From: Urechidicola croceus
Lineage (GTDB): Bacteria > Bacteroidota > Bacteroidia > Flavobacteriales > Flavobacteriaceae
Reading direction: 5' to 3'
DNA: 64,000 nt
Assembly (NCBI RefSeq): GCF_001761325.1
Contig: NZ_CP017478.1
Location: 2,997,501 to 3,061,500, forward strand
Shown piece by piece: positions 1 through 64,000 of the stretch. The notes beneath the pieces are model-generated. The model searched no databases, was not told the origin of the DNA, and saw only the letters and a program-made list of their open reading frames with translations. The translations under genes were made by a program, and so were the position numbers. Within the stretch, counting starts at the first letter, position 1. Every line of letters begins with the position of its first letter.

Positions 1-183
1 AAAAGTAATTGGATATGGTAAAATGCCTACAGATATTTCAAATCGATACAATCCAAAAGGATTCCAGTAAAAGAATTTTTGAAAAATTAAATTTGATGCA
101 ACTAATGCCGCTATAAACATTCCAGCGAGTATTAAATATATATTTTGTGCTAACTCTTTATTCTTTGGAATCATATTTGTCAT
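1..183 (-). CDS. yhhQ: Queuosine-precursor transporter, VUT/YhhQ family (5' part only)
   Basis: The first 61 codons of a reverse-strand gene that runs off the left edge. The translation starts MTNMIPKNKEL and continues into a hydrophobic segment (LAGMFIAALVASNLIF), then FEISVGILPYPITF. That run, including the ILPYP motif just after the first membrane helix, is typical of the VUT family of inner-membrane proteins thought to import queuosine precursors such as preQ0 for tRNA modification. ATG at 183 is the first start; a second Met at codon 4 is possible. The gene is divergent from fabD. The family call rests on recognising the N-terminus only, since the rest is outside the window. Confidence 0.72.
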   Translation of the reverse strand, partial: MTNMIPKNKELAQNIYLILAGMFIAALVASNLIFQKFFYWNPFGLYRFEISVGILPYPITF

Positions 184-223
184 TTAAACACGAAGATATT
201 AAATATATCTAATATCATTTTTC

Positions 224-231
224 TATTTTTG
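224..231 (+). promoter_or_regulatory. Probable -7 element upstream of fabD
   Basis: TATTTTTG fits the Bacteroidota -7 consensus TAnnTTTG. It would place transcription start near 237 and give a leader of about 60 bases before the fabD ATG. No TTG lies at the usual -33 spacing, so the assignment is moderate. Confidence 0.42.
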
Positions 232-246
232 CAACAGAAAATGATT

Positions 247-273
247 GGTTACTGAGCGGAGTCGAAGTGAACC
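247..273. repeat. Palindromic intergenic repeat, core GAGCNNAGTCGA
   Basis: An imperfect hairpin, GGTTACT paired with AGTGAACC, around the core GAGCGGAGTCGA (254-265). The same core with two changed bases occurs at 21791-21802. Elements with this kind of core are scattered between genes in many Flavobacteriaceae genomes. Here it falls within the untranslated leader of fabD. Confidence 0.5.
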
Positions 274-297
274 AAAATAAAATTAAAGAACAACTTT

Positions 298-1185
298 ATG
301 AAAGCATATATATTTCCAGGTCAAGGAGCACAATTTACAGGAATGGGTCTAGATTTATACGAAAACTCAACTTTAGCGCAAGAATTATTTGAACAAGCAA
401 ATGAAATTTTAGGATTCCATATTACAGATATTATGTTTGAAGGAACTCCAGAACAGTTGAAAGAAACGAAAGTAACTCAACCAGCTATTTTCTTGCATTC
501 TGTTATACTAGCTAAAGTTTTAGGTGATAATTTCAAGCCAGAAATGGTCGCAGGACATTCATTAGGAGAATTGTCTGCTTTGGTTGCAAATGGAGTGTTA
601 ACTTTTGAAGATGGATTGAAATTGGTTTCAAAAAGAGCTTTAGCAATGCAAAAAGCTTGTGAAATACAAGAGTCAACAATGGCTGCAGTTTTAGGGTTGG
701 AAGATAAAGTTGTTGAAGATGTGTGTGCAGAGATTGATGGAGTAGTGGTTGCTGCAAATTATAACTGTCCTGGACAGTTGGTAATTTCTGGAGAGATTGA
801 TGCAATAAACAAAGCATGTGAAGTGTTAACTGAAAAAGGTGCTCGTAGAGCTTTAGTTTTACCAGTTGGTGGTGCGTTTCATTCACCATTAATGGAGCCA
901 GCAAGAGAAGAATTAGCTGCTGCAATAGAGGAAACTACTTTTAGTGAACCAATTTGTCCAGTATATCAAAATGTAGTTGCAAAGGCAGTAACAAATCCTG
1001 ATGAGATAAAAGAAAATTTAATGGTTCAATTGACTGCGCCTGTAAAATGGACACAATGTATCCAAGCGATGATTGCTGATGGAGGTACTGAATTTATTGA
1101 GGTAGGTCCAGGAAAAGTTTTGCAAGGATTGATGCGCAAAATTGATAGAAGTGTTGCTGCTAATGGAGCAAGTCTTGAAGTTTAA
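298..1185 (+). CDS. fabD: Malonyl-CoA:ACP transacylase FabD
   Basis: Transfers the malonyl group from malonyl-CoA to acyl carrier protein, supplying the extender for fatty-acid synthesis in the cytoplasm. The 295-residue length is normal for FabD. The N-terminal FPGQGAQ motif is at residues 6-12, the nucleophile Ser88 sits in GHSLGE (86-91), and His195 in GAFHS (192-196) is the expected catalytic partner. The gene appears to be a single transcription unit: a TAnnTTTG element lies upstream at 224 and a rho-independent terminator follows at 1211. No other fatty-acid genes are adjacent. Confidence 0.96.
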   Translation: MKAYIFPGQGAQFTGMGLDLYENSTLAQELFEQANEILGFHITDIMFEGTPEQLKETKVTQPAIFLHSVILAKVLGDNFKPEMVAGHSLGELSALVANGVLTFEDGLKLVSKRALAMQKACEIQESTMAAVLGLEDKVVEDVCAEIDGVVVAANYNCPGQLVISGEIDAINKACEVLTEKGARRALVLPVGGAFHSPLMEPAREELAAAIEETTFSEPICPVYQNVVAKAVTNPDEIKENLMVQLTAPVKWTQCIQAMIADGGTEFIEVGPGKVLQGLMRKIDRSVAANGASLEV

Positions 1186-1210
1186 ATAAGATATTAAGTA
1201 TTAAAAGTAA

Positions 1211-1244
1211 AATCCTCTAAGTTTAAACTCGGAGGATTTTTTTT
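1211..1244 (+). terminator. Rho-independent terminator after fabD
   Basis: AATCCTC (1211-1217) pairs with GAGGATT (1232-1238), followed directly by a run of T to 1244. It lies 25 bases after the fabD stop. Confidence 0.85.
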
Positions 1245-1325
1245 GGTTTAAAAGGTAATTGATTTTTTAACTTCCCTCAATCATACAAATATTTCACCCA
1301 TTAAATAGTTGCTTTCCCTCACTTG

Positions 1326-1333
1326 TACTTTTG
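1326..1333 (+). promoter_or_regulatory. Probable -7 element upstream of the vWA lipoprotein gene
   Basis: TACTTTTG matches TAnnTTTG and would start transcription near 1339, about 30 bases before the ATG at 1372. The only nearby TTG (1309-1311) is too close to act as a standard -33 element. Confidence 0.42.
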
Positions 1334-1371
1334 AATAGTACATAAACATGTTAGTTTTATAAAAAAAAGTC

Positions 1372-2535
1372 ATGTTTAGATTTATTGTATTAAGTATTAT
1401 CAGTTTAGTTTTTATTTCTTGTAATAAAATGAATGCTAAAACTGGAGAGGATGAAAAAAACAATATTGTTTCAGTACAAGTGCCAGAAAATCCAAATTTA
1501 AAAAATGCCGAAATTGTATTTTGTTTGGATGCAACAGGAAGTATGAAAGGATTGATTGACACAGCCAAAGAGAAAATTTGGGATATTGTATCTGAATTAG
1601 CACAAGATAATGATGTCGATACTCTTAAAATGGGAATCATTTTTTATAGAGATAGAGGAGATCAATTTATAACTAAAACTATTCCACTTTCTATAGATTT
1701 AGATGAGGTATATACTGATTTGTTAGAAATACAAGCTGATGGAGGAGGAGATACACCTGAAAGTTTAAATCAAGCACTTGATGAGTCGGTTAATAAGATG
1801 GATTGGTCATTAAATAAAAACACTTACAAAACAATATTTGTTGTTGGAGATTGTCCTCCTCATATGGACTATCAAGATGATGTAAAATATACTATTTCTT
1901 GTCAAAAAGCAGCAGAAAATGGTATTGTAATAAATACTATAAAATTAGGTGTAAGTTGTACAAGTGCAATTCAACATTTTAAGAACATGTCTAATTGTAG
2001 TAATGGAGAGTTTTTACAATTAGATCAAGATGCTTCAGATACAATAATTACAACTCCATATGATAATAAGATTAATGAAGTGTCAAAAAAGATTGATGAA
2101 TCTCGTTTGTATTATGGTGATGAAAAAGAACAAGCATATAATTACGAGAAGAAAACAAAATCAATGGAGATTTATGATAAAGGTTCAACTACAGCCAATA
2201 GTTCAAGGGTTTCCTATAAGATGAGTAAATCAGGAAAAAAATCATGGATGGGTTCAAAAGAAATTATTGAAGATTATAAGGAAGGAAAAATAGAGTTAAA
2301 AGATATTGCTGATGATGAACTACCTACTGCTCTTAAAGGGAAAACACTAGATGAAAAGAAACAATTATTAGGTGAGTTATTGAGTCAAAGAGATTCTGAA
2401 ATAAATAAATTAAAAGAATTAACTAATAAGCGTAGAAAATATTTAAAAGAAAAAGAAAATGAACTAAGAGGAAAAGATAGTATTTCTTTTAGTAAAGAAG
2501 TAGTTAACATATTAAAAAAGCAATCTAAAAAATAA
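1372..2535 (+). CDS. von Willebrand factor A domain lipoprotein
   Basis: A 387-residue predicted lipoprotein. Residues 1-17 form a short signal peptide ending in the lipobox LVFISC, so Cys17 would be lipidated. Residues of about 43-240 form a vWA domain with the metal-binding motif DATGSM and a conserved TPES loop (GGGDTPESLNQAL). The C-terminal third is highly charged and probably a coiled coil (KLKELTNKRRKYLKEKENEL). vWA domains bind metal and protein partners, but the partner here is unknown. The gene stands alone between two terminators, so context gives no hint of its role. Confidence 0.75.
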   Translation: MFRFIVLSIISLVFISCNKMNAKTGEDEKNNIVSVQVPENPNLKNAEIVFCLDATGSMKGLIDTAKEKIWDIVSELAQDNDVDTLKMGIIFYRDRGDQFITKTIPLSIDLDEVYTDLLEIQADGGGDTPESLNQALDESVNKMDWSLNKNTYKTIFVVGDCPPHMDYQDDVKYTISCQKAAENGIVINTIKLGVSCTSAIQHFKNMSNCSNGEFLQLDQDASDTIITTPYDNKINEVSKKIDESRLYYGDEKEQAYNYEKKTKSMEIYDKGSTTANSSRVSYKMSKSGKKSWMGSKEIIEDYKEGKIELKDIADDELPTALKGKTLDEKKQLLGELLSQRDSEINKLKELTNKRRKYLKEKENELRGKDSISFSKEVVNILKKQSKK

Positions 2536-2556
2536 TATCTTTTTAGATTGCTTTTT
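2514..2556. terminator. Bidirectional terminator between the vWA gene and galE
   Basis: AGCAATCTAAAA (2519-2530) pairs perfectly with TTTTAGATTGCT (2541-2552). A run of A precedes it and a run of T follows, so it can stop both the forward vWA transcript and the reverse galE transcript. It overlaps the last codons of the vWA gene. Confidence 0.85.
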
Positions 2557-2575
2557 ATTATTATTTAATACTGTA

Positions 2576-3586
2576 TTAAGTTAAACTTTCTTGCCATTTC
2601 CAAGAACTAGATAAAGCTTCTTCTAAGCCTAATTCTGCTTTCCAATTCAATTCTTTATTGGCAAGTGTTGTATCTGCATAAGCTGCAGTGATATCACCAG
2701 CGCGACGATCAACAATTTTATAGTTTACTTTTTTTCCTGTAGCTTTTTCAAATGCGTTTACAACTTCTAATACAGAACTTCCAGTACCTGTTCCAATGTT
2801 AAAAAACTCACATTTTGATTTGTTTTTATTTTCCAACAATCTGTTAAGTGCTGCAATATGTGCTTTTGCTAGGTCAACTACGTGTATGTAATCTCTTATT
2901 GCAGTACCGTCTTCAGTTGGGTAATCATCACCAAAAATGGATAATTGCTCACGTATTCCAGCAGCAGTTTGTACAACGTATGGAATTAAATTTTGAGGTA
3001 CTCCTAATGGTAATTCACCAATTTTAGCACTTTCATGTGCTCCTATTGGATTGAAATATCGTAAAGCAATAGCATTTAAATCGGTTGCTTTAGAAGTGTC
3101 TTCAATAATAATTTCGCCCATTTTTTTTGTGGCACCATACGGTGATTCAGCAGGTTTTGTAGGGGCGTCTTCTGTAATTGGTAGTTTATCTGCTTGTCCA
3201 TAAACGGTACATGATGAACTGAAAATAAAATTTGTTACATTATTGGCTAACATTTCTTTCAAAACATATGTCAATGTCGCAATATTATTTTCGTAATATT
3301 TTAAAGGTTCAGCAACACTTTCACCAACTGCCTTTGAAGCGGCGAAATGAATTACACCATCAATATTATAATATTTAAAAAAATGTTTTACAGCCTCTTT
3401 GTCTTTTAAATCAATTTGCTCAAAAGTCGGTTTAATACCTGTAATCGAAGTGATACGATCTAAAACTTCAATAGTTGTGTTTGATAAATCATCAATGATT
3501 ATAACTTCAAAACCTTCGTTTTGTAATTCAACAACAGTGTGAGATCCAATATATCCTAATCCTCCAGTTACAAGTATTTTTTTCAT
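2576..3586 (-). CDS. galE: UDP-glucose 4-epimerase GalE
   Basis: Interconverts UDP-glucose and UDP-galactose using tightly bound NAD, supplying galactose units for surface polysaccharide. The 336 residues show the Rossmann motif GGLGYIG (8-14), the SSSCTVYG strand (123-130) carrying the catalytic Ser/Thr, and the YxxxK pair Tyr150/Lys154. The length is normal for the short-chain dehydrogenase/reductase epimerases. It starts 7 bases after the aminotransferase gene on the same strand, so the two are likely co-transcribed and act in nucleotide-sugar metabolism. Confidence 0.93.
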   Translation of the reverse strand: MKKILVTGGLGYIGSHTVVELQNEGFEVIIIDDLSNTTIEVLDRITSITGIKPTFEQIDLKDKEAVKHFFKYYNIDGVIHFAASKAVGESVAEPLKYYENNIATLTYVLKEMLANNVTNFIFSSSCTVYGQADKLPITEDAPTKPAESPYGATKKMGEIIIEDTSKATDLNAIALRYFNPIGAHESAKIGELPLGVPQNLIPYVVQTAAGIREQLSIFGDDYPTEDGTAIRDYIHVVDLAKAHIAALNRLLENKNKSKCEFFNIGTGTGSSVLEVVNAFEKATGKKVNYKIVDRRAGDITAAYADTTLANKELNWKAELGLEEALSSSWKWQESLT

Positions 3587-3593
3587 AGTATTT

Positions 3594-4724
3594 TTATTTG
3601 TTAACGAAATTTATAATTGTTTGTGTGATAAATTCAATTTGATCATCTTCCAATTCAGTATGCATAGGAAGAGAGATTACTTCTTTCACCAATTGATTGG
3701 TAACTGTAAAATTAACTTCATTATATCTTGAATCTACATACGCTTTCTGCTTGTGTAAAGGTATTGGATAATATACTCCGCATGGTATGTCATTTTCATT
3801 TAAATGTTTAACCAAAGCATCTCTATCAGTATTTTTTACCTTTAATGTGTATTGATGAAATACATGTGTTGAAAAATCACTTTCAATTGGTGTTATGATG
3901 TTAGGTTGATTTTCAAACGCTTTATTGTATTTTTTTGCAGATGCTTTTCTTGCGTTACTATAATCATCAAGATATTTTAACTTCACATCTAATATTCCTG
4001 CTTGTATAGAATCAAGTCTTGAATTTACACCAATAACATCATGATGGTAACGTACGTACATTCCGTGATTTACAATTCCACGAATTGTATGAGCTAGTTC
4101 GTCATCATTAGTGAAGATTGCACCTCCATCACCATAACAACCTAGGTTTTTTGATGGGAAAAAAGAAGTTGCGCCAACATTTCCAATAGTTCCTGCTTTT
4201 TGTGTAGTTCCGTTGGCAAAAGTGTAATCTGCTCCAATTGCTTGTGCAGTATCTTCAATGACAAACAAATTGTGCTTTTTCGCAATTTCCATGATTGCAT
4301 CCATATTGGCGCATTGACCAAATAAATGAACAGGAATAATTGCTTTTGTTTTTGGTGTAATGGCATTTTCCATTGCTTCAATATCAATATTGAAAGTGTC
4401 TGGTTCAACATCAACCAAAACAGGAGTTAATTTTAACAAAGCAATAACTTCAACAGTTGCTGCAAATGTGAAATCGGCAGTAATTATTTCATCACCTTGT
4501 TCAAGACCAAGTCCCATCATGGCAATTTGTAATGCATCTGTACCATTAGCACAAGGAATTACATGTTTTACGTCTAAGTAATTTTCTAAGTTTTTTTGAA
4601 ACTTATGTACTTGAGGACCATTAATATATGCTGTATTTTCGAGAACGTCTGTGATTTGAACGTCTACTTCTGATTTTATTTTGTTGTATTGACTTTTTAA
4701 GTCAACCATTTGAATTTTTTTCAT
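3594..4724 (-). CDS. DegT/DnrJ/EryC1-family nucleotide-sugar aminotransferase
   Basis: A PLP-dependent aminotransferase of the sugar type, expected to aminate a keto-sugar nucleotide for surface glycans. The ATG at 4724 (protein MKKIQMVDLKSQ) is preferred over a TTG seven codons upstream, because the family normally begins just before this MVDLKxQY motif; this gives 376 residues. The PLP Schiff-base Lys192 is in FPSKNLG, and Asp158 and Gln161 in EDTAQ fit the cofactor-binding pattern. The likely products of close homologues are 3-amino or 4-amino sugars, but the substrate cannot be read from the sequence. It pairs with galE immediately downstream. Confidence 0.88.
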   Translation of the reverse strand: MKKIQMVDLKSQYNKIKSEVDVQITDVLENTAYINGPQVHKFQKNLENYLDVKHVIPCANGTDALQIAMMGLGLEQGDEIITADFTFAATVEVIALLKLTPVLVDVEPDTFNIDIEAMENAITPKTKAIIPVHLFGQCANMDAIMEIAKKHNLFVIEDTAQAIGADYTFANGTTQKAGTIGNVGATSFFPSKNLGCYGDGGAIFTNDDELAHTIRGIVNHGMYVRYHHDVIGVNSRLDSIQAGILDVKLKYLDDYSNARKASAKKYNKAFENQPNIITPIESDFSTHVFHQYTLKVKNTDRDALVKHLNENDIPCGVYYPIPLHKQKAYVDSRYNEVNFTVTNQLVKEVISLPMHTELEDDQIEFITQTIINFVNK

Positions 4725-4748
4725 GCTAAAAAATTGTTTTTGCAATTA

Positions 4749-4756
4749 CAAAAGTA
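4749..4756 (-). promoter_or_regulatory. Probable -7 element upstream of the aminotransferase-galE pair
   Basis: Read on the reverse strand this is TACTTTTG, matching TAnnTTTG. It would start transcription about 20 bases before the ATG at 4724, which supports that start over the upstream TTG. No clear -33 TTG is seen. Confidence 0.42.
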
Positions 4757-4795
4757 CGAAAATATGTATGATTTCTTTTTTTAAAGAAGACTAGT

Positions 4796-5683
4796 TTAAT
4801 CAAATAAATCAGAAGAGAGATATCTATCTCCTCGATCACAAATTATAGCAACAATAACACCTTTGTTGATACTTTCAGCAACTTTAAGTGCAGTAGCAAC
4901 AGATCCACCACTACTCATTCCTGCAAAAACACCTTCTTCTTTTGCTAATCGTTTGGTCATTATTCGTGCTTCTTCTTCACTTACATCAATGATATTATCA
5001 ACTTTATTTGGATTGAATATTTTTGGTAAATATTCTTCTGGCCATTTACGTATTCCAGGAATTTTAGAGCCATCAGTAGGTTGGGCGCCTATAATTTGAA
5101 TATTTTCGTTTCGTTCTTTAAGATAAGTTGAAGTTCCGGTGATTGTTCCAGTTGTTCCCATAGCAGAAACAAAATGAGTGATTTCTCCATTGGTATCTTT
5201 CCAAATTTCTGGTCCAGTTGTTTTGTAGTGTGCTTTCCAATTATCTTCATTAGCAAACTGGTTTAGCATTATATAACCTTCTTCGGCTACTTTTTTATCG
5301 GCATAATCTCTCGAACCTAGAATTCCAACATCTGCAGGAGTTAAAGTTACTTTTGCTCCATACGCTCTCATTGTTTGAACACGTTCTTTAGTGCTATTTT
5401 CAGGCAAAACCAATTCAATATCTAAGCCAAAAAGTTGTGCAATCATTGCTAAAGCTATTCCAGTATTTCCACTTGTTGCCTCAATTAACTTATCTTCTTT
5501 ATTGATTTCTTTTCTGTCTAATGCAGATTTAATCATGTTATATGCAGCACGATCTTTGACACTTCCTCCAGGATTATTGCCTTCTAGTTTTAAGTAAAGT
5601 GTTACACCTTCTTTTTGTAAAATATTATTGGCTCTAACGAGTGGTGTATTTCCAATTAATTCTAATACTGATTGTCCGACCAT
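4796..5683 (-). CDS. cysM: Cysteine synthase, CysM/CysK family
   Basis: PLP enzyme that makes L-cysteine from O-acetylserine and sulfide (or another sulfur donor). At 295 residues with no extra domain it fits the compact O-acetylserine sulfhydrylase family. Lys43 in GSVKDR is the PLP lysine, and the phosphate- and substrate-binding loop TSGNTG is at 70-75. It begins 2 bases after the serine acetyltransferase gene, so the two consecutive steps of cysteine synthesis are encoded together. CysM and CysK types are hard to separate by eye; the short form and KDRAAYNMI segment favour CysM. Confidence 0.9.
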   Translation of the reverse strand: MVGQSVLELIGNTPLVRANNILQKEGVTLYLKLEGNNPGGSVKDRAAYNMIKSALDRKEINKEDKLIEATSGNTGIALAMIAQLFGLDIELVLPENSTKERVQTMRAYGAKVTLTPADVGILGSRDYADKKVAEEGYIMLNQFANEDNWKAHYKTTGPEIWKDTNGEITHFVSAMGTTGTITGTSTYLKERNENIQIIGAQPTDGSKIPGIRKWPEEYLPKIFNPNKVDNIIDVSEEEARIMTKRLAKEEGVFAGMSSGGSVATALKVAESINKGVIVAIICDRGDRYLSSDLFD

Positions 5684-5685
5684 AA

Positions 5686-6471
5686 TTATCGTTTAGTTTT
5701 CATTTGAGTTTCAGGTTTATGATACACAAATGAATTTTCTGGAACAGATTCTGTTATCCAAACATTTCCACCGATAATGCTATTTGCTCCAATTGTTGTA
5801 TCACCTCCAAGAATAGTTGCATTGGCATAAATAATAACATTTGCTTCTACAGTTGGATGCCTTTTGATGTTTTTTAAACTCTTTTTAACTTGAAGTGCAC
5901 CTAGTGTTACACCTTGATATATTTTTACATTTTCTTTAATGATACACGTTTCTCCAATTACAATCCCTGTTGCGTGATCTATAAAAAATGAGTCACCGAT
6001 TGTTGCTCCTGGATGAATATCTACACCTGTAAGTCTATGGGCATATTCACTCATTAATCTTGGAATAAGAGGGATGCATATTTTATTCAATTCGTGTGAA
6101 AAACGGTGAATTGCAATGGCAAAAAATCCAGGATAAGCAATATAAACTTCTTCAATGCTATTGGATGCTGGGTCAAAATTTAAACAAGCATTTGCATCAA
6201 GGTTTAATTTTTCTAAAAGAGTAGGTAGTTGTGTTAGGAATTTATTCCAAACATCTTTACACGGTCTCTCATTATCAAAACAAGCCAAATCATAAATTTC
6301 TCTAAATTGAGATTCTAATTTATCAATATTAGTTTCTACACAAGATTTTGCATCAAAAAGCGTGTGAAAAAGGTTGTTTGTAAATTCTTCTGTTTTGTAT
6401 TTTATACTAAAATCAAGTCGAGGTGTATTTCGATTTGAGATGATTTTTTCAATTATTGAATCTTTAGTCAT
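5686..6471 (-). CDS. cysE: Serine O-acetyltransferase
   Basis: Transfers acetyl from acetyl-CoA to L-serine, the committed step of cysteine synthesis. The protein has an alpha-helical N-terminal half (about 1-140) and a C-terminal left-handed beta-helix of hexapeptide repeats (about 150-250). Catalytic Asp151 and His153 are in the VDIHPGA motif, with His166 in DHATG. The 261-residue form matches the Bacteroidota/plant-pathway (EpsC-like) branch. It is the first gene of a two-gene operon with cysM and has a good promoter match just upstream. Confidence 0.92.
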   Translation of the reverse strand: MTKDSIIEKIISNRNTPRLDFSIKYKTEEFTNNLFHTLFDAKSCVETNIDKLESQFREIYDLACFDNERPCKDVWNKFLTQLPTLLEKLNLDANACLNFDPASNSIEEVYIAYPGFFAIAIHRFSHELNKICIPLIPRLMSEYAHRLTGVDIHPGATIGDSFFIDHATGIVIGETCIIKENVKIYQGVTLGALQVKKSLKNIKRHPTVEANVIIYANATILGGDTTIGANSIIGGNVWITESVPENSFVYHKPETQMKTKR

Positions 6472-6493
6472 AAGATTTGCTTTTGTGCTATAA

Positions 6494-6524
6494 CAAATAT
6501 AGTGGTATAAATTTCAAACCTCAA
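6494..6524 (-). promoter_or_regulatory. Promoter of the cysE-cysM operon
   Basis: On the reverse strand, a TTG (6522-6524) is followed after 20 bases by TATATTTG (6494-6501). Both parts fit the Bacteroidota -33/-7 promoter. The start point would fall around 6488, roughly 17 bases before the cysE ATG. Confidence 0.6.
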
Positions 6525-6551
6525 AATCAAAGTTCCTAAAATAGCGTTAAT

Positions 6552-7709
6552 TTAAGGGATGTTATGACCCTCCATTAAGATATGAATATCTTCGTCTTTA
6601 ACTTCTTTTTTAGTATCAGCATATATTAAGAATTCAGGATACAAAGCGTCTAATTGGTCTTTGGTTAATTCGTAACCAACATTTTTTGCTCTATATGCCA
6701 ATGCAGCTCTACCGCTACGAGCAGTTAAAATAATTGCAGATTCAGTGACCCCTACATCAGCAGGATCCATGATTTCGTAAGTTTCACGGTTCTTGATAAC
6801 TCCATCTTGATGAATTCCAGAACTATGAGCAAATGCATTATCTCCAACGACTGCTTTATTGGCTTGAACAAACATTCCCATTTTTTCTTGTACCATTTTG
6901 CTCAATGCATACAACATTTTAGTATTGATATTGGTATCTAAGTTTAAGTGAGGGTGTTGCTTCATAATCATTACTACTTCTTCCAAAGCAGTATTTCCAG
7001 CACGCTCTCCAATTCCGTTGATTGTACACTCAATTTGTCGAGCGCCATTCATAACTCCAGCAATAGCATTGGCAGTTGCTAAACCTAAATCATTGTGGCA
7101 ATGACAAGATAAAGTTACATTATCAACTCCGATAACATTTTCTTTTAAATATTTAATTTTTGCTCCATATTCTTCAGGTAAACAATATCCTGTTGTGTCT
7201 GGTATGTTTAAAACTGTTGCACCTGCTTTTACAACTTCAGTGCACACTTGTGCTAAAAATGCATTATCTGTTCTACCTGCATCTTCAGCATAAAATTCCA
7301 CATCTTCAACAAATGTTTTGGCATATTTTACGGCTTCAACAGCACGTTCAATAATTTTATCTGGTGTGGTATTAAATTTATATTTTATGTGTGATTCTGA
7401 TGTTCCAATTCCAGTGTGAATTCTTGGTCTTTTAGCGTATTTTAATGCTTCTGCAGCAACTTTAATATCGTTTTTATGAGCACGAGTCAGTCCACAAACA
7501 GTCGCATTTTTAACCAGTTTCGAAATTTCCTCAACTGATTTAAAATCTCCTGGACTTGATACTGGAAAACCTGCTTCAATAACATCTACACCAAGAATAT
7601 CTAACTGCTCAGCAATAATTAACTTTTGCTCAGTATTTAATTTGCATCCTGGAACTTGCTCACCATCTCTTAAGGTTGTATCAAAAATTTGAACTCTATT
7701 TGTACCCAT
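6552..7709 (-). CDS. leuA: 2-isopropylmalate synthase, short form
   Basis: Condenses acetyl-CoA with 2-oxoisovalerate, the first step of leucine synthesis. The DTTLRDGEQ motif (10-18) carries Arg14 and metal ligand Asp15; His203 and His205 in SCHCHND are the other metal ligands; GIGERAGN follows. The protein is only 385 residues, so it has the TIM barrel and linker but lacks the C-terminal allosteric domain of about 120 residues found in enterobacterial LeuA. Leucine feedback inhibition through that domain is therefore not expected. It is reverse-strand, close to but separate from the ilv genes; leuB, leuC and leuD are not in the window. A related HMGL-like synthase activity cannot be fully excluded. 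Confidence 0.86.
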
Positions 7710-7747
7710 TTATTAAAATATTTTTATCACTTTTGAATATCTATTAA

Positions 7748-7755
7748 CAAAGATA
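7748..7755 (-). promoter_or_regulatory. Probable -7 element upstream of leuA
   Basis: Reverse-strand TATCTTTG, an exact TAnnTTTG match, about 40 bases before the leuA ATG. No -33 TTG is present at standard spacing. A short inverted repeat, CTAAC/GTTAG (7765-7783), lies just upstream of it. Confidence 0.45.
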
Positions 7756-7867
7756 ATTATAGTGCTAACTAATTGTGCGTTAGAACTGTAATATATACTA
7801 CATTCAACAACTTTTATTATGGTTATAAATGTACTAAAATCAGCGCAATATAAATAATTTATTTACA

Positions 7868-9412
7868 ATGGCTACTGAAAAAAAAGATCCATTATTTTCT
7901 TTAATTAATTCACTTTCAAAATCCGAAAAACGACAATTTAAATTGTATGTTGGACGTCTTGGTGGTAATTCTGAAGCAAATTTTATGGCACTTTTTAATG
8001 TAATGGATAAGTTAACATCTTACGATGAAATTTATATTCTTCAAAAAACTAAAATAAAAAAACAACAATTATCTAACTCAAAAGCACACTTATACAAGCA
8101 ATTATTAATTAGTCTAAAATTAAGTCCGTTACATCAAAATATTCGTACTCAAATTAGAGAACAAATAGATTTTGCCTCAATTTTATACAATAAAGGTTTG
8201 TATAAGCAAAGTCTTAAAATGTTGGATAGAGTAAAAAGTATTGCAATAGATAATGAAGAAAGTAATTTGGCATATGAAATTGTCGAATTAGAAAAAGTTA
8301 TTGAATCACAATATATAACTCGAAGTTTGAGCAATAGGGCTGATATTCTTGCAGTTCAGGCTAAAGAATTAAGTTTGAGAAATGTAATGACAAGTAAGTT
8401 GTCTAATTTGTCTTTACAATTATATAGTTGGTTGTTGCGAAAGGGGTATGTTAAAAATGAGGAAGATTTAGATACCGTAACTCATTATTTTAATGCGAGA
8501 TTACCAAAATATAACATTTCAAAATTGGGTTTTAAGGAAAAATTATTTTTATACAAAGCCTATTTGTGGTATAGTTTAATTACACAAGATTTTGTTAGTA
8601 GTTATCGATACTCTCAAAAATGGATTGACATTTTTAATGATAAGCCTGAGATGAAAAAAGTGAATCCAGTTTTTTATTTAAAAGGCTATAATTATTTGTT
8701 GGAATCACTTTTTATGATTCAACATTACCAAAAGTTTAAGAGTACTCTTCAAGACTTACATGATGATATTGAGCAACAAAATTTTTCGATAAACAGTAAT
8801 ACCGAAGCATTAGCATCTACCTATTATTATCAAAATAAATTGAATTTATATTTCTTAGAAGCCAATTTTTCTGAAGGAGTTAAATTTATACCAGAAGTAT
8901 TAGGCAAAATTGATTTCTTCAAGAAAAAAATCGATGAGCATCATATTATGGTTTTTTACTATAAAATAGGATGTATGTATTTTGGTGTTGCCGATTATGA
9001 AAACTGTATTTTGTATCTAAATAAAATTATTTCCAATAAAGAATTGGCAATGAGAGAAGATCTGTTGTGTTATTCTCGAGTTTTGAATTTGGTTGCACAT
9101 TATGAAGCGGGTATTGATGAGAATATTGAAGATTTAATTAAATCAACATATAAGTTTTTAATTAAGATGAATGATTTACAAGCAGTCCAGAAAAAAATGA
9201 TTGCATTCTTGAGAAGTTTAACCGATTTATACCCATCTGAATTAAAATCAGCTTTTAAAAAATTACATACTGAATTAAAGATGTATGAAAATCATCCTTA
9301 TGAAAAAAGGTCCTTTTTGTATTTAGATATTTTATCGTGGTTAGAAAGTAATATAGAAGGTATTCCTATTCAAGAAATCATTCGAAGGAAATCCACTTAT
9401 TTGAATAAATAG
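7868..9412 (+). CDS. Conserved flavobacterial protein of unknown function (helical-repeat-like)
   Basis: A 514-residue protein with no signal peptide and no membrane segment, so probably cytoplasmic. It is rich in Lys, Leu and Tyr and looks almost wholly alpha-helical, with paired-helix stretches such as ILYNKGLYKQSLKMLDRVKSI around residue 105 that resemble tetratricopeptide repeats. I recognise this type of protein as common in Flavobacteriaceae but know no assigned function. It is divergent from leuA with 158 bases between them, and is followed by the ilv leader region. TPR-like scaffolding is an inference from the helix pattern only. Confidence 0.6.
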   Translation: MATEKKDPLFSLINSLSKSEKRQFKLYVGRLGGNSEANFMALFNVMDKLTSYDEIYILQKTKIKKQQLSNSKAHLYKQLLISLKLSPLHQNIRTQIREQIDFASILYNKGLYKQSLKMLDRVKSIAIDNEESNLAYEIVELEKVIESQYITRSLSNRADILAVQAKELSLRNVMTSKLSNLSLQLYSWLLRKGYVKNEEDLDTVTHYFNARLPKYNISKLGFKEKLFLYKAYLWYSLITQDFVSSYRYSQKWIDIFNDKPEMKKVNPVFYLKGYNYLLESLFMIQHYQKFKSTLQDLHDDIEQQNFSINSNTEALASTYYYQNKLNLYFLEANFSEGVKFIPEVLGKIDFFKKKIDEHHIMVFYYKIGCMYFGVADYENCILYLNKIISNKELAMREDLLCYSRVLNLVAHYEAGIDENIEDLIKSTYKFLIKMNDLQAVQKKMIAFLRSLTDLYPSELKSAFKKLHTELKMYENHPYEKRSFLYLDILSWLESNIEGIPIQEIIRRKSTYLNK

Positions 9413-9470
9413 TAATTTTTTATTTTTTAAAAAAGTGTTGAATTTATCTTAAAAACATAAAAATTATTGG

Positions 9471-9478
9471 TAATTTTG
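9471..9478 (+). promoter_or_regulatory. Probable -7 element of the ilv leader transcript
   Basis: TAATTTTG matches TAnnTTTG. Transcription would begin around 9484, only a few bases before the leader-peptide ATG at 9488, so the leader transcript would be nearly leaderless. No TTG lies at the standard -33 spacing. Confidence 0.45.
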
Positions 9479-9487
9479 CTTCATTAA

Positions 9488-9553
9488 ATGAAGAAAATCA
9501 ATTTAAATATTATTTCTATTGTCATTAACTATGTAATTCTAATTACAAAGTAG
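9488..9553 (+). CDS. ilv leader peptide
   Basis: A 21-codon reading frame from ATG 9488 to TAG 9551-9553. It encodes 7 Ile, 2 Val and 2 Leu, so 11 of 21 residues are branched-chain amino acids. They are clustered as Ile-Val-Ile (codons 11-13) and Val-Ile-Leu-Ile (codons 16-19). It lies directly before competing RNA hairpins, including an intrinsic terminator, and upstream of ilvD. This is the classical organisation of a transcription-attenuation leader: the ribosome stalls at these codons when charged branched-chain tRNAs are scarce. The peptide itself is not expected to have another role. Confidence 0.8.
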   Translation: MKKINLNIISIVINYVILITK

Positions 9554-9559
9554 CAATAG
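9516..9559 (+). promoter_or_regulatory. Leader hairpin overlapping the leader-peptide codons
   Basis: An imperfect stem in the leader RNA. CTATTG (9516-9521) pairs with CAATAG (9554-9559). Inside it ACTATGTAATT (9528-9538) pairs with AATTACAAAGT (9541-9551) with one A-A mismatch. It covers the Val-Ile-Leu-Ile codons, so a ribosome stalled there would open it and release the bases from 9554 onward. Confidence 0.6.
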
Positions 9560-9597
9560 GAATGTTATAATTTTGCATAAAAATTTATCACCTTCCT
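9558..9597 (+). promoter_or_regulatory. Candidate antiterminator of the ilv attenuator
   Basis: Bases 9558-9570 pair with 9585-9597. AGGAA pairs with TTCCT, then after one mismatch two further pairs, another mismatch and four A-T pairs, around a 14-base loop. This uses the 5' arm of the terminator at 9590-9598 and shares 9558-9559 with the leader hairpin, so the three structures are mutually exclusive in the order an attenuator needs. Confidence 0.55.
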
Positions 9598-9617
9598 TGA
9601 AAAAGGAAGGTTTTTTT
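9590..9617 (+). terminator. Intrinsic terminator of the ilv attenuator
   Basis: ACCTTCCTT (9590-9598) pairs perfectly with AAGGAAGGT (9603-9611) around a GAAA loop and runs into seven T residues (9611-9617). It lies 37 bases after the leader-peptide stop and about 200 bases before ilvD. Confidence 0.85.
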
Positions 9618-9676
9618 GTAAATAAAATAAAAATATTTGTTTAGGTGTTGAAGTGATTGGTGTAAAAATAAAATAG

Positions 9677-9716
9677 TTAATAATCTGATATTCAGATTAT
9701 TAAATAGATTTTTTTT
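9677..9716 (+). promoter_or_regulatory. Perfect 12-base inverted repeat with T run before ilvD
   Basis: TTAATAATCTGA (9677-9688) and its exact complement TCAGATTATTAA (9692-9703) flank three bases. Eight T residues follow from 9709. It may be a second, AT-rich terminator behind the attenuator or a protein-binding operator; the sequence does not decide. Confidence 0.5.
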
Positions 9717-9771
9717 GTATTAAATATTGTAAATAAAAAATAATAGTACTAGTGATTAAATAAGTCCAAAG

Positions 9772-9779
9772 TATCTTTG
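9772..9779 (+). promoter_or_regulatory. Possible second promoter (-7 element) for ilvD
   Basis: TATCTTTG is an exact TAnnTTTG match about 35 bases before the ilvD ATG and downstream of the attenuator. Transcripts from here would escape attenuation. There is no TTG at -33 spacing. Confidence 0.42.
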
Positions 9780-9814
9780 ATATCAAATGCACTAAAATTT
9801 AGAATAACTAACTG

Positions 9815-11494
9815 ATGAAATTAAATAAACATAGTAGTCGATTAACTCAAGATGAGTCTCAACCAGCATCGCAAGCGATGTTATATGCGGTAGGATTGAC
9901 AGATGAAGATATGAGCAAAGCCCAAGTTGGAATTGCAAGTACGGGTTATGATGGTAATCCATGTAATATGCACTTAAACAATTTGGCTGCAGAAGTCAAG
10001 GTGGAAACAAAAATTGCAGGTTTAGTTGGTTTAGGATTCAATACAATTGGAGTTTCAGATGGTATTTCTATGGGGACTTCTGGTATGAATTATTCATTAG
10101 CTTCTAGGGATATAATTGCCGATTCTATTGAAACTGTAATGAACGCTCAAAGTTATGATGCATTAGTTGCTGTTGTTGGTTGCGATAAAAATATGCCTGG
10201 AGCAGTAATTGCAATGTTGCGTTTAAATCGTCCATCAATTATGATGTATGGAGGTACAATTGCATCGGGAAATTATAAAGGAAAAAAATTAAATATCGTT
10301 TCTGCTTTTGAGGCTTTAGGACAAAAAGTTGCAGGAGAAATAGAAGAAGACGAATATAGAGAAATTATAAAAAGAGCAATTCCAGGAGCAGGTGCTTGTG
10401 GTGGAATGTACACAGCAAATACTATGGCTTCTGCTATAGAATGCATGGGTTTTGCATTACCTTATAACTCATCTATTCCTGCAGAGAATCCTAATAAATT
10501 ATCAGAAGCAGAAAGAACTGCTTTAGCAATTAAAAACTTATTAGAACTAGATTTAAAACCATTAGATATTATTTCTAAAAAATCTTTGGAAAATGCAATT
10601 GCATTAGTAAATGCATTGGGAGGTTCTACCAACGCAGTTTTACACTTTTTAGCAATTGCACATGCTGCAGATATTGAATTTACGTTAGAAGATTTTCAAA
10701 AAGTAAGTGATAGAACCCCATTAATTGCAGATTTAAAACCATCTGGAAAATACTTAATGGAAGATGTTCATGGAGTTGGTGGTACACCAGCAATCATGAA
10801 ATATTTATTAGATAATGGGTATTTACATGGAGATTGTTTAACAGTTACAGGAAAAACATTAGCAGAGAACTTAGCAAATGTTGAAGCAATGGAATTTGAA
10901 GATCAAGATGTAATTTATCCAAAAGATAAAGCATTAAAATCATCAGGAAATATTCAGATAATTTACGGAAACCTTGCTGCGGAAGGAGCGGTTGCAAAAA
11001 TTTCTGGAAATGAAGGATTGCTTTTTGAAGGAAAAGCGGTGGTTTATGATGGAGAACAAGCTGCGAATGAAGGAATTTCAAACGGAGAAGTAGAAAGAGG
11101 AGATGTAGTCGTTATTAGATATGTAGGGCCTAAAGGAGGGCCGGGAATGCCAGAAATGTTAAAGCCGACTTCATTGATTATGGGAGCAGGTTTAGGGAAA
11201 TCTGTAGCATTGATTACAGACGGTCGTTTTTCTGGAGGAACACATGGTTTTGTGGTTGGACATATTACACCAGAAGCACAATCTGGTGGAGCAATTGGAC
11301 TTCTTGAAACAGGAGATAAAATAAGAATAAGTGCTGAAGACAATTCAATAAACGTTCTAATTTCTGATGAAGAATTAGCAGCAAGAAAATCAAAATGGGT
11401 TGCACCAGCATTAAAGCATAAAAAAGGGATTTTATACAAATACGCAAATACAGTAGCTTCGGCATCTGAAGGTTGTGTAACAGATAAATTTTAA
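9815..11494 (+). CDS. ilvD: Dihydroxy-acid dehydratase
   Basis: Iron-sulfur enzyme that dehydrates 2,3-dihydroxy-isovalerate and 2,3-dihydroxy-3-methylvalerate to the keto acids that precede valine and isoleucine. The 559-residue length is typical. Three cysteines stand where the cluster ligands are expected: Cys50 (NPCN), Cys123 (VGCDKN) and Cys195 (GACGGMYT). It is the first structural gene behind the attenuator and is followed 5 bases later by ilvB, so ilvD, ilvB, ilvN and ilvC form one operon ended by the terminator at 15251. Confidence 0.96.
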
Positions 11495-11499
11495 TACAA

Positions 11500-13191
11500 A
11501 TGAGTACAAAAATAACAGGAGCAGAAGCCGTAATTAAGTGTCTTTTAGAAGAAGGTGCTGATTTAGTTTATGGTTATCCAGGAGGTGCAATAATGCCAAT
11601 TTATGATGAGTTGTATAAATATCAAGATAAATTACAACATGTATTAACGCGTCACGAGCAAGGTGCAACACATTCGGCACAAGGGTTTGCACGTGCAACA
11701 GGAAAAGTAGGTGTTGCTATGGCAACTTCAGGTCCTGGAGCAACAAATTTAATTACAGGTATTGCAGATGCGCAAATTGACTCTACACCAATGGTGTGTA
11801 TTACAGGTCAAGTTGCAACTCATTTATTGGGTTCTGATGCATTCCAAGAAACTGATATTGTAGGAATTTCTACGCCAGTAACAAAATGGAATTTCCAAAT
11901 AACTGATGCCGCTGAAATTCCAGCAATTATGGCAAAAGCATTTTATATTGCTCGTTCTGGACGTCCAGGGCCAGTTTTAATTGATATTACCAAAGATGCT
12001 CAATTAGCAGAATTAGATTATAAGTATAAAAAGTGTACTTCTATACGAAGTTACAGACCTATTCCTTTAATTGATTCAAGCAAAGTTGAGCAGGCTGCTG
12101 AAGTAATAAATAATGCTAAAAAACCAATGATTGTTTTCGGACAAGGAATTATTCTTGGTGAAGCAGAAGCAGAGTTAAAAGCATTTGTAGAAAAATCAGG
12201 AATTCCTGCTGCATGGACAATTTTAGGGTTGTCTGCAATGCCTACAAATCATCCTTTAAATGTAGGTATGGTAGGAATGCACGGTAATTATGGTCCAAAT
12301 GTTTTGACTAATGAGTGTGATGTATTGATTGCGCTTGGAATGCGTTTTGATGATCGTGTTACTGGAAATTTAGCAACATATGCTAAGCAAGCCAAAATTA
12401 TTCACTTTGAAATTGATCCGGCAGAGGTTGATAAGAATGTAATGACTGATGTTGCAGTTTTAGGTAATGTGAAAGATACATTGGCTCAAATTTTACCATT
12501 AATAAATAAAAATTCACACGAATCTTGGCATAATGAATTTAAGAAAAAGCACGAGTTAGAATTTGAAAAAGTAATAAATGACGATTTAAACCCACAGAAA
12601 GAAGGATTGACAATGGCTGAGGTTTTAGAACAAATAAATATTGCTTCTAATGATGATGCAGTAATTGTTTCTGATGTTGGTCAGCATCAAATGTTTGCAT
12701 GTCGCTATGCTAAATTTACACAAACCAAAAGTAATATTACTTCGGGTGGTTTAGGAACAATGGGGTTTGCACTTCCGGCCGCAATTGGAGCAAAAATGGG
12801 AGTTCCGAATCGTGAAGTTGTTGCAATTATTGGTGATGGAGGATATCAAATGACCATTCAAGAATTGGGAACAATTTTTCAAACTAAAGTTCCTGTGAAA
12901 ATTGTTGTGCTTAACAATGATTATCTAGGAATGGTTCGTCAATGGCAACAATTATTTTTTGATAAGAGATATGCGTCGACTGAAATGATAAATCCAGATT
13001 TTGTAGCAATTGCAAAAGGATATCACATTGATGCAAAGCGCGTTTCTAAGCGTGAAGATTTAGCAAGTGCAGTTCAAGAAATGATGGATTCGAAAGATGC
13101 ATATTTCTTAGAAGTATGCGTTGAAAAAGAACATAATGTATTTCCGATGATACCTACAGGAGCATCGGTTTCTGATATGAGATTAAGTTAA
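11500..13191 (+). CDS. ilvB: Acetolactate synthase large (catalytic) subunit
   Basis: Thiamine-diphosphate enzyme that makes acetolactate and acetohydroxybutyrate, the first shared step of valine, leucine and isoleucine synthesis. The 563 residues have the three-domain layout of the family. Catalytic Glu53 is in RHEQGA, and the TPP/Mg motif begins GDGGYQMTIQEL and ends at VVLNND near residues 445-475. FAD-domain motifs such as GLGTMGFALPAAIGAK are intact. The regulatory subunit gene ilvN follows 5 bases downstream. Confidence 0.95.
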   Translation: MSTKITGAEAVIKCLLEEGADLVYGYPGGAIMPIYDELYKYQDKLQHVLTRHEQGATHSAQGFARATGKVGVAMATSGPGATNLITGIADAQIDSTPMVCITGQVATHLLGSDAFQETDIVGISTPVTKWNFQITDAAEIPAIMAKAFYIARSGRPGPVLIDITKDAQLAELDYKYKKCTSIRSYRPIPLIDSSKVEQAAEVINNAKKPMIVFGQGIILGEAEAELKAFVEKSGIPAAWTILGLSAMPTNHPLNVGMVGMHGNYGPNVLTNECDVLIALGMRFDDRVTGNLATYAKQAKIIHFEIDPAEVDKNVMTDVAVLGNVKDTLAQILPLINKNSHESWHNEFKKKHELEFEKVINDDLNPQKEGLTMAEVLEQINIASNDDAVIVSDVGQHQMFACRYAKFTQTKSNITSGGLGTMGFALPAAIGAKMGVPNREVVAIIGDGGYQMTIQELGTIFQTKVPVKIVVLNNDYLGMVRQWQQLFFDKRYASTEMINPDFVAIAKGYHIDAKRVSKREDLASAVQEMMDSKDAYFLEVCVEKEHNVFPMIPTGASVSDMRLS

Positions 13192-13196
13192 GAAAA

Positions 13197-13715
13197 ATGG
13201 AGAATAAAAAATTTACAATATCTGTTTATTCCGAAAATAATATCGGATTGTTAAATAGAATTTCGGCAATATTTTTAAAAAGACATATCAATATTGAAAG
13301 CCTGACGGTTTCAGAATCTGAAATTGAAAATGTTTCTCGTTTTATAATTGTTGTAAGAATTACGGAATCATCAGTTAAAAAATTAGTTGGGCAAATAGAA
13401 AAGCAAATAGAAGTTATCAAGGCTTTTTATCATACTAACGAAGAAACAATTTATCGCGAATCGGCTTTATTTAAAATTGCATCTGATTTGTTATTTGATG
13501 AAAGACAAATTCAGAATATAATCAAAGAGAGTAATTCTGAAATAGTAACTGTAGCACGTGATTTCTTTGTAATATCCAAATCTGGAAGACGTTCAGAAAT
13601 ATTAGATGTTTACAATAAATTAAAGCCTTATGGAATTAAACAATTTGTTCGTTCTGGAAGGATTTCTGTTTCAAAAGATGAAATGGCAATTTCAAAAATA
13701 TTAAAAGATTACTAA
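13197..13715 (+). CDS. ilvN: Acetolactate synthase small (regulatory) subunit
   Basis: Regulatory partner of IlvB that confers valine sensitivity and raises activity. The N-terminal ACT domain (about residues 4-80) starts ISVYSENNIGLLNRISAIF and includes the IESLTVSESE segment. The C-terminal domain follows to residue 172. The length is close to that of the usual 160-175 residue bacterial subunits. Tight spacing with ilvB supports co-translation. Confidence 0.92.
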   Translation: MENKKFTISVYSENNIGLLNRISAIFLKRHINIESLTVSESEIENVSRFIIVVRITESSVKKLVGQIEKQIEVIKAFYHTNEETIYRESALFKIASDLLFDERQIQNIIKESNSEIVTVARDFFVISKSGRRSEILDVYNKLKPYGIKQFVRSGRISVSKDEMAISKILKDY

Positions 13716-13746
13716 TAAAATAACACACAAATAAAAAAATATAAAA

Positions 13747-15222
13747 ATGGCAAATTATTTTAACACACTTTCATTAAGAGAAAAATTAGCACAATTAGGT
13801 GTATGTGAGTTTATGGATCGCTCAGAATTTTCTGAAGGTGTAAAAGCATTAGCAGGAAAGAAAATTGTAATTGTAGGTTGCGGTGCTCAAGGATTGAATC
13901 AAGGTTTAAATATGCGTGATTCGGGATTGGACATTTCATATGCATTGCGTGCAGGAGCAATTAAAGAAAAAAGACAGTCTTTTTTAAATGCGTCTGAAAA
14001 TGGTTTCAACGTTGGAACGTATGAAGAATTAATTCCTACTGCTGATTTAGTGAGTAATTTAACACCAGATAAGCAACACACTGCTGTTGTATCTGCTGTA
14101 ATGCCATTAATGAAAAAAGGAGCAACATTATCTTATTCTCATGGTTTTAATATTGTGGAAGAAGGAATGCAAATCCGTAAAGATATAACAGTGATTATGT
14201 GTGCGCCAAAATGTCCAGGATCTGAAGTTCGTGAAGAATACAAGAGAGGATTTGGAGTTCCTACATTAATTGCAGTACATCCTGAAAATGATCCAGAAGG
14301 AAAAGGATTTGAACAAGCAAAAGCATATGCTGCTGCAACTGGAGGTGATAGAGCAGGGGTTTTAAATTCTTCTTTTGTTGCTGAAGTAAAATCAGATTTA
14401 ATGGGTGAGCAAACAATTCTTTGTGGATTGTTGCAAACAGGTTCTATTCTTTGTTTTGACAAGATGGTTGAAAAAGGTATCGATAAAGGATATGCTTCTA
14501 AATTAATTCAATATGGATGGGAAACTATCACAGAAGCATTGAAATATGGTGGAATCACAAATATGATGGATCGTTTATCGAATCCAGCAAAAATTAAGGC
14601 TTTTGAATTATCAGAAGAATTAAAAGATATCATGCGTCCATTATTCCAAAAGCATATGGATGATATCATAAGTGGTCATTTTTCTAAAACGATGATGGAA
14701 GATTGGGCAAATGATGATAAAAATTTATTGGGATGGAGAGCAGCAACTGGTGAAACTGCATTTGAAAAAACACCTGCAGGAGATGTTGAAATTTCCGAGC
14801 AAGAATATTTTGATAATGGAGTGTTGATGGTTGCCATGGTAAAATCTGGAGTTGAGTTGGCTTTCGAAGCTATGACAGATTCTGGAATCATTGAAGAGTC
14901 TGCATATTACGAGTCTTTACATGAAACGCCATTAATTGCTAATACAATTGCACGAAAGAAATTATTTGAAATGAACCGTGTAATTTCTGATACCGCTGAG
15001 TATGGATGTTATTTATTTGATCACGCTTGTAAGCCTTTATTAGCAGATTTCATGAAGAAAGTAGATACTGATATTATCGGAACTAAATATGGCTCAAATA
15101 CTGATAATGGTGTTGATAACAAGCAATTAATTGAAGTGAATGCTGCAATTCGTGAGCACCTTATTGAAGAAGTCGGTGCAGAATTACGTGAGGCAATGAC
15201 CGATATGAAAAAAATCGTTTAA
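13747..15222 (+). CDS. ilvC: Ketol-acid reductoisomerase, class II (long form)
   Basis: Converts acetolactate or acetohydroxybutyrate to the dihydroxy acids by Mg-dependent alkyl migration and NADPH reduction. At 491 residues it is the long class II type known from enterobacteria and plants, with a duplicated helical domain, rather than the roughly 330-residue class I enzyme. The dinucleotide-binding motif [10 protein letters not shown] is near residues 44-53. It is the last gene of the ilvDBNC operon, 31 bases after ilvN, and is followed by a strong terminator. Confidence 0.95.
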
Positions 15223-15247
15223 TTAAGTTTAAACAATTCAATATATC

Positions 15248-15279
15248 AAAGGGTGTTGCTTTCGCAACACCCTTTTTTT
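15248..15279 (+). terminator. Strong terminator after ilvC
   Basis: GGGTGTTGC (15251-15259) pairs with GCAACACCC (15264-15272) around TTTC, flanked by AAA and seven T residues. It ends the ilvDBNC operon and separates it from the thioesterase and ilvA. Confidence 0.92.
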
Positions 15280-15330
15280 GTTGATTTTATGGAGTTTTTA
15301 TGAGTAGATATAATTTTAAAAGATTAAATT

Positions 15331-16092
15331 ATGGAAAACTATTTTGAAAAAGAATTTGAGTTAAGATATTTCGAAATGAATAAATATGGTGAGGCTTCAC
15401 CTACTACAATCCTTACATTGTTAGAAGAAACTGCAGCAGACCATTGTTATTCGATTGATTATAGTTTGTATAATCTTATTGAACAAAAGGTAGGTTGGGT
15501 ATTGATATCTGGCGCGATGGAAATGGAGCGTTATCCTACATATAAAGAAAAGATTATTATCCGTACATGGCTTTCAAAATATTCTACAATTAAAGGGTTT
15601 CGAGAAAACATTATTTATGATGAAAACTATAATGTGATAGGGAGATCAAGAGGTTTGTGGGTGTTTTTTGATATTGAACGAAGAAGGCCTATTCAGATTT
15701 TTGATGATATAAAGAAAAAGTGGTCTTATTGTGTAGAGGAGAGTTTGAATCAAGATATTACGAAAAAAATTCCAGAAGTAAATAATGCTGATTACACATT
15801 AGAATATAATGTAAATAGATACGATACTGATATGAATAAACATGTAAATAACATTAGATATTTACAATGGCTAATGGAGACAATTCCAGATGAAATACTA
15901 GATAATTATTACTTACATTCTATTGATGGTAGATTTATTTCTGAGGCTAATTACGGAGATACAATTATATCTTTAACTGAAAATAATATAGATGACAATT
16001 CATTTTCACATACAGTAAAAGTGGATCAAAAAAGTACTGTTTGTGCAACTGCTACAACACAATGGCGTAAAAAGTACATTAATCAAGTGTAA
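15331..16092 (+). CDS. Acyl-ACP thioesterase (double hotdog)
   Basis: Expected to hydrolyse acyl-acyl carrier protein to free fatty acid, as in the FatA-like bacterial family. The 253 residues contain two hotdog halves. The first has FELRYFEMNKYGEASP and the helix ILTLLEETAADH. The second has YDTDMNKHVNNIRYLQW (about residues 163-180), whose Asn/His residues are the expected catalytic region. It lies between the ilvC terminator and ilvA on the same strand. The placement next to branched-chain genes could hint at a role in branched acyl chains, but that is inference. Confidence 0.86.
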   Translation: MENYFEKEFELRYFEMNKYGEASPTTILTLLEETAADHCYSIDYSLYNLIEQKVGWVLISGAMEMERYPTYKEKIIIRTWLSKYSTIKGFRENIIYDENYNVIGRSRGLWVFFDIERRRPIQIFDDIKKKWSYCVEESLNQDITKKIPEVNNADYTLEYNVNRYDTDMNKHVNNIRYLQWLMETIPDEILDNYYLHSIDGRFISEANYGDTIISLTENNIDDNSFSHTVKVDQKSTVCATATTQWRKKYINQV

Positions 16093-16182
16093 AATTTAAC
16101 AAATACAGTTTTGTAATTCAATTAATGAATGTCTGATTTGCAGAAAATACTTTCGTAATTTTACAATCCAAAATATGATTAA

Positions 16183-17442
16183 ATGACCGATTCTAAAAAT
16201 ATAGTTTCGTTAGACTTAATAAAGAAGGCACAAGAAAACATTAAGGGTGTTGTAAAGTCAACTCCTTTATTATTTGTAAAAACGTTGTCCGAGAAGTATC
16301 AATCAAATATTTATTTTAAAAGAGAAGACTTGCAAGTTGTTCGCTCTTACAAGATTAGAGGTGCTTATAATAAAATAAGTAATCTATCAAATGAAGAGTT
16401 GAAAAAGGGTATCGTATGTGCAAGTGCAGGAAATCATGCGCAAGGAGTTGCCTTTGCTTGTAGTAAGTTGAATGTAAAAGGCGTTATTTTTATGCCAATT
16501 ACAACACCTCAGCAAAAAATAAGTCAAGTATATATGTTTGGTGGTGATTTGGTTGAAATTCGATTGATTGGAGATACTTATGATGAAAGTTATTATGCAG
16601 CCAAAGAATATTGTGAAACATATTCTAAAACATTTGTACATCCGTTTGAAGATATGGATGTGATTGCTGGTCAAGGAACAGTTGGGCTTGAAATTTTAGA
16701 AAAAGCCACTGAGAAAATTGATTATTTGATTTTACCAATTGGTGGAGGAGGTTTGGCCTCAGGAGTTGGTAGTGTTTTTAAACTACTAAGCCCTGAAACT
16801 AAAATTATTGGTGTTGAACCAGAGGGAGCGCCATCTTTAACAGTTTCTTTAAAAAAAGGAGTAAATACAGAATTAGTAAATATCGATAAGTTCGTTGATG
16901 GTGCTGCAGTGAAGAAAATGGGTGATATGACATTCGGATTTTGTAAAGAGGTCTTAAATGATGTTAAAACGATAAACGAAGGTCTGATTTGTTCTACTAT
17001 ATTAAAAGTTTATAATGAAAATGCTTTGGTTGTTGAACCTGCAGGAGCGTTGAGTATCGCTGCTTTAGAATCTTTAAAAAGCGAGATTAAAGGTAAGAAT
17101 GTTGTTTGTGTAGTGAGTGGTGGAAATAATGATATCACCCGAATGGAAGAGATGAAAGAAAGAGCATTGCTTTACGAAGGTTTGAAACATTATTTTTTAG
17201 TAAAGTTTCCGCAGCGTCCAGGAGCGCTGAAAGAGTTTGTAAATCAAGTTTTAGGAGAGAATGATGATATTGCACATTTTGAATATACCAAGAAAAATCA
17301 GCGATCTACTTCAACAGCAATGGTCGGAATTGAACTGAAAAATAAGGAAGATTTCAAACCATTATTGGCTCGAATGAAAGAGTTTGGTTTTTTAGCAGAT
17401 TATTTGAATGATAATCAGCAGTTGTTTGAGTTTATTACATAA
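16183..17442 (+). CDS. ilvA: Threonine dehydratase (biosynthetic, one regulatory domain)
   Basis: PLP enzyme that deaminates threonine to 2-oxobutyrate, the entry step to isoleucine. Lys57 in RSYKIRGAYN binds PLP, SAGNHAQG follows, and the glycine-rich PLP loop is LPIGGGGLASG. At 419 residues, with a single ACT-like regulatory segment starting FLVKFPQRPGALKEF near residue 345, it resembles the shorter biosynthetic enzymes rather than the roughly 515-residue E. coli form with two regulatory repeats. It belongs functionally with the ilv operon but is separated from it by the 15251 terminator and the thioesterase gene. Confidence 0.93.
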   Translation: MTDSKNIVSLDLIKKAQENIKGVVKSTPLLFVKTLSEKYQSNIYFKREDLQVVRSYKIRGAYNKISNLSNEELKKGIVCASAGNHAQGVAFACSKLNVKGVIFMPITTPQQKISQVYMFGGDLVEIRLIGDTYDESYYAAKEYCETYSKTFVHPFEDMDVIAGQGTVGLEILEKATEKIDYLILPIGGGGLASGVGSVFKLLSPETKIIGVEPEGAPSLTVSLKKGVNTELVNIDKFVDGAAVKKMGDMTFGFCKEVLNDVKTINEGLICSTILKVYNENALVVEPAGALSIAALESLKSEIKGKNVVCVVSGGNNDITRMEEMKERALLYEGLKHYFLVKFPQRPGALKEFVNQVLGENDDIAHFEYTKKNQRSTSTAMVGIELKNKEDFKPLLARMKEFGFLADYLNDNQQLFEFIT

Positions 17443-17509
17443 ACAAATCAGCAAAAAAAGAGTGTCCGATTAAAAAAGATAAAATTTATTAATTACTAAT
17501 ATAAATAGT

Positions 17510-19120
17510 ATGTCAATTAAAAATATATTTAAAAACGCTATAATTCCTGAGAAGTTTAATATTAAAGAACTTTATAATCAAGAAACATATTTGATTAACG
17601 GAGTTCTTAGAAAATGGACAGGAGAAACTTCAAAAGTGTATTCTTCTATTTTTACTGATGAAGGAAATGGTTTGGAGCGAAAAGTGATTGGGACAATTCC
17701 AAATATGCAAGAGCAGAATGCTTTTGAAGCATTAGACGCAGCCTATGCAGCCTATGATTATGGACGAGGAGAATGGCCAACTATGAAGGTTGAAGATAGG
17801 ATCAATTGTGTGGAAAATTTTGCCAAAATGATGGTAGAAACTCGAGATGAAGTTGTGAAACTATTGATGTGGGAAATTGGTAAAGATTATGCTTCGTCTT
17901 GTAAAGAATTTGACAGAACAGTTGAATATATCTACGATACAATTGAAGATTTAAAAAAATCTGATAGAGAAGATTCAAACCTTAAAAAACATAGCGGAAT
18001 TTACGCACAGATTCGTCGTGGACCATTAGGAGTTGTTCTTTGTATGGGACCTTACAATTATCCATTGAATGAAACATTCTGTTTGTTGATTCCTGCACTT
18101 ATAATGGGAAATACAACAGTTTTTAAACCAGCAAAATATGGAGTTTTATTATTGTCGCCATTATTGGATGCTTTTCAAAAATGTTTTCCAAAAGGAGTTG
18201 TGAATTTGATATATGGTAGAGGTAGAGTCTTAGCAACACCAATAATGAAAACTGGAAAAGTTGATGTTTTAGCATTAATTGGAAATAGTAAATCTGCCAA
18301 TGCATTACAGCATTTGCATCCAAAGCAAAATAGATTACGTTTGGTCTTAGGATTAGAGGCAAAGAATCCAGCAATTGTACTTCCTGATTGTGATTTAGAT
18401 TTAGCAGTTCAAGAGTGTTTGTTAGGTTCTCTTTCTTATAACGGACAACGTTGTACAGCATTGAAAGTGTTGTTTGTGCATCAAGATATAATTGAAGAGT
18501 TTAATAAAAAATATGTCAAAGCATTATCGCAATTAAAATATGGTTTGCCATGGGAAGAAGGTGTGAAACTAACACCATTACCAGAAGCAGGAAAGCCAGC
18601 GTATATACATGAATTAATTGATGATGCAGTTGCTAACGGAGCAAAAGTTATCAATGAAAATGGAGGTGAAGTGGTTGAAAGTTTTGTGTTTCCTGCAGTG
18701 ATGTATCCTGTGAATGAAAAAATGAGAGTGTATCATGAAGAACAATTTGGACCAATAGTGCCAATTGTTGCTTTTGATGATGTTAGTTCACCTTTAGATT
18801 ATGTGTCTGAATCAAATTACGGACAGCAAGTAAGTTTGTTTAGTGAAAGTGCAAATACACTAGCACCACTTATTGATATGCTAGTTAACCAAGTTTGTCG
18901 AGTAAATATTAATAGTCAATGTCAACGAGGACCTGATGTTTTTCCGTTTGTAGGACGTAAAGATTCTGCAGTGAGTACATTGAGTGTTCATGATGCTATA
19001 CGATCATTTTCAATACGAACTTTAGTCGCCTTTAAAGGTACAGATTCAAATAAGGAAGTCTTGAATGACTTATTAGATAACAAGCAGTCTAATTTTGTAA
19101 GTACTCATTATATATTGTAG
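17510..19120 (+). CDS. gapN: NADP-dependent glyceraldehyde-3-phosphate dehydrogenase (non-phosphorylating)
   Basis: An aldehyde dehydrogenase superfamily enzyme of 536 residues. It is expected to oxidise glyceraldehyde 3-phosphate to 3-phosphoglycerate with NADP, giving NADPH in place of ATP. Catalytic Cys315 is in [10 protein letters not shown] and general-base Glu283 in LGLEAKNPA. The substrate-side features [20 protein letters not shown] and the C-terminal [14 protein letters not shown] match GapN proteins rather than general aldehyde dehydrogenases. It stands alone between ilvA and the DUF4240 gene. Confidence 0.86.
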
Positions 19121-19176
19121 AGGTAATTGAAAGCAAAACGCTTTAATTTCTTCTTTTTTTTATTAAAAAATAAACT

Positions 19177-19839
19177 ATGAAGTTCACATCAATTATTATT
19201 TTCACTGTAATAGTATTGCTTATTCATTATTTTAAAAATAAAAAACTTAAAGAAGAGGATTCTAAAATTGATGATAAAATAGATGCTCATAGAAGAAAAG
19301 AGTTAAAAAAGATAATTGAAAACAGAAAGGAAAGACGAATTATTGAAGAATATAATGAAGATGATTTTTGGGTAATTATTGATAAATTTTCAGATAGAAG
19401 TCGAGAGAATTATAAAAATCATTTGGGACTAATAAAAGATGAATTAAATAAGTGTCAACCTGAAAAATTAATCAAAATAGATAACTTATTAAATCGTTTT
19501 TACAAAGATTTTTTATCACATGAATTGACTGCGGCAGCGTTTATTATTTTCGGAAGTTCAGATATAAAGGGAACTTATGTTTTGATGAATTTTTTGATGA
19601 CAAAAGGTAGAGTTGTATTTAAAAGTAATTGTTTAAATCCAAATTTAATTGTTGGAAAAAATCTTGATACAGTTGTTGGATGGACGCTTTCTGATATTAT
19701 CTCTGAAATCTATATTAATAAGACTAAAGAACTTATTCCAATTGCTAAAAAAGTTAATATAAATGAAATTAAAGGTGAAGTTTGGACTGAAGATCAATTG
19801 CCATCAAAATTTCCTCAACTTTGGATGAATTATGCTTAA
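19177..19839 (+). CDS. Membrane-anchored DUF4240 protein
   Basis: A 220-residue protein. Residues 1-18 form a single hydrophobic N-terminal segment that probably acts as an uncleaved anchor, followed by a very basic and acidic linker. From about residue 65 the sequence matches DUF4240 in layout: EDDFWVIIDKF, then a helical section, then ELTAAAFIIFGSSDIKGTYVLMNFLMTKGR. The biochemical function of DUF4240 is not known. Its only near neighbour downstream is the displaced gene end at 19871. Confidence 0.62.
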   Translation: MKFTSIIIFTVIVLLIHYFKNKKLKEEDSKIDDKIDAHRRKELKKIIENRKERRIIEEYNEDDFWVIIDKFSDRSRENYKNHLGLIKDELNKCQPEKLIKIDNLLNRFYKDFLSHELTAAAFIIFGSSDIKGTYVLMNFLMTKGRVVFKSNCLNPNLIVGKNLDTVVGWTLSDIISEIYINKTKELIPIAKKVNINEIKGEVWTEDQLPSKFPQLWMNYA

Positions 19840-19870
19840 TTCATAATAATCTAAAGTTATTTACAGCTTA

Positions 19871-19923
19871 TTAAACGCATGCCTCCCAAATAACATCATT
19901 TGGAGTTGGTGCTTCTGCAATTT
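19871..19923 (-). pseudogene. Displaced 3' end of the RluA-family pseudouridine synthase gene
   Basis: Read on the reverse strand, this stretch encodes IAEAPTPNDVIWEACV and a stop. That matches the last codons of the intact gene at 21088 in the same frame. The final codons differ silently (GCA TGC against GCT TGT), and the last residue is Val instead of Asn. It carries no start and is separated from the intact gene by the acyltransferase gene. It is best read as a leftover end from an insertion event. Confidence 0.75.
19881..19920. repeat. 40-base direct repeat, copy 1
   Basis: Identical over 40 bases to 21098-21137. The two copies bracket the acyltransferase gene. Confidence 0.92.
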
Positions 19924-19955
19924 TTTTACTTTTGGAAGTAGATGAAGAAGTTAAT

Positions 19956-21047
19956 TTATTTTAAATACTTTGATTTGTAAAAACGTTTCTCAATGAATTG
20001 ATATGTGTATTTCGAATAAACTATCAATATTACTAATGTAATTAATTCGAAAAAAATATAATTAGAATCTGAAATTTTTAAATTTTTTCTAAATAAAAAA
20101 TGGCAAAATTTATTAATTAAGGTATGATTTAAATATATAGAATAAGACCAAATACCAATACTAATAAAGAATTTGTTCTTTAGAAATTTTGATATAATCC
20201 CTTTCTCGCAAGAAAAGATAAGGACAGTTAATCCAAAAGATAGTATACTTAAATAATAATAGTTAATTAATGTTTTTAATTGATATATTATAAATAACGT
20301 TATAATTAAAACAAGAAATTCAAGTATGCTGAAAACTACAGTTTTATTTTTTTTTATTGAAATAATATTTTTAATTGAGTAGATTAATATTCCGAAAAAG
20401 AATCCGATAAACCCTCTAATAAAACTGTAGTGAAAATCTTGAAGAATATTAAAATTTCCATATGTTATATAAAAAAATAGAAAACCAAAAATAATAATAG
20501 AAATTGATACATTTTTGAATTTTTTATCAGATGGAATTAAGATAATTAATATAGTGAAAAGAAAATATGAGATAATTTCGGCACTTATCGACCAATTTTG
20601 ACCATTCCAAGAAAAATCATGAAAAAATGGCGTAGAATTCACTAGGAATAATTGGGGTAAAAAACTTTGTAAAAAATCAACTTTAAAGTTGTTGTTTTCT
20701 AAACCTAATGTCTCAAAATTATTTGGGTTTATTAAAAGGTATATATACTTTGATAAATCTTTAAATAAGATCAAAAAAAGAGTAAATAAATGTAAAGGAA
20801 TTAATCTTTTTAGTCTTCTTTTGAGGAAATTGGTTCCGTCGGAAATAGAAATTATATTGTCTTTGTAATTATGATAAATTACAAACCCGCTAATAATAAA
20901 AAATAAATCTACAAAAGCATAACCGTTTTTAACAATGTTGTTATTGGTTAAAATTGTTAGGTCTTTCATGTGGTAAAGAACGACAGCAATTGCGGCAATT
21001 CCTCTAAAAGATTCTAAAGTTGTGAAGTATTGTTTTTGTAATTTCAA
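19956..21047 (-). CDS. Acyltransferase family 3 (OafA-like) membrane protein
   Basis: A 363-residue integral membrane protein with about ten hydrophobic segments. The N-terminal family features are all there: LESFRGIAAIAVVLYHM with the conserved Arg and His, and FVDLFFIISGFVIYHNY. Such proteins O-acylate exported polysaccharide, lipopolysaccharide or other envelope glycans. The gene is markedly richer in A and T than its neighbours and lies exactly between two copies of the rluA-type 3' end, which indicates acquisition by insertion. The acyl group and acceptor cannot be predicted. Confidence 0.85.
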   Translation of the reverse strand: MKLQKQYFTTLESFRGIAAIAVVLYHMKDLTILTNNNIVKNGYAFVDLFFIISGFVIYHNYKDNIISISDGTNFLKRRLKRLIPLHLFTLFLILFKDLSKYIYLLINPNNFETLGLENNNFKVDFLQSFLPQLFLVNSTPFFHDFSWNGQNWSISAEIISYFLFTILIILIPSDKKFKNVSISIIIFGFLFFYITYGNFNILQDFHYSFIRGFIGFFFGILIYSIKNIISIKKNKTVVFSILEFLVLIITLFIIYQLKTLINYYYLSILSFGLTVLIFSCEKGIISKFLKNKFFISIGIWSYSIYLNHTLINKFCHFLFRKNLKISDSNYIFFELITLVILIVYSKYTYQFIEKRFYKSKYLK

Positions 21048-21087
21048 GAGAATGATATAGTTTTAGTATATATTAACAAATTAAATA

Positions 21088-21780
21088 TTAATTACAAGCC
21101 TCCCAAATAACATCATTTGGAGTTGGTGCTTCTGCAAAAATAGTTTCTTTTGTTACAGGATGAATAAGCTCAATTTTACGTGCATGTAAGTGTATACTTG
21201 CATCTTTATTACTGCGCTTTGCACCGTATTTTAAATCTCCTTTAATGTATGAGCCAATACTTGCTAGTTGACATCTGATTTGATGGTGTCGACCAGTTTC
21301 AAGATCAATCTCTAATAAGATATACGAGTCTAATTCTTTAATGATTTTATAGTGTAATATTGCTTTCTTTGACCCTTCAGTTTCCGTTTTAAAAGCAGTA
21401 GATTTATTGTTTTTTGGGTTCTTTTTAAGGTAATGAATAAGAGTATCTTGTTCTTTTTTCGGTTTGTTTTTTACAATTGCCCAATAAGTTTTGCTAATTG
21501 TTTTTTCGCGTAGCATTTTATTTAAACGTTCTAATGCTTTTGAGGTTTTTGCAAAAATCACAATACCAGTAGTTGGTCTGTCAAGTCTGTGAACTGTGCC
21601 TAGATATACATTTCCAGGTTTGTTGTATTTATCTTTAATGTATTCTTTTACAACATCACTCAACGGTTTGTCTCCAGTTTTATCACCTTGTACAATATCA
21701 CCAGCACGTTTATTCACAATAATAATGTGATTGTCTTCGTGAAGAATTTGCAAATTATTTTTGTTAGAAAGTATTTTCAT
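21088..21780 (-). CDS. RluA-family pseudouridine synthase
   Basis: Isomerises uridine to pseudouridine in rRNA or tRNA. The 230 residues carry the family signature VHRLDRPTTG with catalytic Asp67, followed by FAKTSKALERLNKML and GRHHQIR. There is no N-terminal S4 RNA-binding domain, so it is the compact type. Its 3' end is duplicated at 19871-19923. It follows the yihA gene on the same strand after a palindromic repeat and probably shares its operon. Confidence 0.9.
   Translation of the reverse strand: MKILSNKNNLQILHEDNHIIIVNKRAGDIVQGDKTGDKPLSDVVKEYIKDKYNKPGNVYLGTVHRLDRPTTGIVIFAKTSKALERLNKMLREKTISKTYWAIVKNKPKKEQDTLIHYLKKNPKNNKSTAFKTETEGSKKAILHYKIIKELDSYILLEIDLETGRHHQIRCQLASIGSYIKGDLKYGAKRSNKDASIHLHARKIELIHPVTKETIFAEAPTPNDVIWEACN
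21098..21137. repeat. 40-base direct repeat, copy 2 (inside the pseudouridine synthase gene)
   Basis: The intact-gene copy of the repeat also found at 19881-19920. It covers codons near the C-terminus. Confidence 0.92.
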
Positions 21781-21787
21781 TTTTCAG

Positions 21788-21803
21788 CTCGAGCATAGTC
21801 GAG
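21788..21803. repeat. Palindromic intergenic repeat, core GAGCNNAGTCGA
   Basis: CTCGA (21788-21792) and TCGAG (21799-21803) form a small hairpin around GAGCATAGTCGA, the same core as at 254-265. It sits in the gap between the yihA and pseudouridine synthase genes. Confidence 0.5.
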
Positions 21804-21805
21804 AA

Positions 21806-22417
21806 CTATTTAAAATTATCGGCTACCAATTCATTGGTTTGATGGATAAAATTAAGAACTTCGTCTTTTCCCATTCCCGACTCAGAAGAGGTAGTGAAAT
21901 TCATTGGAACACTTTCCCAGGTTTTTAGTAACTCTTTTTTGTACTTCGTTATATTTTTATTCAAAGTAGAACTTCCTAGTTTGTCTGCTTTTGTGAAAAT
22001 AATACTAAAAGGAACGCCATTTTCACCTAAAAACTCCATGAATTCCAAGTCTATTTTTTGGGGAGCATGACGAGAATCTACAAGTACAAATGTATTGACT
22101 AATTGCTCTCTTTGTAAGAAATAATCTTTAATAAAACGTTGAAAATCTTTTCTTTTTGTCTTAGAAACCGATGCGTAACCGTAACCAGGTAAATCTACCA
22201 AAAACCAATTGTCATTTATTTTAAAATGATTGATTAACTGCGTTTTTCCAGGTTTTCCAGATGTTTTTGCTAACTTTTTATGGTTGGTTAGCATATTGAT
22301 TAACGAAGATTTACCAACGTTTGAGCGCCCAATAAAAGCATATTCTGGTACTCTTTCTTTTGGGCATCTAGATACATCAGTATTACTAATAATAAATGTT
22401 GCTGAATCAATTTTCAT
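21806..22417 (-). CDS. yihA: Ribosome-biogenesis GTP-binding protein YihA/YsxC
   Basis: A small cytoplasmic GTPase needed for assembly of the large ribosomal subunit. The GTP-binding motifs are in order: G1 GRSNVGKS (30-37), G3 DLPGYG (about 74-79), G4 TKAD (about 141-144) and a G5-like TSSESG. The 203-residue single-domain length is typical for the family. It starts 4 bases after the hydrolase gene on the same strand, with the pseudouridine synthase next, giving a three-gene operon with a ribosome theme. Confidence 0.94.
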
Positions 22418-22421
22418 ACAA

Positions 22422-23186
22422 TTAAATGTTTCTCTCTATAAACCATTTTTCAAGTATTGAATTGAATTCTTTTGGATGTTCCATCATTGGTGCGTGTCCG
22501 CATTTGTCAATCCAATATAAATCAGAATCTGGCAATAATTTATGAAATTCATCTGCAACTTCTGGAGGTGTAACATTGTCTTGTTTTCCCCAAATTATAC
22601 ATGTAGGGACATTCATATTTGGCAAGTCATCTCCCATATTATGGCGAATTGCACTTTTTGCAATAGATAAAGTTTTAATCACTTTAGTCCTGTCACTTAC
22701 AACGTCAAAAACACTATCTACAAGTTCTTTTGTTGCGGTTTTTGGATCGTAAAAAACTTCTTCTACTTTGTTTTTTATGTAGTCGTAGTCACCTCTTTTA
22801 GGGTATGAATCTCCCATTGATTTTTCATACAAACCTGAACTACCTGTAAGAACTAAGGCTTTAATATTTTTTATATTTAATTTTGTAAAATATAATGAGA
22901 TATGCCCACCCAATGAATTTCCAATAAACACAACATTATCTACTTGTTTATGATTCATAAAATCTTTTATGAATTTTGATAGATTGCGGACATTTGTTTT
23001 TATTAATGGCAATGTATAGAGAGGCAATTCAGGAGCAAGAACTTTATATCCAATTTTAGAAAAATGGTCTATAATTCCTTCGAAATTATTTAAGTCACCC
23101 ATTAATCCATGAAGGATAATTATTGGTTGTCCTTCACCCTCTTCAATATAATTAAAATCTCCTTCTTTTTTAAATGTGTACTTCAT
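22422..23186 (-). CDS. Alpha/beta-fold hydrolase
   Basis: A 254-residue hydrolase with a readable catalytic triad: Ser91 in GNSLGG, Asp203 in GKQDNVTP and His231 in CGHAPMM. The oxyanion-loop HGLMGD lies at 26-31. There is no signal peptide. Substrate cannot be told from the sequence; flavobacterial relatives next to yihA are common and are annotated only as hydrolases. It is the first gene of a reverse operon divergent from the dcw cluster. Confidence 0.85.
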
Positions 23187-23213
23187 TAAGTATTCTTAAT
23201 TTTTTAGGCTGGG

Positions 23214-23221
23214 CAAAGGTA
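23214..23221 (-). promoter_or_regulatory. Probable -7 element upstream of the hydrolase-yihA operon
   Basis: Reverse-strand TACCTTTG, a TAnnTTTG match, 28 bases before the ATG at 23186. No standard -33 TTG is visible. Confidence 0.42.
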
Positions 23222-23340
23222 ATCAATTTAATGCAAAATACGATTTTTTTATAATAATGAAAAAATTGAGGGAAAGAAGATTTTAAAAAAGAATATTTAA
23301 ATGGTTGGCACCACACTACCAAATGGTGAAAGTTATTAAC

Positions 23341-23370
23341 AAAGTGGTAAAAAGTGGTAAAAAGTGGAAA
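23341..23370 (+). promoter_or_regulatory. MraZ-binding boxes (three 10-base direct repeats)
   Basis: Three head-to-tail copies, AAAGTGGTAA, AAAGTGGTAA and AAAGTGGAAA, at exactly 10-base spacing. This is the known pattern of MraZ operators: AAAGTG-type boxes repeated every helical turn upstream of mraZ. They end 8 bases before the -7 element at 23379, so bound MraZ would cover the -33 region. Autorepression of the dcw cluster is the likely effect. Confidence 0.78.
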
Positions 23371-23378
23371 TATTTTTC

Positions 23379-23386
23379 TATTTTTG
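23379..23386 (+). promoter_or_regulatory. Probable -7 element of the dcw cluster promoter
   Basis: TATTTTTG matches TAnnTTTG. Transcription would start near 23392, about 16 bases before the mraZ ATG, directly downstream of the MraZ boxes. Confidence 0.55.
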
Positions 23387-23407
23387 AATATAATTTTCTA
23401 GAATTTA

Positions 23408-23884
23408 ATGTTGAACCTCATAGGTACATACGAATGTAAGGCAGATGCCAAAGGGCGCTTGTTGATGTCGGCCGCTTTAAAAAAGCAGTTGGCCCCTGTT
23501 TTGCAAGAAGGGTTTGTGATAAAGCGATCTGTTTTTCAGCCATGTTTAGAATTGTATCCAATGGCTGAATGGAATGTTATGATGAAAAAAGTAAATCAGT
23601 TAAATAGGTTCGTGAAAAAAAATAATGATTTCATAAGAAGATTTACGGCAGGTGTAAAGATAGTTGATTTGGATGTTTCTGGAAGGTTATTAATTCCAAG
23701 TGATTTGCAGAGATTTGCCGGTATTACAAAAGAGGTAGTATTATCATCGGCTGTAAATATTATTGAGATTTGGGATAAAGATAAATATGAAAATGCTATT
23801 GATGAGGCTGCTGTTGACTTTGGGGAATTAGCAGAGCAGGTTATGGGTAATATAATAATAGATGGAGAAGATGGAGTATCATAA
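23408..23884 (+). CDS. mraZ: Transcriptional regulator MraZ
   Basis: DNA-binding regulator of the division and cell-wall cluster. The 158-residue protein has the two AbrB-like swapped-hairpin halves: GTYECKADAKGRLLMSAALK near the N-terminus and VKIVDLDVSGRLLIPSDLQ near residue 83. It is the first gene of the cluster, lies just behind three AAAGTG boxes and overlaps rsmH by 23 bases. MraZ proteins bind such boxes as ring-like oligomers. Confidence 0.94.
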   Translation: MLNLIGTYECKADAKGRLLMSAALKKQLAPVLQEGFVIKRSVFQPCLELYPMAEWNVMMKKVNQLNRFVKKNNDFIRRFTAGVKIVDLDVSGRLLIPSDLQRFAGITKEVVLSSAVNIIEIWDKDKYENAIDEAAVDFGELAEQVMGNIIIDGEDGVS

Positions 23885-24770
23885 TCCTGTACTTTTAACT
23901 GAGAGTATAGATGGTTTAGATATAAAGCCAGATGGTATTTATGTAGATATCACATTTGGCGGTGGAGGTCATTCAAAAGAAATTTTGAATAGGTTAGGAA
24001 AGGATGGTAAGTTGTTTGGATTTGATCAAGATAAAGATGCGCAGCGCAATTTAATCGATGATGATAGATTTGTATTAATCCCGGAAAATTTCAGATATAT
24101 AAAGAGGTTCTTGAGATTTTATGGTGTGTTGAAAGTAGATGGTATTCTCGGAGATTTGGGAGTTTCGTCGCATCAATTTAATGAAGCGGAAAGAGGGTTT
24201 TCAACAAGGTTTGATGCTGAGTTGGATATGAGAATGAATCAGTCAGATAGTTTATCTGCTTATAGGATTGTCAATAAGTACGATGAGGAAGAACTGAGTA
24301 ATATTCTATTTAATTATGGTGAATTGAGAAATGCTAGAGCGTTGGCGAAGCAGTTGGTAATAGCAAGGGAAGAAAGTGAAATTCGAACCAGTTTTGAATT
24401 AAAGCAGGCTTTACAGCAGTTTTTGCCAAAGGCAAAAGAAAATAAAATATTGGCTCAGATTTTTCAAGCAATAAGAATCGAAGTGAATCAAGAGTTGGAA
24501 GTTTTAAAAGAGTTTTTGGAGCAGGTACCAGGGTTGTTGAATGAAGGAGGTAGGTTGAGTGTGATTTCTTATCATTCATTAGAAGATAGATTGGTAAAGC
24601 GATTTATTCAAAATGGAAAATTTGAAGGTGAGCCAGAAAAGGATTTTTATGGAAATTTTGAAGTGCCATTAAAACGAGTTGGTAAAATGATTGTTCCAAC
24701 TCGAGAAGAGATTAAAGTTAATAGTAGAGCGCGAAGTGCGAAATTAAGAATAGCGGTAAAGACTAAGTAA
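23862..24770 (+). CDS. rsmH: 16S rRNA (cytosine-1402 N4)-methyltransferase RsmH
   Basis: Methylates N4 of C1402 in 16S rRNA using S-adenosylmethionine. The 302-residue protein begins MEKMEYHNPVLL, then the SAM-binding DITFGGGGHSKEIL. The family motifs GDLGVSSHQ and SYHSLEDRLVK are present. A start three codons later at 23871 would also fit. Either start overlaps mraZ, and the stop overlaps the ftsL start by one base. Confidence 0.95.
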   Translation: MEKMEYHNPVLLTESIDGLDIKPDGIYVDITFGGGGHSKEILNRLGKDGKLFGFDQDKDAQRNLIDDDRFVLIPENFRYIKRFLRFYGVLKVDGILGDLGVSSHQFNEAERGFSTRFDAELDMRMNQSDSLSAYRIVNKYDEEELSNILFNYGELRNARALAKQLVIAREESEIRTSFELKQALQQFLPKAKENKILAQIFQAIRIEVNQELEVLKEFLEQVPGLLNEGGRLSVISYHSLEDRLVKRFIQNGKFEGEPEKDFYGNFEVPLKRVGKMIVPTREEIKVNSRARSAKLRIAVKTK

Positions 24771-25102
24771 TGTCTAAATTAAAACAAAGTATATATGACG
24801 TCTTAAAAGGAAAGTTTCTTGTTGGTGAAGATGCTTTTAAGAATTGGCCAATTATACTGTTTGTAGTTGTTTTGCTTTTGTTTATGATTTCAAGATCTCA
24901 TAGTTCAGATAAGAAAGTGTTGAAAATAGCAAAATTGAATAAGGAGATTCGGGAGTTGAAAGCTGAATTTGTTGATACAAGAACCAAGGTGATGAGGTTG
25001 GAGTTGGAATCGGAAGTTCAAAAAAAAGTAGCGAAAAGAGGATTGCTTCCGTCTCAAAACCCACCAAAAAAAATTAAAGTAGTTAGTAAAAATCAAGATT
25101 AA
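24770..25102 (+). CDS. ftsL: FtsL-like cell division protein
   Basis: A small bitopic membrane protein of 110 residues: a cytoplasmic stretch of about 28 residues, one membrane helix (about 29-43, ILFVVVLLLFMI) and a periplasmic leucine-heptad coiled coil (KVLKIAKLNKEIRELKAEF). Sequence identity in this family is low, so the call rests on topology and on the invariant position between rsmH and ftsI. It would join FtsQ and FtsB-like proteins in activating septal peptidoglycan synthesis. Confidence 0.82.
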   Translation: MSKLKQSIYDVLKGKFLVGEDAFKNWPIILFVVVLLLFMISRSHSSDKKVLKIAKLNKEIRELKAEFVDTRTKVMRLELESEVQKKVAKRGLLPSQNPPKKIKVVSKNQD

Positions 25103-25103
25103 G

Positions 25104-27086
25104 TTGGCAACAGAAAAAAAGAACATATTAAACAGACTTTATATCGTTTTTGTCTTTTTGACTCTTTTCTTTATCGCTATTATCTTCAAACTTACAAACA
25201 TCCAATTTACTGAAGGTGATAAATATCGAAATATTTCTGATAAAAGAACAATAAAGAATGACACGATACATGCAAATCGTGGAAACGTGTATGCTGATGA
25301 TGGTAGTTTGTTGGCTACTTCTATGTCTAGATATGAAATTCGAATGGATGTAGTGACAATTGATTCTGAAGTTTTTGAAAAGAATATTCAGGGTTTGTCT
25401 GTTGAATTGTCAAAGATGTTTGGTAAATCATCTGCCCATTATGTACAGTTGATAAGGAATGCACGTAAAAGTAAAAATCGTTATTTGTTAATTGCTCGTA
25501 ATGTCGGATACTTGGATTATCAAAAAATGAAAACCTTTCCAATTTTTAATTTAGGAATGTATAGAGGTGGATTTATTGCGGAGCAAAGTACTACACGTGA
25601 ACATCCCTTAGGTAAAATTGCAGAGCGAACTATAGGTTATGATGATTATCGTGGTGGACCAGGTATTGAAGGGGCTTATAAAAAATATTTAAGAGGAAAA
25701 TCAGGGTGGAGATTGAAGCAGCGAATTGCTCAAGGTCAATGGAAGCCAATTAATGATAATAATGAAGTAGAACCTCAAGATGGACGTGATGTAATAACTA
25801 CTATTAACGTAAATATTCAGGACATCGCTCACGATGCTTTACTAGGGCAATTAGAGGCGTTTGATGCAGATCACGGTTGTGTTGTTGTTATGGAAACCAA
25901 AACAGGTGAAATAAAAGCAATCTCAAATTTAGGAAGAACATCCAAGGGTACTTATTTCGAAAAAAGAAATTATGCCGTTTATGAGCAGCATGAACCTGGA
26001 TCGACGTTTAAGTTAATGGATTTAGTTATTGCCTTAGAAGACAAAGTTATTGATACCAGTACAGTTGTAGATACACAGGGTGGAATTATGACTATTAATC
26101 GACGTCATGTTCGCGATTCTCATCGTGGAGGTTATGGTAAAATTTCAGTTGCTAGAGCTTTTGAAGTTTCTTCAAATGTTGGTTTGGTTAAAATGATTTA
26201 TGAAAATTATAAAGACAAGCCAGAAAAGTTTGTAAATCACCTTCGTGAATTTGGATTGGATAAAAAATTAGGTTTACCTATCAAAGGAGAAGGGCAACCA
26301 TTCATTCCTCATCCTGATGATGAATCGTGGAGTAAGATATCCTTACCGTGGATGGCGTTTGGATATGGTGTAGAATTAACTCCGTTACAAACCTTGACTT
26401 TTTACAATGCTATTGCTAATAACGGTGAAATGGTTAAGCCTAAATTTATTAAAGAAATTAGACTTCAAAATACTACAGAAAAAGTTTTTGAAAAAGAAGT
26501 TTTAAACAAAAAGATCTGTTCTCAAGAAACTATAGATAAGGTAAAAGAGGTTATGAAAAATGTAGTGAAAAGAGGTACAGCAGACAATTTATACTCCCCA
26601 GATTTTTCAATGGCTGGTAAAACAGGTACTTGTCAAACTGATTATGGAAATCCGAATACCCCGACTCAATATATTGCTTCGTTTGCGGGATACTTTCCCG
26701 CAGATGAACCAATTTACTCTTGTATTGTGGTGATTCATAAGCCAAATAAAAAGAAAGGATATTACGGTAACATAGTTGCGGGCCCAGTATTTGAAAAAAT
26801 TGCACATAAAATTTATAGAGATTCACCATTTGTAAAGGAAGTTAAAAATAATGAACCTGATTTTTCAGAAGTAAACAAAGATTTTGAATCGTATTACACT
26901 AGTTCTCAAAAAAATATAAAAACAATTCCAAATGTAAAAGGAATGGCAGGAATGGATGCAATTTCATTGCTGGAAAACTTGGGTTTAAAAGTGAAGTATA
27001 ATGGTATTGGTCGTGTAAAAAATCAATCTATTAAATCTGGTGATAAATTGGTGAAAGGCTCGATAATCAAATTAGAATTGTCATAA
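25104..27086 (+). CDS. ftsI: Septal peptidoglycan transpeptidase FtsI (class B PBP) with PASTA domain
   Basis: Penicillin-binding protein 3-type transpeptidase, 660 residues. A membrane helix spans about residues 10-28, followed by the class B dimerisation region. The transpeptidase motifs are Ser300-Thr-Phe-Lys303, Ser356-Ser-Asn358 and Lys506-Thr-Gly508. A PASTA domain begins around residue 605 with IPNVKGMAGMDAI. The start is TTG at 25104: no ATG or GTG occurs between the upstream in-frame stop at 25080 and the membrane helix. It touches ftsL and overlaps murE by one base. Confidence 0.95.
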   Translation: MATEKKNILNRLYIVFVFLTLFFIAIIFKLTNIQFTEGDKYRNISDKRTIKNDTIHANRGNVYADDGSLLATSMSRYEIRMDVVTIDSEVFEKNIQGLSVELSKMFGKSSAHYVQLIRNARKSKNRYLLIARNVGYLDYQKMKTFPIFNLGMYRGGFIAEQSTTREHPLGKIAERTIGYDDYRGGPGIEGAYKKYLRGKSGWRLKQRIAQGQWKPINDNNEVEPQDGRDVITTINVNIQDIAHDALLGQLEAFDADHGCVVVMETKTGEIKAISNLGRTSKGTYFEKRNYAVYEQHEPGSTFKLMDLVIALEDKVIDTSTVVDTQGGIMTINRRHVRDSHRGGYGKISVARAFEVSSNVGLVKMIYENYKDKPEKFVNHLREFGLDKKLGLPIKGEGQPFIPHPDDESWSKISLPWMAFGYGVELTPLQTLTFYNAIANNGEMVKPKFIKEIRLQNTTEKVFEKEVLNKKICSQETIDKVKEVMKNVVKRGTADNLYSPDFSMAGKTGTCQTDYGNPNTPTQYIASFAGYFPADEPIYSCIVVIHKPNKKKGYYGNIVAGPVFEKIAHKIYRDSPFVKEVKNNEPDFSEVNKDFESYYTSSQKNIKTIPNVKGMAGMDAISLLENLGLKVKYNGIGRVKNQSIKSGDKLVKGSIIKLELS

Positions 27087-28549
27087 TGAAAATTTTAAAA
27101 GACATATTGTATAAAGTTTCTGTAAATACTATTTATGGAACAACAGATGTGTCTATTAATAATATTGTTTTTGACTCAAGAAAAGTCAAAGAAAACAATC
27201 TTTTTGTTGCTCAAAAAGGAGTGGAGGTTGATGGTCATAAATATATTGAAAACGCCATATCTTTAGGGGCTAAGGTTATTATTTGCGAAAAAGTTCCTTC
27301 TGAAAGATATAAAAAAATAACATATGTACAGGTTGAGGATTCAAATATTGCCTTGGCAATAATAGCATCTAATTTTTATGATAATCCATCTCAAAAATTA
27401 AAGTTAATAGGAATAACAGGTACTAATGGTAAAACTACCATAGCTACACTTTTATATAATTTATTTAGTAAAGCAGGTTACAATGTCGGATTGCTATCTA
27501 CTGTGAAAATAATGGTTGGTGAAACGGAATATGTGGCTACACATACAACCCCCAATTCTGTTTCGATCAATCATTACTTAAATGAAATGGTTGAAAACGA
27601 AGTTGATTACTGTTTTATGGAAGTAAGTTCACATGGTATACATCAAAAACGTATAGATGGACTGCATTTTAATGGAGGAATATTTACCAATTTAACACAT
27701 GATCATCTTGATTATCATAATTCATTTGCAGAATATAGAGATGTGAAAAAATATTTCTTTGATTCTTTGCCAAAAACAGCTTTTGCTTTGGTTAATGTTG
27801 ATGATAAAAACGGGAGTGTAATGTTGCAAAATACAGTTGCAAAGAAATATTCTTATGGATTGAAATCAATGGCAGATTATAAGGCGAAAATTTTAGAAAA
27901 TCAATTTTCGGGGCTTTTACTTAATATTAATGGTGTTGAATTATGGGTCAAACTTATTGGAAGTTTTAATGCATATAATTTATTGGCTATTTATGGTGCC
28001 GCTGATTTGTTAGGGCTAGATAAAATGGAAACAATGAGAATCATGAGTGAGTTAGAGAGTGTTTCTGGAAGGTTTCAATATTTTAAGTCTAACGGAGGCA
28101 TTACTGCTATTGTTGATTACGCTCACACACCAGATGCTTTAAAAAATGTTCTAGAAACAATTAATGATATACGTACTGGAAATGAAAAAGTTATAACTGT
28201 TGTTGGTTGTGGCGGTGATCGTGATAAATCGAAACGACCAAAAATGGGGCATATAGCCTCGGTTTTAAGTACACAAGCAATTTTTACTTCTGATAATCCA
28301 AGGACGGAAAATCCTCAATCTATTATTGAAGATATTGAAGCAGGAGTTGAACCACAATATTACAGAAAAACACTTTCAATTTTAGATCGTGAACAGGCAA
28401 TTAAAACCGCCGGGAAATTAGCAGAAAAAGGAGATATAGTATTGGTTGCTGGTAAAGGGCATGAAACATACCAAGAAATAAATGGTGTCAGAACAGAATT
28501 TGATGATTACCAAAAAGTGCAAACAATATTAAAAGAAATACAGAAATAA
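27086..28549 (+). CDS. murE: UDP-MurNAc-tripeptide ligase MurE (meso-diaminopimelate type)
   Basis: Adds the third amino acid to UDP-MurNAc-L-Ala-D-Glu in the cytoplasm. ATP-binding motif [10 protein letters not shown] is at 109-118. The DNPR motif (403-406) is the known marker for diaminopimelate as substrate, as opposed to lysine. Length (487) is normal. The ATG shares its A with the ftsI stop codon, indicating coupled translation. Confidence 0.96.
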
Positions 28550-28550
28550 G

Positions 28551-29777
28551 ATGTTGTATTATTTATTTGAATATTTAGAAAAACATTATCAATTGACTGG
28601 AGCAGGCTTGTTTCAGTTTATTACATTCCGTGCTGCAATAGCATTCATATTTTCATTGCTTATATCAACTATTTATGGTAAAAAAATAATTGATTACTTG
28701 AGAAAAATGCAAGTTGGAGAAACTGTTCGTGATTTAGGATTACAAGGCCAAATTGAGAAAAAAGGAACTCCAACAATGGGGGGAATAATTATCATTTTAT
28801 CAACTTTAATTCCAGTATTGCTGTTTGCTAAACTTGATAATATTTACATCATCATATTGATTATTACTACTATTTGGATGGGTATAATTGGTTTTGTTGA
28901 TGATTATATAAAAATATTTAAAAAAGATAAAGAAGGATTAAAAGGACGTTTTAAAATCTTAGGACAAATAGGATTAGGAATTATTGTTGGAAGTATGTTT
29001 TATTTCAATGATAGCGTTACAATTAAAGAAGAATTACCTCAAGGCGTTGTGCAACTTGCCGAAGATGGCTCACAGAAAGTCTTCGGCGATGAGCACAAAT
29101 CAACCAAAACAACTGTTCCGTTTTTTAAGAACAATGAATTGGATTATTCAAAGGCTTTGAGTTGGATTGGAGATGATTATCAAAAATACGCATGGTTAAT
29201 TTTTATTCCATTAGTCATTTTCATTATTACAGCAGTTTCTAATGGAGCTAATCTTACAGATGGTATTGATGGATTAGCAGCAGGGTCATCAGCAATTATT
29301 GTAGTCACACTTGGAATTTTTGCTTGGATTTCTGGGAACATCATTTTTGCCGATTATTTGGATGTCATGTATATTCCTCAATCAGGTGAAATGGTAATTT
29401 ATATCAGTGCTTTTGCAGGTGCTTTGATTGGTTTTTTATGGTATAATACATACCCAGCCCAAGTTTTTATGGGAGATACAGGAAGTTTAACAATTGGTGG
29501 AATAATAGCGGTTTTGGCAATAGCAGTTCGTAAAGAATTATTGATTCCAATTCTTGCAGGAATATTTTTGGCTGAAAATTTATCGGTGATTTTACAGGTT
29601 GGCTATTTTAAATACACAAAAAAGAAATATGGTGAAGGAAGACGAATTTTTAAAATGTCACCGTTGCACCATCACTATCAAAAATCTGGATATCATGAAA
29701 GTAAAATTGTCACAAGGTTTTGGATTGTAGGAATTTTATTGGCGGTATTGACAATTGTAACATTGAAATTACGATAA
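28551..29777 (+). CDS. mraY: Phospho-MurNAc-pentapeptide transferase MraY
   Basis: Integral membrane enzyme that transfers phospho-MurNAc-pentapeptide to undecaprenyl phosphate, giving lipid I. The 408-residue protein has about ten membrane helices, the family motifs [26 protein letters not shown] and the C-terminal PLHHHYQ. It is longer than the roughly 360-residue E. coli form because of a hydrophilic insertion around residues 155-205, a feature I know from other Bacteroidota. It lies directly between murE and murD. Confidence 0.96.
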
Positions 29778-29778
29778 G

Positions 29779-31110
29779 ATGAGATTAGTTGTTTTAGGAG
29801 GAGGAGAAAGTGGAATTGGTACAGCAATCTTAGGATTAAAAAAAGGTTTTCAAGTTTTTGTTTCTGATAACGGAACAATAGCAAAAAAATATAAAAAAGT
29901 TCTTTTAAATACAAGAATACCATTTGAAGAAGAAGGGCATACAGAGTCTGAAGTATTAAAGGCTGATGTTGTTATGAAAAGTCCTGGAATTCCTGATAAA
30001 GTTCCATTGATACAAAAGTTGAAACAAGAAGGAATAAAAGTAATATCTGAAATTGAATTTGCATCACACTTTACAGATGCTACAATTGTGGGGATTACTG
30101 GCTCAAACGGTAAGACAACAACAACAATGTTAACCCATCACATATTAAAAAATGAAGGGTTTAATGTTGGTATGGCAGGAAATATTGGAGATAGTTTTGC
30201 GCAACAAGTTGCGGAAAATCAATATCAAAATTATGTATTGGAATTGAGTAGTTTTCAATTAGATGGAATTGAAAAATTTGCTCCACACATTGCAATAATT
30301 ACCAATATAACACCAGATCATTTGGATAGATATAATTATAAAATTGAAAATTATATCGATTCTAAATTTCGAATAACAATGAATCAAACAGAGAATGATT
30401 ATTTGATTTATGATGCCGATGATAAGCATATTGCTGAATGGTTAAAAAGCAATAAGATAAAAGCGCAATTATTACCATTTTCTATTGAGAGAATATTGGA
30501 AAAAGGTGCGTTTATAAGAGATAATAATATAGTAATAAAGACAAATACAGAAGAATTTATAATGGGAATAACATCACTTGCATTACAAGGAAAACATAAC
30601 GTTAAAAACGGAATGGCCTCCGCAATGACAGCTCAATTATTAAAAGTAAGAAAGCAAACAATTAGAGAAAGCTTAGAGGATTTTGAAGGTGCAGAGCATC
30701 GTTTAGAAAGTGTGTTGAAAATCAATGGAGTACAATACATTAATGATTCAAAAGCAACTAATGTAAATGCTACATTTTATGCTTTAGATAGTATGACTAC
30801 CCCAACAGTTTGGATTGTTGGAGGGGTAGATAAAGGAAATGATTATTTTGATTTAATGCCTTTAGTTCGTGAAAAAGTAAAAGCAATAATTTGTTTAGGT
30901 GTTGAAAATGATAAAATAAAGCAAACATTTGGTAATGTCATTGACCTTATTGTTGAAACTGCAGGTGCAGAAGAGGCAGTTAAAGTTGCATATAAAATTG
31001 CTGAAAAAGGAGATTCGGTATTGCTATCTCCTGCTTGTGCAAGTTTTGATTTATTTGAAAATTACGAAGATAGAGGACGTCAGTTTAAAAAAGCAGTAAG
31101 AGAACTTTAA
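29779..31110 (+). CDS. murD: UDP-MurNAc-alanine:D-glutamate ligase MurD
   Basis: Adds D-glutamate to UDP-MurNAc-L-Ala. The Rossmann-like N-terminus begins VVLGGGESGIGTA, the ATP-binding motif GITGSNGKTTTT starts at residue 105, and the C-terminal ligase domain has YINDSKATNVNAT and LLSPACASFDLFENYEDRG. Length 443 is normal. One base separates it from mraY. Confidence 0.95.
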   Translation: MRLVVLGGGESGIGTAILGLKKGFQVFVSDNGTIAKKYKKVLLNTRIPFEEEGHTESEVLKADVVMKSPGIPDKVPLIQKLKQEGIKVISEIEFASHFTDATIVGITGSNGKTTTTMLTHHILKNEGFNVGMAGNIGDSFAQQVAENQYQNYVLELSSFQLDGIEKFAPHIAIITNITPDHLDRYNYKIENYIDSKFRITMNQTENDYLIYDADDKHIAEWLKSNKIKAQLLPFSIERILEKGAFIRDNNIVIKTNTEEFIMGITSLALQGKHNVKNGMASAMTAQLLKVRKQTIRESLEDFEGAEHRLESVLKINGVQYINDSKATNVNATFYALDSMTTPTVWIVGGVDKGNDYFDLMPLVREKVKAIICLGVENDKIKQTFGNVIDLIVETAGAEEAVKVAYKIAEKGDSVLLSPACASFDLFENYEDRGRQFKKAVREL

Positions 31111-31126
31111 TGTTTTAAAATAGTTA

Positions 31127-32323
31127 ATGAGCAATTTAATTAAAAATATGAAAGGAGATAGAGCAATTTGGTTTGCTGTTGGCCTATTGGCCCTATTCTC
31201 GTTTATGCCAATTTATAGTGCAAGTACCAATTTGGTATATGTAGTTGAATCGGCAACAAGCACAAATTCAATTTTATTTAAACACGCAGCTCTATTATTT
31301 TTAGGATTTATCATTCTGTATGTGGTTCATAAAATACCATATAGATATTTTAGTGGAGGTTCGGTATTAATGCTTCCTTTGGTTTTTCTATTGTTATTGT
31401 TCACTTTAACTCAAGGCAATGAAATTGGAGGGGCCAATGCAAGCCGTTGGATTAGAATACCATTTGTAGGAATTGGTTTTCAAACATCAACATTAGCAGG
31501 ATTAGTTTTGATGACTTATGTTGCTCGTTATTTGGCTAAAAATAAAGAAAATGAAATTCTTTTTAAAGAAAGTTTATGGCAGTTATGGTTGCCAGTAGGT
31601 GCTGTGCTAATTTTAATTTTGCCTGCAAACTTTTCTACAACTGCAATTATTTTCTGTATGATTTTAATGCTTACTTTCTTAGGAGGCTATCCTGTAAAAT
31701 ACATTTTATACATATTTGGTGTTGGAGCTGTAGCGCTCACCTTATTTATTTTAACAGCTAAAGCTTTTCCAGATTTAATGCCTAATCGTGTTGATACATG
31801 GATAAGTCGAGTTGAAAATTTTTCAGATAAAAATGCTGAAGAAGCGTATCAAGTTGAAAAAGCAAAAATAGCAATTGCAACAGGAGGAATTCCAGGAAGA
31901 GGACCGGGAAAAAGTGTACAAAAGAACTTTTTACCACAATCATCATCTGATTTTATTTATGCAATTATTGTTGAAGAGTACGGATTAATTATTGGAGGAA
32001 TAGGAGTGGTTTTAGTTTATTTTTTCTTGCTTTTTAGAATTATGATGGTTGCAAAAAAAGCACAAACCATTTTTGCAACTTTGTTAGTTGTGGGAGTTGG
32101 GTTTCCTATAATTTTTCAGGCATTAATAAATATGGCGGTAGCTACAAACTTATTTCCAGTTACAGGGCAAACATTACCCTTAATAAGTAGTGGAGGGACA
32201 TCAATTTGGATGACTTGCTTTGCTATTGGAATGATATTGAGTGTGAGTTCAGCAAAAGATGAATCACCAAATGAAATTGAGCATGATAACCCTTTAAATG
32301 TTTTGCATGAAGCAATCGATTAA
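31127..32323 (+). CDS. ftsW: Septal peptidoglycan polymerase FtsW (SEDS family)
   Basis: Polytopic membrane glycosyltransferase that polymerises lipid II at the septum with FtsI. The 398-residue protein has about ten membrane segments and the SEDS features [48 protein letters not shown] and [10 protein letters not shown]. It starts 16 bases after murD and overlaps the murG start. Confidence 0.93.
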
Positions 32324-33401
32324 CATATTGTTGAGTGGTGGAGGAACAGGTGGGCATATTTATCCTGCGGTGTCTATTGCTAATGAATTAAAGTCTAGAT
32401 ATCCTCAGGCTAATTTCTTGTTTGTTGGAGCAAGAGATAGAATGGAAATGGAGAAAGTACCACAATCTGGATATGAAATTAGAGGATTGTGGATCTCAGG
32501 AATACAACGCAGTTTATCATTTAAAAATATAACTTTTCCTTTTAAGTTGATAAGTAGTATTAGGGAAGCAAGAAAAATAATAAAAACATTTAAGCCAGAT
32601 GTAGTTATTGGAACAGGTGGTTTTGCAAGTGGACCTACGCTACATGTTGCAAGTAAGAGTCGAATTCCAACATTGATTCAAGAGCAAAATTCTTATCCAG
32701 GAATTACCAATAGGTTGTTAGCAAAAAAAGTTGATAAGATATGTGTTGCTTATGATAATTTAGAACGATTTTTCCCATCCAATAAAATTGTAAAGACTGG
32801 GAATCCAGTTCGTCAAGATTTATTAGATATTGAATCAAAAACAGAAGAAGCAAAGACATTTTTTAAGTTAGATAAATTAAAAAAAACCTTGCTGATTTTA
32901 GGTGGTAGTCTTGGGGCAAGAGCAATAAATAAATTAGTTGAAGGTCAAATAAATTGGCTTGTTGAAAAAGGAGTGCAAGTCATTTGGCAAACAGGTAAGT
33001 TGTATTTCGATGATTATAAAAGATATGAGAAGTTACAAGGTGTGCAAGTTTATGCTTTTTTAAATAGAATGGATTTGGCGTATGCGTCTGCAAATTTTAT
33101 TGTGAGTAGAGCAGGAGCAGGTTCAGTTTCTGAATTGTGTATTGTTGGTAAACCTACAATATTTATTCCATCTCCAAATGTAGCGGAAAATCATCAAGTT
33201 AAAAATGCCAAAGCAGTAGTTGATAAAAATGGGGCAGTAATGATTCAAGAAAAAGAATTAGATAGTTTTCAAAATCAATTTGAAAATTTATTAAATAGTA
33301 TATCACAGCAACAAGAATTAAGTCAAAATATTAAAAAATTAGCATTGCCAAATGCGACAAAAACAATAGTTGACGAAATTGAAAAAATGATTCAAAATTA
33401 A
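32307..33401 (+). CDS. murG: Lipid II synthase MurG (UDP-GlcNAc transferase)
   Basis: Adds GlcNAc to lipid I on the cytoplasmic face of the membrane. The glycine-rich [14 protein letters not shown] motif is immediately after the start, GTGGFASGP follows, and the donor-binding C-terminal domain contains [25 protein letters not shown] place the start at ATG 32307 (MKQSINILL), as family members begin about six residues before LLSGGG. ATG 32298, three codons earlier, is also possible. Either start overlaps ftsW. Confidence 0.94.
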
Positions 33402-33403
33402 GA

Positions 33404-34750
33404 ATGAATTTAAACGAAATACATAATGTTTATTTTGTAGGAATCGGAGGGATTGGTATGAGTTCTTTGGCGCGTTACTTTGTCGAGAATGGAAAAAATG
33501 TCGCAGGTTTTGATAAGGTTGAATCAGGAATAACTAGAGAGTTACAACGGTTGAATATTAATATTCATTATCAAGATTCTATTCATTTAATTCCAAATGA
33601 ATTTAAAAACACAACCAAAACTTTGGTAGTGTATACGCCGGCTGTACCAACACACAATAGTGAATTATCTTATTTTATAGAACATGGGTTTGAGATAATG
33701 AAACGTTCAAGAATGTTGGGTGAAATTACAAAAAGCACAATATGTTTAGCAGTTGCTGGTACACATGGTAAAACAACAACTTCAGCAATTTTAGGACATA
33801 TTTTAAAAGAGAGCGGAGTAAATGCTACTTCTTTTTTAGGAGGGATTGCTGAGAATTACAATTCAAATTTAATTCTTGGAGGAGATCAAATTTCTGTTGT
33901 AGAGGCTGATGAATTTGACCGTTCATTTTTGAGACTTTCACCAAACATTGCGTGTATAACATCTATGGATGCAGATCATTTGGATATATACGGGCAGGCT
34001 GAAGAATTAGTTAAATCATTCAATGATTTTTCAAAGAAAGTATCTGATAAATTGATAGTGTGTAAAGGTTTGCCTATTGATGGCTTAACGTATGCATTTA
34101 ATGAAAAGGCCGATTTTTATGCCGATAATATTAAGATAGAGAATGGAACTTACATTTTTGATGTAAAAACTCCGACTGAAATAATTACCAATGTGGAGTT
34201 TCACCTCCCAGGAAAACATAATGTGCTAAATGCTGTAGGTGCTTTGGCAATGGCTAATACATTTGGAGTTTCGCTCCAAGACATTGCCAAGGCTTTACTT
34301 TCATTTAAAGGAGTTAGACGTCGATTTTCATATAAGATTAAAACAGAAAATCTAGTTTTGATTGATGATTATGCACATCATCCTACTGAGATAAATGCAG
34401 TAATTGATTCAGTAAGAGAAATGTATCCAGGAAAGCAAGTACAAGGAATTTTTCAGCCACATTTATTTAGTAGAACGAGAGATTTTATTGAAGAATTTGC
34501 CAAAAGTTTGTCAAAATTTGATGAGATAATTTTGTTGGATATATATCCTGCAAGAGAATTGCCAATTGAAGGCGTTACATCTGAGTGGCTTTTGGAAAAA
34601 ATCACATTAGAAAATAAAAAAATATCTTCTAAAGCAGAGTTAGCGGATAATATAAAAAAATCAAAGGCACCGATAAAAGTGATGATAGGTGCTGGAGATA
34701 TAGGAGAATTAGTTAGTCAAATTCAAAAAGAATTACAAGTTGAAGGTTAA
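33404..34750 (+). CDS. murC: UDP-MurNAc:L-alanine ligase MurC
   Basis: First amino-acid ligase of peptidoglycan precursor synthesis. It has the UDP-binding VGIGGIGMSSLA near the N-terminus, the ATP motif AGTHGKTTT from residue 118, and DDYAHHPTEI in the C-terminal domain. Length 448 is typical. It begins two bases after murG and overlaps the ftsQ start by 11 bases. Confidence 0.95.
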   Translation: MNLNEIHNVYFVGIGGIGMSSLARYFVENGKNVAGFDKVESGITRELQRLNINIHYQDSIHLIPNEFKNTTKTLVVYTPAVPTHNSELSYFIEHGFEIMKRSRMLGEITKSTICLAVAGTHGKTTTSAILGHILKESGVNATSFLGGIAENYNSNLILGGDQISVVEADEFDRSFLRLSPNIACITSMDADHLDIYGQAEELVKSFNDFSKKVSDKLIVCKGLPIDGLTYAFNEKADFYADNIKIENGTYIFDVKTPTEIITNVEFHLPGKHNVLNAVGALAMANTFGVSLQDIAKALLSFKGVRRRFSYKIKTENLVLIDDYAHHPTEINAVIDSVREMYPGKQVQGIFQPHLFSRTRDFIEEFAKSLSKFDEIILLDIYPARELPIEGVTSEWLLEKITLENKKISSKAELADNIKKSKAPIKVMIGAGDIGELVSQIQKELQVEG

Positions 34751-35468
34751 TTGGATTTACATAAAAGGAGTATTACTAATTGGATTAGTTTCGTTTTTAT
34801 TTGGGTTTTCCAATTATAAAAATTCAAGCCAAAAAGTGTCTGATATTGATATTCAATTCGAACAAGGAGACAATCTTTTTATGAGTTATGAAATGGTTAA
34901 TAAGTTGTTAATACAAAATGGTGGGTCGGTTAAAAATCAAGCAAAATCATTAATAGATTTGAATGAGTTAGAAAATCATGTCTTGGCACACCCAATGGTC
35001 GAAAATGCAACTTCGTTTTTGACAGTTGATGGTAGACTAAAAACAAGAATAAAACAACGTACACCAATAGGTAGAATTAACACTTCGTCTGAATCTTATT
35101 ATATTGATAGACAAGGGGAAGAAATGCCTTTATCTGAAAATTATTCTGCTCGAGTTCCGCTCGTTACAGGAATTTTGAAAGAGCAGAATATGGATGATTT
35201 ATATAGTTTGTTAACCTATATTCATGGAGATGATTTTTTAACAAAACAAATAGTGGGGGTACACGTATTTGACGAAAATCAATTTAAATTGATGACTAGA
35301 ATCGGTGGACACGAAATCGATTTAGGAAAAATTGACCATCTCCAGACAAAATTTAAAAACTTGAAAGCGTTTTATAACCACACAATGGTAAATAAAACAA
35401 TTGAGAATTATAATAAAATAAGTTTAAAATACAACAATCAAGTTGTATGTACTAAAAAAAATGAATAA
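34740..35468 (+). CDS. ftsQ: Cell division protein FtsQ
   Basis: Bitopic division protein of 242 residues: one N-terminal membrane helix (about 7-23), then a POTRA-like and beta domain (IDIQFEQGDNLFMSYEMVNKLL; YIDRQGEEMPLSENYSARVPLVTG). The start is TTG at 34740, since no ATG or GTG lies between the upstream in-frame stop (34710) and the membrane helix. The start lies inside murC and the stop overlaps the ftsA ATG. Divergent sequence is usual for FtsQ, and position between murC and ftsA supports the call. Confidence 0.88.
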   Translation: MKVNWIYIKGVLLIGLVSFLFGFSNYKNSSQKVSDIDIQFEQGDNLFMSYEMVNKLLIQNGGSVKNQAKSLIDLNELENHVLAHPMVENATSFLTVDGRLKTRIKQRTPIGRINTSSESYYIDRQGEEMPLSENYSARVPLVTGILKEQNMDDLYSLLTYIHGDDFLTKQIVGVHVFDENQFKLMTRIGGHEIDLGKIDHLQTKFKNLKAFYNHTMVNKTIENYNKISLKYNNQVVCTKKNE

Positions 35469-36793
35469 TGGAGCCTAATGATATTTCGGTAGGATTGGAT
35501 ATTGGAACAACAAAAATTGTTGCAATGATTGGTCGTAAAAACGAATACGGTAAAATTGAATTACTCGGAATAGGAAAAGCCAAGAGTTTGGGTGTTCACC
35601 GTGGTGTTGTAAATAATATTACACAAACAATTCAATCAATACAACAAGCTGTTGACGAGGCTATTGCGGTATCTGGAGTTCAGATTTCTGATGCTATAGT
35701 TGGTATTGCTGGGCAACATATTCGTAGTTTACAACATAGCGATTATATAACACGTCCAAATTCAGAAGAAGTAATTGATGAAACTGATTTAGAAAAATTA
35801 GAAAATCAAGTACATAAGTTAGTGATGCTTCCAGGTGAAGAAATTATTCATGTTTTACCACAAGAATTTAAAGTAGATGGTCAAGCAGAAATAAAAGAAC
35901 CTATCGGGATGTATGGTGGCCGTTTAGAAGCCAATTTTCATGTAGTAGTGGGTCAAGTTTCTTCAATAAAAAACATTGGGCGCTGTATTAAAAGTGCAGG
36001 GTTAGATTTAGCAGGAATTACTTTAGAACCTTTAGCTTCTGCAGATGCAGTTTTGAGTCGTGAAGAAAAAGAAGCAGGAGTTGCTTTAATTGATATAGGC
36101 GGTGGAACTACAGATTTGGCAATTTTTAAAGATGGTATTATTCGTCATACGGCGGTAATTCCATTTGGTGGAAATGTAATTACTGAAGATATTAAAGAAG
36201 GATGCTCAATTATTGAAAAGCAAGCAGAACTTTTAAAAACAAAGTTTGGTTCGGCTTGGCCTGGAGAAAATAAGGACAATGAGATTGTATCTATACCAGG
36301 ACTTCGAGGACGTGATCCAAAAGAAATTACCCTAAAGAATCTCTCAAAAATAATTCATGCACGTGTAGTTGAAATTATAGAGCAAACATTTGTTGAAATT
36401 AGAAATTACGGTCATGAAGAACCAAAGAAAAAATTAATTGCAGGAATAGTACTTACAGGTGGTGGAGCTCAATTAAACCACATCAAGCAATTAGTTGAAT
36501 ATATTACTGGAATGGATACAAGAATTGGCTATCCAAATGAGCATTTGGCCGGAGATTCAGACGAAAGTATTTCAAGCCCTATGTACGCAACAGCAGTTGG
36601 TTTATTAATGAAAGGATTAAATGATAAGAGAAAGAAATCAGTAAAAAATATTGAACCTGAGATTGAAGAAACAATTGATGAGACACCAGCCGAAGATATA
36701 ATTGAAGAGAAGAAGCCAGAAAAAATAGATAAAAAATCACTTTTTGAACGTTGGTCAGACAAATTCAGAGATTTTTTAGATAATGCAGAATAA
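35468..36793 (+). CDS. ftsA: Cell division protein FtsA
   Basis: Actin-like ATPase that tethers FtsZ to the membrane. Phosphate-binding VGLDIGTTKIVAMIG is at the N-terminus, the second phosphate loop is ALIDIGGGTTDLAIF, and the adenosine motif is IVLTGGGAQLNHI. The 441-residue protein has an acidic/proline linker and a final amphipathic segment, SLFERWSDKFRDFLDNAE, that fits the membrane-targeting helix. It overlaps ftsQ by one base and lies 44 bases before ftsZ. Confidence 0.95.
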   Translation: MEPNDISVGLDIGTTKIVAMIGRKNEYGKIELLGIGKAKSLGVHRGVVNNITQTIQSIQQAVDEAIAVSGVQISDAIVGIAGQHIRSLQHSDYITRPNSEEVIDETDLEKLENQVHKLVMLPGEEIIHVLPQEFKVDGQAEIKEPIGMYGGRLEANFHVVVGQVSSIKNIGRCIKSAGLDLAGITLEPLASADAVLSREEKEAGVALIDIGGGTTDLAIFKDGIIRHTAVIPFGGNVITEDIKEGCSIIEKQAELLKTKFGSAWPGENKDNEIVSIPGLRGRDPKEITLKNLSKIIHARVVEIIEQTFVEIRNYGHEEPKKKLIAGIVLTGGGAQLNHIKQLVEYITGMDTRIGYPNEHLAGDSDESISSPMYATAVGLLMKGLNDKRKKSVKNIEPEIEETIDETPAEDIIEEKKPEKIDKKSLFERWSDKFRDFLDNAE

Positions 36794-36837
36794 TAATTGA
36801 TTAAGAAAATAATAAAAACCAGAAGACCCTACTAGTT

Positions 36838-38736
36838 ATGGATAATTTTAATAATATTTCATTTGATTTACCAAAAAATCAATCTAATGTAATCAAAGTC
36901 ATTGGTGTCGGTGGAGGCGGTAGCAATGCCGTAAATCACATGTTAACCCAAGGAATAAACGGTGTAGATTTTGTAGTGTGTAATACAGATTCTCAAGCAC
37001 TTGAAAATAGCCAAGTTCCGTCAAAAATACAATTAGGTATAACACTTACCGAAGGTTTAGGAGCAGGAGCAAATCCAGAAATAGGACAGCGTTCGGCAAT
37101 GGAAAGTGAAGAAGAAATCAAAAAAATGTTGGGTAGTAATACCAAAATGGTTTTTATCAATGCCGGAATGGGTGGAGGAACAGGTACTGGTGCTGCGCCA
37201 GTAATTGCAAAATTCGCCAGAGAACTAGATTTGTTAACTATTGGTATAGTAACAATTCCATTTTCATTTGAAGGAAAAACAAGAAACGATCAAGCACAAA
37301 AAGGAATCGAAGAATTGCGTAAGCATGTTGATTCATTAGTTGTAATAAATAATAATAAATTAAGAGAGGTCTACGGTAATTTAGGGTTTAAAGCAGGTTT
37401 CTCAAAAGCAGATGAAGTTTTAGCAACAGCATCTCGTGGTATAGCCGAAGTAATAACACATCACTATACACAAAATATTGATTTACGTGATGCTAAAACA
37501 GTACTTGCTAATAGTGGTACTGCTATTATGGGGTCTGCAAAAGCATCTGGTCAAAATAGAGCTGAAGAAGCTATTATAAAAGCGCTTGATTCACCATTGT
37601 TAAATGATAATAAAATTACTGGAGCAAAGAATGTATTATTATTGATTGTTTCAGGAAGTGATGAAATTACTATTGATGAGATTGGTGAAATTAATGATTT
37701 TATTCAGTCAGAAGCCAAAACTAGTGTGAATATTATAATGGGTGTTGGTGAAGATGAATCATTGGGAGAAGCAATTTCTGTAACCATTGTCGCTACAGGA
37801 TTTCACAAAGATCAGCAAAATGAAATTTCAAATATTGAAACTAAAAAAATCATACATAGTTTAGAAGAAGAACAAGAAGTTACATATGATTTTTCTAAAA
37901 GTGAAGAGTTAGTTCCATCAGTAAAAGATCCTGTTATTGTACATACTTTGGTTGATGATGTTGAAGAAAAGCCAGTAAAAATTGTACATAGTTTAGAAGA
38001 AGTAGGAGAAGAAATTGAACTGATTCCAACGTCCAAATTTATTAAGGATATTGATGTTGTATATGATGAGATTTCATATGAAAAAATGGATGATTTTGTT
38101 ATAACTTCTGTAGTTAATGAAATTGAGGTGAATGATTATGAAGAAGTAGTAGCAAGTGAAAATGAGAATGATAATCAGTTTACATTCACATTTGATATGC
38201 CACTTAAAGGCTCAAATAAAGATGATGAAACAATTGAATCAATAAATGAAATTGAAGTTTTTGATCACGTTGTTATAAAACCAACCGAAGAGAAAGTTGA
38301 AAAAATACGTTATCAGTTAGAGGATTATGATGAAGTTGAAAAAGGCATGACCCAAAATAAAAAAACGACAATAGTTCAAGAGAAAGTTGAAGAAGAATTA
38401 CAAATGAACCTTAGAACTAAACTTGTTGATGATGTTGAGCAACCAATAGATAGACAAGAAGTTTCTCCATTAAATTTGACTATTTCAGAATTGCAAAATA
38501 GATCTCAAGATCGAAAAAATAAAATGAAACAATTCAATTATAAATTTGTAAATAAATTGAATAAAAATATTGATGAAATTGAGCGTGAACCTGCTTATAA
38601 AAGAATGGGTGTAGAATTAGATCAAAACATTTCATCATCTGATGTAAATCAATCAAGAACAACATTAAGTGTTGATGAAAATGATGATTTGCAATTTCGT
38701 TCAAACAATTCATTTCTACACGACAACGTAGATTAA
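36838..38736 (+). CDS. ftsZ: Cell division protein FtsZ with long C-terminal tail
   Basis: Tubulin-like GTPase that forms the division ring. The GTP-binding glycine loop GGGTGTG is at 112-118 and the T3-like GVGGGGSNAVNHM near residue 25. The conserved core ends around residue 325. The remaining 300 or so residues are an acidic, low-complexity linker with repeated HSLEE motifs and a basic C-terminal stretch. Total length 632 is far above the 380-400 residues of most FtsZ, though long tails are usual in Flavobacteriaceae. It is the last gene of the dcw cluster, followed by a terminator. Confidence 0.96.
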   Translation: MDNFNNISFDLPKNQSNVIKVIGVGGGGSNAVNHMLTQGINGVDFVVCNTDSQALENSQVPSKIQLGITLTEGLGAGANPEIGQRSAMESEEEIKKMLGSNTKMVFINAGMGGGTGTGAAPVIAKFARELDLLTIGIVTIPFSFEGKTRNDQAQKGIEELRKHVDSLVVINNNKLREVYGNLGFKAGFSKADEVLATASRGIAEVITHHYTQNIDLRDAKTVLANSGTAIMGSAKASGQNRAEEAIIKALDSPLLNDNKITGAKNVLLLIVSGSDEITIDEIGEINDFIQSEAKTSVNIIMGVGEDESLGEAISVTIVATGFHKDQQNEISNIETKKIIHSLEEEQEVTYDFSKSEELVPSVKDPVIVHTLVDDVEEKPVKIVHSLEEVGEEIELIPTSKFIKDIDVVYDEISYEKMDDFVITSVVNEIEVNDYEEVVASENENDNQFTFTFDMPLKGSNKDDETIESINEIEVFDHVVIKPTEEKVEKIRYQLEDYDEVEKGMTQNKKTTIVQEKVEEELQMNLRTKLVDDVEQPIDRQEVSPLNLTISELQNRSQDRKNKMKQFNYKFVNKLNKNIDEIEREPAYKRMGVELDQNISSSDVNQSRTTLSVDENDDLQFRSNNSFLHDNVD

Positions 38737-38768
38737 GGCTCACTTACCCTGAGACTATTACCCCTAAG

Positions 38769-38815
38769 AAAACTCGAATTCTTTCATTAAGTTGATATGT
38801 CTTCGAGTTTTTTTT
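38769..38815 (+). terminator. Terminator of the dcw cluster
   Basis: AAACTCGAA (38770-38778) pairs with TTCGAGTTT (38802-38810) around a 23-base loop, followed by T residues to 38815. The promoter of the next gene lies within its loop and 3' arm. Confidence 0.72.
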
Positions 38816-38822
38816 ATCTTCG
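38792..38822 (+). promoter_or_regulatory. Promoter of the YqeY-like gene, embedded in the ftsZ terminator
   Basis: TTG (38792-38794), a 20-base spacer, then TATCTTCG (38815-38822), one base off TAnnTTTG. The start point would be near 38828, just before the ATG at 38843. Confidence 0.48.
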
Positions 38823-38842
38823 CACTTCAAAGAAAATTAGAT

Positions 38843-39289
38843 ATGAGTTTACAATCAAAAATAATGGAGCAAATGAAAGCCGCAATGAAATCTAAAAATG
38901 CTTTAGCATTAGAATCATTACGTGCAATTAAGTCAGAAATTTTATTGGCTCAAACCAAAGGAGATGCTTCAGACTTTACTAAGGATGATGAAATCAAATT
39001 ATTGCAAAAATTGGTAAAGCAAAGAAAGGATAGCGCTACTCTTTATATAGAACAAGGACGACAAGATTTAGCAGATCCTGAATTGGCTCAAGCAGAAGTT
39101 ATCGCACAATTTTTGCCAGAACAAATGAATGCTGATGACTTAAAGAAATTTATTTCAGAAATTATTGCAAAAGTAGGTGCTTCAGGAATGAAAGATATGG
39201 GAAAAGTTATGGGAATGGCTTCAAAAGAATTGGCTGGTAAAGCCGACGGTAAAGCAATTTCAACAGTTGTAAAAGAATTGTTATCATAA
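38843..39289 (+). CDS. YqeY-like (GatB/YqeY domain) protein
   Basis: A 148-residue protein beginning MSLQSKIMEQMKAAMKSKN and composed of a helical bundle related to the C-terminal tRNA-binding part of GatB, e.g. LLQKLVKQRKDSATLYIEQGR. The family is widespread, and a role linked to tRNA or amidotransferase function is presumed but not shown. An in-frame TTG at 38792 falls within the ftsZ terminator and upstream of the transcription start, so ATG 38843 is the start. tRNA-Arg follows 18 bases after the stop, possibly on the same transcript. Confidence 0.88.
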   Translation: MSLQSKIMEQMKAAMKSKNALALESLRAIKSEILLAQTKGDASDFTKDDEIKLLQKLVKQRKDSATLYIEQGRQDLADPELAQAEVIAQFLPEQMNADDLKKFISEIIAKVGASGMKDMGKVMGMASKELAGKADGKAISTVVKELLS

Positions 39290-39307
39290 ATTGATATAAA
39301 CAACAAC

Positions 39308-39381
39308 GGCCTCGTGGCGCAACTGAATAGCGCACTGGATTTCGGCTCCAGCGGTTGCAGGTTTGAATCCTGCCGAGGTCA
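39308..39381 (+). tRNA. tRNA-Arg, anticodon TCG
   Basis: A full cloverleaf of 74 bases. Acceptor GGCCTCG pairs with CGAGGTC (one G-U pair). The D arm is GCGC/GCGC, the anticodon stem CTGGA/TCCAG encloses loop TTTCGGC with anticodon TCG, and the T stem is GCAGG/CCTGC. The discriminator is A39381 and CCA is not encoded. The anticodon reads CGA and related arginine codons. Its last 16 bases recur at 39470. Confidence 0.95.
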
Positions 39382-39396
39382 CGAATGAATACAGAA

Positions 39397-39432
39397 TTAA
39401 AAAATAATAAAATTTACTTTATTATTTTTTAA
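39397..39432 (+). terminator. Perfect AT-rich hairpin after tRNA-Arg
   Basis: A 15-base perfect stem (39397-39411 with 39418-39432) whose 3' arm contains six consecutive T. It probably ends the tRNA transcript. Confidence 0.6.
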
Positions 39433-39469
39433 TCTTTATTTTTAAAACAGAGTTTTAAGGATCATTTAT

Positions 39470-39491
39470 GAATCCTGCCGAGGTCTCGAAT
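39470..39491 (+). repeat. Duplicated 3' end of tRNA-Arg (att-like remnant)
   Basis: 21 of 22 bases match 39365-39386, covering the T-arm 3' side, the acceptor strand and five bases beyond the tRNA. The single difference is at the discriminator position. Integrases that use tRNA genes leave exactly such a copy of the tRNA end. No integrase gene is present in the window. Confidence 0.6.
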
Positions 39492-39620
39492 AAGAAATAA
39501 ACTAGAAAATTATCTCTTAAAAATTCAACCCTTTAAATACCTAGAGTTATTCTTAGTATAGTTAAAAGTATTTTATTTAAAAATACAGATATTCATAGAT
39601 TTGTATTCTTTCCTCAAAAA

Positions 39621-40289
39621 TTGAGTGCTTATGAACAACTCATAATTTCTGATAAAATATCCTTTTACAATAATCTTTCTGAAAAGAATAAAAAATACTT
39701 TGATCATAGAGTAATTCGATTTATTGACAACCATAATTTTGTAAGTAGAGAAGGGGTTAAAATAACTAAAGAAATTAAATTATTAGTAGCGGCAACTGCC
39801 GTTAAATTGACTTTTGGTTATAGGCGTTTTTTATTTTCTAGAATAAATACAATAATTATTTATCCAAACAATTATTTTTCAAATATTACTCAACAATATC
39901 ATAAAGGAGAAACAAATCCAAAATATAGAACTATTGCATTATCTTGGGAAGATTTCAAAGAAGGTTTAAAGATTGAAAATGACAATTTAGATTTGGGAAT
40001 TCATGAATTTACTCATGCTCTTCATTTTAGTTTTTTATCTGAAAGAAGTTTTAGTGCATCGCACTTTAAAGAAAGTTATAAAAAACTTCTATTATTTTTA
40101 GAAGATAAAGAAGAACAGAAAAAATTGATTGAAACAGGATACCTTAGAGAGTATGCATATGAAAATCAGTATGAGTTCTTAGCGGTTTTGGTTGAGCACT
40201 TTTTTGAATCTCCAACTAAATTTCAAAACTATCATCCCGAAATTTATAGTCATGTAAGGCAAATTCTAAACTGGAAACTTAAGCACTAA
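39621..40289 (+). CDS. Zinc peptidase of the MtfA/M90 type, 5' end uncertain
   Basis: The protein contains HEFTH (128-132) in GIHEFTHALHF, the metal-binding helix of M90-like peptidases, with a supporting Glu in YEFLAVLVEHFFESP. The usable start here is TTG 39621 (222 residues). However, the same frame is open upstream to the stop at 39534 and reads HRFVFFPQKLS directly before it, which resembles the conserved FPxxL segment of the family. No ATG, GTG or earlier TTG exists in that stretch. The gene may therefore use a non-standard start or be 5'-truncated, and the copied tRNA end lies just upstream. Confidence 0.68.
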   Translation: MSAYEQLIISDKISFYNNLSEKNKKYFDHRVIRFIDNHNFVSREGVKITKEIKLLVAATAVKLTFGYRRFLFSRINTIIIYPNNYFSNITQQYHKGETNPKYRTIALSWEDFKEGLKIENDNLDLGIHEFTHALHFSFLSERSFSASHFKESYKKLLLFLEDKEEQKKLIETGYLREYAYENQYEFLAVLVEHFFESPTKFQNYHPEIYSHVRQILNWKLKH

Positions 40290-40294
40290 TTAAC

Positions 40295-41305
40295 TTAAGC
40301 CATAGAAATTTTTTCATCAGTTATATAGTCGTATAAAATATGGTCGATTATATGCTGTGTATCATTTGGGAAATCAAGTTCAATAATATCATCATCTTTA
40401 ATCCATTTCTTAATTTCTGGAATATTTTTCTTTTTTAATGATTTTAAAATAGGTACTCCCAGTTCTTTAAGTGCACAACCATTGAAATGCTGTTCATATT
40501 GATTTTTCATTGGAATAACCATCAGTTTCTTTTTAAGAAAAATTGCTTCTGCTGGAGTTTCAAATCCTGCACCGCATAAGATTCCTTTACAAGACACTAA
40601 ACTTTTCTCAAATTTTTTACTATCTATTGGTTTTATGTAAACATTCTTTTTTTGATAATATTTTTTAGTATTTTTTGAAAATACTTTCCATTTAATTCCT
40701 TTGATTTTGGATAAAACATCAATTATTTTTTCATCAGAATAACTTGGCAAATACACAGTGTAGTGATCTTTAGTTGTACGTTTAAGAAGACGAATATCTT
40801 TTCTTATAATTGGTGTGTAAATTTTGTCATTATACTTTTTAAAGTGAAATCCATAATTTACCTTACATTTTGCATAATTTTTTAAAACAAATTTTCCAAG
40901 AATGTCTTTGTGTTCAGGTCTTGGAACATTTTTTGTGTATAGCGTTCCTTGGTGACTTAAAGAAATGCTTTTAACACCTCTAAAGTATGCTGCCCAGGCT
41001 GATATTGGTTCGAAGTCATTAATAATTAAGTCGTAATCTTTAACTGGGCAATTTAAAATTTCTTTAAATACCTTGATTAAATTAGTTTTTCTTAATGTTT
41101 TAAAGAAATCAATACCACCATTTTTTCCATTATAAAAGCCAAGTCCTTTATAAAAATAATTTACCTCATAAGGCAATTCAATTTCTGATTGTGTTCCACT
41201 AATTAATATATCAACCTGTGCACGTTTTAAAAGTGCGGGTATTATTTCTTTTGCTCTACTTAAATGGCCATTTCCTGTACCTTGAATTGAGTATAATATT
41301 TTCAT
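40295..41305 (-). CDS. Glycosyltransferase, MurG/GT28-like (MJ1255-type)
   Basis: A 336-residue GT-B-fold protein. It begins MKILYSIQGTGNGHLSRAKEI, with the GNGHLSR motif typical of this group. In the C-terminal half ILCGAGFETPAEAIFLKKKLMVIP matches the donor-nucleotide loop of GT28 enzymes. Donor sugar and acceptor are unknown. Its ATG overlaps the stop of the phosphoesterase gene by one base, so the two are translationally coupled. A shared role in envelope glycolipid metabolism is a reasonable inference. Confidence 0.82.
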   Translation of the reverse strand: MKILYSIQGTGNGHLSRAKEIIPALLKRAQVDILISGTQSEIELPYEVNYFYKGLGFYNGKNGGIDFFKTLRKTNLIKVFKEILNCPVKDYDLIINDFEPISAWAAYFRGVKSISLSHQGTLYTKNVPRPEHKDILGKFVLKNYAKCKVNYGFHFKKYNDKIYTPIIRKDIRLLKRTTKDHYTVYLPSYSDEKIIDVLSKIKGIKWKVFSKNTKKYYQKKNVYIKPIDSKKFEKSLVSCKGILCGAGFETPAEAIFLKKKLMVIPMKNQYEQHFNGCALKELGVPILKSLKKKNIPEIKKWIKDDDIIELDFPNDTQHIIDHILYDYITDEKISMA

Positions 41306-42183
41306 TAAGCTCTAAAATTAAAATCGGCCACTAATTGTCCAAATATTTCATTAGCGGTTTTATCAATAATATCATCATCATCATCATCATCATTATTTTT
41401 AGTTTTGTTAACTTCTTCTCCATCAAATTGAGTATCTAAGTATTTGTAAATATTCCATTGTCTATTGTTATATTCTAATGCTGTTAAATTTTCAATCCAA
41501 TCACCAGAATTTAAATATTCAACTTTTCCTGATGAATTTTTTATAGTTTTTATTATTGGCTGATGAATATGACCACATACTACATAATCATATTTGTTGT
41601 CAATAGCTATGTCACCTGCAATTTGTTCAAAATCATTGATAAATTTAACAGCAGACTTTACACTATCTTTGATCTTTTTTGATAATGATATTTTTCCTTT
41701 TCCAAAAAAGTTACTAATGTGATTCACAGCTCTATTTATTAAAATCAAAGTGTCATATCCAACTGCACCAAGTTTTGCAAGCCATTTTGAATGTTGCATA
41801 GTTACATCAAAAACATCTCCGTGAAAAAACCAGGCTGTTTTGCCATCAAGTTCAAGTAATATTTTGTTTTTAATTGAGAAAGAACCTAATTCAAATCCTA
41901 CAAACTTTCGAAGCATTTCATCATGATTTCCAGTGATATAGTAAATCTCCTTTCCTTTTGCAATCCAACCTATAATATATTTTAATACTTTCATATGTGA
42001 TTTTGGCCAGTAACGTTTACTAAATTGCCATATATCGATGATGTCTCCGTTTAAAATTATTATTTTGGGATCTATACTTTTTAAGTATTGTAGGAGTTCT
42101 TTTGCGTGGCATCCATAGGTGCCCAAGTGCACATCTGATATAACAACGACTTCAACTTTTCTTTTTTCTTTTTTCGAATTCAC
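41305..42183 (-). CDS. LpxH-like metallophosphoesterase
   Basis: A calcineurin-type phosphoesterase similar to UDP-2,3-diacylglucosamine diphosphatase. Metal-site motifs are in order: SDVHLG (Asp17, His19), LNGDIID (Asp47), TGNHDE (Asn86, His87), WFFHGDVFD and CGHIHQP. The start is GTG at 42183; the next Met is too far in. Near the C-terminus is a run of seven Asp encoded by a repeated triplet. The protein could act in lipid A synthesis or be one of the related phosphoesterases found beside glycosyltransferases, and the exact substrate is uncertain. Confidence 0.82.
   Translation of the reverse strand: MNSKKEKRKVEVVVISDVHLGTYGCHAKELLQYLKSIDPKIIILNGDIIDIWQFSKRYWPKSHMKVLKYIIGWIAKGKEIYYITGNHDEMLRKFVGFELGSFSIKNKILLELDGKTAWFFHGDVFDVTMQHSKWLAKLGAVGYDTLILINRAVNHISNFFGKGKISLSKKIKDSVKSAVKFINDFEQIAGDIAIDNKYDYVVCGHIHQPIIKTIKNSSGKVEYLNSGDWIENLTALEYNNRQWNIYKYLDTQFDGEEVNKTKNNDDDDDDDIIDKTANEIFGQLVADFNFRA
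41367..41391. repeat. Triplet microsatellite (ATC)n
   Basis: About seven tandem ATC triplets, read on the reverse strand as GAT codons for a seven-Asp run in the phosphoesterase. Length change would keep the frame. Confidence 0.75.
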
Positions 42184-42316
42184 AAACTAGTATTAGTAAC
42201 TTATGGTTAGATTATTTATCATTGTACCAAGGTCTAATTTAGTTGTTATCAAATAGTTTCTTAAATATTATTATTGGATTAACAATTAATAATTTTATTG
42301 AGATAGTAGAGAAAGA

Positions 42317-42349
42317 AAAAGACCAAATCATTTTGTGATTTGGTCTTTT
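42317..42349 (-). terminator. Terminator after the giant repeat-protein gene
   Basis: GACCAAATCA (42321-42330) pairs with TGATTTGGTC (42336-42345), with A and T runs on both sides. It separates the surface-protein operon from the phosphoesterase gene downstream on the same strand. Confidence 0.85.
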
Positions 42350-42367
42350 AGAATTTTAAATTGAATG

Positions 42368-45300
42368 TTATTTTTTTTCTAATTGTTCAATTCTTTTAAT
42401 TAGCATTTCTATACTTTTTTCTTGAGATTCTAATTTTTCTTTTAATTCATCAATTTCTGCTTGTTGTTCTTTAATTGCTTCAATAGCAATAATACCAAAA
42501 CCGTTTTGATTCAACCCAAGTTTACCCTCAGGAGAAGTGCTAACTAGTTCTGGAAATACTGATTGTACATCAGCAGGTCTAAATCCAATAGTATTTTGAC
42601 TTCTATTATTTGAATAGTTAAATGAATTTAGTGATTGAATTCTAGAAATTATATTACTATTGTTGAATCTTCCAGAACTCACTCTACTAGCATCAAAATC
42701 AAAATAGTTTCCGTTATCGCCTATTGCAGCTTTTAAGTTACCATTATATGCAAAGCCAAGAGTATTTCCGAATAAATAAATTTTCCAGTTATCAGATTGA
42801 CCACTATCTTCAAGTAAGATACCTCCACTTCCTGCAGCAGTTTCACTTGATTGTGTTATTTCTAAATCATGAGTTGCTGCTGATGAAGAACCAATACCTA
42901 CAAAACCTGAATCATAATAAATTTCAGTTGGACTTTGAGTCCAAGGTGACGAGCCACCACCTCCAGCGATACTTGCTAGGTCTACCGTTGTAGTTCCTCC
43001 TGCATCTATAATATTTAAGTTTGTACCAGTTAAATTTGCGCTAGTAATTAACTCATTAGTTATGCTACCATCTACTTCAGCAGTTAAAAAACCATTGTTG
43101 CTAACAAAATCATCAACTTGCGTTTCTGTAAGTTGCGTGTCTGTATTGTCAAGGAAAGGAGAAAGGTCAATAGCCGTTCCACCATCTTCAAGTGCTAAAG
43201 AATTACCAGTAAGCGTTAATTGTTGGTCATCAGTTCCGCCACCAATACCAGATAAGTCAACAGTTGTAGCATCACCAGATAAACTCAGAGTTGTTCCAGT
43301 TAATGTTAAGTCTTGAATTTCATTAGTTATACTACCATCTACTTCAGCAGTTAAGAAACCATTATCAGTAACAAAATCAACTACTTGTGTTTCTGTAAGT
43401 TGCGTGTCAGTATTGTCAAGGAAAGGAGAAAGGTCAATAGCCGTTCCACCATCTTCAAGCGCTAAAGAATTACCAGTAAGCGTTAATTGTTGGTCATCAG
43501 TTCCACCACCAATACCAGATAAATCTACAGTAGTAGCATCACCAGATAAACTTAATGTTGTTCCAGTTAATGTTAAATCTTGAGCATCTGTATTATCAAG
43601 GAAAGAAGAAAGGTCAATAGCCGTTCCACCATCTTCAAGCGTTAATGAATTACCAGTAAGCGTTAATTGTTGGTCATCAGTTCCGCCAGTAATACCAGAT
43701 AAATCTACAGTTGTAGCATCACCAGATAAACTTAAAGTAGTTCCAGTTAATGTTAAGTCTTGAATTTCATTAGTTATACTACCATCTACTTCAGCAGTTA
43801 AAAAACCATTATCAGTAACAAAATCAACTACTTGCGTTTCTGTAAGTTGCGTATCTGTATTATCAAGGAAAGGAGAAAGGTCAATAGCCGTTCCACCATC
43901 TTCAAGTGCTAAAGAATTGCCAGTAAGCGTTAATTGTTGGTCATCAGTTCCGCCAGTAATACCAGATAAATCTACAGTTGTAGCATCACCAGATAAACTT
44001 AATGTTGTTCCAGTTAATGTTAAATCTTGAGCATCTGTATTATCAAGGAAAGGAGAAAGGTCAATAGCCGTTCCACCATCTTCAAGCGCTAATGAATTAC
44101 CAGTAAGCGTTAATTGTTGGTCATCAGTTCCGCCAGTAATACCAGATAAATCTACAGTTGTAGCATCACCAGATAAACTTAATGTTGTTCCTGTTAATGT
44201 TAAATCTTGAGCATCTGTATTGTCAAGGAAAGGAGAAAGGTCAATAGCCGCTCCACCATCTTCAAGCGCTAAAGAATTGCCAGTAAGCGTTAATTGTTGG
44301 TCATCAGTTCCGCCACCAATACCAGATAAGTCAACAGTTGTAGCATCACCAGATAAACTCAAAGTTGTTCCAGTTAGAGATAAGTCTTGAATTTCATTAG
44401 TTATACTACCATCTACTTCAGCAGTTAAAAAACCGTTGTTACTAACAAAATCATCAACTTGCGTTTCTGTAAGTTGCGTGTCAGTATTGTCAAGGAAAGG
44501 AGAAAGGTCAATAGCCGTTCCACCATCTTCAAGTGCTAAAGAATTACCAGTAAGCGTTAATTGTTGGTCATCAGTTCCGCCAGTAATACCTGATAAATCT
44601 ACAGTTGTAGCATCACCAGATAAACTCAAAGTTGTTCCAGTTAATGTTAAATCTTGAGCATCTGTATTATCAAGGAAAGAAGAAAGGTCAATAGCCGTTC
44701 CACCATCTTCAAGTGCTAAAGAATTACCAGTAAGCGTTAATTGTTGGTCATCAGTTCCGCCAGTAATACCAGATAAATCTACAGTTGTAGCATCACCAGA
44801 TAAACTCAAAGTTGTTCCAGTTAATGTTAAATCTTGAATTTCATTAGTTATACTACCATCTACTTCAGCAGTTAAGAAACCATTATCAGTAACAAAATCA
44901 ACTACTTGTGTTTCTGTAAGTTGCGTGTCAGTATTGTCAAGGAAAGGAGAAAGGTCAATAGCCGTTCCACCATCTTCAAGCGCTAAAGAATTACCAGTAA
45001 GCGTTAATTGTTGGTCATCAGTTCCACCACCAATACCAGATAAGTCAACAGTTGTAGCATCACCAGATAAACTCAAAGTTGTTCCAGTTAATGTTAAGTC
45101 TTGAGCATCTGTATTGTCAAGGAAAGAAGAAAGGTCAATAGCCGTTCCACCATCTTCAAGCGCTAAAGAATTACCAGTAAGCGTTAATTGTTGGTCATCA
45201 GTTCCACCACCAATACCAGATAAATCTACAGTTGTAGCATCACCAGATAAACTTAAGGTTGTTCCAGTTAATGTTAAGTCTTGAATTTCATTAGTTATAC

Positions 45301-48300
45301 TACCATCTACTTCAGCAGTTAAAAAACCATTATTGCTAACAAAATCATCAACTTGCGTTTCTGTAAGTTGCGTGTCAGTATTGTCAAGGAAAGGAGAAAG
45401 GTCAATAGCCGTTCCACCATCTTCAAGTGCTAAAGAATTACCAGTAAGCGTTAATTGTTGGTCATCAGTTCCACCACCAATACCAGATAAGTCAACAGTT
45501 GTAGCATCACCAGATAAACTCAAAGTTGTTCCAGTTAATGTTAAATCTTGAGCATCTGTATTGTCAAGGAAAGGAGAAAGGTCAATAGCCGTTCCACCAT
45601 CTTCAAGTGCTAAAGAATTACCAGTAAGCGTTAATTGTTGGTCATCAGTTCCGCCACCAATACCAGATAAATCTACAGTTGTAGCATCACCAGATAAACT
45701 CAAAGTTGTTCCAGTTAATGTTAAATCTTGAGCATCTGTATTATCAAGGAAAGAAGAAAGGTCAATAGCCGTTCCACCATCTTCAAGCGCTAAAGAATTA
45801 CCAGTAAGCGTTAATTGTTGGTCATCAGTTCCGCCACCAATACCAGATAAGTCAACAGTTGTAGCATCACCAGATAAACTCAAAGTTGTTCCAGTTAATG
45901 TTAAGTCTTGAGCATCCGTGTTGTCTAAATAAGAAGAAAGATCTACAGGAGTTGCATCACCAGATAAACTCAAAGTAGTTCCAGTTAATGTTAAATCTTG
46001 AATTTCATTAGTTATACTACCATCTACTTCAGTAGTTAAATATCCATTATTAGCCACAAAATCATCAACTTGCGTTTCTGTAAGTTGCGTGTCAGTATTG
46101 TCAAGGAAAGGAGAAAGGTCAATAGCCGTTCCACCATCTTCAAGCGCTAAAGAATTACCAGTAAGCGTTAATTGTTGGTCATCAGTTCCGCCACCAATAC
46201 CAGATAAGTCAACAGTTGTAGCATCACCAGATAAACTCAAAGTTGTTCCAGTTAATGTTAAGTCTTGAGCATCCGTGTTGTCTAAATAAGAAGAAAGATC
46301 TACAGGAGTTGCATCACCAGATAAACTCAAAGTAGTTCCAGTTAATGTTAAATCTTGAATTTCATTAGTTATACTACCATCTACTTCAGTAGTTAAGAAA
46401 CCATTATCAGTAACAAAATCAACTACTTGTGTTTCTGTAAGTTGCGTGTCTGTATTGTCAAGGAAAGGAGAAAGGTCAATAGCCGTTCCACCATCTTCAA
46501 GTGCTAAAGAATTGCCAGTAAGCGTTAATTGTTGGTCATCAGTTCCGCCACCAATACCAGATAAATCTACAGTTGTAGCATCACCAGATAAACTCAAAGT
46601 TGTTCCAGTTAATGTTAAATCTTGAGCATCTGTATTATCAAGGAAAGAAGAAAGGTCAATAGCCGTTCCACCATCTTCAAGTGCTAAAGAATTGCCAGTA
46701 AGCGTTAATTGTTGGTCATCAGTTCCGCCAGTAATACCAGATAAATCTACAGTTGTAGCATCACCAGATAAACTCAAAGTAGTTCCAGTTAATGTTAAAT
46801 CTTGAATTTCATTAGTTATACTACCATCTACTTCAGTAGTTAAATATCCATTATTAGCCACAAAATCATCAACTTGCGTTTCTGTAAGTTGCGTGTCAGT
46901 ATTGTCAAGGAAAGGAGAAAGGTCAATAGCCGTTCCACCATCTTCAAGTGCTAAAGAATTACCAGTAAGCGTTAATTGTTGGTTATCAGTTCCACCACCA
47001 ATACCAGATAAATCTACAGTTGTAGCATCACCAGATAAACTTAAAGTTGTTCCAGTTAGAGATAAGTCTTGAATTTCATTAGTTATACTACCATCTACTT
47101 CAGTAGTTAAAAAACCATTATCAGTAACAAAATCAACTACTTGCGTTTCTGTAAGTTGCGTGTCTGTATTGTCAAGGAAAGGAGAAAGGTCAATAGCCGT
47201 TCCACCATCTTCAAGTGCTAAAGAATTGCCAGTAAGCGTTAATTGTTGGTCATCAGTTCCGCCACCGATACCAGATAAATCTACAGTTGTAGCATCACCA
47301 GATAAACTTAAGGTTGTTCCAGTTAATGTTAAGTCTTGAATTTCATTAGTTATACTACCATCTACTTCAGCAGTTAAAAAACCATTATTGCTAACAAAAT
47401 CATCAACTTGCGTTTCTGTAAGTTGCGTGTCAGTATTGTCAAGGAAAGGAGAAAGGTCAATAGCCGTTCCACCATCTTCAAGCGCTAAAGAATTACCAGT
47501 AAGCGTTAATTGTTGGTCATCAGTTCCGCCAGTAATACCAGATAAATCTACAGTTGTAGCATCACCAGATAAACTCAAAGTTGTTCCAGTTAATGTTAAA
47601 TCTTGAGCATCTGTATTATCAAGGAAAGAAGAAAGGTCAATAGCCGTTCCACCATCTTCAAGTGCTAAAGAATTACCAGTAAGCGTTAATTGTTGGTCAT
47701 CAGTTCCGCCAGTAATACCAGATAAATCTACAGTTGTAGCATCACCAGATAAACTTAAAGTTGTTCCTGTTAATGTTAAGTCTTGAATTTCATTAGTTAT
47801 ACTACCATCTACTTCAGTAGTTAAATATCCATTATTAGCCACAAAATCATCAACTTGCGTTTCTGTAAGTTGCGTATCTGTATTATCAAGGAAAGGAGAA
47901 AGGTCAATAGCCGTTCCACCATCTTCAAGTGCTAAAGAATTACCAGTAAGCGTTAATTGTTGGTCATCAGTTCCGCCAGTAATACCAGATAAATCTACAG
48001 TTGTAGCATCACCAGATAAACTCAAAGTAGTTCCAGTTAATGTTAAATCTTGAATTTCATTAGTTATACTACCATCTACTTCAGTAGTTAAATATCCATT
48101 ATTAGCCACAAAATCATCAACTTGCGTTTCTGTAAGTTGCGTGTCAGTATCAACAGTGTGTGCACCGGTAACAAATCCAAAGCCTTCAATATCCGTTTGC
48201 GAAAGAGTAGTGTCAGTATCTAAAGATGCTAAGTTTACAGTTGTTGTACCACCTGCATCATTAATTTCTAAAGTAGTACCATTAAGATTAGCGCTAACTA

Positions 48301-48742
48301 TTAACTCATTTGTTGGACTCGCATCAGCATCATCAGAATTTTCAACAGTCTGAGCGTGCAGAGCATAAGGAACGGATTTAAATTCGGTAGTACCTAAATC
48401 AGTAAATGTTGTTCCTCCATTAGTGTCAATTTGAGTGTTTAAAAAGTGAACATCACTTCCCCAATCAACTCCAGCAAATGTACCGCTATTTACAGTACCT
48501 GAGCCAATGTCAAGAATAATAATTCCATTGGCATCGGTTGATACACTATGAGTTTCTTGATAGACATTAGTTTGGCCTACACCTTGCAGAATCGTGAACT
48601 GTACAGTTATACTTTGACTTGCAATAATAGTTCCTGAACCATCTTTTATAATAGCTTTATAATTAATTCCTTGTTGTGCAAAGGAAATAGTACAACTTAA
48701 TAGAATTAAGAATGTAACTAGGGTGTTTTTTATTGTTTTCAT
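42368..48742 (-). CDS. Giant repeat fibre-like surface protein with tail-fibre chaperone-type C-terminus
   Basis: A 2124-residue exported protein with a signal peptide (1-22, ending in SFAQ). Residues of about 23-130 form a domain common in Bacteroidota surface proteins (QGINYKAIIKDGSG ... SVPYALHA). From about residue 195 to 1900 it is built of three modules: A (31 residues, from TQLTETQV), B (31, from DLTLTGTTL) and C (29, from LTLTGNSLALEDGG). I count about 13 A, 23 B and 21 C in mixed order. The last 180 residues resemble an S74/endosialidase-chaperone tail (NTIGFRPADVQSVFPELV) and end in a coiled coil. There is no type IX sorting tail. A trimeric beta-fibre is inferred from the repeat style and the tail. 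Confidence 0.8.
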   Translation of the reverse strand: MKTIKNTLVTFLILLSCTISFAQQGINYKAIIKDGSGTIIASQSITVQFTILQGVGQTNVYQETHSVSTDANGIIILDIGSGTVNSGTFAGVDWGSDVHFLNTQIDTNGGTTFTDLGTTEFKSVPYALHAQTVENSDDADASPTNELIVSANLNGTTLEINDAGGTTTVNLASLDTDTTLSQTDIEGFGFVTGAHTVDTDTQLTETQVDDFVANNGYLTTEVDGSITNEIQDLTLTGTTLSLSGDATTVDLSGITGGTDDQQLTLTGNSLALEDGGTAIDLSPFLDNTDTQLTETQVDDFVANNGYLTTEVDGSITNEIQDLTLTGTTLSLSGDATTVDLSGITGGTDDQQLTLTGNSLALEDGGTAIDLSSFLDNTDAQDLTLTGTTLSLSGDATTVDLSGITGGTDDQQLTLTGNSLALEDGGTAIDLSPFLDNTDTQLTETQVDDFVSNNGFLTAEVDGSITNEIQDLTLTGTTLSLSGDATTVDLSGIGGGTDDQQLTLTGNSLALEDGGTAIDLSPFLDNTDTQLTETQVVDFVTDNGFLTTEVDGSITNEIQDLSLTGTTLSLSGDATTVDLSGIGGGTDNQQLTLTGNSLALEDGGTAIDLSPFLDNTDTQLTETQVDDFVANNGYLTTEVDGSITNEIQDLTLTGTTLSLSGDATTVDLSGITGGTDDQQLTLTGNSLALEDGGTAIDLSSFLDNTDAQDLTLTGTTLSLSGDATTVDLSGIGGGTDDQQLTLTGNSLALEDGGTAIDLSPFLDNTDTQLTETQVVDFVTDNGFLTTEVDGSITNEIQDLTLTGTTLSLSGDATPVDLSSYLDNTDAQDLTLTGTTLSLSGDATTVDLSGIGGGTDDQQLTLTGNSLALEDGGTAIDLSPFLDNTDTQLTETQVDDFVANNGYLTTEVDGSITNEIQDLTLTGTTLSLSGDATPVDLSSYLDNTDAQDLTLTGTTLSLSGDATTVDLSGIGGGTDDQQLTLTGNSLALEDGGTAIDLSSFLDNTDAQDLTLTGTTLSLSGDATTVDLSGIGGGTDDQQLTLTGNSLALEDGGTAIDLSPFLDNTDAQDLTLTGTTLSLSGDATTVDLSGIGGGTDDQQLTLTGNSLALEDGGTAIDLSPFLDNTDTQLTETQVDDFVSNNGFLTAEVDGSITNEIQDLTLTGTTLSLSGDATTVDLSGIGGGTDDQQLTLTGNSLALEDGGTAIDLSSFLDNTDAQDLTLTGTTLSLSGDATTVDLSGIGGGTDDQQLTLTGNSLALEDGGTAIDLSPFLDNTDTQLTETQVVDFVTDNGFLTAEVDGSITNEIQDLTLTGTTLSLSGDATTVDLSGITGGTDDQQLTLTGNSLALEDGGTAIDLSSFLDNTDAQDLTLTGTTLSLSGDATTVDLSGITGGTDDQQLTLTGNSLALEDGGTAIDLSPFLDNTDTQLTETQVDDFVSNNGFLTAEVDGSITNEIQDLSLTGTTLSLSGDATTVDLSGIGGGTDDQQLTLTGNSLALEDGGAAIDLSPFLDNTDAQDLTLTGTTLSLSGDATTVDLSGITGGTDDQQLTLTGNSLALEDGGTAIDLSPFLDNTDAQDLTLTGTTLSLSGDATTVDLSGITGGTDDQQLTLTGNSLALEDGGTAIDLSPFLDNTDTQLTETQVVDFVTDNGFLTAEVDGSITNEIQDLTLTGTTLSLSGDATTVDLSGITGGTDDQQLTLTGNSLTLEDGGTAIDLSSFLDNTDAQDLTLTGTTLSLSGDATTVDLSGIGGGTDDQQLTLTGNSLALEDGGTAIDLSPFLDNTDTQLTETQVVDFVTDNGFLTAEVDGSITNEIQDLTLTGTTLSLSGDATTVDLSGIGGGTDDQQLTLTGNSLALEDGGTAIDLSPFLDNTDTQLTETQVDDFVSNNGFLTAEVDGSITNELITSANLTGTNLNIIDAGGTTTVDLASIAGGGGSSPWTQSPTEIYYDSGFVGIGSSSAATHDLEITQSSETAAGSGGILLEDSGQSDNWKIYLFGNTLGFAYNGNLKAAIGDNGNYFDFDASRVSSGRFNNSNIISRIQSLNSFNYSNNRSQNTIGFRPADVQSVFPELVSTSPEGKLGLNQNGFGIIAIEAIKEQQAEIDELKEKLESQEKSIEMLIKRIEQLEKK
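43060..48160 (-). repeat. Near-identical tandem coding repeats in the giant gene
   Basis: About 5.1 kb of modules that are almost identical at DNA level, with the same 80-90 base strings recurring more than twenty times. Only a few variant positions distinguish copies, for example the codons giving GITGG or GIGGG and SPFLD or SSFLD. Unequal recombination and assembly collapse are both likely here. Confidence 0.9.
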
Positions 48743-48811
48743 ACAATTTTTTTTGGGACGATAATAATGGGATTCTAAAATATAAAGTATTATTTAACTA
48801 AATGTTTTTGA

Positions 48812-49774
48812 TTATTCAATCATTATTTTCCTTACAGTTTTTCCGTTTTCAGAATGTAAGTTTAATAAATATACTCCTGCTCTATACTTGCTCAAATCAA
48901 GTCTTGTTGTTTCTTCTGTTTCAAGAATTTTTTTACCTAAAATATCAAACATTTCAACTCTTGTCAATTCAATTGCTGAATTGATATTTAAAATACCTGT
49001 TGTTGGGTTTGGATATATTTGAATGTTTGCTAAACTATATTCATCGATGTTTTTTATGTCTAAAGGAATAACGGCTGCTCCAGAACAATCGTATGAATCA
49101 TTTAAAATTTGAGTTCCAGGATAGTCACTACAATTTGCTGTTGAAACAGTAGATGAAGTATCACGCCCACAAGCAGTAAAAAATTGATCTTGGAATAGAT
49201 CTGGACTGACATCTGGTGGATTCTCCCCGTCGTCGAAATCTCCTTCAGAAACAAAGCAAACATCAGGATTTAATCCCGTAGCAGCAGCATCAATATATTT
49301 TAATCTAAAACGAAAAAGTAATTTTGGAACTGATGTAATTTGAAGTTCTGTTGGAGCTGTTTCTAAACCATCAAGCGCAATGTTTTGTTGAAAAGATGGT
49401 GAAAACGCACCTGTTGTTCCATTGTCATTGATAATAAAATCTCGATATGCTGGTGTAGAAAAAGGAGCTCCTGGCCAAGAGAATCCAGTAATTGATTCTT
49501 GAGGCTGTAAGTATTCTACGTTCCCACTAGAAACAACGTCTTCACCAAAAGCATCATGATTGTAATTTATGTATACTTGTCCTGAACCAACATAAAAATC
49601 TGTAGTGCTAGAAATCATAACGTCAGCTTCATAATAGGTCTCAATACCTTCTTCAACAATAAAAGCATTTTCAATAAAAAGTGTAATATCTTGTGCTTTT
49701 AATGAAAAACAAGTTAAAGATATCATAAATGTAATTAAGACTAGTCGTAAATTGATTGAGTAATTTTTTTTCAT
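48812..49774 (-). CDS. Secreted protein with type IX secretion sorting domain
   Basis: A 320-residue protein with a signal peptide (1-28, ending in SLKAQ). The middle region (about 30-200) resembles a beta-sandwich repeat of cohesin-like kind, but I cannot name it with certainty. The C-terminal 75 residues are a clear type A type IX sorting domain: IQIYPNPTTGILNI, VEMFDILGKKI, YRAGVYLLNLHSENGKTVRKIMIE. It should cross the outer membrane and be attached or released there. It lies 5 bases after the dockerin-like gene and before the giant gene, in one operon. Confidence 0.82.
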   Translation of the reverse strand: MKKNYSINLRLVLITFMISLTCFSLKAQDITLFIENAFIVEEGIETYYEADVMISSTTDFYVGSGQVYINYNHDAFGEDVVSSGNVEYLQPQESITGFSWPGAPFSTPAYRDFIINDNGTTGAFSPSFQQNIALDGLETAPTELQITSVPKLLFRFRLKYIDAAATGLNPDVCFVSEGDFDDGENPPDVSPDLFQDQFFTACGRDTSSTVSTANCSDYPGTQILNDSYDCSGAAVIPLDIKNIDEYSLANIQIYPNPTTGILNINSAIELTRVEMFDILGKKILETEETTRLDLSKYRAGVYLLNLHSENGKTVRKIMIE

Positions 49775-49779
49775 GTTGT

Positions 49780-50715
49780 TTAGTTTTTTCGTGGTGCAAT
49801 TATTCTTATTCTAGTATCTTTCAATTGTTCTCCATTTCCTAAGTTAGGTAACAAAGCATTGGTTAAATCTGAATTTTGTACTTGACTATTCATATCGATA
49901 TCGGCATTAGCATATCCTGAACTACCAATTAATTGAACTACTGCGCTAGCATCATCATTTTGCACTTGACCATTTCCGTCAAAATCACCTGAAAATAGGG
50001 CAAATGTTCCACTACCCATATCGGCTACTGCGCTTAGACCACCATTTATTAATATAGGATTGGTTGTTAAATCAAGGTTGGTATTTGAACCGTTTAAACT
50101 CACAACATTTGCAGTAATAACTCCTAAATGAATACGGTGAGCAACTGCTACAAAATAATCATCAGGTTCTAAATCAAAACTCAATGATGAAGTTCCGTTT
50201 AAAGAAACAATATCTCCATCTCTTTGAATTAGTGCAGATTGTGATGCAAGTATATTGGTATTATCGTTTTTATCTCTTAGTTCTACCCAAATCCAATCAA
50301 CAATATCATTTTCAGGATCGCCAGTTCCTAATGAACCACCAGTATTTAATACACCAGGAGCAATTGTTGCAACATCTATATACGGTGATGTAGTTGGAAT
50401 AATTGAATTACTTCTTAGATTGTCATTCATCAAACCAGTAGTTTGCTGAGTTAATAGTGGACCTTGTAAAAATATTTTTGGACTAATGTTTATTGATAGT
50501 TGAATACCATTTATAAAGCCTTCGGATATTGAAACTGTTGTTAAAGTTGTTTCGGCAACAAAAGTTTCTCCAATAGTATAAAGTATTTCAACTCCAGAAG
50601 CAGATGCTATATCTCCACCAGAATCAATACTACTTTTATAAATTGATTGTGCTACAGTTGTTGAAATCGACAATAATACCACAATCACAATTAAACATAA
50701 TTGTTTTGTTTTCAT
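49780..50715 (-). CDS. Secreted protein with dockerin-like calcium repeats
   Basis: A 311-residue exported protein (signal peptide 1-22, STTVAQ). Residues of about 23-75 form a short N-terminal region (GEILYTIGETFV-like) common in flavobacterial secreted proteins. Near the C-terminus are two EF-hand/dockerin-like segments, GDFDGNGQVQNDDA and ADIDMNSQVQNSDL. Such segments bind calcium and may dock onto cohesin-like partners. The product of the next gene, 5 bases away, could be such a partner, but that is inference. It is the first gene of the operon, with a good promoter match upstream. Confidence 0.7.
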   Translation of the reverse strand: MKTKQLCLIVIVVLLSISTTVAQSIYKSSIDSGGDIASASGVEILYTIGETFVAETTLTTVSISEGFINGIQLSINISPKIFLQGPLLTQQTTGLMNDNLRSNSIIPTTSPYIDVATIAPGVLNTGGSLGTGDPENDIVDWIWVELRDKNDNTNILASQSALIQRDGDIVSLNGTSSLSFDLEPDDYFVAVAHRIHLGVITANVVSLNGSNTNLDLTTNPILINGGLSAVADMGSGTFALFSGDFDGNGQVQNDDASAVVQLIGSSGYANADIDMNSQVQNSDLTNALLPNLGNGEQLKDTRIRIIAPRKN

Positions 50716-50840
50716 AATGTAATTTTATGAGTCTTATTAACCGTGGGGAGTCAATTATTCTGGGAGTAAATTTTATTAAAGAAATTCAAGATTTTGTTTA
50801 TTATAGATAAACACTCTGATTTTCAGTAAAAAAACATATA

Positions 50841-50871
50841 CAAACATAAGAATTAATATTGAAATATTCAA
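50841..50871 (-). promoter_or_regulatory. Promoter of the surface-protein operon
   Basis: Reverse-strand TTG (50869-50871), 20-base spacer, TATGTTTG (50841-50848), both matching the Bacteroidota promoter. The start point near 50835 would leave about 120 bases of untranslated leader before the ATG at 50715. Confidence 0.6.
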
Positions 50872-51110
50872 TTTTAAATAGTACTCTTTTGAGTAATTAA
50901 AAAAGTTAATTTTATTTCTTAAAAGATGTTATTCACAGGTTTTTTTAAACCATTTATTTAAAAAATTGATTTATTTAAAAGATAATGTTTACAATAATTT
51001 TATAATTATTTTTAATATTAAAATCAATTTTCGGCTTATTTTACATTTTTGTACAAGTAAAATATGAATTCATTTTTTATTAATTGCTTTTATTTTTGAT
51101 TGTATTTTTA
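50872..51110. other. AT-rich non-coding stretch
   Basis: Between the operon promoter and the decayed paralogue. It is very AT-rich and I see no gene, repeat or structured RNA in it. Confidence 0.6.
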
Positions 51111-51384
51111 TTAATTGTTAGTAGCTTCTAACAATTCAATTCTTTGTATTAATTTTTCAATTTTTTTGTTGTGTTTTACAAGTTCATAAGTTTTCATTTT
51201 TTAAGATTTCTATTTGTTCTTGAATTGCTTTGGTTAAAACAGGAATAATATCTGAATAAAAGACTGCTATAGCATCAAGAAGTTTATCTTTTACTATAGC
51301 TTTGTGGTCAATGCCATTTTGAGCAAGGCTATAGAATGTTATAAAAATTAATTATCCTGAAATAATATGTTTTAGTATTTTCAT
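51111..51384 (-). pseudogene. Internally deleted, decayed relative of the giant fibre protein
   Basis: Reading on the reverse strand from ATG 51384, MKILKHIISG is followed by an in-frame TAA. The frame then continues LIFITFYSLAQNGIDHKAIVKD, which matches the signal-peptide end and QQGINYKAIIKD start of the giant protein. It jumps at once to IIPVLTKAIQEQIEILKNE. After a frame change comes ELVKHNKKIEKLIQRIELLEATNN and stop 51111, matching the coiled-coil end of the giant protein (EAIKEQQAEIDELKEKLE ... LIKRIEQLEKK). The centre of the gene has been lost, leaving both ends joined. Confidence 0.75.
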
Positions 51385-51454
51385 AATTACTCTTATTTGC
51401 AGGTTATTTAGATTGCTACTATTTTTTTTGAAAGGATAAAATAAGCGAGTGTTC

Positions 51455-51486
51455 CGAAGTAACTTTCCCCCACAAAAGTTACTTCG
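51455..51486. promoter_or_regulatory. Perfect 12-base stem with C-rich loop
   Basis: CGAAGTAACTTT (51455-51466) and AAAGTTACTTCG (51475-51486) enclose an 8-base loop, CCCCCACA. There is no T run, so it is not an intrinsic terminator. It lies between two gene remnants, and its role is unknown. Confidence 0.5.
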
Positions 51487-51524
51487 TTCTCTACTTGAGA
51501 TTTAGCACCCGTTTATTTTCTTTT

Positions 51525-51680
51525 TCATGTCTTTTTAAAAGTCGTTTTTTTGATAATTTTATCATTATCAACTATATTAAGTATATAAATTCCTTTTTTT
51601 AGGTTGTTTACATTCAAATAAATAGTTTGTTTGGAGTTTTCATTGAGGTTACCTTTATCATTTATATCTTTTGTTTTCAT
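51525..51680 (-). pseudogene. Orphan type IX sorting-domain fragment
   Basis: A 51-codon reverse frame whose sequence TIYLNVNNLKKGIYILNIVDNDKIIKKTTFKK is the C-terminal half of a type IX sorting domain, here without any preceding secreted protein or signal peptide. It is the remnant of a lost secreted-protein gene. Confidence 0.62.
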
Positions 51681-51833
51681 TGAGATAAATTTTAGATAAC
51701 ATTTTTGGGGAGTTACATTTTAATTACAAATGTAGAGTGCTTTTTTACAGGCTGTTATAATTATTGTAACAATGGTTATAAAATATGTAACATCGATAAA
51801 TTAACACTAAAATAAAAGGGAAAAATTAATTTT

Positions 51834-54800
51834 TTACCTCATTGAATATTCGGATGGAGTACAACTATAAGTTTGTTTAAAGCATTTGCTAAAATATGCA
51901 TGGTCGTTAAATCCAACGCTGTAGCCAACTTCTGATACATTGATATCTTTGTTTTTAAGAAGTTGTGTAGCTAATTTTAATCTTTGCGTTTTAATAAACT
52001 CAGATGTAGAAAGCCCAGTTATACCTTTTAATTTTCTATGCAATTGCATTCTGCTCATACCTAATGTGTTACTAAATACTTCGCTGTTAAAATCAGATTC
52101 AATTAATTTATTGTCAAGTACTTTTTGAATTCGTTTTAAAAATTTTTCATCAGTAGTAGTGATGGTAATATCTTTGGGTTTTAAAACGAATTCATGGCTA
52201 TATCTTTCTTGAAGTTTTTTTCGTGATTCTATAAGTTTTTGGACTTTTAGTTTTAATAAATTTTCATTGAACGGTTTGGTTATATAATCATCGGCTCCAG
52301 TTTTTATACCTTCAATTTGGTTTTCTTCTCCTACTTTGGCAGTCAAGAGTATAATTGGAATATGACTCGTTTTTTCATCATTTTTAAGAGTTTTAGATAA
52401 TTCTAAACCATCTTTAATGGGCATCATTACATCACTTATAATAATATCTGGAATGTGTTTAAGTGCTGTTTGAATTCCTTTTTCACCATCTTCTTCTTGA
52501 ATAATTGAATAGTCATTTAAAAATATAGAAGTTATATATTCTCTTATATCTTTATTATCTTCAACTATAAGTAAAATAGGTGTTTCATCATGCTTTATAG
52601 GCGTTTTTTTGTTTGGATTAATGTTGGTATGTTGTAATTCTTTGTTTTCTAAAATTTCATTTTCATTAAAATAAGATTTGTCGATTGGGAGATTTAATGT
52701 GAATTGAATTTGGTCTTCATTCATAGTATTGGCCATAATTGAACCACGATATAAGGTTGTTAGTTCTTTTACTAATGATAGACCAATACCAACACCTACT
52801 GAATGTTTATTTGATTGATAAAATCTTTCAAAAAGTTTTGGAAGATCATTAGTAGATATCGTATTTCCATTGTTTAAAATAGAAATGATAAGTTGACCAT
52901 CTTGTATACTTGATTCAAAATGAACAAAACCATTTTCTGGTGCATACTTAATTGCATTTTCAAGTAAATTAGTTATTAATTTTTCAATAATATCCTTGTC
53001 AAACCATGCATTTTTAGACTCAACAATCTTAGATGAAAATTTGATACGTTTCTCATCTGCTTTATATTCAAAAGAATTTACTAATTGTTTTATAAATAAA
53101 CCGAGGTTTCCTTGAGTTATTGAAAGTTTAGTGCTTCCAGATTCAATTTTTGATAGATCCAAAAGTTGATTTACAAGATTTAATAATCGTTTAGAATTGT
53201 TTTTAATAATAGAGAGTTCTTTTTTATCTTTTATTGACAATTTTGGGTTTGATAATTGTCTTTCTACAGGACCAGAAATGAGAGTTAATGGTGTGCGAAA
53301 TTCATGACTGATATTTGCATACAGTTTTGTTTTTAATTCATCAAGTTGTTTAAGTCGTTCGGTTTCTTTATGCTCTAATTCTAGTTGTAATTTCATATAC
53401 CAACGCCAATTAAAATATCTATAAATGGCAAATAGTGTAAATAAGGTACATAAGATATAGAATAGTTTAGCCCATCTAGAGAGGTACCAAGGTTGCATAA
53501 TTGTGAATTTGTATTCTGCAGGTATGTTATTCCATACATTGTCATAATTACTTGATTTTACTCTAAAAGTATATGTGTTTGGTTCTAATTTTGGATAATG
53601 TGCAATATTGTTATTTCCAGAATTTATCCAATCAACATCGTGATTTACTAATTGATATTGATAGTTATTTCTTTCAGGAAGTGAATAATGAAGCCCAGCA
53701 AAAGTGAATGTAACAGTGTTTTGATTGTGTTTAAATTCTTTATTCTGAGTTATTTTTTGTTCTTCAGAATATATTTCTAGTTTGGTAATTACGGTTTGTG
53801 GTTTTGTAGGGTTGGTTGTTAATTGGTTTGGATTAAACCAATTAAGACCTTCTAAGCCGCCAAAGTAAAGTATATCTTTTGTGTCTTTAAAATAGGCGCC
53901 AGTATTAAATTCAAATGCTTGTAATCCATCATAGTTATTGTAATTTGTTATCGTAGGAGTATCAATTTTGTCTAAACTAAATTTTGTAATACCTCTATTT
54001 GAACTCAGCCATAGATTATTATTTTTATCTGGAAGTATACCATAAATTACATTATTAGGTAATCCATTTTCGGTAGTATAACTCAATACTTTTTTTGAAT
54101 GGATATTGAAACTTTTTAACCCATTTCCAAAAGTTCCAACCCATAGAGTTTGGTTTTTTTCATCAAAATAAAGTGATTTTATTTTATCACTAATTTCTGA
54201 ATATCGTATAATTTCTTTTGTTTCTGGGTTTAATGAACAAATACCATTATCATCTGTCCCAATCCATAGAATTCCATTTTTAGTTTCTGCAATTGCTCTA
54301 ATATTATTACTAGGTAACGTTTTAAAATTGTTGATTTGACATTTGTAATTGTCTAGTACACCAACTTTTTTATCGAACAAAAACAAGCCATTTTCTCGAG
54401 TACATATCCAATTTCTGTTTTTTGAATCTTTATAAATACTCCAAATGGTAGAAGCATTTAATTTAATTTTAGAATTTTTATTATACGTGGTATAATTCCC
54501 TAGAGTGTCTAAAATTTCGAGACCAACATCTTGATGTCCTATCCATAATTCGTTATCAATAATATTTAAGCCTACTATTCTATTTGAATTTAAAGTTGAA
54601 TTATTAGTCGTAAAAGTTTTGTAATCTTGATTTTCAAGATTTATTTTAGTAAGTCCTTTTCCTGATGTTCCTAACCAAATATCATTGGTATTTGGGTCAA
54701 CAACTATAGAGCGAATAACATCTACATATACATTTACTGGTGTTTGGTAATTGGTCAAAACATTGAATTTTGAGAGGTATTGGTCGTAATAACTCAAACC

Positions 54801-55790
54801 TGCTCCGTCTGTGCCTAACCAAATTGTGCCAGCATTATCTTCGTACAGACTTAAAACATCATTGTAGTGGAGAGCATAAGGGTTATTTTTATTTGTTAAA
54901 AAGTGCTTTATAGTTTCAGTTTTAAAATTTAATAGATAAACACCATTGCCATAGGTTGCAACCCAAAGTCTATTATTAGAATCCGTCAATAAAGATTGGA
55001 TATTTAGATTTTTAGGTAAAGAATAATCTCCTAACTGATGAAATTTTTGGAAAGTATTACTTTTTTTATCTTTTAAAAACAACCCAGAACCATATGATCC
55101 TACAAATATTGAATCGTTTTTGATTTTGGCTATGCTACTATAATAGGTGTTTAAAGTTGATAGGGTAGTGTATTCGTTTGAACCAATGTTTAATTGGTAA
55201 ATATTATTTAAAGTTGTAACTAGTAGGTTGTTATTATCTTGAATTATTCCTGAGATAGAATTATTAAAGTCTTTTTTATCAAATAGTTGAATGGTGTCTT
55301 TAGAGTTGGAATTAATTTTATATAGACCATCATTAAATGTACCTATATAGGTGTTTAAATTAGAATCTTGAAATATGGTACTTACGTCATTTATGTTTGG
55401 TATAATTTGAAACACTTCATTTGACATATCAAATTTTTCAAGAATTCCAGAATTTGAAATAATCCAAAGTGTATTTTCTCTATCGATATAAACTTTTCCT
55501 AATTTACTATAGGTCGATCTAGTGATATCTTCAAATAATTTGTTGTAATGTTTAAAAGTTGTACCATCATATTTATTCAACCCATCCTGAGTCGCAAACC
55601 ACATAAAACCAATACTGTCTTGAGCAATACTCATGACACTATTTTGTGATAATCCTTGTTCTAAAGTGAGGTGATTAAATGAAATTTGGCGACTTACTTT
55701 ATTATTGAGCGTCTCTTTTAATTTTATCTCTTGAGATAAAATAGGGAGTTGAAATATAAAGGCAGTAAATAGAGTAATTACTTTATTCAT
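51834..55790 (-). CDS. Hybrid two-component sensor/response regulator (propeller, kinase, receiver, AraC)
   Basis: A 1318-residue one-chain signalling protein. A signal peptide is followed by a periplasmic two-propeller sensor of about 700 residues with many NxLWIGT-type repeats, then a Y_Y_Y-type domain (about 690-755) and one membrane helix (about 770-785). The kinase has its His near residue 828 in ISHEFRTPLTL, then the ATPase domain. The receiver has phospho-Asp near 1119 in SDVMMP, and an AraC-type HTH closes the chain (ISVSEVGYSVGFNDHAYF-like motif). Such proteins sense glycans or other periplasmic ligands and switch on nearby genes. The closest candidate target is the surface-protein operon starting at 50715. 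Confidence 0.93.
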   Translation of the reverse strand: MNKVITLFTAFIFQLPILSQEIKLKETLNNKVSRQISFNHLTLEQGLSQNSVMSIAQDSIGFMWFATQDGLNKYDGTTFKHYNKLFEDITRSTYSKLGKVYIDRENTLWIISNSGILEKFDMSNEVFQIIPNINDVSTIFQDSNLNTYIGTFNDGLYKINSNSKDTIQLFDKKDFNNSISGIIQDNNNLLVTTLNNIYQLNIGSNEYTTLSTLNTYYSSIAKIKNDSIFVGSYGSGLFLKDKKSNTFQKFHQLGDYSLPKNLNIQSLLTDSNNRLWVATYGNGVYLLNFKTETIKHFLTNKNNPYALHYNDVLSLYEDNAGTIWLGTDGAGLSYYDQYLSKFNVLTNYQTPVNVYVDVIRSIVVDPNTNDIWLGTSGKGLTKINLENQDYKTFTTNNSTLNSNRIVGLNIIDNELWIGHQDVGLEILDTLGNYTTYNKNSKIKLNASTIWSIYKDSKNRNWICTRENGLFLFDKKVGVLDNYKCQINNFKTLPSNNIRAIAETKNGILWIGTDDNGICSLNPETKEIIRYSEISDKIKSLYFDEKNQTLWVGTFGNGLKSFNIHSKKVLSYTTENGLPNNVIYGILPDKNNNLWLSSNRGITKFSLDKIDTPTITNYNNYDGLQAFEFNTGAYFKDTKDILYFGGLEGLNWFNPNQLTTNPTKPQTVITKLEIYSEEQKITQNKEFKHNQNTVTFTFAGLHYSLPERNNYQYQLVNHDVDWINSGNNNIAHYPKLEPNTYTFRVKSSNYDNVWNNIPAEYKFTIMQPWYLSRWAKLFYILCTLFTLFAIYRYFNWRWYMKLQLELEHKETERLKQLDELKTKLYANISHEFRTPLTLISGPVERQLSNPKLSIKDKKELSIIKNNSKRLLNLVNQLLDLSKIESGSTKLSITQGNLGLFIKQLVNSFEYKADEKRIKFSSKIVESKNAWFDKDIIEKLITNLLENAIKYAPENGFVHFESSIQDGQLIISILNNGNTISTNDLPKLFERFYQSNKHSVGVGIGLSLVKELTTLYRGSIMANTMNEDQIQFTLNLPIDKSYFNENEILENKELQHTNINPNKKTPIKHDETPILLIVEDNKDIREYITSIFLNDYSIIQEEDGEKGIQTALKHIPDIIISDVMMPIKDGLELSKTLKNDEKTSHIPIILLTAKVGEENQIEGIKTGADDYITKPFNENLLKLKVQKLIESRKKLQERYSHEFVLKPKDITITTTDEKFLKRIQKVLDNKLIESDFNSEVFSNTLGMSRMQLHRKLKGITGLSTSEFIKTQRLKLATQLLKNKDINVSEVGYSVGFNDHAYFSKCFKQTYSCTPSEYSMR

Positions 55791-55907
55791 AATATTTCTG
55801 AAATTAAGTAAATGTAACTATTTTCTTGGTATTACTGATTTTTTATTTTACCTAAATAATTGTAAATCAGTTTTTTATTTTAAAAAATTATACATCTTAA
55901 TAGATTA

Positions 55908-56567
55908 CTAGCTATTGGCTAATAATCTTAAGTTTTGAATAGTTTCAGAAGGATTTTGTGATTTAAAAACAAAACTTCCTGCAACTAGTATATCTGCTCC
56001 TGCGCTTATTAGTTTATGAGCATTTTGATCAGTAACTCCACCATCAATTTCAATCAATGCAGATGAGCCAGATTGTTCAATCATATGTTTTAATTGGATG
56101 ATTTTTTTGTAAGTATTTTCAATAAAGTTTTGTCCACCAAAACCAGGATTGACACTCATCAAGCATATCAAATCAATATCCATAATTACATCTTCAAGAA
56201 CGCTAATAGGTGTGTGTGGATTTAATGCAACTCCAGCCTTCATTCCTTCTTTTTGTATTGCTTGAATTGTTCTATGCAAGTGAGTACATGCTTCAAAATG
56301 TACGGTTAAGTTGTTAGCTCCAATATTTTTAAAAGTAGATATATATTGGTCTGGATTAACAATCATTAAATGAACATCCATTGTTTTTTTTGCATGCTTT
56401 TGAATTGCTTTTATAACTGGTATTCCAAAAGAAATATTTGGAACAAAAACACCATCCATAACATCAATATGAATCCAGTCTGCATCAGAATTATTAATCA
56501 TTTCAATATCACGTTGTAAATTTGCGAAATCGGCTGCAAGTACTGAAGGGGCAATTAATTTTGACAT
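55908..56567 (-). CDS. rpe: Ribulose-phosphate 3-epimerase
   Basis: Interconverts ribulose 5-phosphate and xylulose 5-phosphate in the pentose phosphate pathway. The 219-residue TIM barrel has the expected signatures: LAADFANLQ, HIDVMDGVFVPNISFG, MDVHLMI, MSVNPGFGGQ and EIDGGV. It lies downstream of rpoD on the same strand but is separated from it by a terminator and has its own -7 element. Confidence 0.95.
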   Translation of the reverse strand: MSKLIAPSVLAADFANLQRDIEMINNSDADWIHIDVMDGVFVPNISFGIPVIKAIQKHAKKTMDVHLMIVNPDQYISTFKNIGANNLTVHFEACTHLHRTIQAIQKEGMKAGVALNPHTPISVLEDVIMDIDLICLMSVNPGFGGQNFIENTYKKIIQLKHMIEQSGSSALIEIDGGVTDQNAHKLISAGADILVAGSFVFKSQNPSETIQNLRLLANS

Positions 56568-56589
56568 TTATAATTGGATTTTATTTAAA

Positions 56590-56597
56590 CAAATATA
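56590..56597 (-). promoter_or_regulatory. Probable -7 element of rpe
   Basis: Reverse-strand TATATTTG matches TAnnTTTG, 23 bases before the rpe ATG and just after the rpoD terminator. Confidence 0.45.
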
Positions 56598-56618
56598 GAT
56601 TATTTATAGGATTAAACG

Positions 56619-56649
56619 AAAAGATGCCGAAACAAGTTCGGCATCTTTT
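56619..56649 (-). terminator. Terminator after rpoD
   Basis: AAGATGCCGAA (56621-56631) pairs with TTCGGCATCTT (56637-56647) with A and T runs outside. It sits 20 bases beyond the rpoD stop. Confidence 0.85.
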
Positions 56650-56669
56650 AATTTATTATATAAAATTTA

Positions 56670-57533
56670 TTAACCTAAATAGGTTTTTAAAATTTTACTT
56701 CTTGAAGTATGTTTTAATCTTCTAATTGCTTTTTCTTTAATTTGACGAACACGCTCACGTGTTAAATCAAAAGTTTCACCAATTTCTTCAAGAGTCATTG
56801 GGTGTGCATCACCAAGTCCAAAATATAATTGAACAACATCAGCCTCACGAGGAGTTAAAGTTTCAAGAGCACGAATGATTTCAATTTTCAAAGAATCATG
56901 CATTAAAACTCTATCTGGGTTTGGAGAATCACCAGTATTTAATACATCGTATAGGTTTGAATCTTCACCTTCAATAAGTGGTGCATCCATTGATACGTGA
57001 CGACCAGAATTCTTCATAGATTCTTTTACATCACTAATGGTCATATCTAATTTCTTTGCAATTTCTTCAGCAGATGGAGGACGTTCGTTCTCTTGCTCTA
57101 AGAATGCGTACATTTTGTTAATCTTATTGATAGAACCAATTTTGTTTAAAGGTAAACGTACAATTCTAGATTGTTCAGCTAAGGCTTGTAGAATCGATTG
57201 ACGAATCCACCATACAGCATAAGAGATAAATTTAAATCCACGAGTTTCATCAAAACGTTTAGCAGCTTTAATCAATCCTAAATTCCCTTCATTAATTAAA
57301 TCAGGTAAAGTTAAACCTTGATTTTGATATTGTTTAGCAACAGAAACCACAAAACGTAAATTCGCTTTGGTTAATTTCTCAAGTGCTACTTGATCTCCGG
57401 CTTTAATTCTTTGTGCTAATTCAACTTCTTGGTCGGCAGTAATTAAATCTACTTTTCCTATTTCTTGTAAATATTTGTCTAATGACGCAGTTTCCCTGTT
57501 GGTAACCTGCTTTGTAATTTTAAGTTGTCTCAT
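56670..57533 (-). CDS. rpoD: Primary RNA polymerase sigma factor (RpoD/SigA type)
   Basis: Housekeeping sigma factor of 287 residues, the short Bacteroidota form without region 1.1 or the large non-conserved insert. Region 1.2/2 includes [16 protein letters not shown] and [36 protein letters not shown]; region 3 follows; region 4 ends with [21 protein letters not shown]. This is the factor expected to recognise the TAnnTTTG promoters seen throughout the window. It is divergent from the alternative sigma factor gene at 57712. Confidence 0.95.
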
Positions 57534-57711
57534 CTACGTAATTTAAGGTGTACAGTTATATATACGTATGATTTTATTCTTTTGTTACAAAAAATAGGAT
57601 AAAATTGTAAAAATTTATTATTTTTCAGAATTAAATATCATTTAGGTGACTTATTGAATGAAAGCGTGTCTTAATTAATGTATAACCTAATTAATAATAA
57701 ACCAAACGACA

Positions 57712-58284
57712 TTGCAATCAACCAAATCAACAAATCAATTAAGTGATGAAGTCTTAGTTGAAAGAATTGTAAAAACAAATGATACTCATTTGTTTTCACA
57801 GTTATATGATAGGTATGCAAAGGTGGTTTACAATAAGTGTCTTGGTTTTAGTAAGTCAAAAGAAGAAGCTCAAGACTTGACACATGACATTTTCATTCAG
57901 TTGTTTATTAAGTTACGTACCTTTAAAGGTAATTCTAAATTTTCAACTTGGCTTTATTCTTTTACCTATAATTTCTGTGTAAATTATGTTCAAAGAGATA
58001 AACATAAAAAGAATGAAAAAAGAATAGTTGACGAATCAAATATTTCTGATGAAATTGATGATGGAATAAGTGATGAGTTTTTATTTCAGTTAAAAGCTGA
58101 AAAATTAAAAAGAGCGATGGATATTATAGATCCAAGCGATAAAATGATCTTGATGTTAAAGTATCAAGATGATATGTCTATTAAAGAATTGCAAGAAGCA
58201 TTACAAATAGGCGCAAGTGCAGTAAAAATGCGCTTAAAAAGAGCAAAAGAAAAGGTAGTTAATATATACGAAAATCTTGAATAA
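57712..58284 (+). CDS. Sigma-70 family (ECF-type) RNA polymerase sigma factor
   Basis: A 190-residue sigma factor with region 2 at about residues 25-95 (LYDRYAKVVYNKCLGFSKSKEEAQDLTHDIFIQL; FSTWLYSFTYNFCVNYVQ) and region 4 at about 130-185 (KYQDDMSIKELQEALQIGASAVKMRLKRAKEKV). TTG 57712 is the only start between the upstream in-frame stop and region 2. Its stop overlaps the ATG of a 62-residue protein, which is followed by a MscS channel, so the three are probably one operon. It may respond to envelope or osmotic stress; that is inferred from context. Confidence 0.87.
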   Translation: MQSTKSTNQLSDEVLVERIVKTNDTHLFSQLYDRYAKVVYNKCLGFSKSKEEAQDLTHDIFIQLFIKLRTFKGNSKFSTWLYSFTYNFCVNYVQRDKHKKNEKRIVDESNISDEIDDGISDEFLFQLKAEKLKRAMDIIDPSDKMILMLKYQDDMSIKELQEALQIGASAVKMRLKRAKEKVVNIYENLE

Positions 58285-58472
58285 TGGAGAATCCATTTAA
58301 GAAAATACTACATAACGAAGATGTTCCTAAAGTATTAAGGGATAAGGTAATCAATGATATTTCATTGATTAAATTATCAATTGATATGGCCGATTTATTT
58401 GTCGTAAAATATCCTGAAACTGCAGGGTCTTTGCTCACTATAAATGAAAAAAAAGATAGCCCTAAAAAATAA
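58284..58472 (+). CDS. Small conserved protein between sigma factor and MscS channel
   Basis: A 62-residue protein, MENPFKKILHNEDVP..., with no signal peptide or membrane helix and a likely pair of helices (LRDKVINDISLIKLSIDMADLFVV). The ATG overlaps the sigma-factor stop by one base, so the two are translationally coupled. Small proteins coupled to ECF-type sigma genes often modulate the sigma factor, but I see no recognisable anti-sigma domain. Function unknown. Confidence 0.7.
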   Translation: MENPFKKILHNEDVPKVLRDKVINDISLIKLSIDMADLFVVKYPETAGSLLTINEKKDSPKK

Positions 58473-58492
58473 ACTAATCAATACAAATTATT

Positions 58493-59326
58493 ATGATACC
58501 ATTTTTAGATATTAAAACAGATATTCTAACTGCATTTCAAGGTGTTTTTGATGATATAGTAGCAGGAATGCCTACCGTAGTAGGTTTTATAATATTTATT
58601 ATTATAGCTTGGTTACTTATAAAGATATTACTTTATGTTTTGAGAAAGGCATTAAGTAAGACTAATATTGATAAATGGTCAGAGAAATTAAGTGAAACGG
58701 AAATATTTGGTAGCACAACTATTAATATTGTTTTAACCAAAATTATTTTAGGTGTTGTAAAATGGTCACTAATATTAATTTTTGTTCTAGCAGGGTCAGG
58801 TATTTTTGGTCTTGATTCAGTAGCAAATGGAATTCAAAGCTTTATAGCATATTTACCAAGTTTGTTGTCGGCACTTGCAATTTTAGTTGGTGGAATTTAT
58901 TTAGGAACTGTAGTGAAAAATGCAATCAACTCAATGTTTAAGTCTCTTGAAATTTCAGGGGGAAATTTAGTTGGTAATATTGCTTTTTATTTAATAGTTA
59001 TATTTTTATCAATTACAGCATTTGATCAAGCTGGTGTAGATACTAGTGTAATTAAAAGCAATTTGACCCTTATTATAGGGTCTATACTTCTTGCTTTTAC
59101 TATTGCATTTGGATTGGGGTCTCGCAATGTAATTGAACGACTGTTATTAGGTTTTTATTCTAGAAAAAATTTAATGATTGGTCAAAGAGTAAAAATAGGT
59201 GATGATGAGGGTGTTATTGAGTCTATCGATAATATATGCCTAGTTTTAAATTCAAGTGATGGGAAATTTGTTTTTCCGATAAAAGAAGTGAATGAGAAAG
59301 TCATTCAAGTATTAGATGATAATTAA
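58493..59326 (+). CDS. Small-conductance mechanosensitive channel (MscS family)
   Basis: A 277-residue membrane protein with an N-terminal amphipathic part, about five hydrophobic segments (first near 32-52) and the MscS-like region AFGLGSRNVIERLLLGFYSRKNLMIGQRVKIGDDEGVIESI. The C-terminal cytoplasmic vestibule domain is much shorter than in E. coli MscS. Such channels release solutes on membrane tension. It is the last gene of the sigma factor operon and is followed by two hairpins. Confidence 0.85.
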   Translation: MIPFLDIKTDILTAFQGVFDDIVAGMPTVVGFIIFIIIAWLLIKILLYVLRKALSKTNIDKWSEKLSETEIFGSTTINIVLTKIILGVVKWSLILIFVLAGSGIFGLDSVANGIQSFIAYLPSLLSALAILVGGIYLGTVVKNAINSMFKSLEISGGNLVGNIAFYLIVIFLSITAFDQAGVDTSVIKSNLTLIIGSILLAFTIAFGLGSRNVIERLLLGFYSRKNLMIGQRVKIGDDEGVIESIDNICLVLNSSDGKFVFPIKEVNEKVIQVLDDN

Positions 59327-59386
59327 AAATTATTATAAGTTCCTTTTCTACTAAGTAAATTTAAATAAACAAAAAACTTTATAATA

Positions 59387-59414
59387 AACACAAGTATTGA
59401 AAGATACTTGTGTT
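59387..59414 (+). terminator. Hairpin after the MscS gene
   Basis: AACACAAGTAT (59387-59397) pairs perfectly with ATACTTGTGTT (59404-59414). The T run after it is weak, so it may be an RNA-stabilising end or a poor terminator in tandem with the next one. Confidence 0.55.
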
Positions 59415-59477
59415 ATTGGTAAATTACGATTAATTTCAATGTTTTGGGGTTTGATTTTGATAGTATTCACCAACATG

Positions 59478-59503
59478 AACTTCCTTTAATTAGGAAGTTT
59501 TTT
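59478..59503 (+). terminator. Intrinsic terminator downstream of the MscS operon
   Basis: AACTTCCT (59478-59485) pairs with AGGAAGTT (59492-59499), followed by T to 59503. It lies just beyond the convergent HTH regulator remnant. Confidence 0.75.
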
Positions 59504-59507
59504 GTTA

Positions 59508-60505
59508 TCAATCAAAACCAAAAGTTTCATCGATTGTAATTTTTTCTCTGAGTTTGTTTATTTTTTGATGCATTTTATTAAAAAATAAAGTTCGATCCTT
59601 TTCGCCTGAATGAACGAGAAGTTTTGAATTTGTCATTTGTTTTTCAAAGAAATCTTCCATGATATCACACGTATTTTTATCTTCTATTTTTAAATATTCT
59701 AAAACTGTATAAGGAACAAAAATAATTTTTGATGATTTGTTTTTATCATAATAGTATTACTCATAGTTAGTAAATCACTTTTATATAAATAATAAGCAGC
59801 CTTATTTTTAGAGTTGATAATACTTTCTTGAATTGTTTGCTTTTCAACATGATGTACAATTTCTTCTAAATCATCACATATTTTAAGAGCATATTTTTTT
59901 GATAATAGTTGTGATTCATAATAATAAATAATTTGTTGTATAGTACCGTTAATTGTATTGTCATTCCAGAATTCAACAATGTTTATATAATTATATGTTC
60001 GACCTAACTCAAATGCTTTTTCAAGTAATGATTGAGGGATGGTTTTAATGAAATCATCAAAAGAAATCTTGTTTTTAGTCATTTCCTTATCAGTAAATTT
60101 TAGCCATACATATATTTTATATCGAGTAATAAAGGAGTCTTTTAAAGTGTAAAACAAGGGAATGTCTTTTGCTGAATAAATTATAGATGCACTTTTTAAT
60201 TTAGTTAGTGGCATTAGATTTATTATCGATTTACCGAAGTAATCTTCTAAATGTTTTTCATTAAGTATCCGTGGCGATTGTTCAGCAATTATAGTGTTTT
60301 GACTACCTACTTCAAAAAGTTTGTTTAGAGATACTTTAAAGTGTTTAGCAAGTTTTACACCTTCTTCAAGAGTTAGATTAGTCTTTAAATTAATACGTCT
60401 ATAAGCAGCATCATAACCAATATCTAAAACCGATGCGATACTATCTACAAATGAACTATTGTTGGGGTGCACTTCTCTTATTTTATCAAACAAAACCTTT
60501 TGCAT
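59508..60505 (-). pseudogene. HTH (XRE-like) regulator gene with a 3' frameshift
   Basis: The uninterrupted frame runs from ATG 60505 to a stop at 59699 (268 residues). It has an N-terminal helix-turn-helix region (FVDSIASVLDIGYDAAYRRINLKTNLTLEEGVKLAKHF) and a long helical domain. After SDLLTMSNT the frame diverges. Shifting by one base within 59748-59760 restores a coding run of about 80 residues (KSSKIIFVPYTVLEYLKIED ... GEKDRTLFFNKMHQKINKLREKI) to a stop at 59508. That ending matches how I know this flavobacterial regulator family to end. One base appears lost, so the product is truncated unless this is a sequencing error. Its target is unknown. Confidence 0.75.
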
Positions 60506-60606
60506 ATATCACAAATTAAAATTGTTGTAAGTTATTTTTTGTGAAAAATACTTATAATTTTTAATTAAAACGACTTTTAGTCTAATCGTTTGTCGAATAT
60601 CACAAG

Positions 60607-60614
60607 TAAATTTG
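60607..60614 (+). promoter_or_regulatory. Probable -7 element upstream of the small lipoprotein gene
   Basis: TAAATTTG matches TAnnTTTG, giving a start near 60620 and a leader of about 65 bases before ATG 60686. The nearest TTG upstream is too close for -33. Confidence 0.42.
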
Positions 60615-60685
60615 AGTGTGCTAATTATAATAACTTAAATTATGAGTGTAAAAGATAATATCATTTAAATTAAAAATCAAATAAT

Positions 60686-61084
60686 ATGAAAACAATAAAG
60701 AAACAATTAAGATTCTGGGTATTTGTATTATCATCTGTAATTATGATACAAAGCTGTAGAGTGTATCACAAAGAAACTGTAACACTCGATGAGGCGATTC
60801 AGAAACAAAAACGAGTAAAAATCATTACGAATGATGATCAAAAGTATAAATTTAAAAAAGTAGTTTTTGAAGATGGGTTATTTTATGGAGTTAGTATGAA
60901 AAAGGGAAAAGAAGTTAAAACTCAATTAAAAGTTGAGGAGCTTAAAAAAGTTAGATTGCACAATAAAAAGATGTCAATAATTTACGGTATACTAACTCCT
61001 ATTGTGGTAATATTTGGTGTCTTATATATAGGCTTTTCTAATTGGAAAGGACCAAATATTGGACCTATTAATTTTCCAAATTAG
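60686..61084 (+). CDS. Small lipoprotein of unknown function
   Basis: A 132-residue protein with a signal peptide ending in the lipobox MIQSC, so Cys24 should be lipidated. The middle section (KRVKIITNDDQKYKFKKVVFEDGLFYGVSM) looks like a small beta-barrel or SH3-like fold. A hydrophobic helix (about 98-118) near the C-terminus would insert in a membrane. I do not recognise a family. It is divergent from the frameshifted HTH regulator, which may once have controlled it. Confidence 0.62.
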   Translation: MKTIKKQLRFWVFVLSSVIMIQSCRVYHKETVTLDEAIQKQKRVKIITNDDQKYKFKKVVFEDGLFYGVSMKKGKEVKTQLKVEELKKVRLHNKKMSIIYGILTPIVVIFGVLYIGFSNWKGPNIGPINFPN

Positions 61085-61089
61085 TTAAT

Positions 61090-61123
61090 AAAAAAAGCCC
61101 ATCAAATATTTGATAGGCTTTTA
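61090..61123. terminator. Bidirectional terminator between the lipoprotein gene and pnp
   Basis: AAAAAAGCC and GGCTTTT flank ATCAAATATTTGAT, itself a perfect palindrome, giving a long hairpin with A and T runs on both sides. It can end both convergent transcripts. Confidence 0.82.
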
Positions 61124-61146
61124 TATAAAGTAGAGTTAAAAAAGAA

Positions 61147-63351
61147 TTAATCTCTTTTTTCTCTTGGTTTTCTATCATCTCTACGATTATCGCGTCCACG
61201 ATTATTATCTCTTGGAGGTCTTGCTACATAACCTTCAGGTTTTTCTAACAAAGCTTTTCGAGAAACTTTTTCTTTTCTTGTTTTAGGGTCTTTACCAAAG
61301 TATTTTACATCAAATACATCACCAACATTTACAACGTCAGTAACTTTATCTGTACGTTCCCAAGCTAATTCAGAAATGTGAACTAATACTTCGTTTCCTG
61401 GAGCTTCGACATATTCTACTACAGGTCCGAAATCAAGAATTTTAATAACTTTTACTTCATAAACACTTCCAACTTTTGGTTTAAATGTTATTGAGGCAAT
61501 TTTTGCTAATACAGCATCAATTCCTGTTTGGTCTGTTCCTAAAATTTCAACAATTCCTTCTTCTGTAACAGGGTCTTCGTTGATAACAATAGTACACCCT
61601 GTTTCTTTTTGTAATTCTTGAATTACTTTTCCTCCAGGTCCAATTAAAGCGCCAATAAATTCATTAGCAATTCTTTCAGTAATCATTTTTGGAGAATGAG
61701 ATTTTACATCAGCATTTGGTGCTGGAATAGTGTCGGTTAATTTGCTTAAAATATGTAAGCGACCATCACGAGCTTGTTTTAGTGCATTTACTAAAATCTC
61801 ATATGATAATCCTTTAATCTTAATATCCATTTGACAAGCAGTAATACCATCAGCAGTTCCAGTTACTTTAAAGTCCATATCACCTAAGTGATCTTCATCA
61901 CCTAAAATATCACTTAATACAGCATAACGCTCACCGTCAGAAATTAATCCCATTGCAATACCAGAAACTGGTTTAGTCAATTGAACACCTGCATCCATTA
62001 AGGCCATAGTTCCAGCACAAACTGTTGCCATTGAAGAAGAACCGTTAGATTCTAATACTTCAGATACTACTCTTACAGTGTAAGGGCAATCATTAGGAAC
62101 CATTCCTTTTAATGCACGCTGTGCTAAATTTCCATGTCCTACTTCACGACGAGAAGTACCTCTTAACGGTCTTGCCTCACCAGTTGAGAAAGGAGGGAAG
62201 TTGTAGTGTAAGTAAAATCTTTCTTCACCTTCAAATGTTGGTGAATCTAAAATATTGGCATCTCTTGAAGTTCCAAGAGTTACAGTTGCCAATGCTTGAG
62301 TTTCACCACGCGTAAAGATTGATGAACCATGAGTAGAAGGTAAATAATCTACCTCACACCATATTGGTCTGATTTCATCAGTTTTTCTTCCATCTAAACG
62401 TAAACCTTCATTTAAAGTAAGATCTCTAATTGCAGCTTTTTCAGCTTTACTGTAGTATTTTGAAATTAAACCACCTTTTTCTTCTAATTCTTCTTCAGAG
62501 AAAGTTGCTTTAAATGCTTCTTTTATTTCTGCGAATGCATCAGTACGTTCATGTTTTGCACTACCTGCTTTCGCAATAGCGTATACTTTATCATATGCAA
62601 AATCATGAGCAGCCTTTTCTATTTCTTCATCAGTAATAGCTAAGTCATATTCACGAGTTTCTTTCTTTCCAAATGCTTCAGCAAGTTTAACTTGAGCAGC
62701 ACATTGAACTTTAATTGCTTCATGTGCAAACTTAATTGCTTCAGTCATTTCTTCTTCAGAACATTCATCCATTTCACCTTCAACCATCATTACTGAATCG
62801 GCTGATGCACCAACCATCATATCGATATCAGCTTGTGCTAATAATTCTCTACTTGGATTGATTATAAATTCTCCATTTACACGTGCAACTCTTACCTCTG
62901 AAATTGGACATTCAAATGGAAAATCACTTAATTGAATTGCAGCAGATGCTGCTAATCCTGCTAAAGCATCAGGCATAACTTCATCATCATGAGACATTAA
63001 TTGAATCATAACTTGTGTTTCTGCATGATAATCTTTTGGGAATAATGGACGTAATACACGATCCACTAAACGCATTGTTAATATTTCATCATCACTTGGT
63101 CTTGCTTCTCTTTTGAAAAAACCTCCTGGATATTTTCCGGCTGCTGCAAATTTTTCTCTGTAATCAACAGTTAATGGTAGGAAATCAACAGGACTTGCTT
63201 TGTAATTAGATACTACTGTACATAATAACATTGCTTTTCCCATTTGAACAACTACAGAACCATGTGCTTGTTTTGCTAATTTTCCTGTTTCGATAGAAAT
63301 TTCTCTTCCATCTCCAAGGTCTATGACCTCTTTAAAAACTTTTGGAATCAT
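61147..63351 (-). CDS. pnp: Polyribonucleotide nucleotidyltransferase
   Basis: 3'-5' phosphorolytic exoribonuclease of the RNA degradation machinery. The 734 residues contain two RNase PH domains (about 1-220 and 310-540, the second with [23 protein letters not shown]), a KH domain ([17 protein letters not shown]) and an S1 domain ([16 protein letters not shown]). The last 35 residues are a short Arg/Asp-rich tail, probably disordered and RNA-binding. It follows rpsO on the same strand, the usual bacterial arrangement, with a hairpin between them. Confidence 0.96.
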
Positions 63352-63463
63352 AAATGTTTTAAAATTTTTTTAAATTAAACTATTTGGTTTTGTGTTGTGT
63401 TGTTGTATGTTTTTTTTACCAATGAAAAGTTTAACTTTCTTTAATTTAATAGAATATAGAAAT

Positions 63464-63492
63464 AAAAAAAAGAGGCAATTAGCCTCTTTTTT
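63464..63492 (-). terminator. Hairpin between rpsO and pnp
   Basis: AAAAGAGGC and GCCTCTTTT flank AATTA, with long A and T runs outside. Six bases beyond the rpsO stop on the reverse strand, it should end most rpsO transcripts and limit read-through into pnp. Confidence 0.82.
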
Positions 63493-63497
63493 ATGAA

Positions 63498-63767
63498 TTA
63501 TTTTCTTAATCCTAATTCTTTCACTATTGCACGGTATCTTAAGATGTCTTTTTTCATTAGATAATCTAATAAACTTCTTCTTTTACCTACTAATTTCACC
63601 AAAGAACGCTCAGTATTATAATCTTTACGATTGTTTTTTAAGTGTCCAGTTAAATGATTAATTCGGTGTGTGAATAATGCGATTTGTCCTTCTGCAGAAC
63701 CTGTGTTTGTTGCAGTTTCTCCGTGTTTTGCGAAAATTTCTGCTTTTACTTCTTTAGTTAAATACAT
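63498..63767 (-). CDS. rpsO: Ribosomal protein S15
   Basis: Small-subunit protein that binds 16S rRNA and nucleates assembly of the central domain. The 89-residue length is standard, and the conserved stretches GSAEGQIALFTHRINHLTGHLK and LVGKRRSLLDYLMKKD are present. A full -33/-7 promoter lies 55 bases upstream, and pnp is downstream. Confidence 0.96.
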   Translation of the reverse strand: MYLTKEVKAEIFAKHGETATNTGSAEGQIALFTHRINHLTGHLKNNRKDYNTERSLVKLVGKRRSLLDYLMKKDILRYRAIVKELGLRK

Positions 63768-63821
63768 GCTAACATTAATTTTTAATAATTTTTATGTATG
63801 TGATTACTTCGAATCAAGCTG

Positions 63822-63851
63822 CAAAGATAAAATTATTATTCTGAATGGCAA
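63822..63851 (-). promoter_or_regulatory. Promoter of rpsO
   Basis: Reverse-strand TTG (63849-63851), 19-base spacer, TATCTTTG (63822-63829): an exact match to the Bacteroidota -33/-7 promoter. Start near 63816 would leave about 50 bases of leader before the rpsO ATG. Confidence 0.7.
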
Positions 63852-63931
63852 TGAATAAGGAGTAAATATTTAATTAAGTTATTTTTTTAAATAACTTGGT
63901 AATTGGCTAGTTAAATGCAAGTTATAGCCTT

Positions 63932-64000
63932 TTATTTTATAAATTCAAATATTTTATTTGGCTTAGTTTCGCCTTCAAATGCTTTAATTAATTTTCCATT
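63932..64000 (-). CDS. 3' end of a reverse-strand gene, possibly thioredoxin-like
   Basis: The last 22 codons of a gene entering from the right edge: NGKLIKAFEGETKPNKIFEFIK and a stop at 63932. The pattern NGKLIKAFEGETKP resembles the final strand and helix of thioredoxin or peroxiredoxin-type proteins. Too little is present for a firm call. Confidence 0.4.
   Translation of the reverse strand, partial: NGKLIKAFEGETKPNKIFEFIK

Follow-up and report, generated by a model that had tools for sequence, protein, structure and literature searches.

A probable nearly leaderless transcription attenuator ahead of ilvD in Urechidicola croceus and its relatives in the Flavobacteriaceae

The attenuators of the enterobacterial ilvGMEDA and ilvBN operons join a leader frame with Ile, Val and Leu codons to the logic of alternative hairpins termed 1:2, 2:3 and 3:4. 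The leader described here, ahead of ilvD in Urechidicola croceus, resembles them in both respects, but it belongs to another phylum, and the enterobacterial leaders have a normal 5′ untranslated region with a ribosome binding site. Among Bacteroidetes, the Bacteroid-trp RNA is a cis element found before trp genes, with an attenuator role. It concerns another operon, and its family (RF01692; PMC2864571) has no match in the window, as we call the whole 64,000-nucleotide stretch of DNA that was analyzed. Short frames in long 5′ untranslated regions of Bacteroides thetaiotaomicron, BT_4401 among others, share the phylum and the position of the frame and were described as "reminiscent" of attenuating leader peptides; in the passages of PMC7366714 that concern them this is a mere possibility, with no amino acid operon, structures or comparison given.

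The ilvBNC attenuator of Corynebacterium glutamicum (leader MTIIRLVVVTARRLP), as described in PMC11857589, shares with the ilvD leader a branched-chain leader peptide and an anti-antiterminator, antiterminator and terminator before an operon for branched-chain amino acids. Its transcript starts one nucleotide from the leader ATG, so nearly leaderless attenuator leaders are known elsewhere, and it likewise has further promoters in the operon. It differs in coming from an actinobacterium, with other sequences, in preceding ilvB rather than ilvD, and in having been tested by mutation, whereas the ilvD leader is known here by computation. The mycobacterial ilvB1NC attenuator, in the account of PMC13236596, shares an upstream frame rich in branched-chain residues, with LVVI control codons, and an antiterminator opposed to a terminator, but it comes from another phylum and has another gene order. 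According to a 2010 survey, leader-peptide attenuation had, to its authors' knowledge, been shown only in Proteobacteria and Actinobacteria, to which Firmicutes were added (PMC2965389); the survey of Lopatovskaya et al. 2010, cited in PMC4833913, may list cases in Bacteroidetes. Our literature search, mainly of open-access papers, found no description of an ilv attenuator in this phylum. The attenuation mechanism is classical and known; the family described below is a variant of it by virtue of being nearly leaderless, often doubled and re-coded.

The ilvD leader and its promoter

The nearest relatives of its ilvD place the host in the Flavobacteriaceae. The leader and the genes behind it comprise the following features.

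9471-9478 (+): P1, -7 element TAATTTTG of the Bacteroidota form TAnnTTTG, read directly
9488-9553 (+): leader peptide frame, 21 codons and TAG, 11 Ile/Val/Leu codons, read directly
9507-9568 (+): hairpin 1:2, anti-antiterminator or pause hairpin, arms 9507-9522 and 9553-9568, inner hairpin 9528-9551, by folding and own-partner pairing
9558-9597 (+): hairpin 2:3, antiterminator, 9558-9574 with 9581-9597, by folding and covariation
9590-9618 (+): intrinsic terminator 3:4, arms 9590-9598 and 9603-9611, then a T-run, read directly and by folding
9772-9779 (+): P2, a further -7 element, TATCTTTG, between terminator and ilvD, with 35 nt separating it from the ilvD ATG
9815-11494 (+): ilvD, dihydroxy-acid dehydratase, first controlled gene (NCBIfam TIGR00110, 721 bits, above cut-off)
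11500-17442 (+): presumed operon genes after ilvD (ilvB, ilvN, ilvC and ilvA by NCBIfam)
11500-13191 (+): ilvB
13197-13715 (+): ilvN
13747-15222 (+): ilvC
15331-16092 (+): 253-aa frame between ilvC and ilvA
16183-17442 (+): ilvA

We consider it highly probable, from sequence comparison, that a translation-coupled transcription attenuator controls ilvD-B-N-C-A, with P2 adding attenuator-independent transcripts in the window's genus. The initial annotation of this DNA had proposed a 21-codon frame with 11 branched-chain codons, and it is present, running from the ATG at 9488 to the stop TAG at 9551-9553 and encoding MKKINLNIISIVINYVILITK. A short frame rich in codons for the products of the pathway is typical of amino acid attenuators, and Ile/Leu/Val account for 11 of the 21 codons here and for 52% over the 108 leaders compared below.

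The -7 element had been placed correctly as well, with TAATTTTG lying 9 nt upstream of the leader ATG. In RNA-seq data for Flavobacterium johnsoniae, a -7 element TAHHTTTG stands 4-5 nt upstream of the transcript start in probable promoters, the leader exceeds 10 nt in 87% of predicted transcripts, and translation is initiated without Shine-Dalgarno sequences (all as reported in PMC6847099). With the same 4-5 nt spacing (PMC6847099), the P1 transcript is predicted to start at 9483-9484. The untranslated RNA that precedes the leader ATG in leaders of the enterobacterial type would be reduced here to the 4-5 nt predicted from the -7 motif. This nearly leaderless start had been called unusual, but it is not peculiar to this genome. 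Among 127 loci of the family, a set that still contains duplicates (L019 and L126 are one place), a motif A..TTTG lies no more than 45 nt from the leader ATG in 102 and ends 8-11 nt before it in 68, so a 5′ untranslated region of 3-7 nt is predicted as a frequent feature of these leaders; in Flavobacterium-like loci the distance is 16-22 nt instead. For a -33 TTG, sought at a single set distance from TAnnTTTGC, the window gave 0 matches against 0.43 expected, and we therefore claim no -33 element.

Alternative hairpins and their covariation

Three hairpins, which overlap one another downstream of the leader frame, are predicted in the window. The terminator described in the initial annotation as perfect, at 9590-9617, holds up: its arms are free of mismatch, 3:4 folds at -12.9 kcal/mol and the T-run extends to about 9618. 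It stands between leader and first gene, an arrangement that is complete in 154 of 166 model hits (see below). Folding recovers the alternative hairpin at exactly the coordinates first proposed, 9558-9597, with an energy of -7.8 kcal/mol; it shares an arm with the terminator, a pairing that is insignificant in the window alone and covaries over 108 elements. The hairpin over the control codons, first placed at 9516-9559, exists but is larger than supposed. It folds at -14.8 kcal/mol (9508-9568), competes with the antiterminator, and its inner hairpin at 9528-9551 covers the last control codons. Relative to dinucleotide shuffles, the complete leader folds with z -6.0, none of 200 being its equal, and 1:2 and 3:4 account for most of this.

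The single sequence is weak in two respects. When 9413-9814 was shuffled, 267 of 2000 shuffles contained a frame opening with ATG, 10-40 codons long, in which 11 or more codons stood for Ile/Leu/Val, and 36 of 2000 did so when these residues also had to make up half of the frame. Chance could account for the antiterminator of the window by itself (p 0.077), which beats only 37% of foreign partners; the window's 1:2 pairing stands at 9% and its 3′ codon hairpin at 6.5% of synonymous shuffles. Given this weakness of frame and antiterminator, comparison with relatives had to decide. As read from sequence, the claim of an attenuator is carried by conservation in relatives, the single sequence being insufficient for it.

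To this end the regions upstream of ilvD were collected, 23 leaders including that of the window were aligned with MAFFT, and a covariance model, R1, was built from the alignment. R1 contains 9 terminator pairs and zero antiterminator pairs; because the elements were picked with it, the set leans towards R1-like sequence. Matches occur in 167 of 397 family genomes (E ≤ 0.01), representing 115 of 237 genera, some of them being gatA or other leaders, and in 31 of 296 genomes of a phylum sample (E ≤ 0.001), 14 of which lie outside the Flavobacteriaceae. Within the genome of the window, R1 matches strongly at the ilvD leader alone (84.7 bits; next best E 0.10). Among the best-scoring 30 R1 loci, a few of which repeat places already in the set, ilvD follows on the same strand in 28, and in some a gene that we take to be a branched-chain aminotransferase lies between element and ilvD. 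The weaker matches examined include elements before ilvA (two loci) and before an ilvN-like gene (one locus). Over 172 loci R1 gave 166 hits, with complete frame and terminator in 154, and 144 of the complete elements, window included, were distinct with at least 5 Ile/Leu/Val codons. The non-redundant set of 108 was reached by dropping 12 of the 166 hits for want of frame or terminator, 7 identical elements, 3 with fewer than 5 Ile/Leu/Val and 36 near-duplicates.

Covariation was assessed by partner permutation, in which a fixed stretch of 24 nt around the leader stop was paired with its own and with all other terminator 5′ arms across the 108 elements. Antiterminator pairing averaged -10.4 kcal/mol with the own partner against -7.4 when shuffled (z -14.4; 0 of 2000 permutations as good), and two controls were null, with z 0.4 for upstream codons and 1.0 for DNA before the ATG. 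Terminator cores are diverse, with CCTTCC, CCTCCC, CTTTCC, CTCCC, CCATTC, CCATCC, CCTTTCTC and CCTGTATC among others, and by terminator class the z was -7.5 for 72 CCTTCC-like elements, -6.4 for 18 mixed ones and -0.5 for 18 of the CCTGTATC type, in which partners are interchangeable because that arm hardly varies. The 1:2 pairing likewise favors its own partner (z -7.3 over 108 elements; -5.2 within the 72 CCTTCC-like ones, control +1.6). It is also stronger than in synonymous-codon shuffles, with mean z -1.12 (SE 0.11) and 81% of elements below 0, as is the hairpin over the last codons, with mean z -1.29 (SE 0.14) and 75% below 0. The pairing GUAAUU/AAUUAC of the window's 3′ codon hairpin corresponds to GUGA..UCAC or GUGAU..AUCAC in many relatives, which is a paired change. 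In the terminator consensus of the 23 aligned sequences, window included, 7 of 9 pairs have changes on both sides. RNAalifold on the MAFFT alignment recovers the terminator only, since alternative pairs are mutually exclusive and their registers differ, which is why partner permutation was used. Together, frame, antiterminator, terminator and 1:2 are all conserved and covary in relatives. The initial annotation had asked for this comparison and would have fallen had relatives shared neither frame nor hairpins.

Within the window's genus, ilvD occurs in 13 of 14 genomes examined, and in 10 of the 13 loci both leader and terminator are complete (L001, L002, L003, L004, L005, L007, L010, L017, L019 and L112). 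The other three are L009, where the front of the frame is absent, L011, where the whole frame is, and L026, which is cut by a contig end. The contig of L026 opens with letters (L026:1-45) that resemble a sequencing transposon adapter, and the first attenuator of L026 is accordingly cut. At two further ilvD loci, L008 and L167, the frame is present and the terminator was not found. Together with L009 and L011, these suggest that attenuation control is dispensable in some lineages.

The second promoter, rival explanations and the proposed mechanism

The genes from ilvD through ilvA would be co-transcribed. In 11 of the 13 genus loci a TAnnTTTG lies about 20-40 nt before ilvD; among the 11 are L009 and L011, whose leaders are incomplete, and the locus cut by a contig end. 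The remaining loci, L002 and L004, have a similar motif further upstream of ilvD. Elsewhere the motif is not general: of 89 long-gap loci just 15 have it in the 70 nt upstream of ilvD (0.029 of shuffles), and so P2 is claimed for the window's genus only. The initial annotation had let the attenuator gate transcription into ilvD. The antiterminator logic behind that statement is supported, but the attenuator need not hold all transcription. Because the P2 motif lies downstream of the terminator, part of ilvD transcription should escape attenuation, and P2 may carry much of it.

The stretch between attenuator and ilvD has other features. Eight aligned genus loci also conserve TGATT..TGTA between terminator and ilvD. 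In one clade TTGAACATCATAAA and TAATTTCG are conserved there, possibly as an operator and a variant promoter, judging from sequence, and the gap from terminator to ilvD is nearly constant at 249-256 nt in many loci. Between attenuator and P2, the window has a 27-nt inverted repeat at 9677-9703, with perfect 12-nt arms (TTAATAATCTGATATTCAGATTATTAA) and then eight T at 9709-9716; the repeat is not conserved in the alignment of the eight genus loci.

If P2 alone served ilvD, the hairpin and T-run might merely end the upstream BT_2802-family gene (stop 9412), and the frame would be a product of chance in AT-rich DNA. The P2 motif in 11 of 13 genus loci and the ease with which shuffling creates a frame with 11 Ile/Leu/Val (267 of 2000) fit such an account, but the comparison with relatives does not. 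A BT_2802-family gene lies upstream in 1 of 63 loci searched, the window itself (L146), whereas the leader precedes ilvD in nearly all of the 30 loci L116-L145 that are among them. The antiterminator arm covaries with the terminator arm, a -7 motif stands 8-11 nt ahead of the frame at 68 of the 127 loci, and in Flavobacterium-type loci the terminator comes just 35-41 nt before ilvD. We regard transcription from P2 alone as very unlikely.

Several structured segments ahead of an amino acid operon could also point to a riboswitch or T-box-type sensor, in which the RNA itself would recognize uncharged tRNA or an amino acid, the frame being incidental. No Rfam family, T-box and riboswitch families included, exceeds its curated cut-off in the leader stretch of the window, where the lowest sub-threshold E is 3.1, and in the relative L117 Phe_leader scores 38.1 bits against a cut-off of 55. 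Moreover, it is the reading frame and its codons that are conserved, while the paired arms are separated by stretches of variable length and sequence, which leaves such a sensor scarcely credible. Other RNA elements were met in these searches, namely an S15-Flavobacteria ribosomal protein leader (RF03161, 56.3 bits) at 63765-63829 (-) of the window and SAM-II riboswitch matches above cut-off at L066:833-892 (-) and L117:1307-1394 (-), upstream of the ilvD leader on the opposite strand.

Codon content bears on the frame itself. Ile/Leu/Val make up 51.6% of codons in the 108 leaders against 23.7% in six window genes, the other two frames of the leaders having 32.7% and 5.9%. In 29 ungapped 20-codon leaders, positions 5, 6, 9, 11 and 13-16 are Ile/Leu/Val in 90-97%, and the residue itself varies. 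Among Val codons, GTC accounts for 45% and GTG for 24%, compared with 4% and 9% in the six window genes. The GTG codons are located in the 3′ hairpin, and the excess of GTC may reflect a rare isoacceptor as sensor. That the leader encodes a functional hydrophobic micropeptide, whose mRNA the structures serve, would suit the conserved MKKQILNIISIIVIVIISQR-type peptide of 29 leaders of one kind, but it is hardly plausible when the residue is free within Ile/Leu/Val, the peptide differs by clade (MQISIIIISVVVVNVIHTSASGML, MKLRNLTIIICVIINSV) and a terminator with a covarying antiterminator comes after the frame.

For the attenuator, we infer the following course of events. RNA polymerase would start at P1, some 4-5 nt upstream of the leader ATG, and a ribosome would load on almost no 5′ untranslated RNA. 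When charged Ile-, Val- and Leu-tRNA are ample, the ribosome at the stop codon would cover segment 2 (to about 9563), 3:4 would fold and transcription would end near 9618. When one charged tRNA is short, the ribosome would stall within the 11 codons, holding segment 1 and leaving segment 2 free; segment 2 would pair with segment 3 while segment 4 has yet to be transcribed, and polymerase would continue into ilvD. If there is no translation, 1:2 and 3:4 would form and transcription would stop, and in the window's genus P2 would supply ilvD transcripts independently of the attenuator. In this way a shortage of Ile, Val or Leu would raise their synthesis.

The stop codon is placed so that a finished ribosome would cover segment 2 and a stalled one would not. 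With an assumed ribosome reach of 12 nt beyond the first A-site base, a ribosome at codon 19 frees 9555 onward and one at the stop codon 9564 onward. The initial annotation had named codons 16-19 as the site of stalling; these would free the antiterminator, but by the same arithmetic, with its assumed 12 nt, so would any of the 11 codons. The hairpin energies complicate this course. Because 2:3 (-7.8) is weaker than 3:4 (-12.9), the complete RNA at equilibrium keeps the terminator even with a stalled ribosome, and the switch must be kinetic, with 2:3 forming first. On the folding model, the energy balance between 2:3 and 3:4 is the weakest point of attenuation in this genome.

Tandem and re-coded leaders in the Flavobacteriaceae

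A second leader and terminator follow the first in 23 of the 127 loci (one place counted twice), including L038, L055, L049, L121, L137, L163, L173 and L211, and also L066. The second copy lies 14-30 nt behind the first in 16 of the 23, with no TTTG between them in 18 of 23, and many second copies have a near-invariant terminator arm of the CCTGTATC type and, at the leader stop or close to it, TTGATACAG. With this layout, transcription begun at the first promoter would need to get through both attenuators. In the window no second attenuator is seen by eye behind the first, and R1 finds a single hit in L001. The two short frames of the Salmonella mgtCBR leader reportedly sense different signals; in the tandem ilv relatives both frames are rich in Ile/Leu/Val. 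According to PMC3641672, mgtCBR too carries tandem attenuators, with a pair of short frames in a single leader.

The same antiterminator and terminator layout occurs with a different codon block. Eleven examined loci have a poly-Asn leader, for example MRNNNNNNNFNNPNF, with eight to ten Asn codons.

L154-L162, L166, L172 (e.g. L154:1201-1308): poly-Asn leader loci, before gatA

A gatA-like gene follows in 10 of the 11, the remaining locus ending too soon; GatA scores 380.5 bits with TIGR00132, under the 481.1 cut-off, the protein being cut at the locus end. In one locus (L219:1600-6338) the gene after gatA fuses GatB to class II (D, K, N) synthetase domains, and frames of 1117-1125 codons with a synthetase match, like the one in L219, were found in 13 of 16 genomes tested, including the window's own. 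A second model, R2, built from the poly-Asn leaders, matches 38 of 397 family genomes (E ≤ 1e-4). A link of the poly-Asn gatA leader to loss of AsnRS or GlnRS was rejected, as both are present in all 16 genomes tested, 12 of them matching R2. When AsnRS and GlnRS are both present, the role of GatCAB is to form asparagine on tRNA. Bdellovibrio, Deinococcus and Thermus are described as having both synthetases as well as GatCAB (PMC4206432). From its sequence, the poly-Asn leader before gatA resembles an attenuator responsive to asparagine formed on tRNA, and such a leader would sense the product. In the window's genome, the 420 nt upstream of gatA contain no poly-Asn leader.

A Thr-rich leader with terminator precedes an aspartokinase gene at one locus, L169. 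In the window's own genome, a Thr/Ile-rich frame MSLNNTNITTTSTITMVVIAMTITTMTL lies at L215:1246, about 255 nt before thrA, the homologue of the L169 aspartokinase; its ATG stands 12 nt behind a AATATTTG motif, and no clear terminator was seen at this place.

We think it likely that the Flavobacteriaceae possess a modular family of nearly leaderless attenuators, in which an exchangeable codon block senses Ile/Val/Leu (ilvD, ilvE-ilvD, ilvN, ilvA), Asn (gatA, gatB-aspS fusion) or Thr (the one aspartokinase locus), often with two in series, both to be passed. Such a family would provide annotations of leader gene, terminator and promoter for many genomes, beyond the Rfam library. It would also make testable how a ribosome loads in time with a 5′ untranslated region of 3-7 nt, what serial attenuators are worth and how one scaffold is re-coded. 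Leader-peptide attenuation would then be frequent in another major lineage, one whose model species, F. johnsoniae, initiates translation without Shine-Dalgarno sequences.
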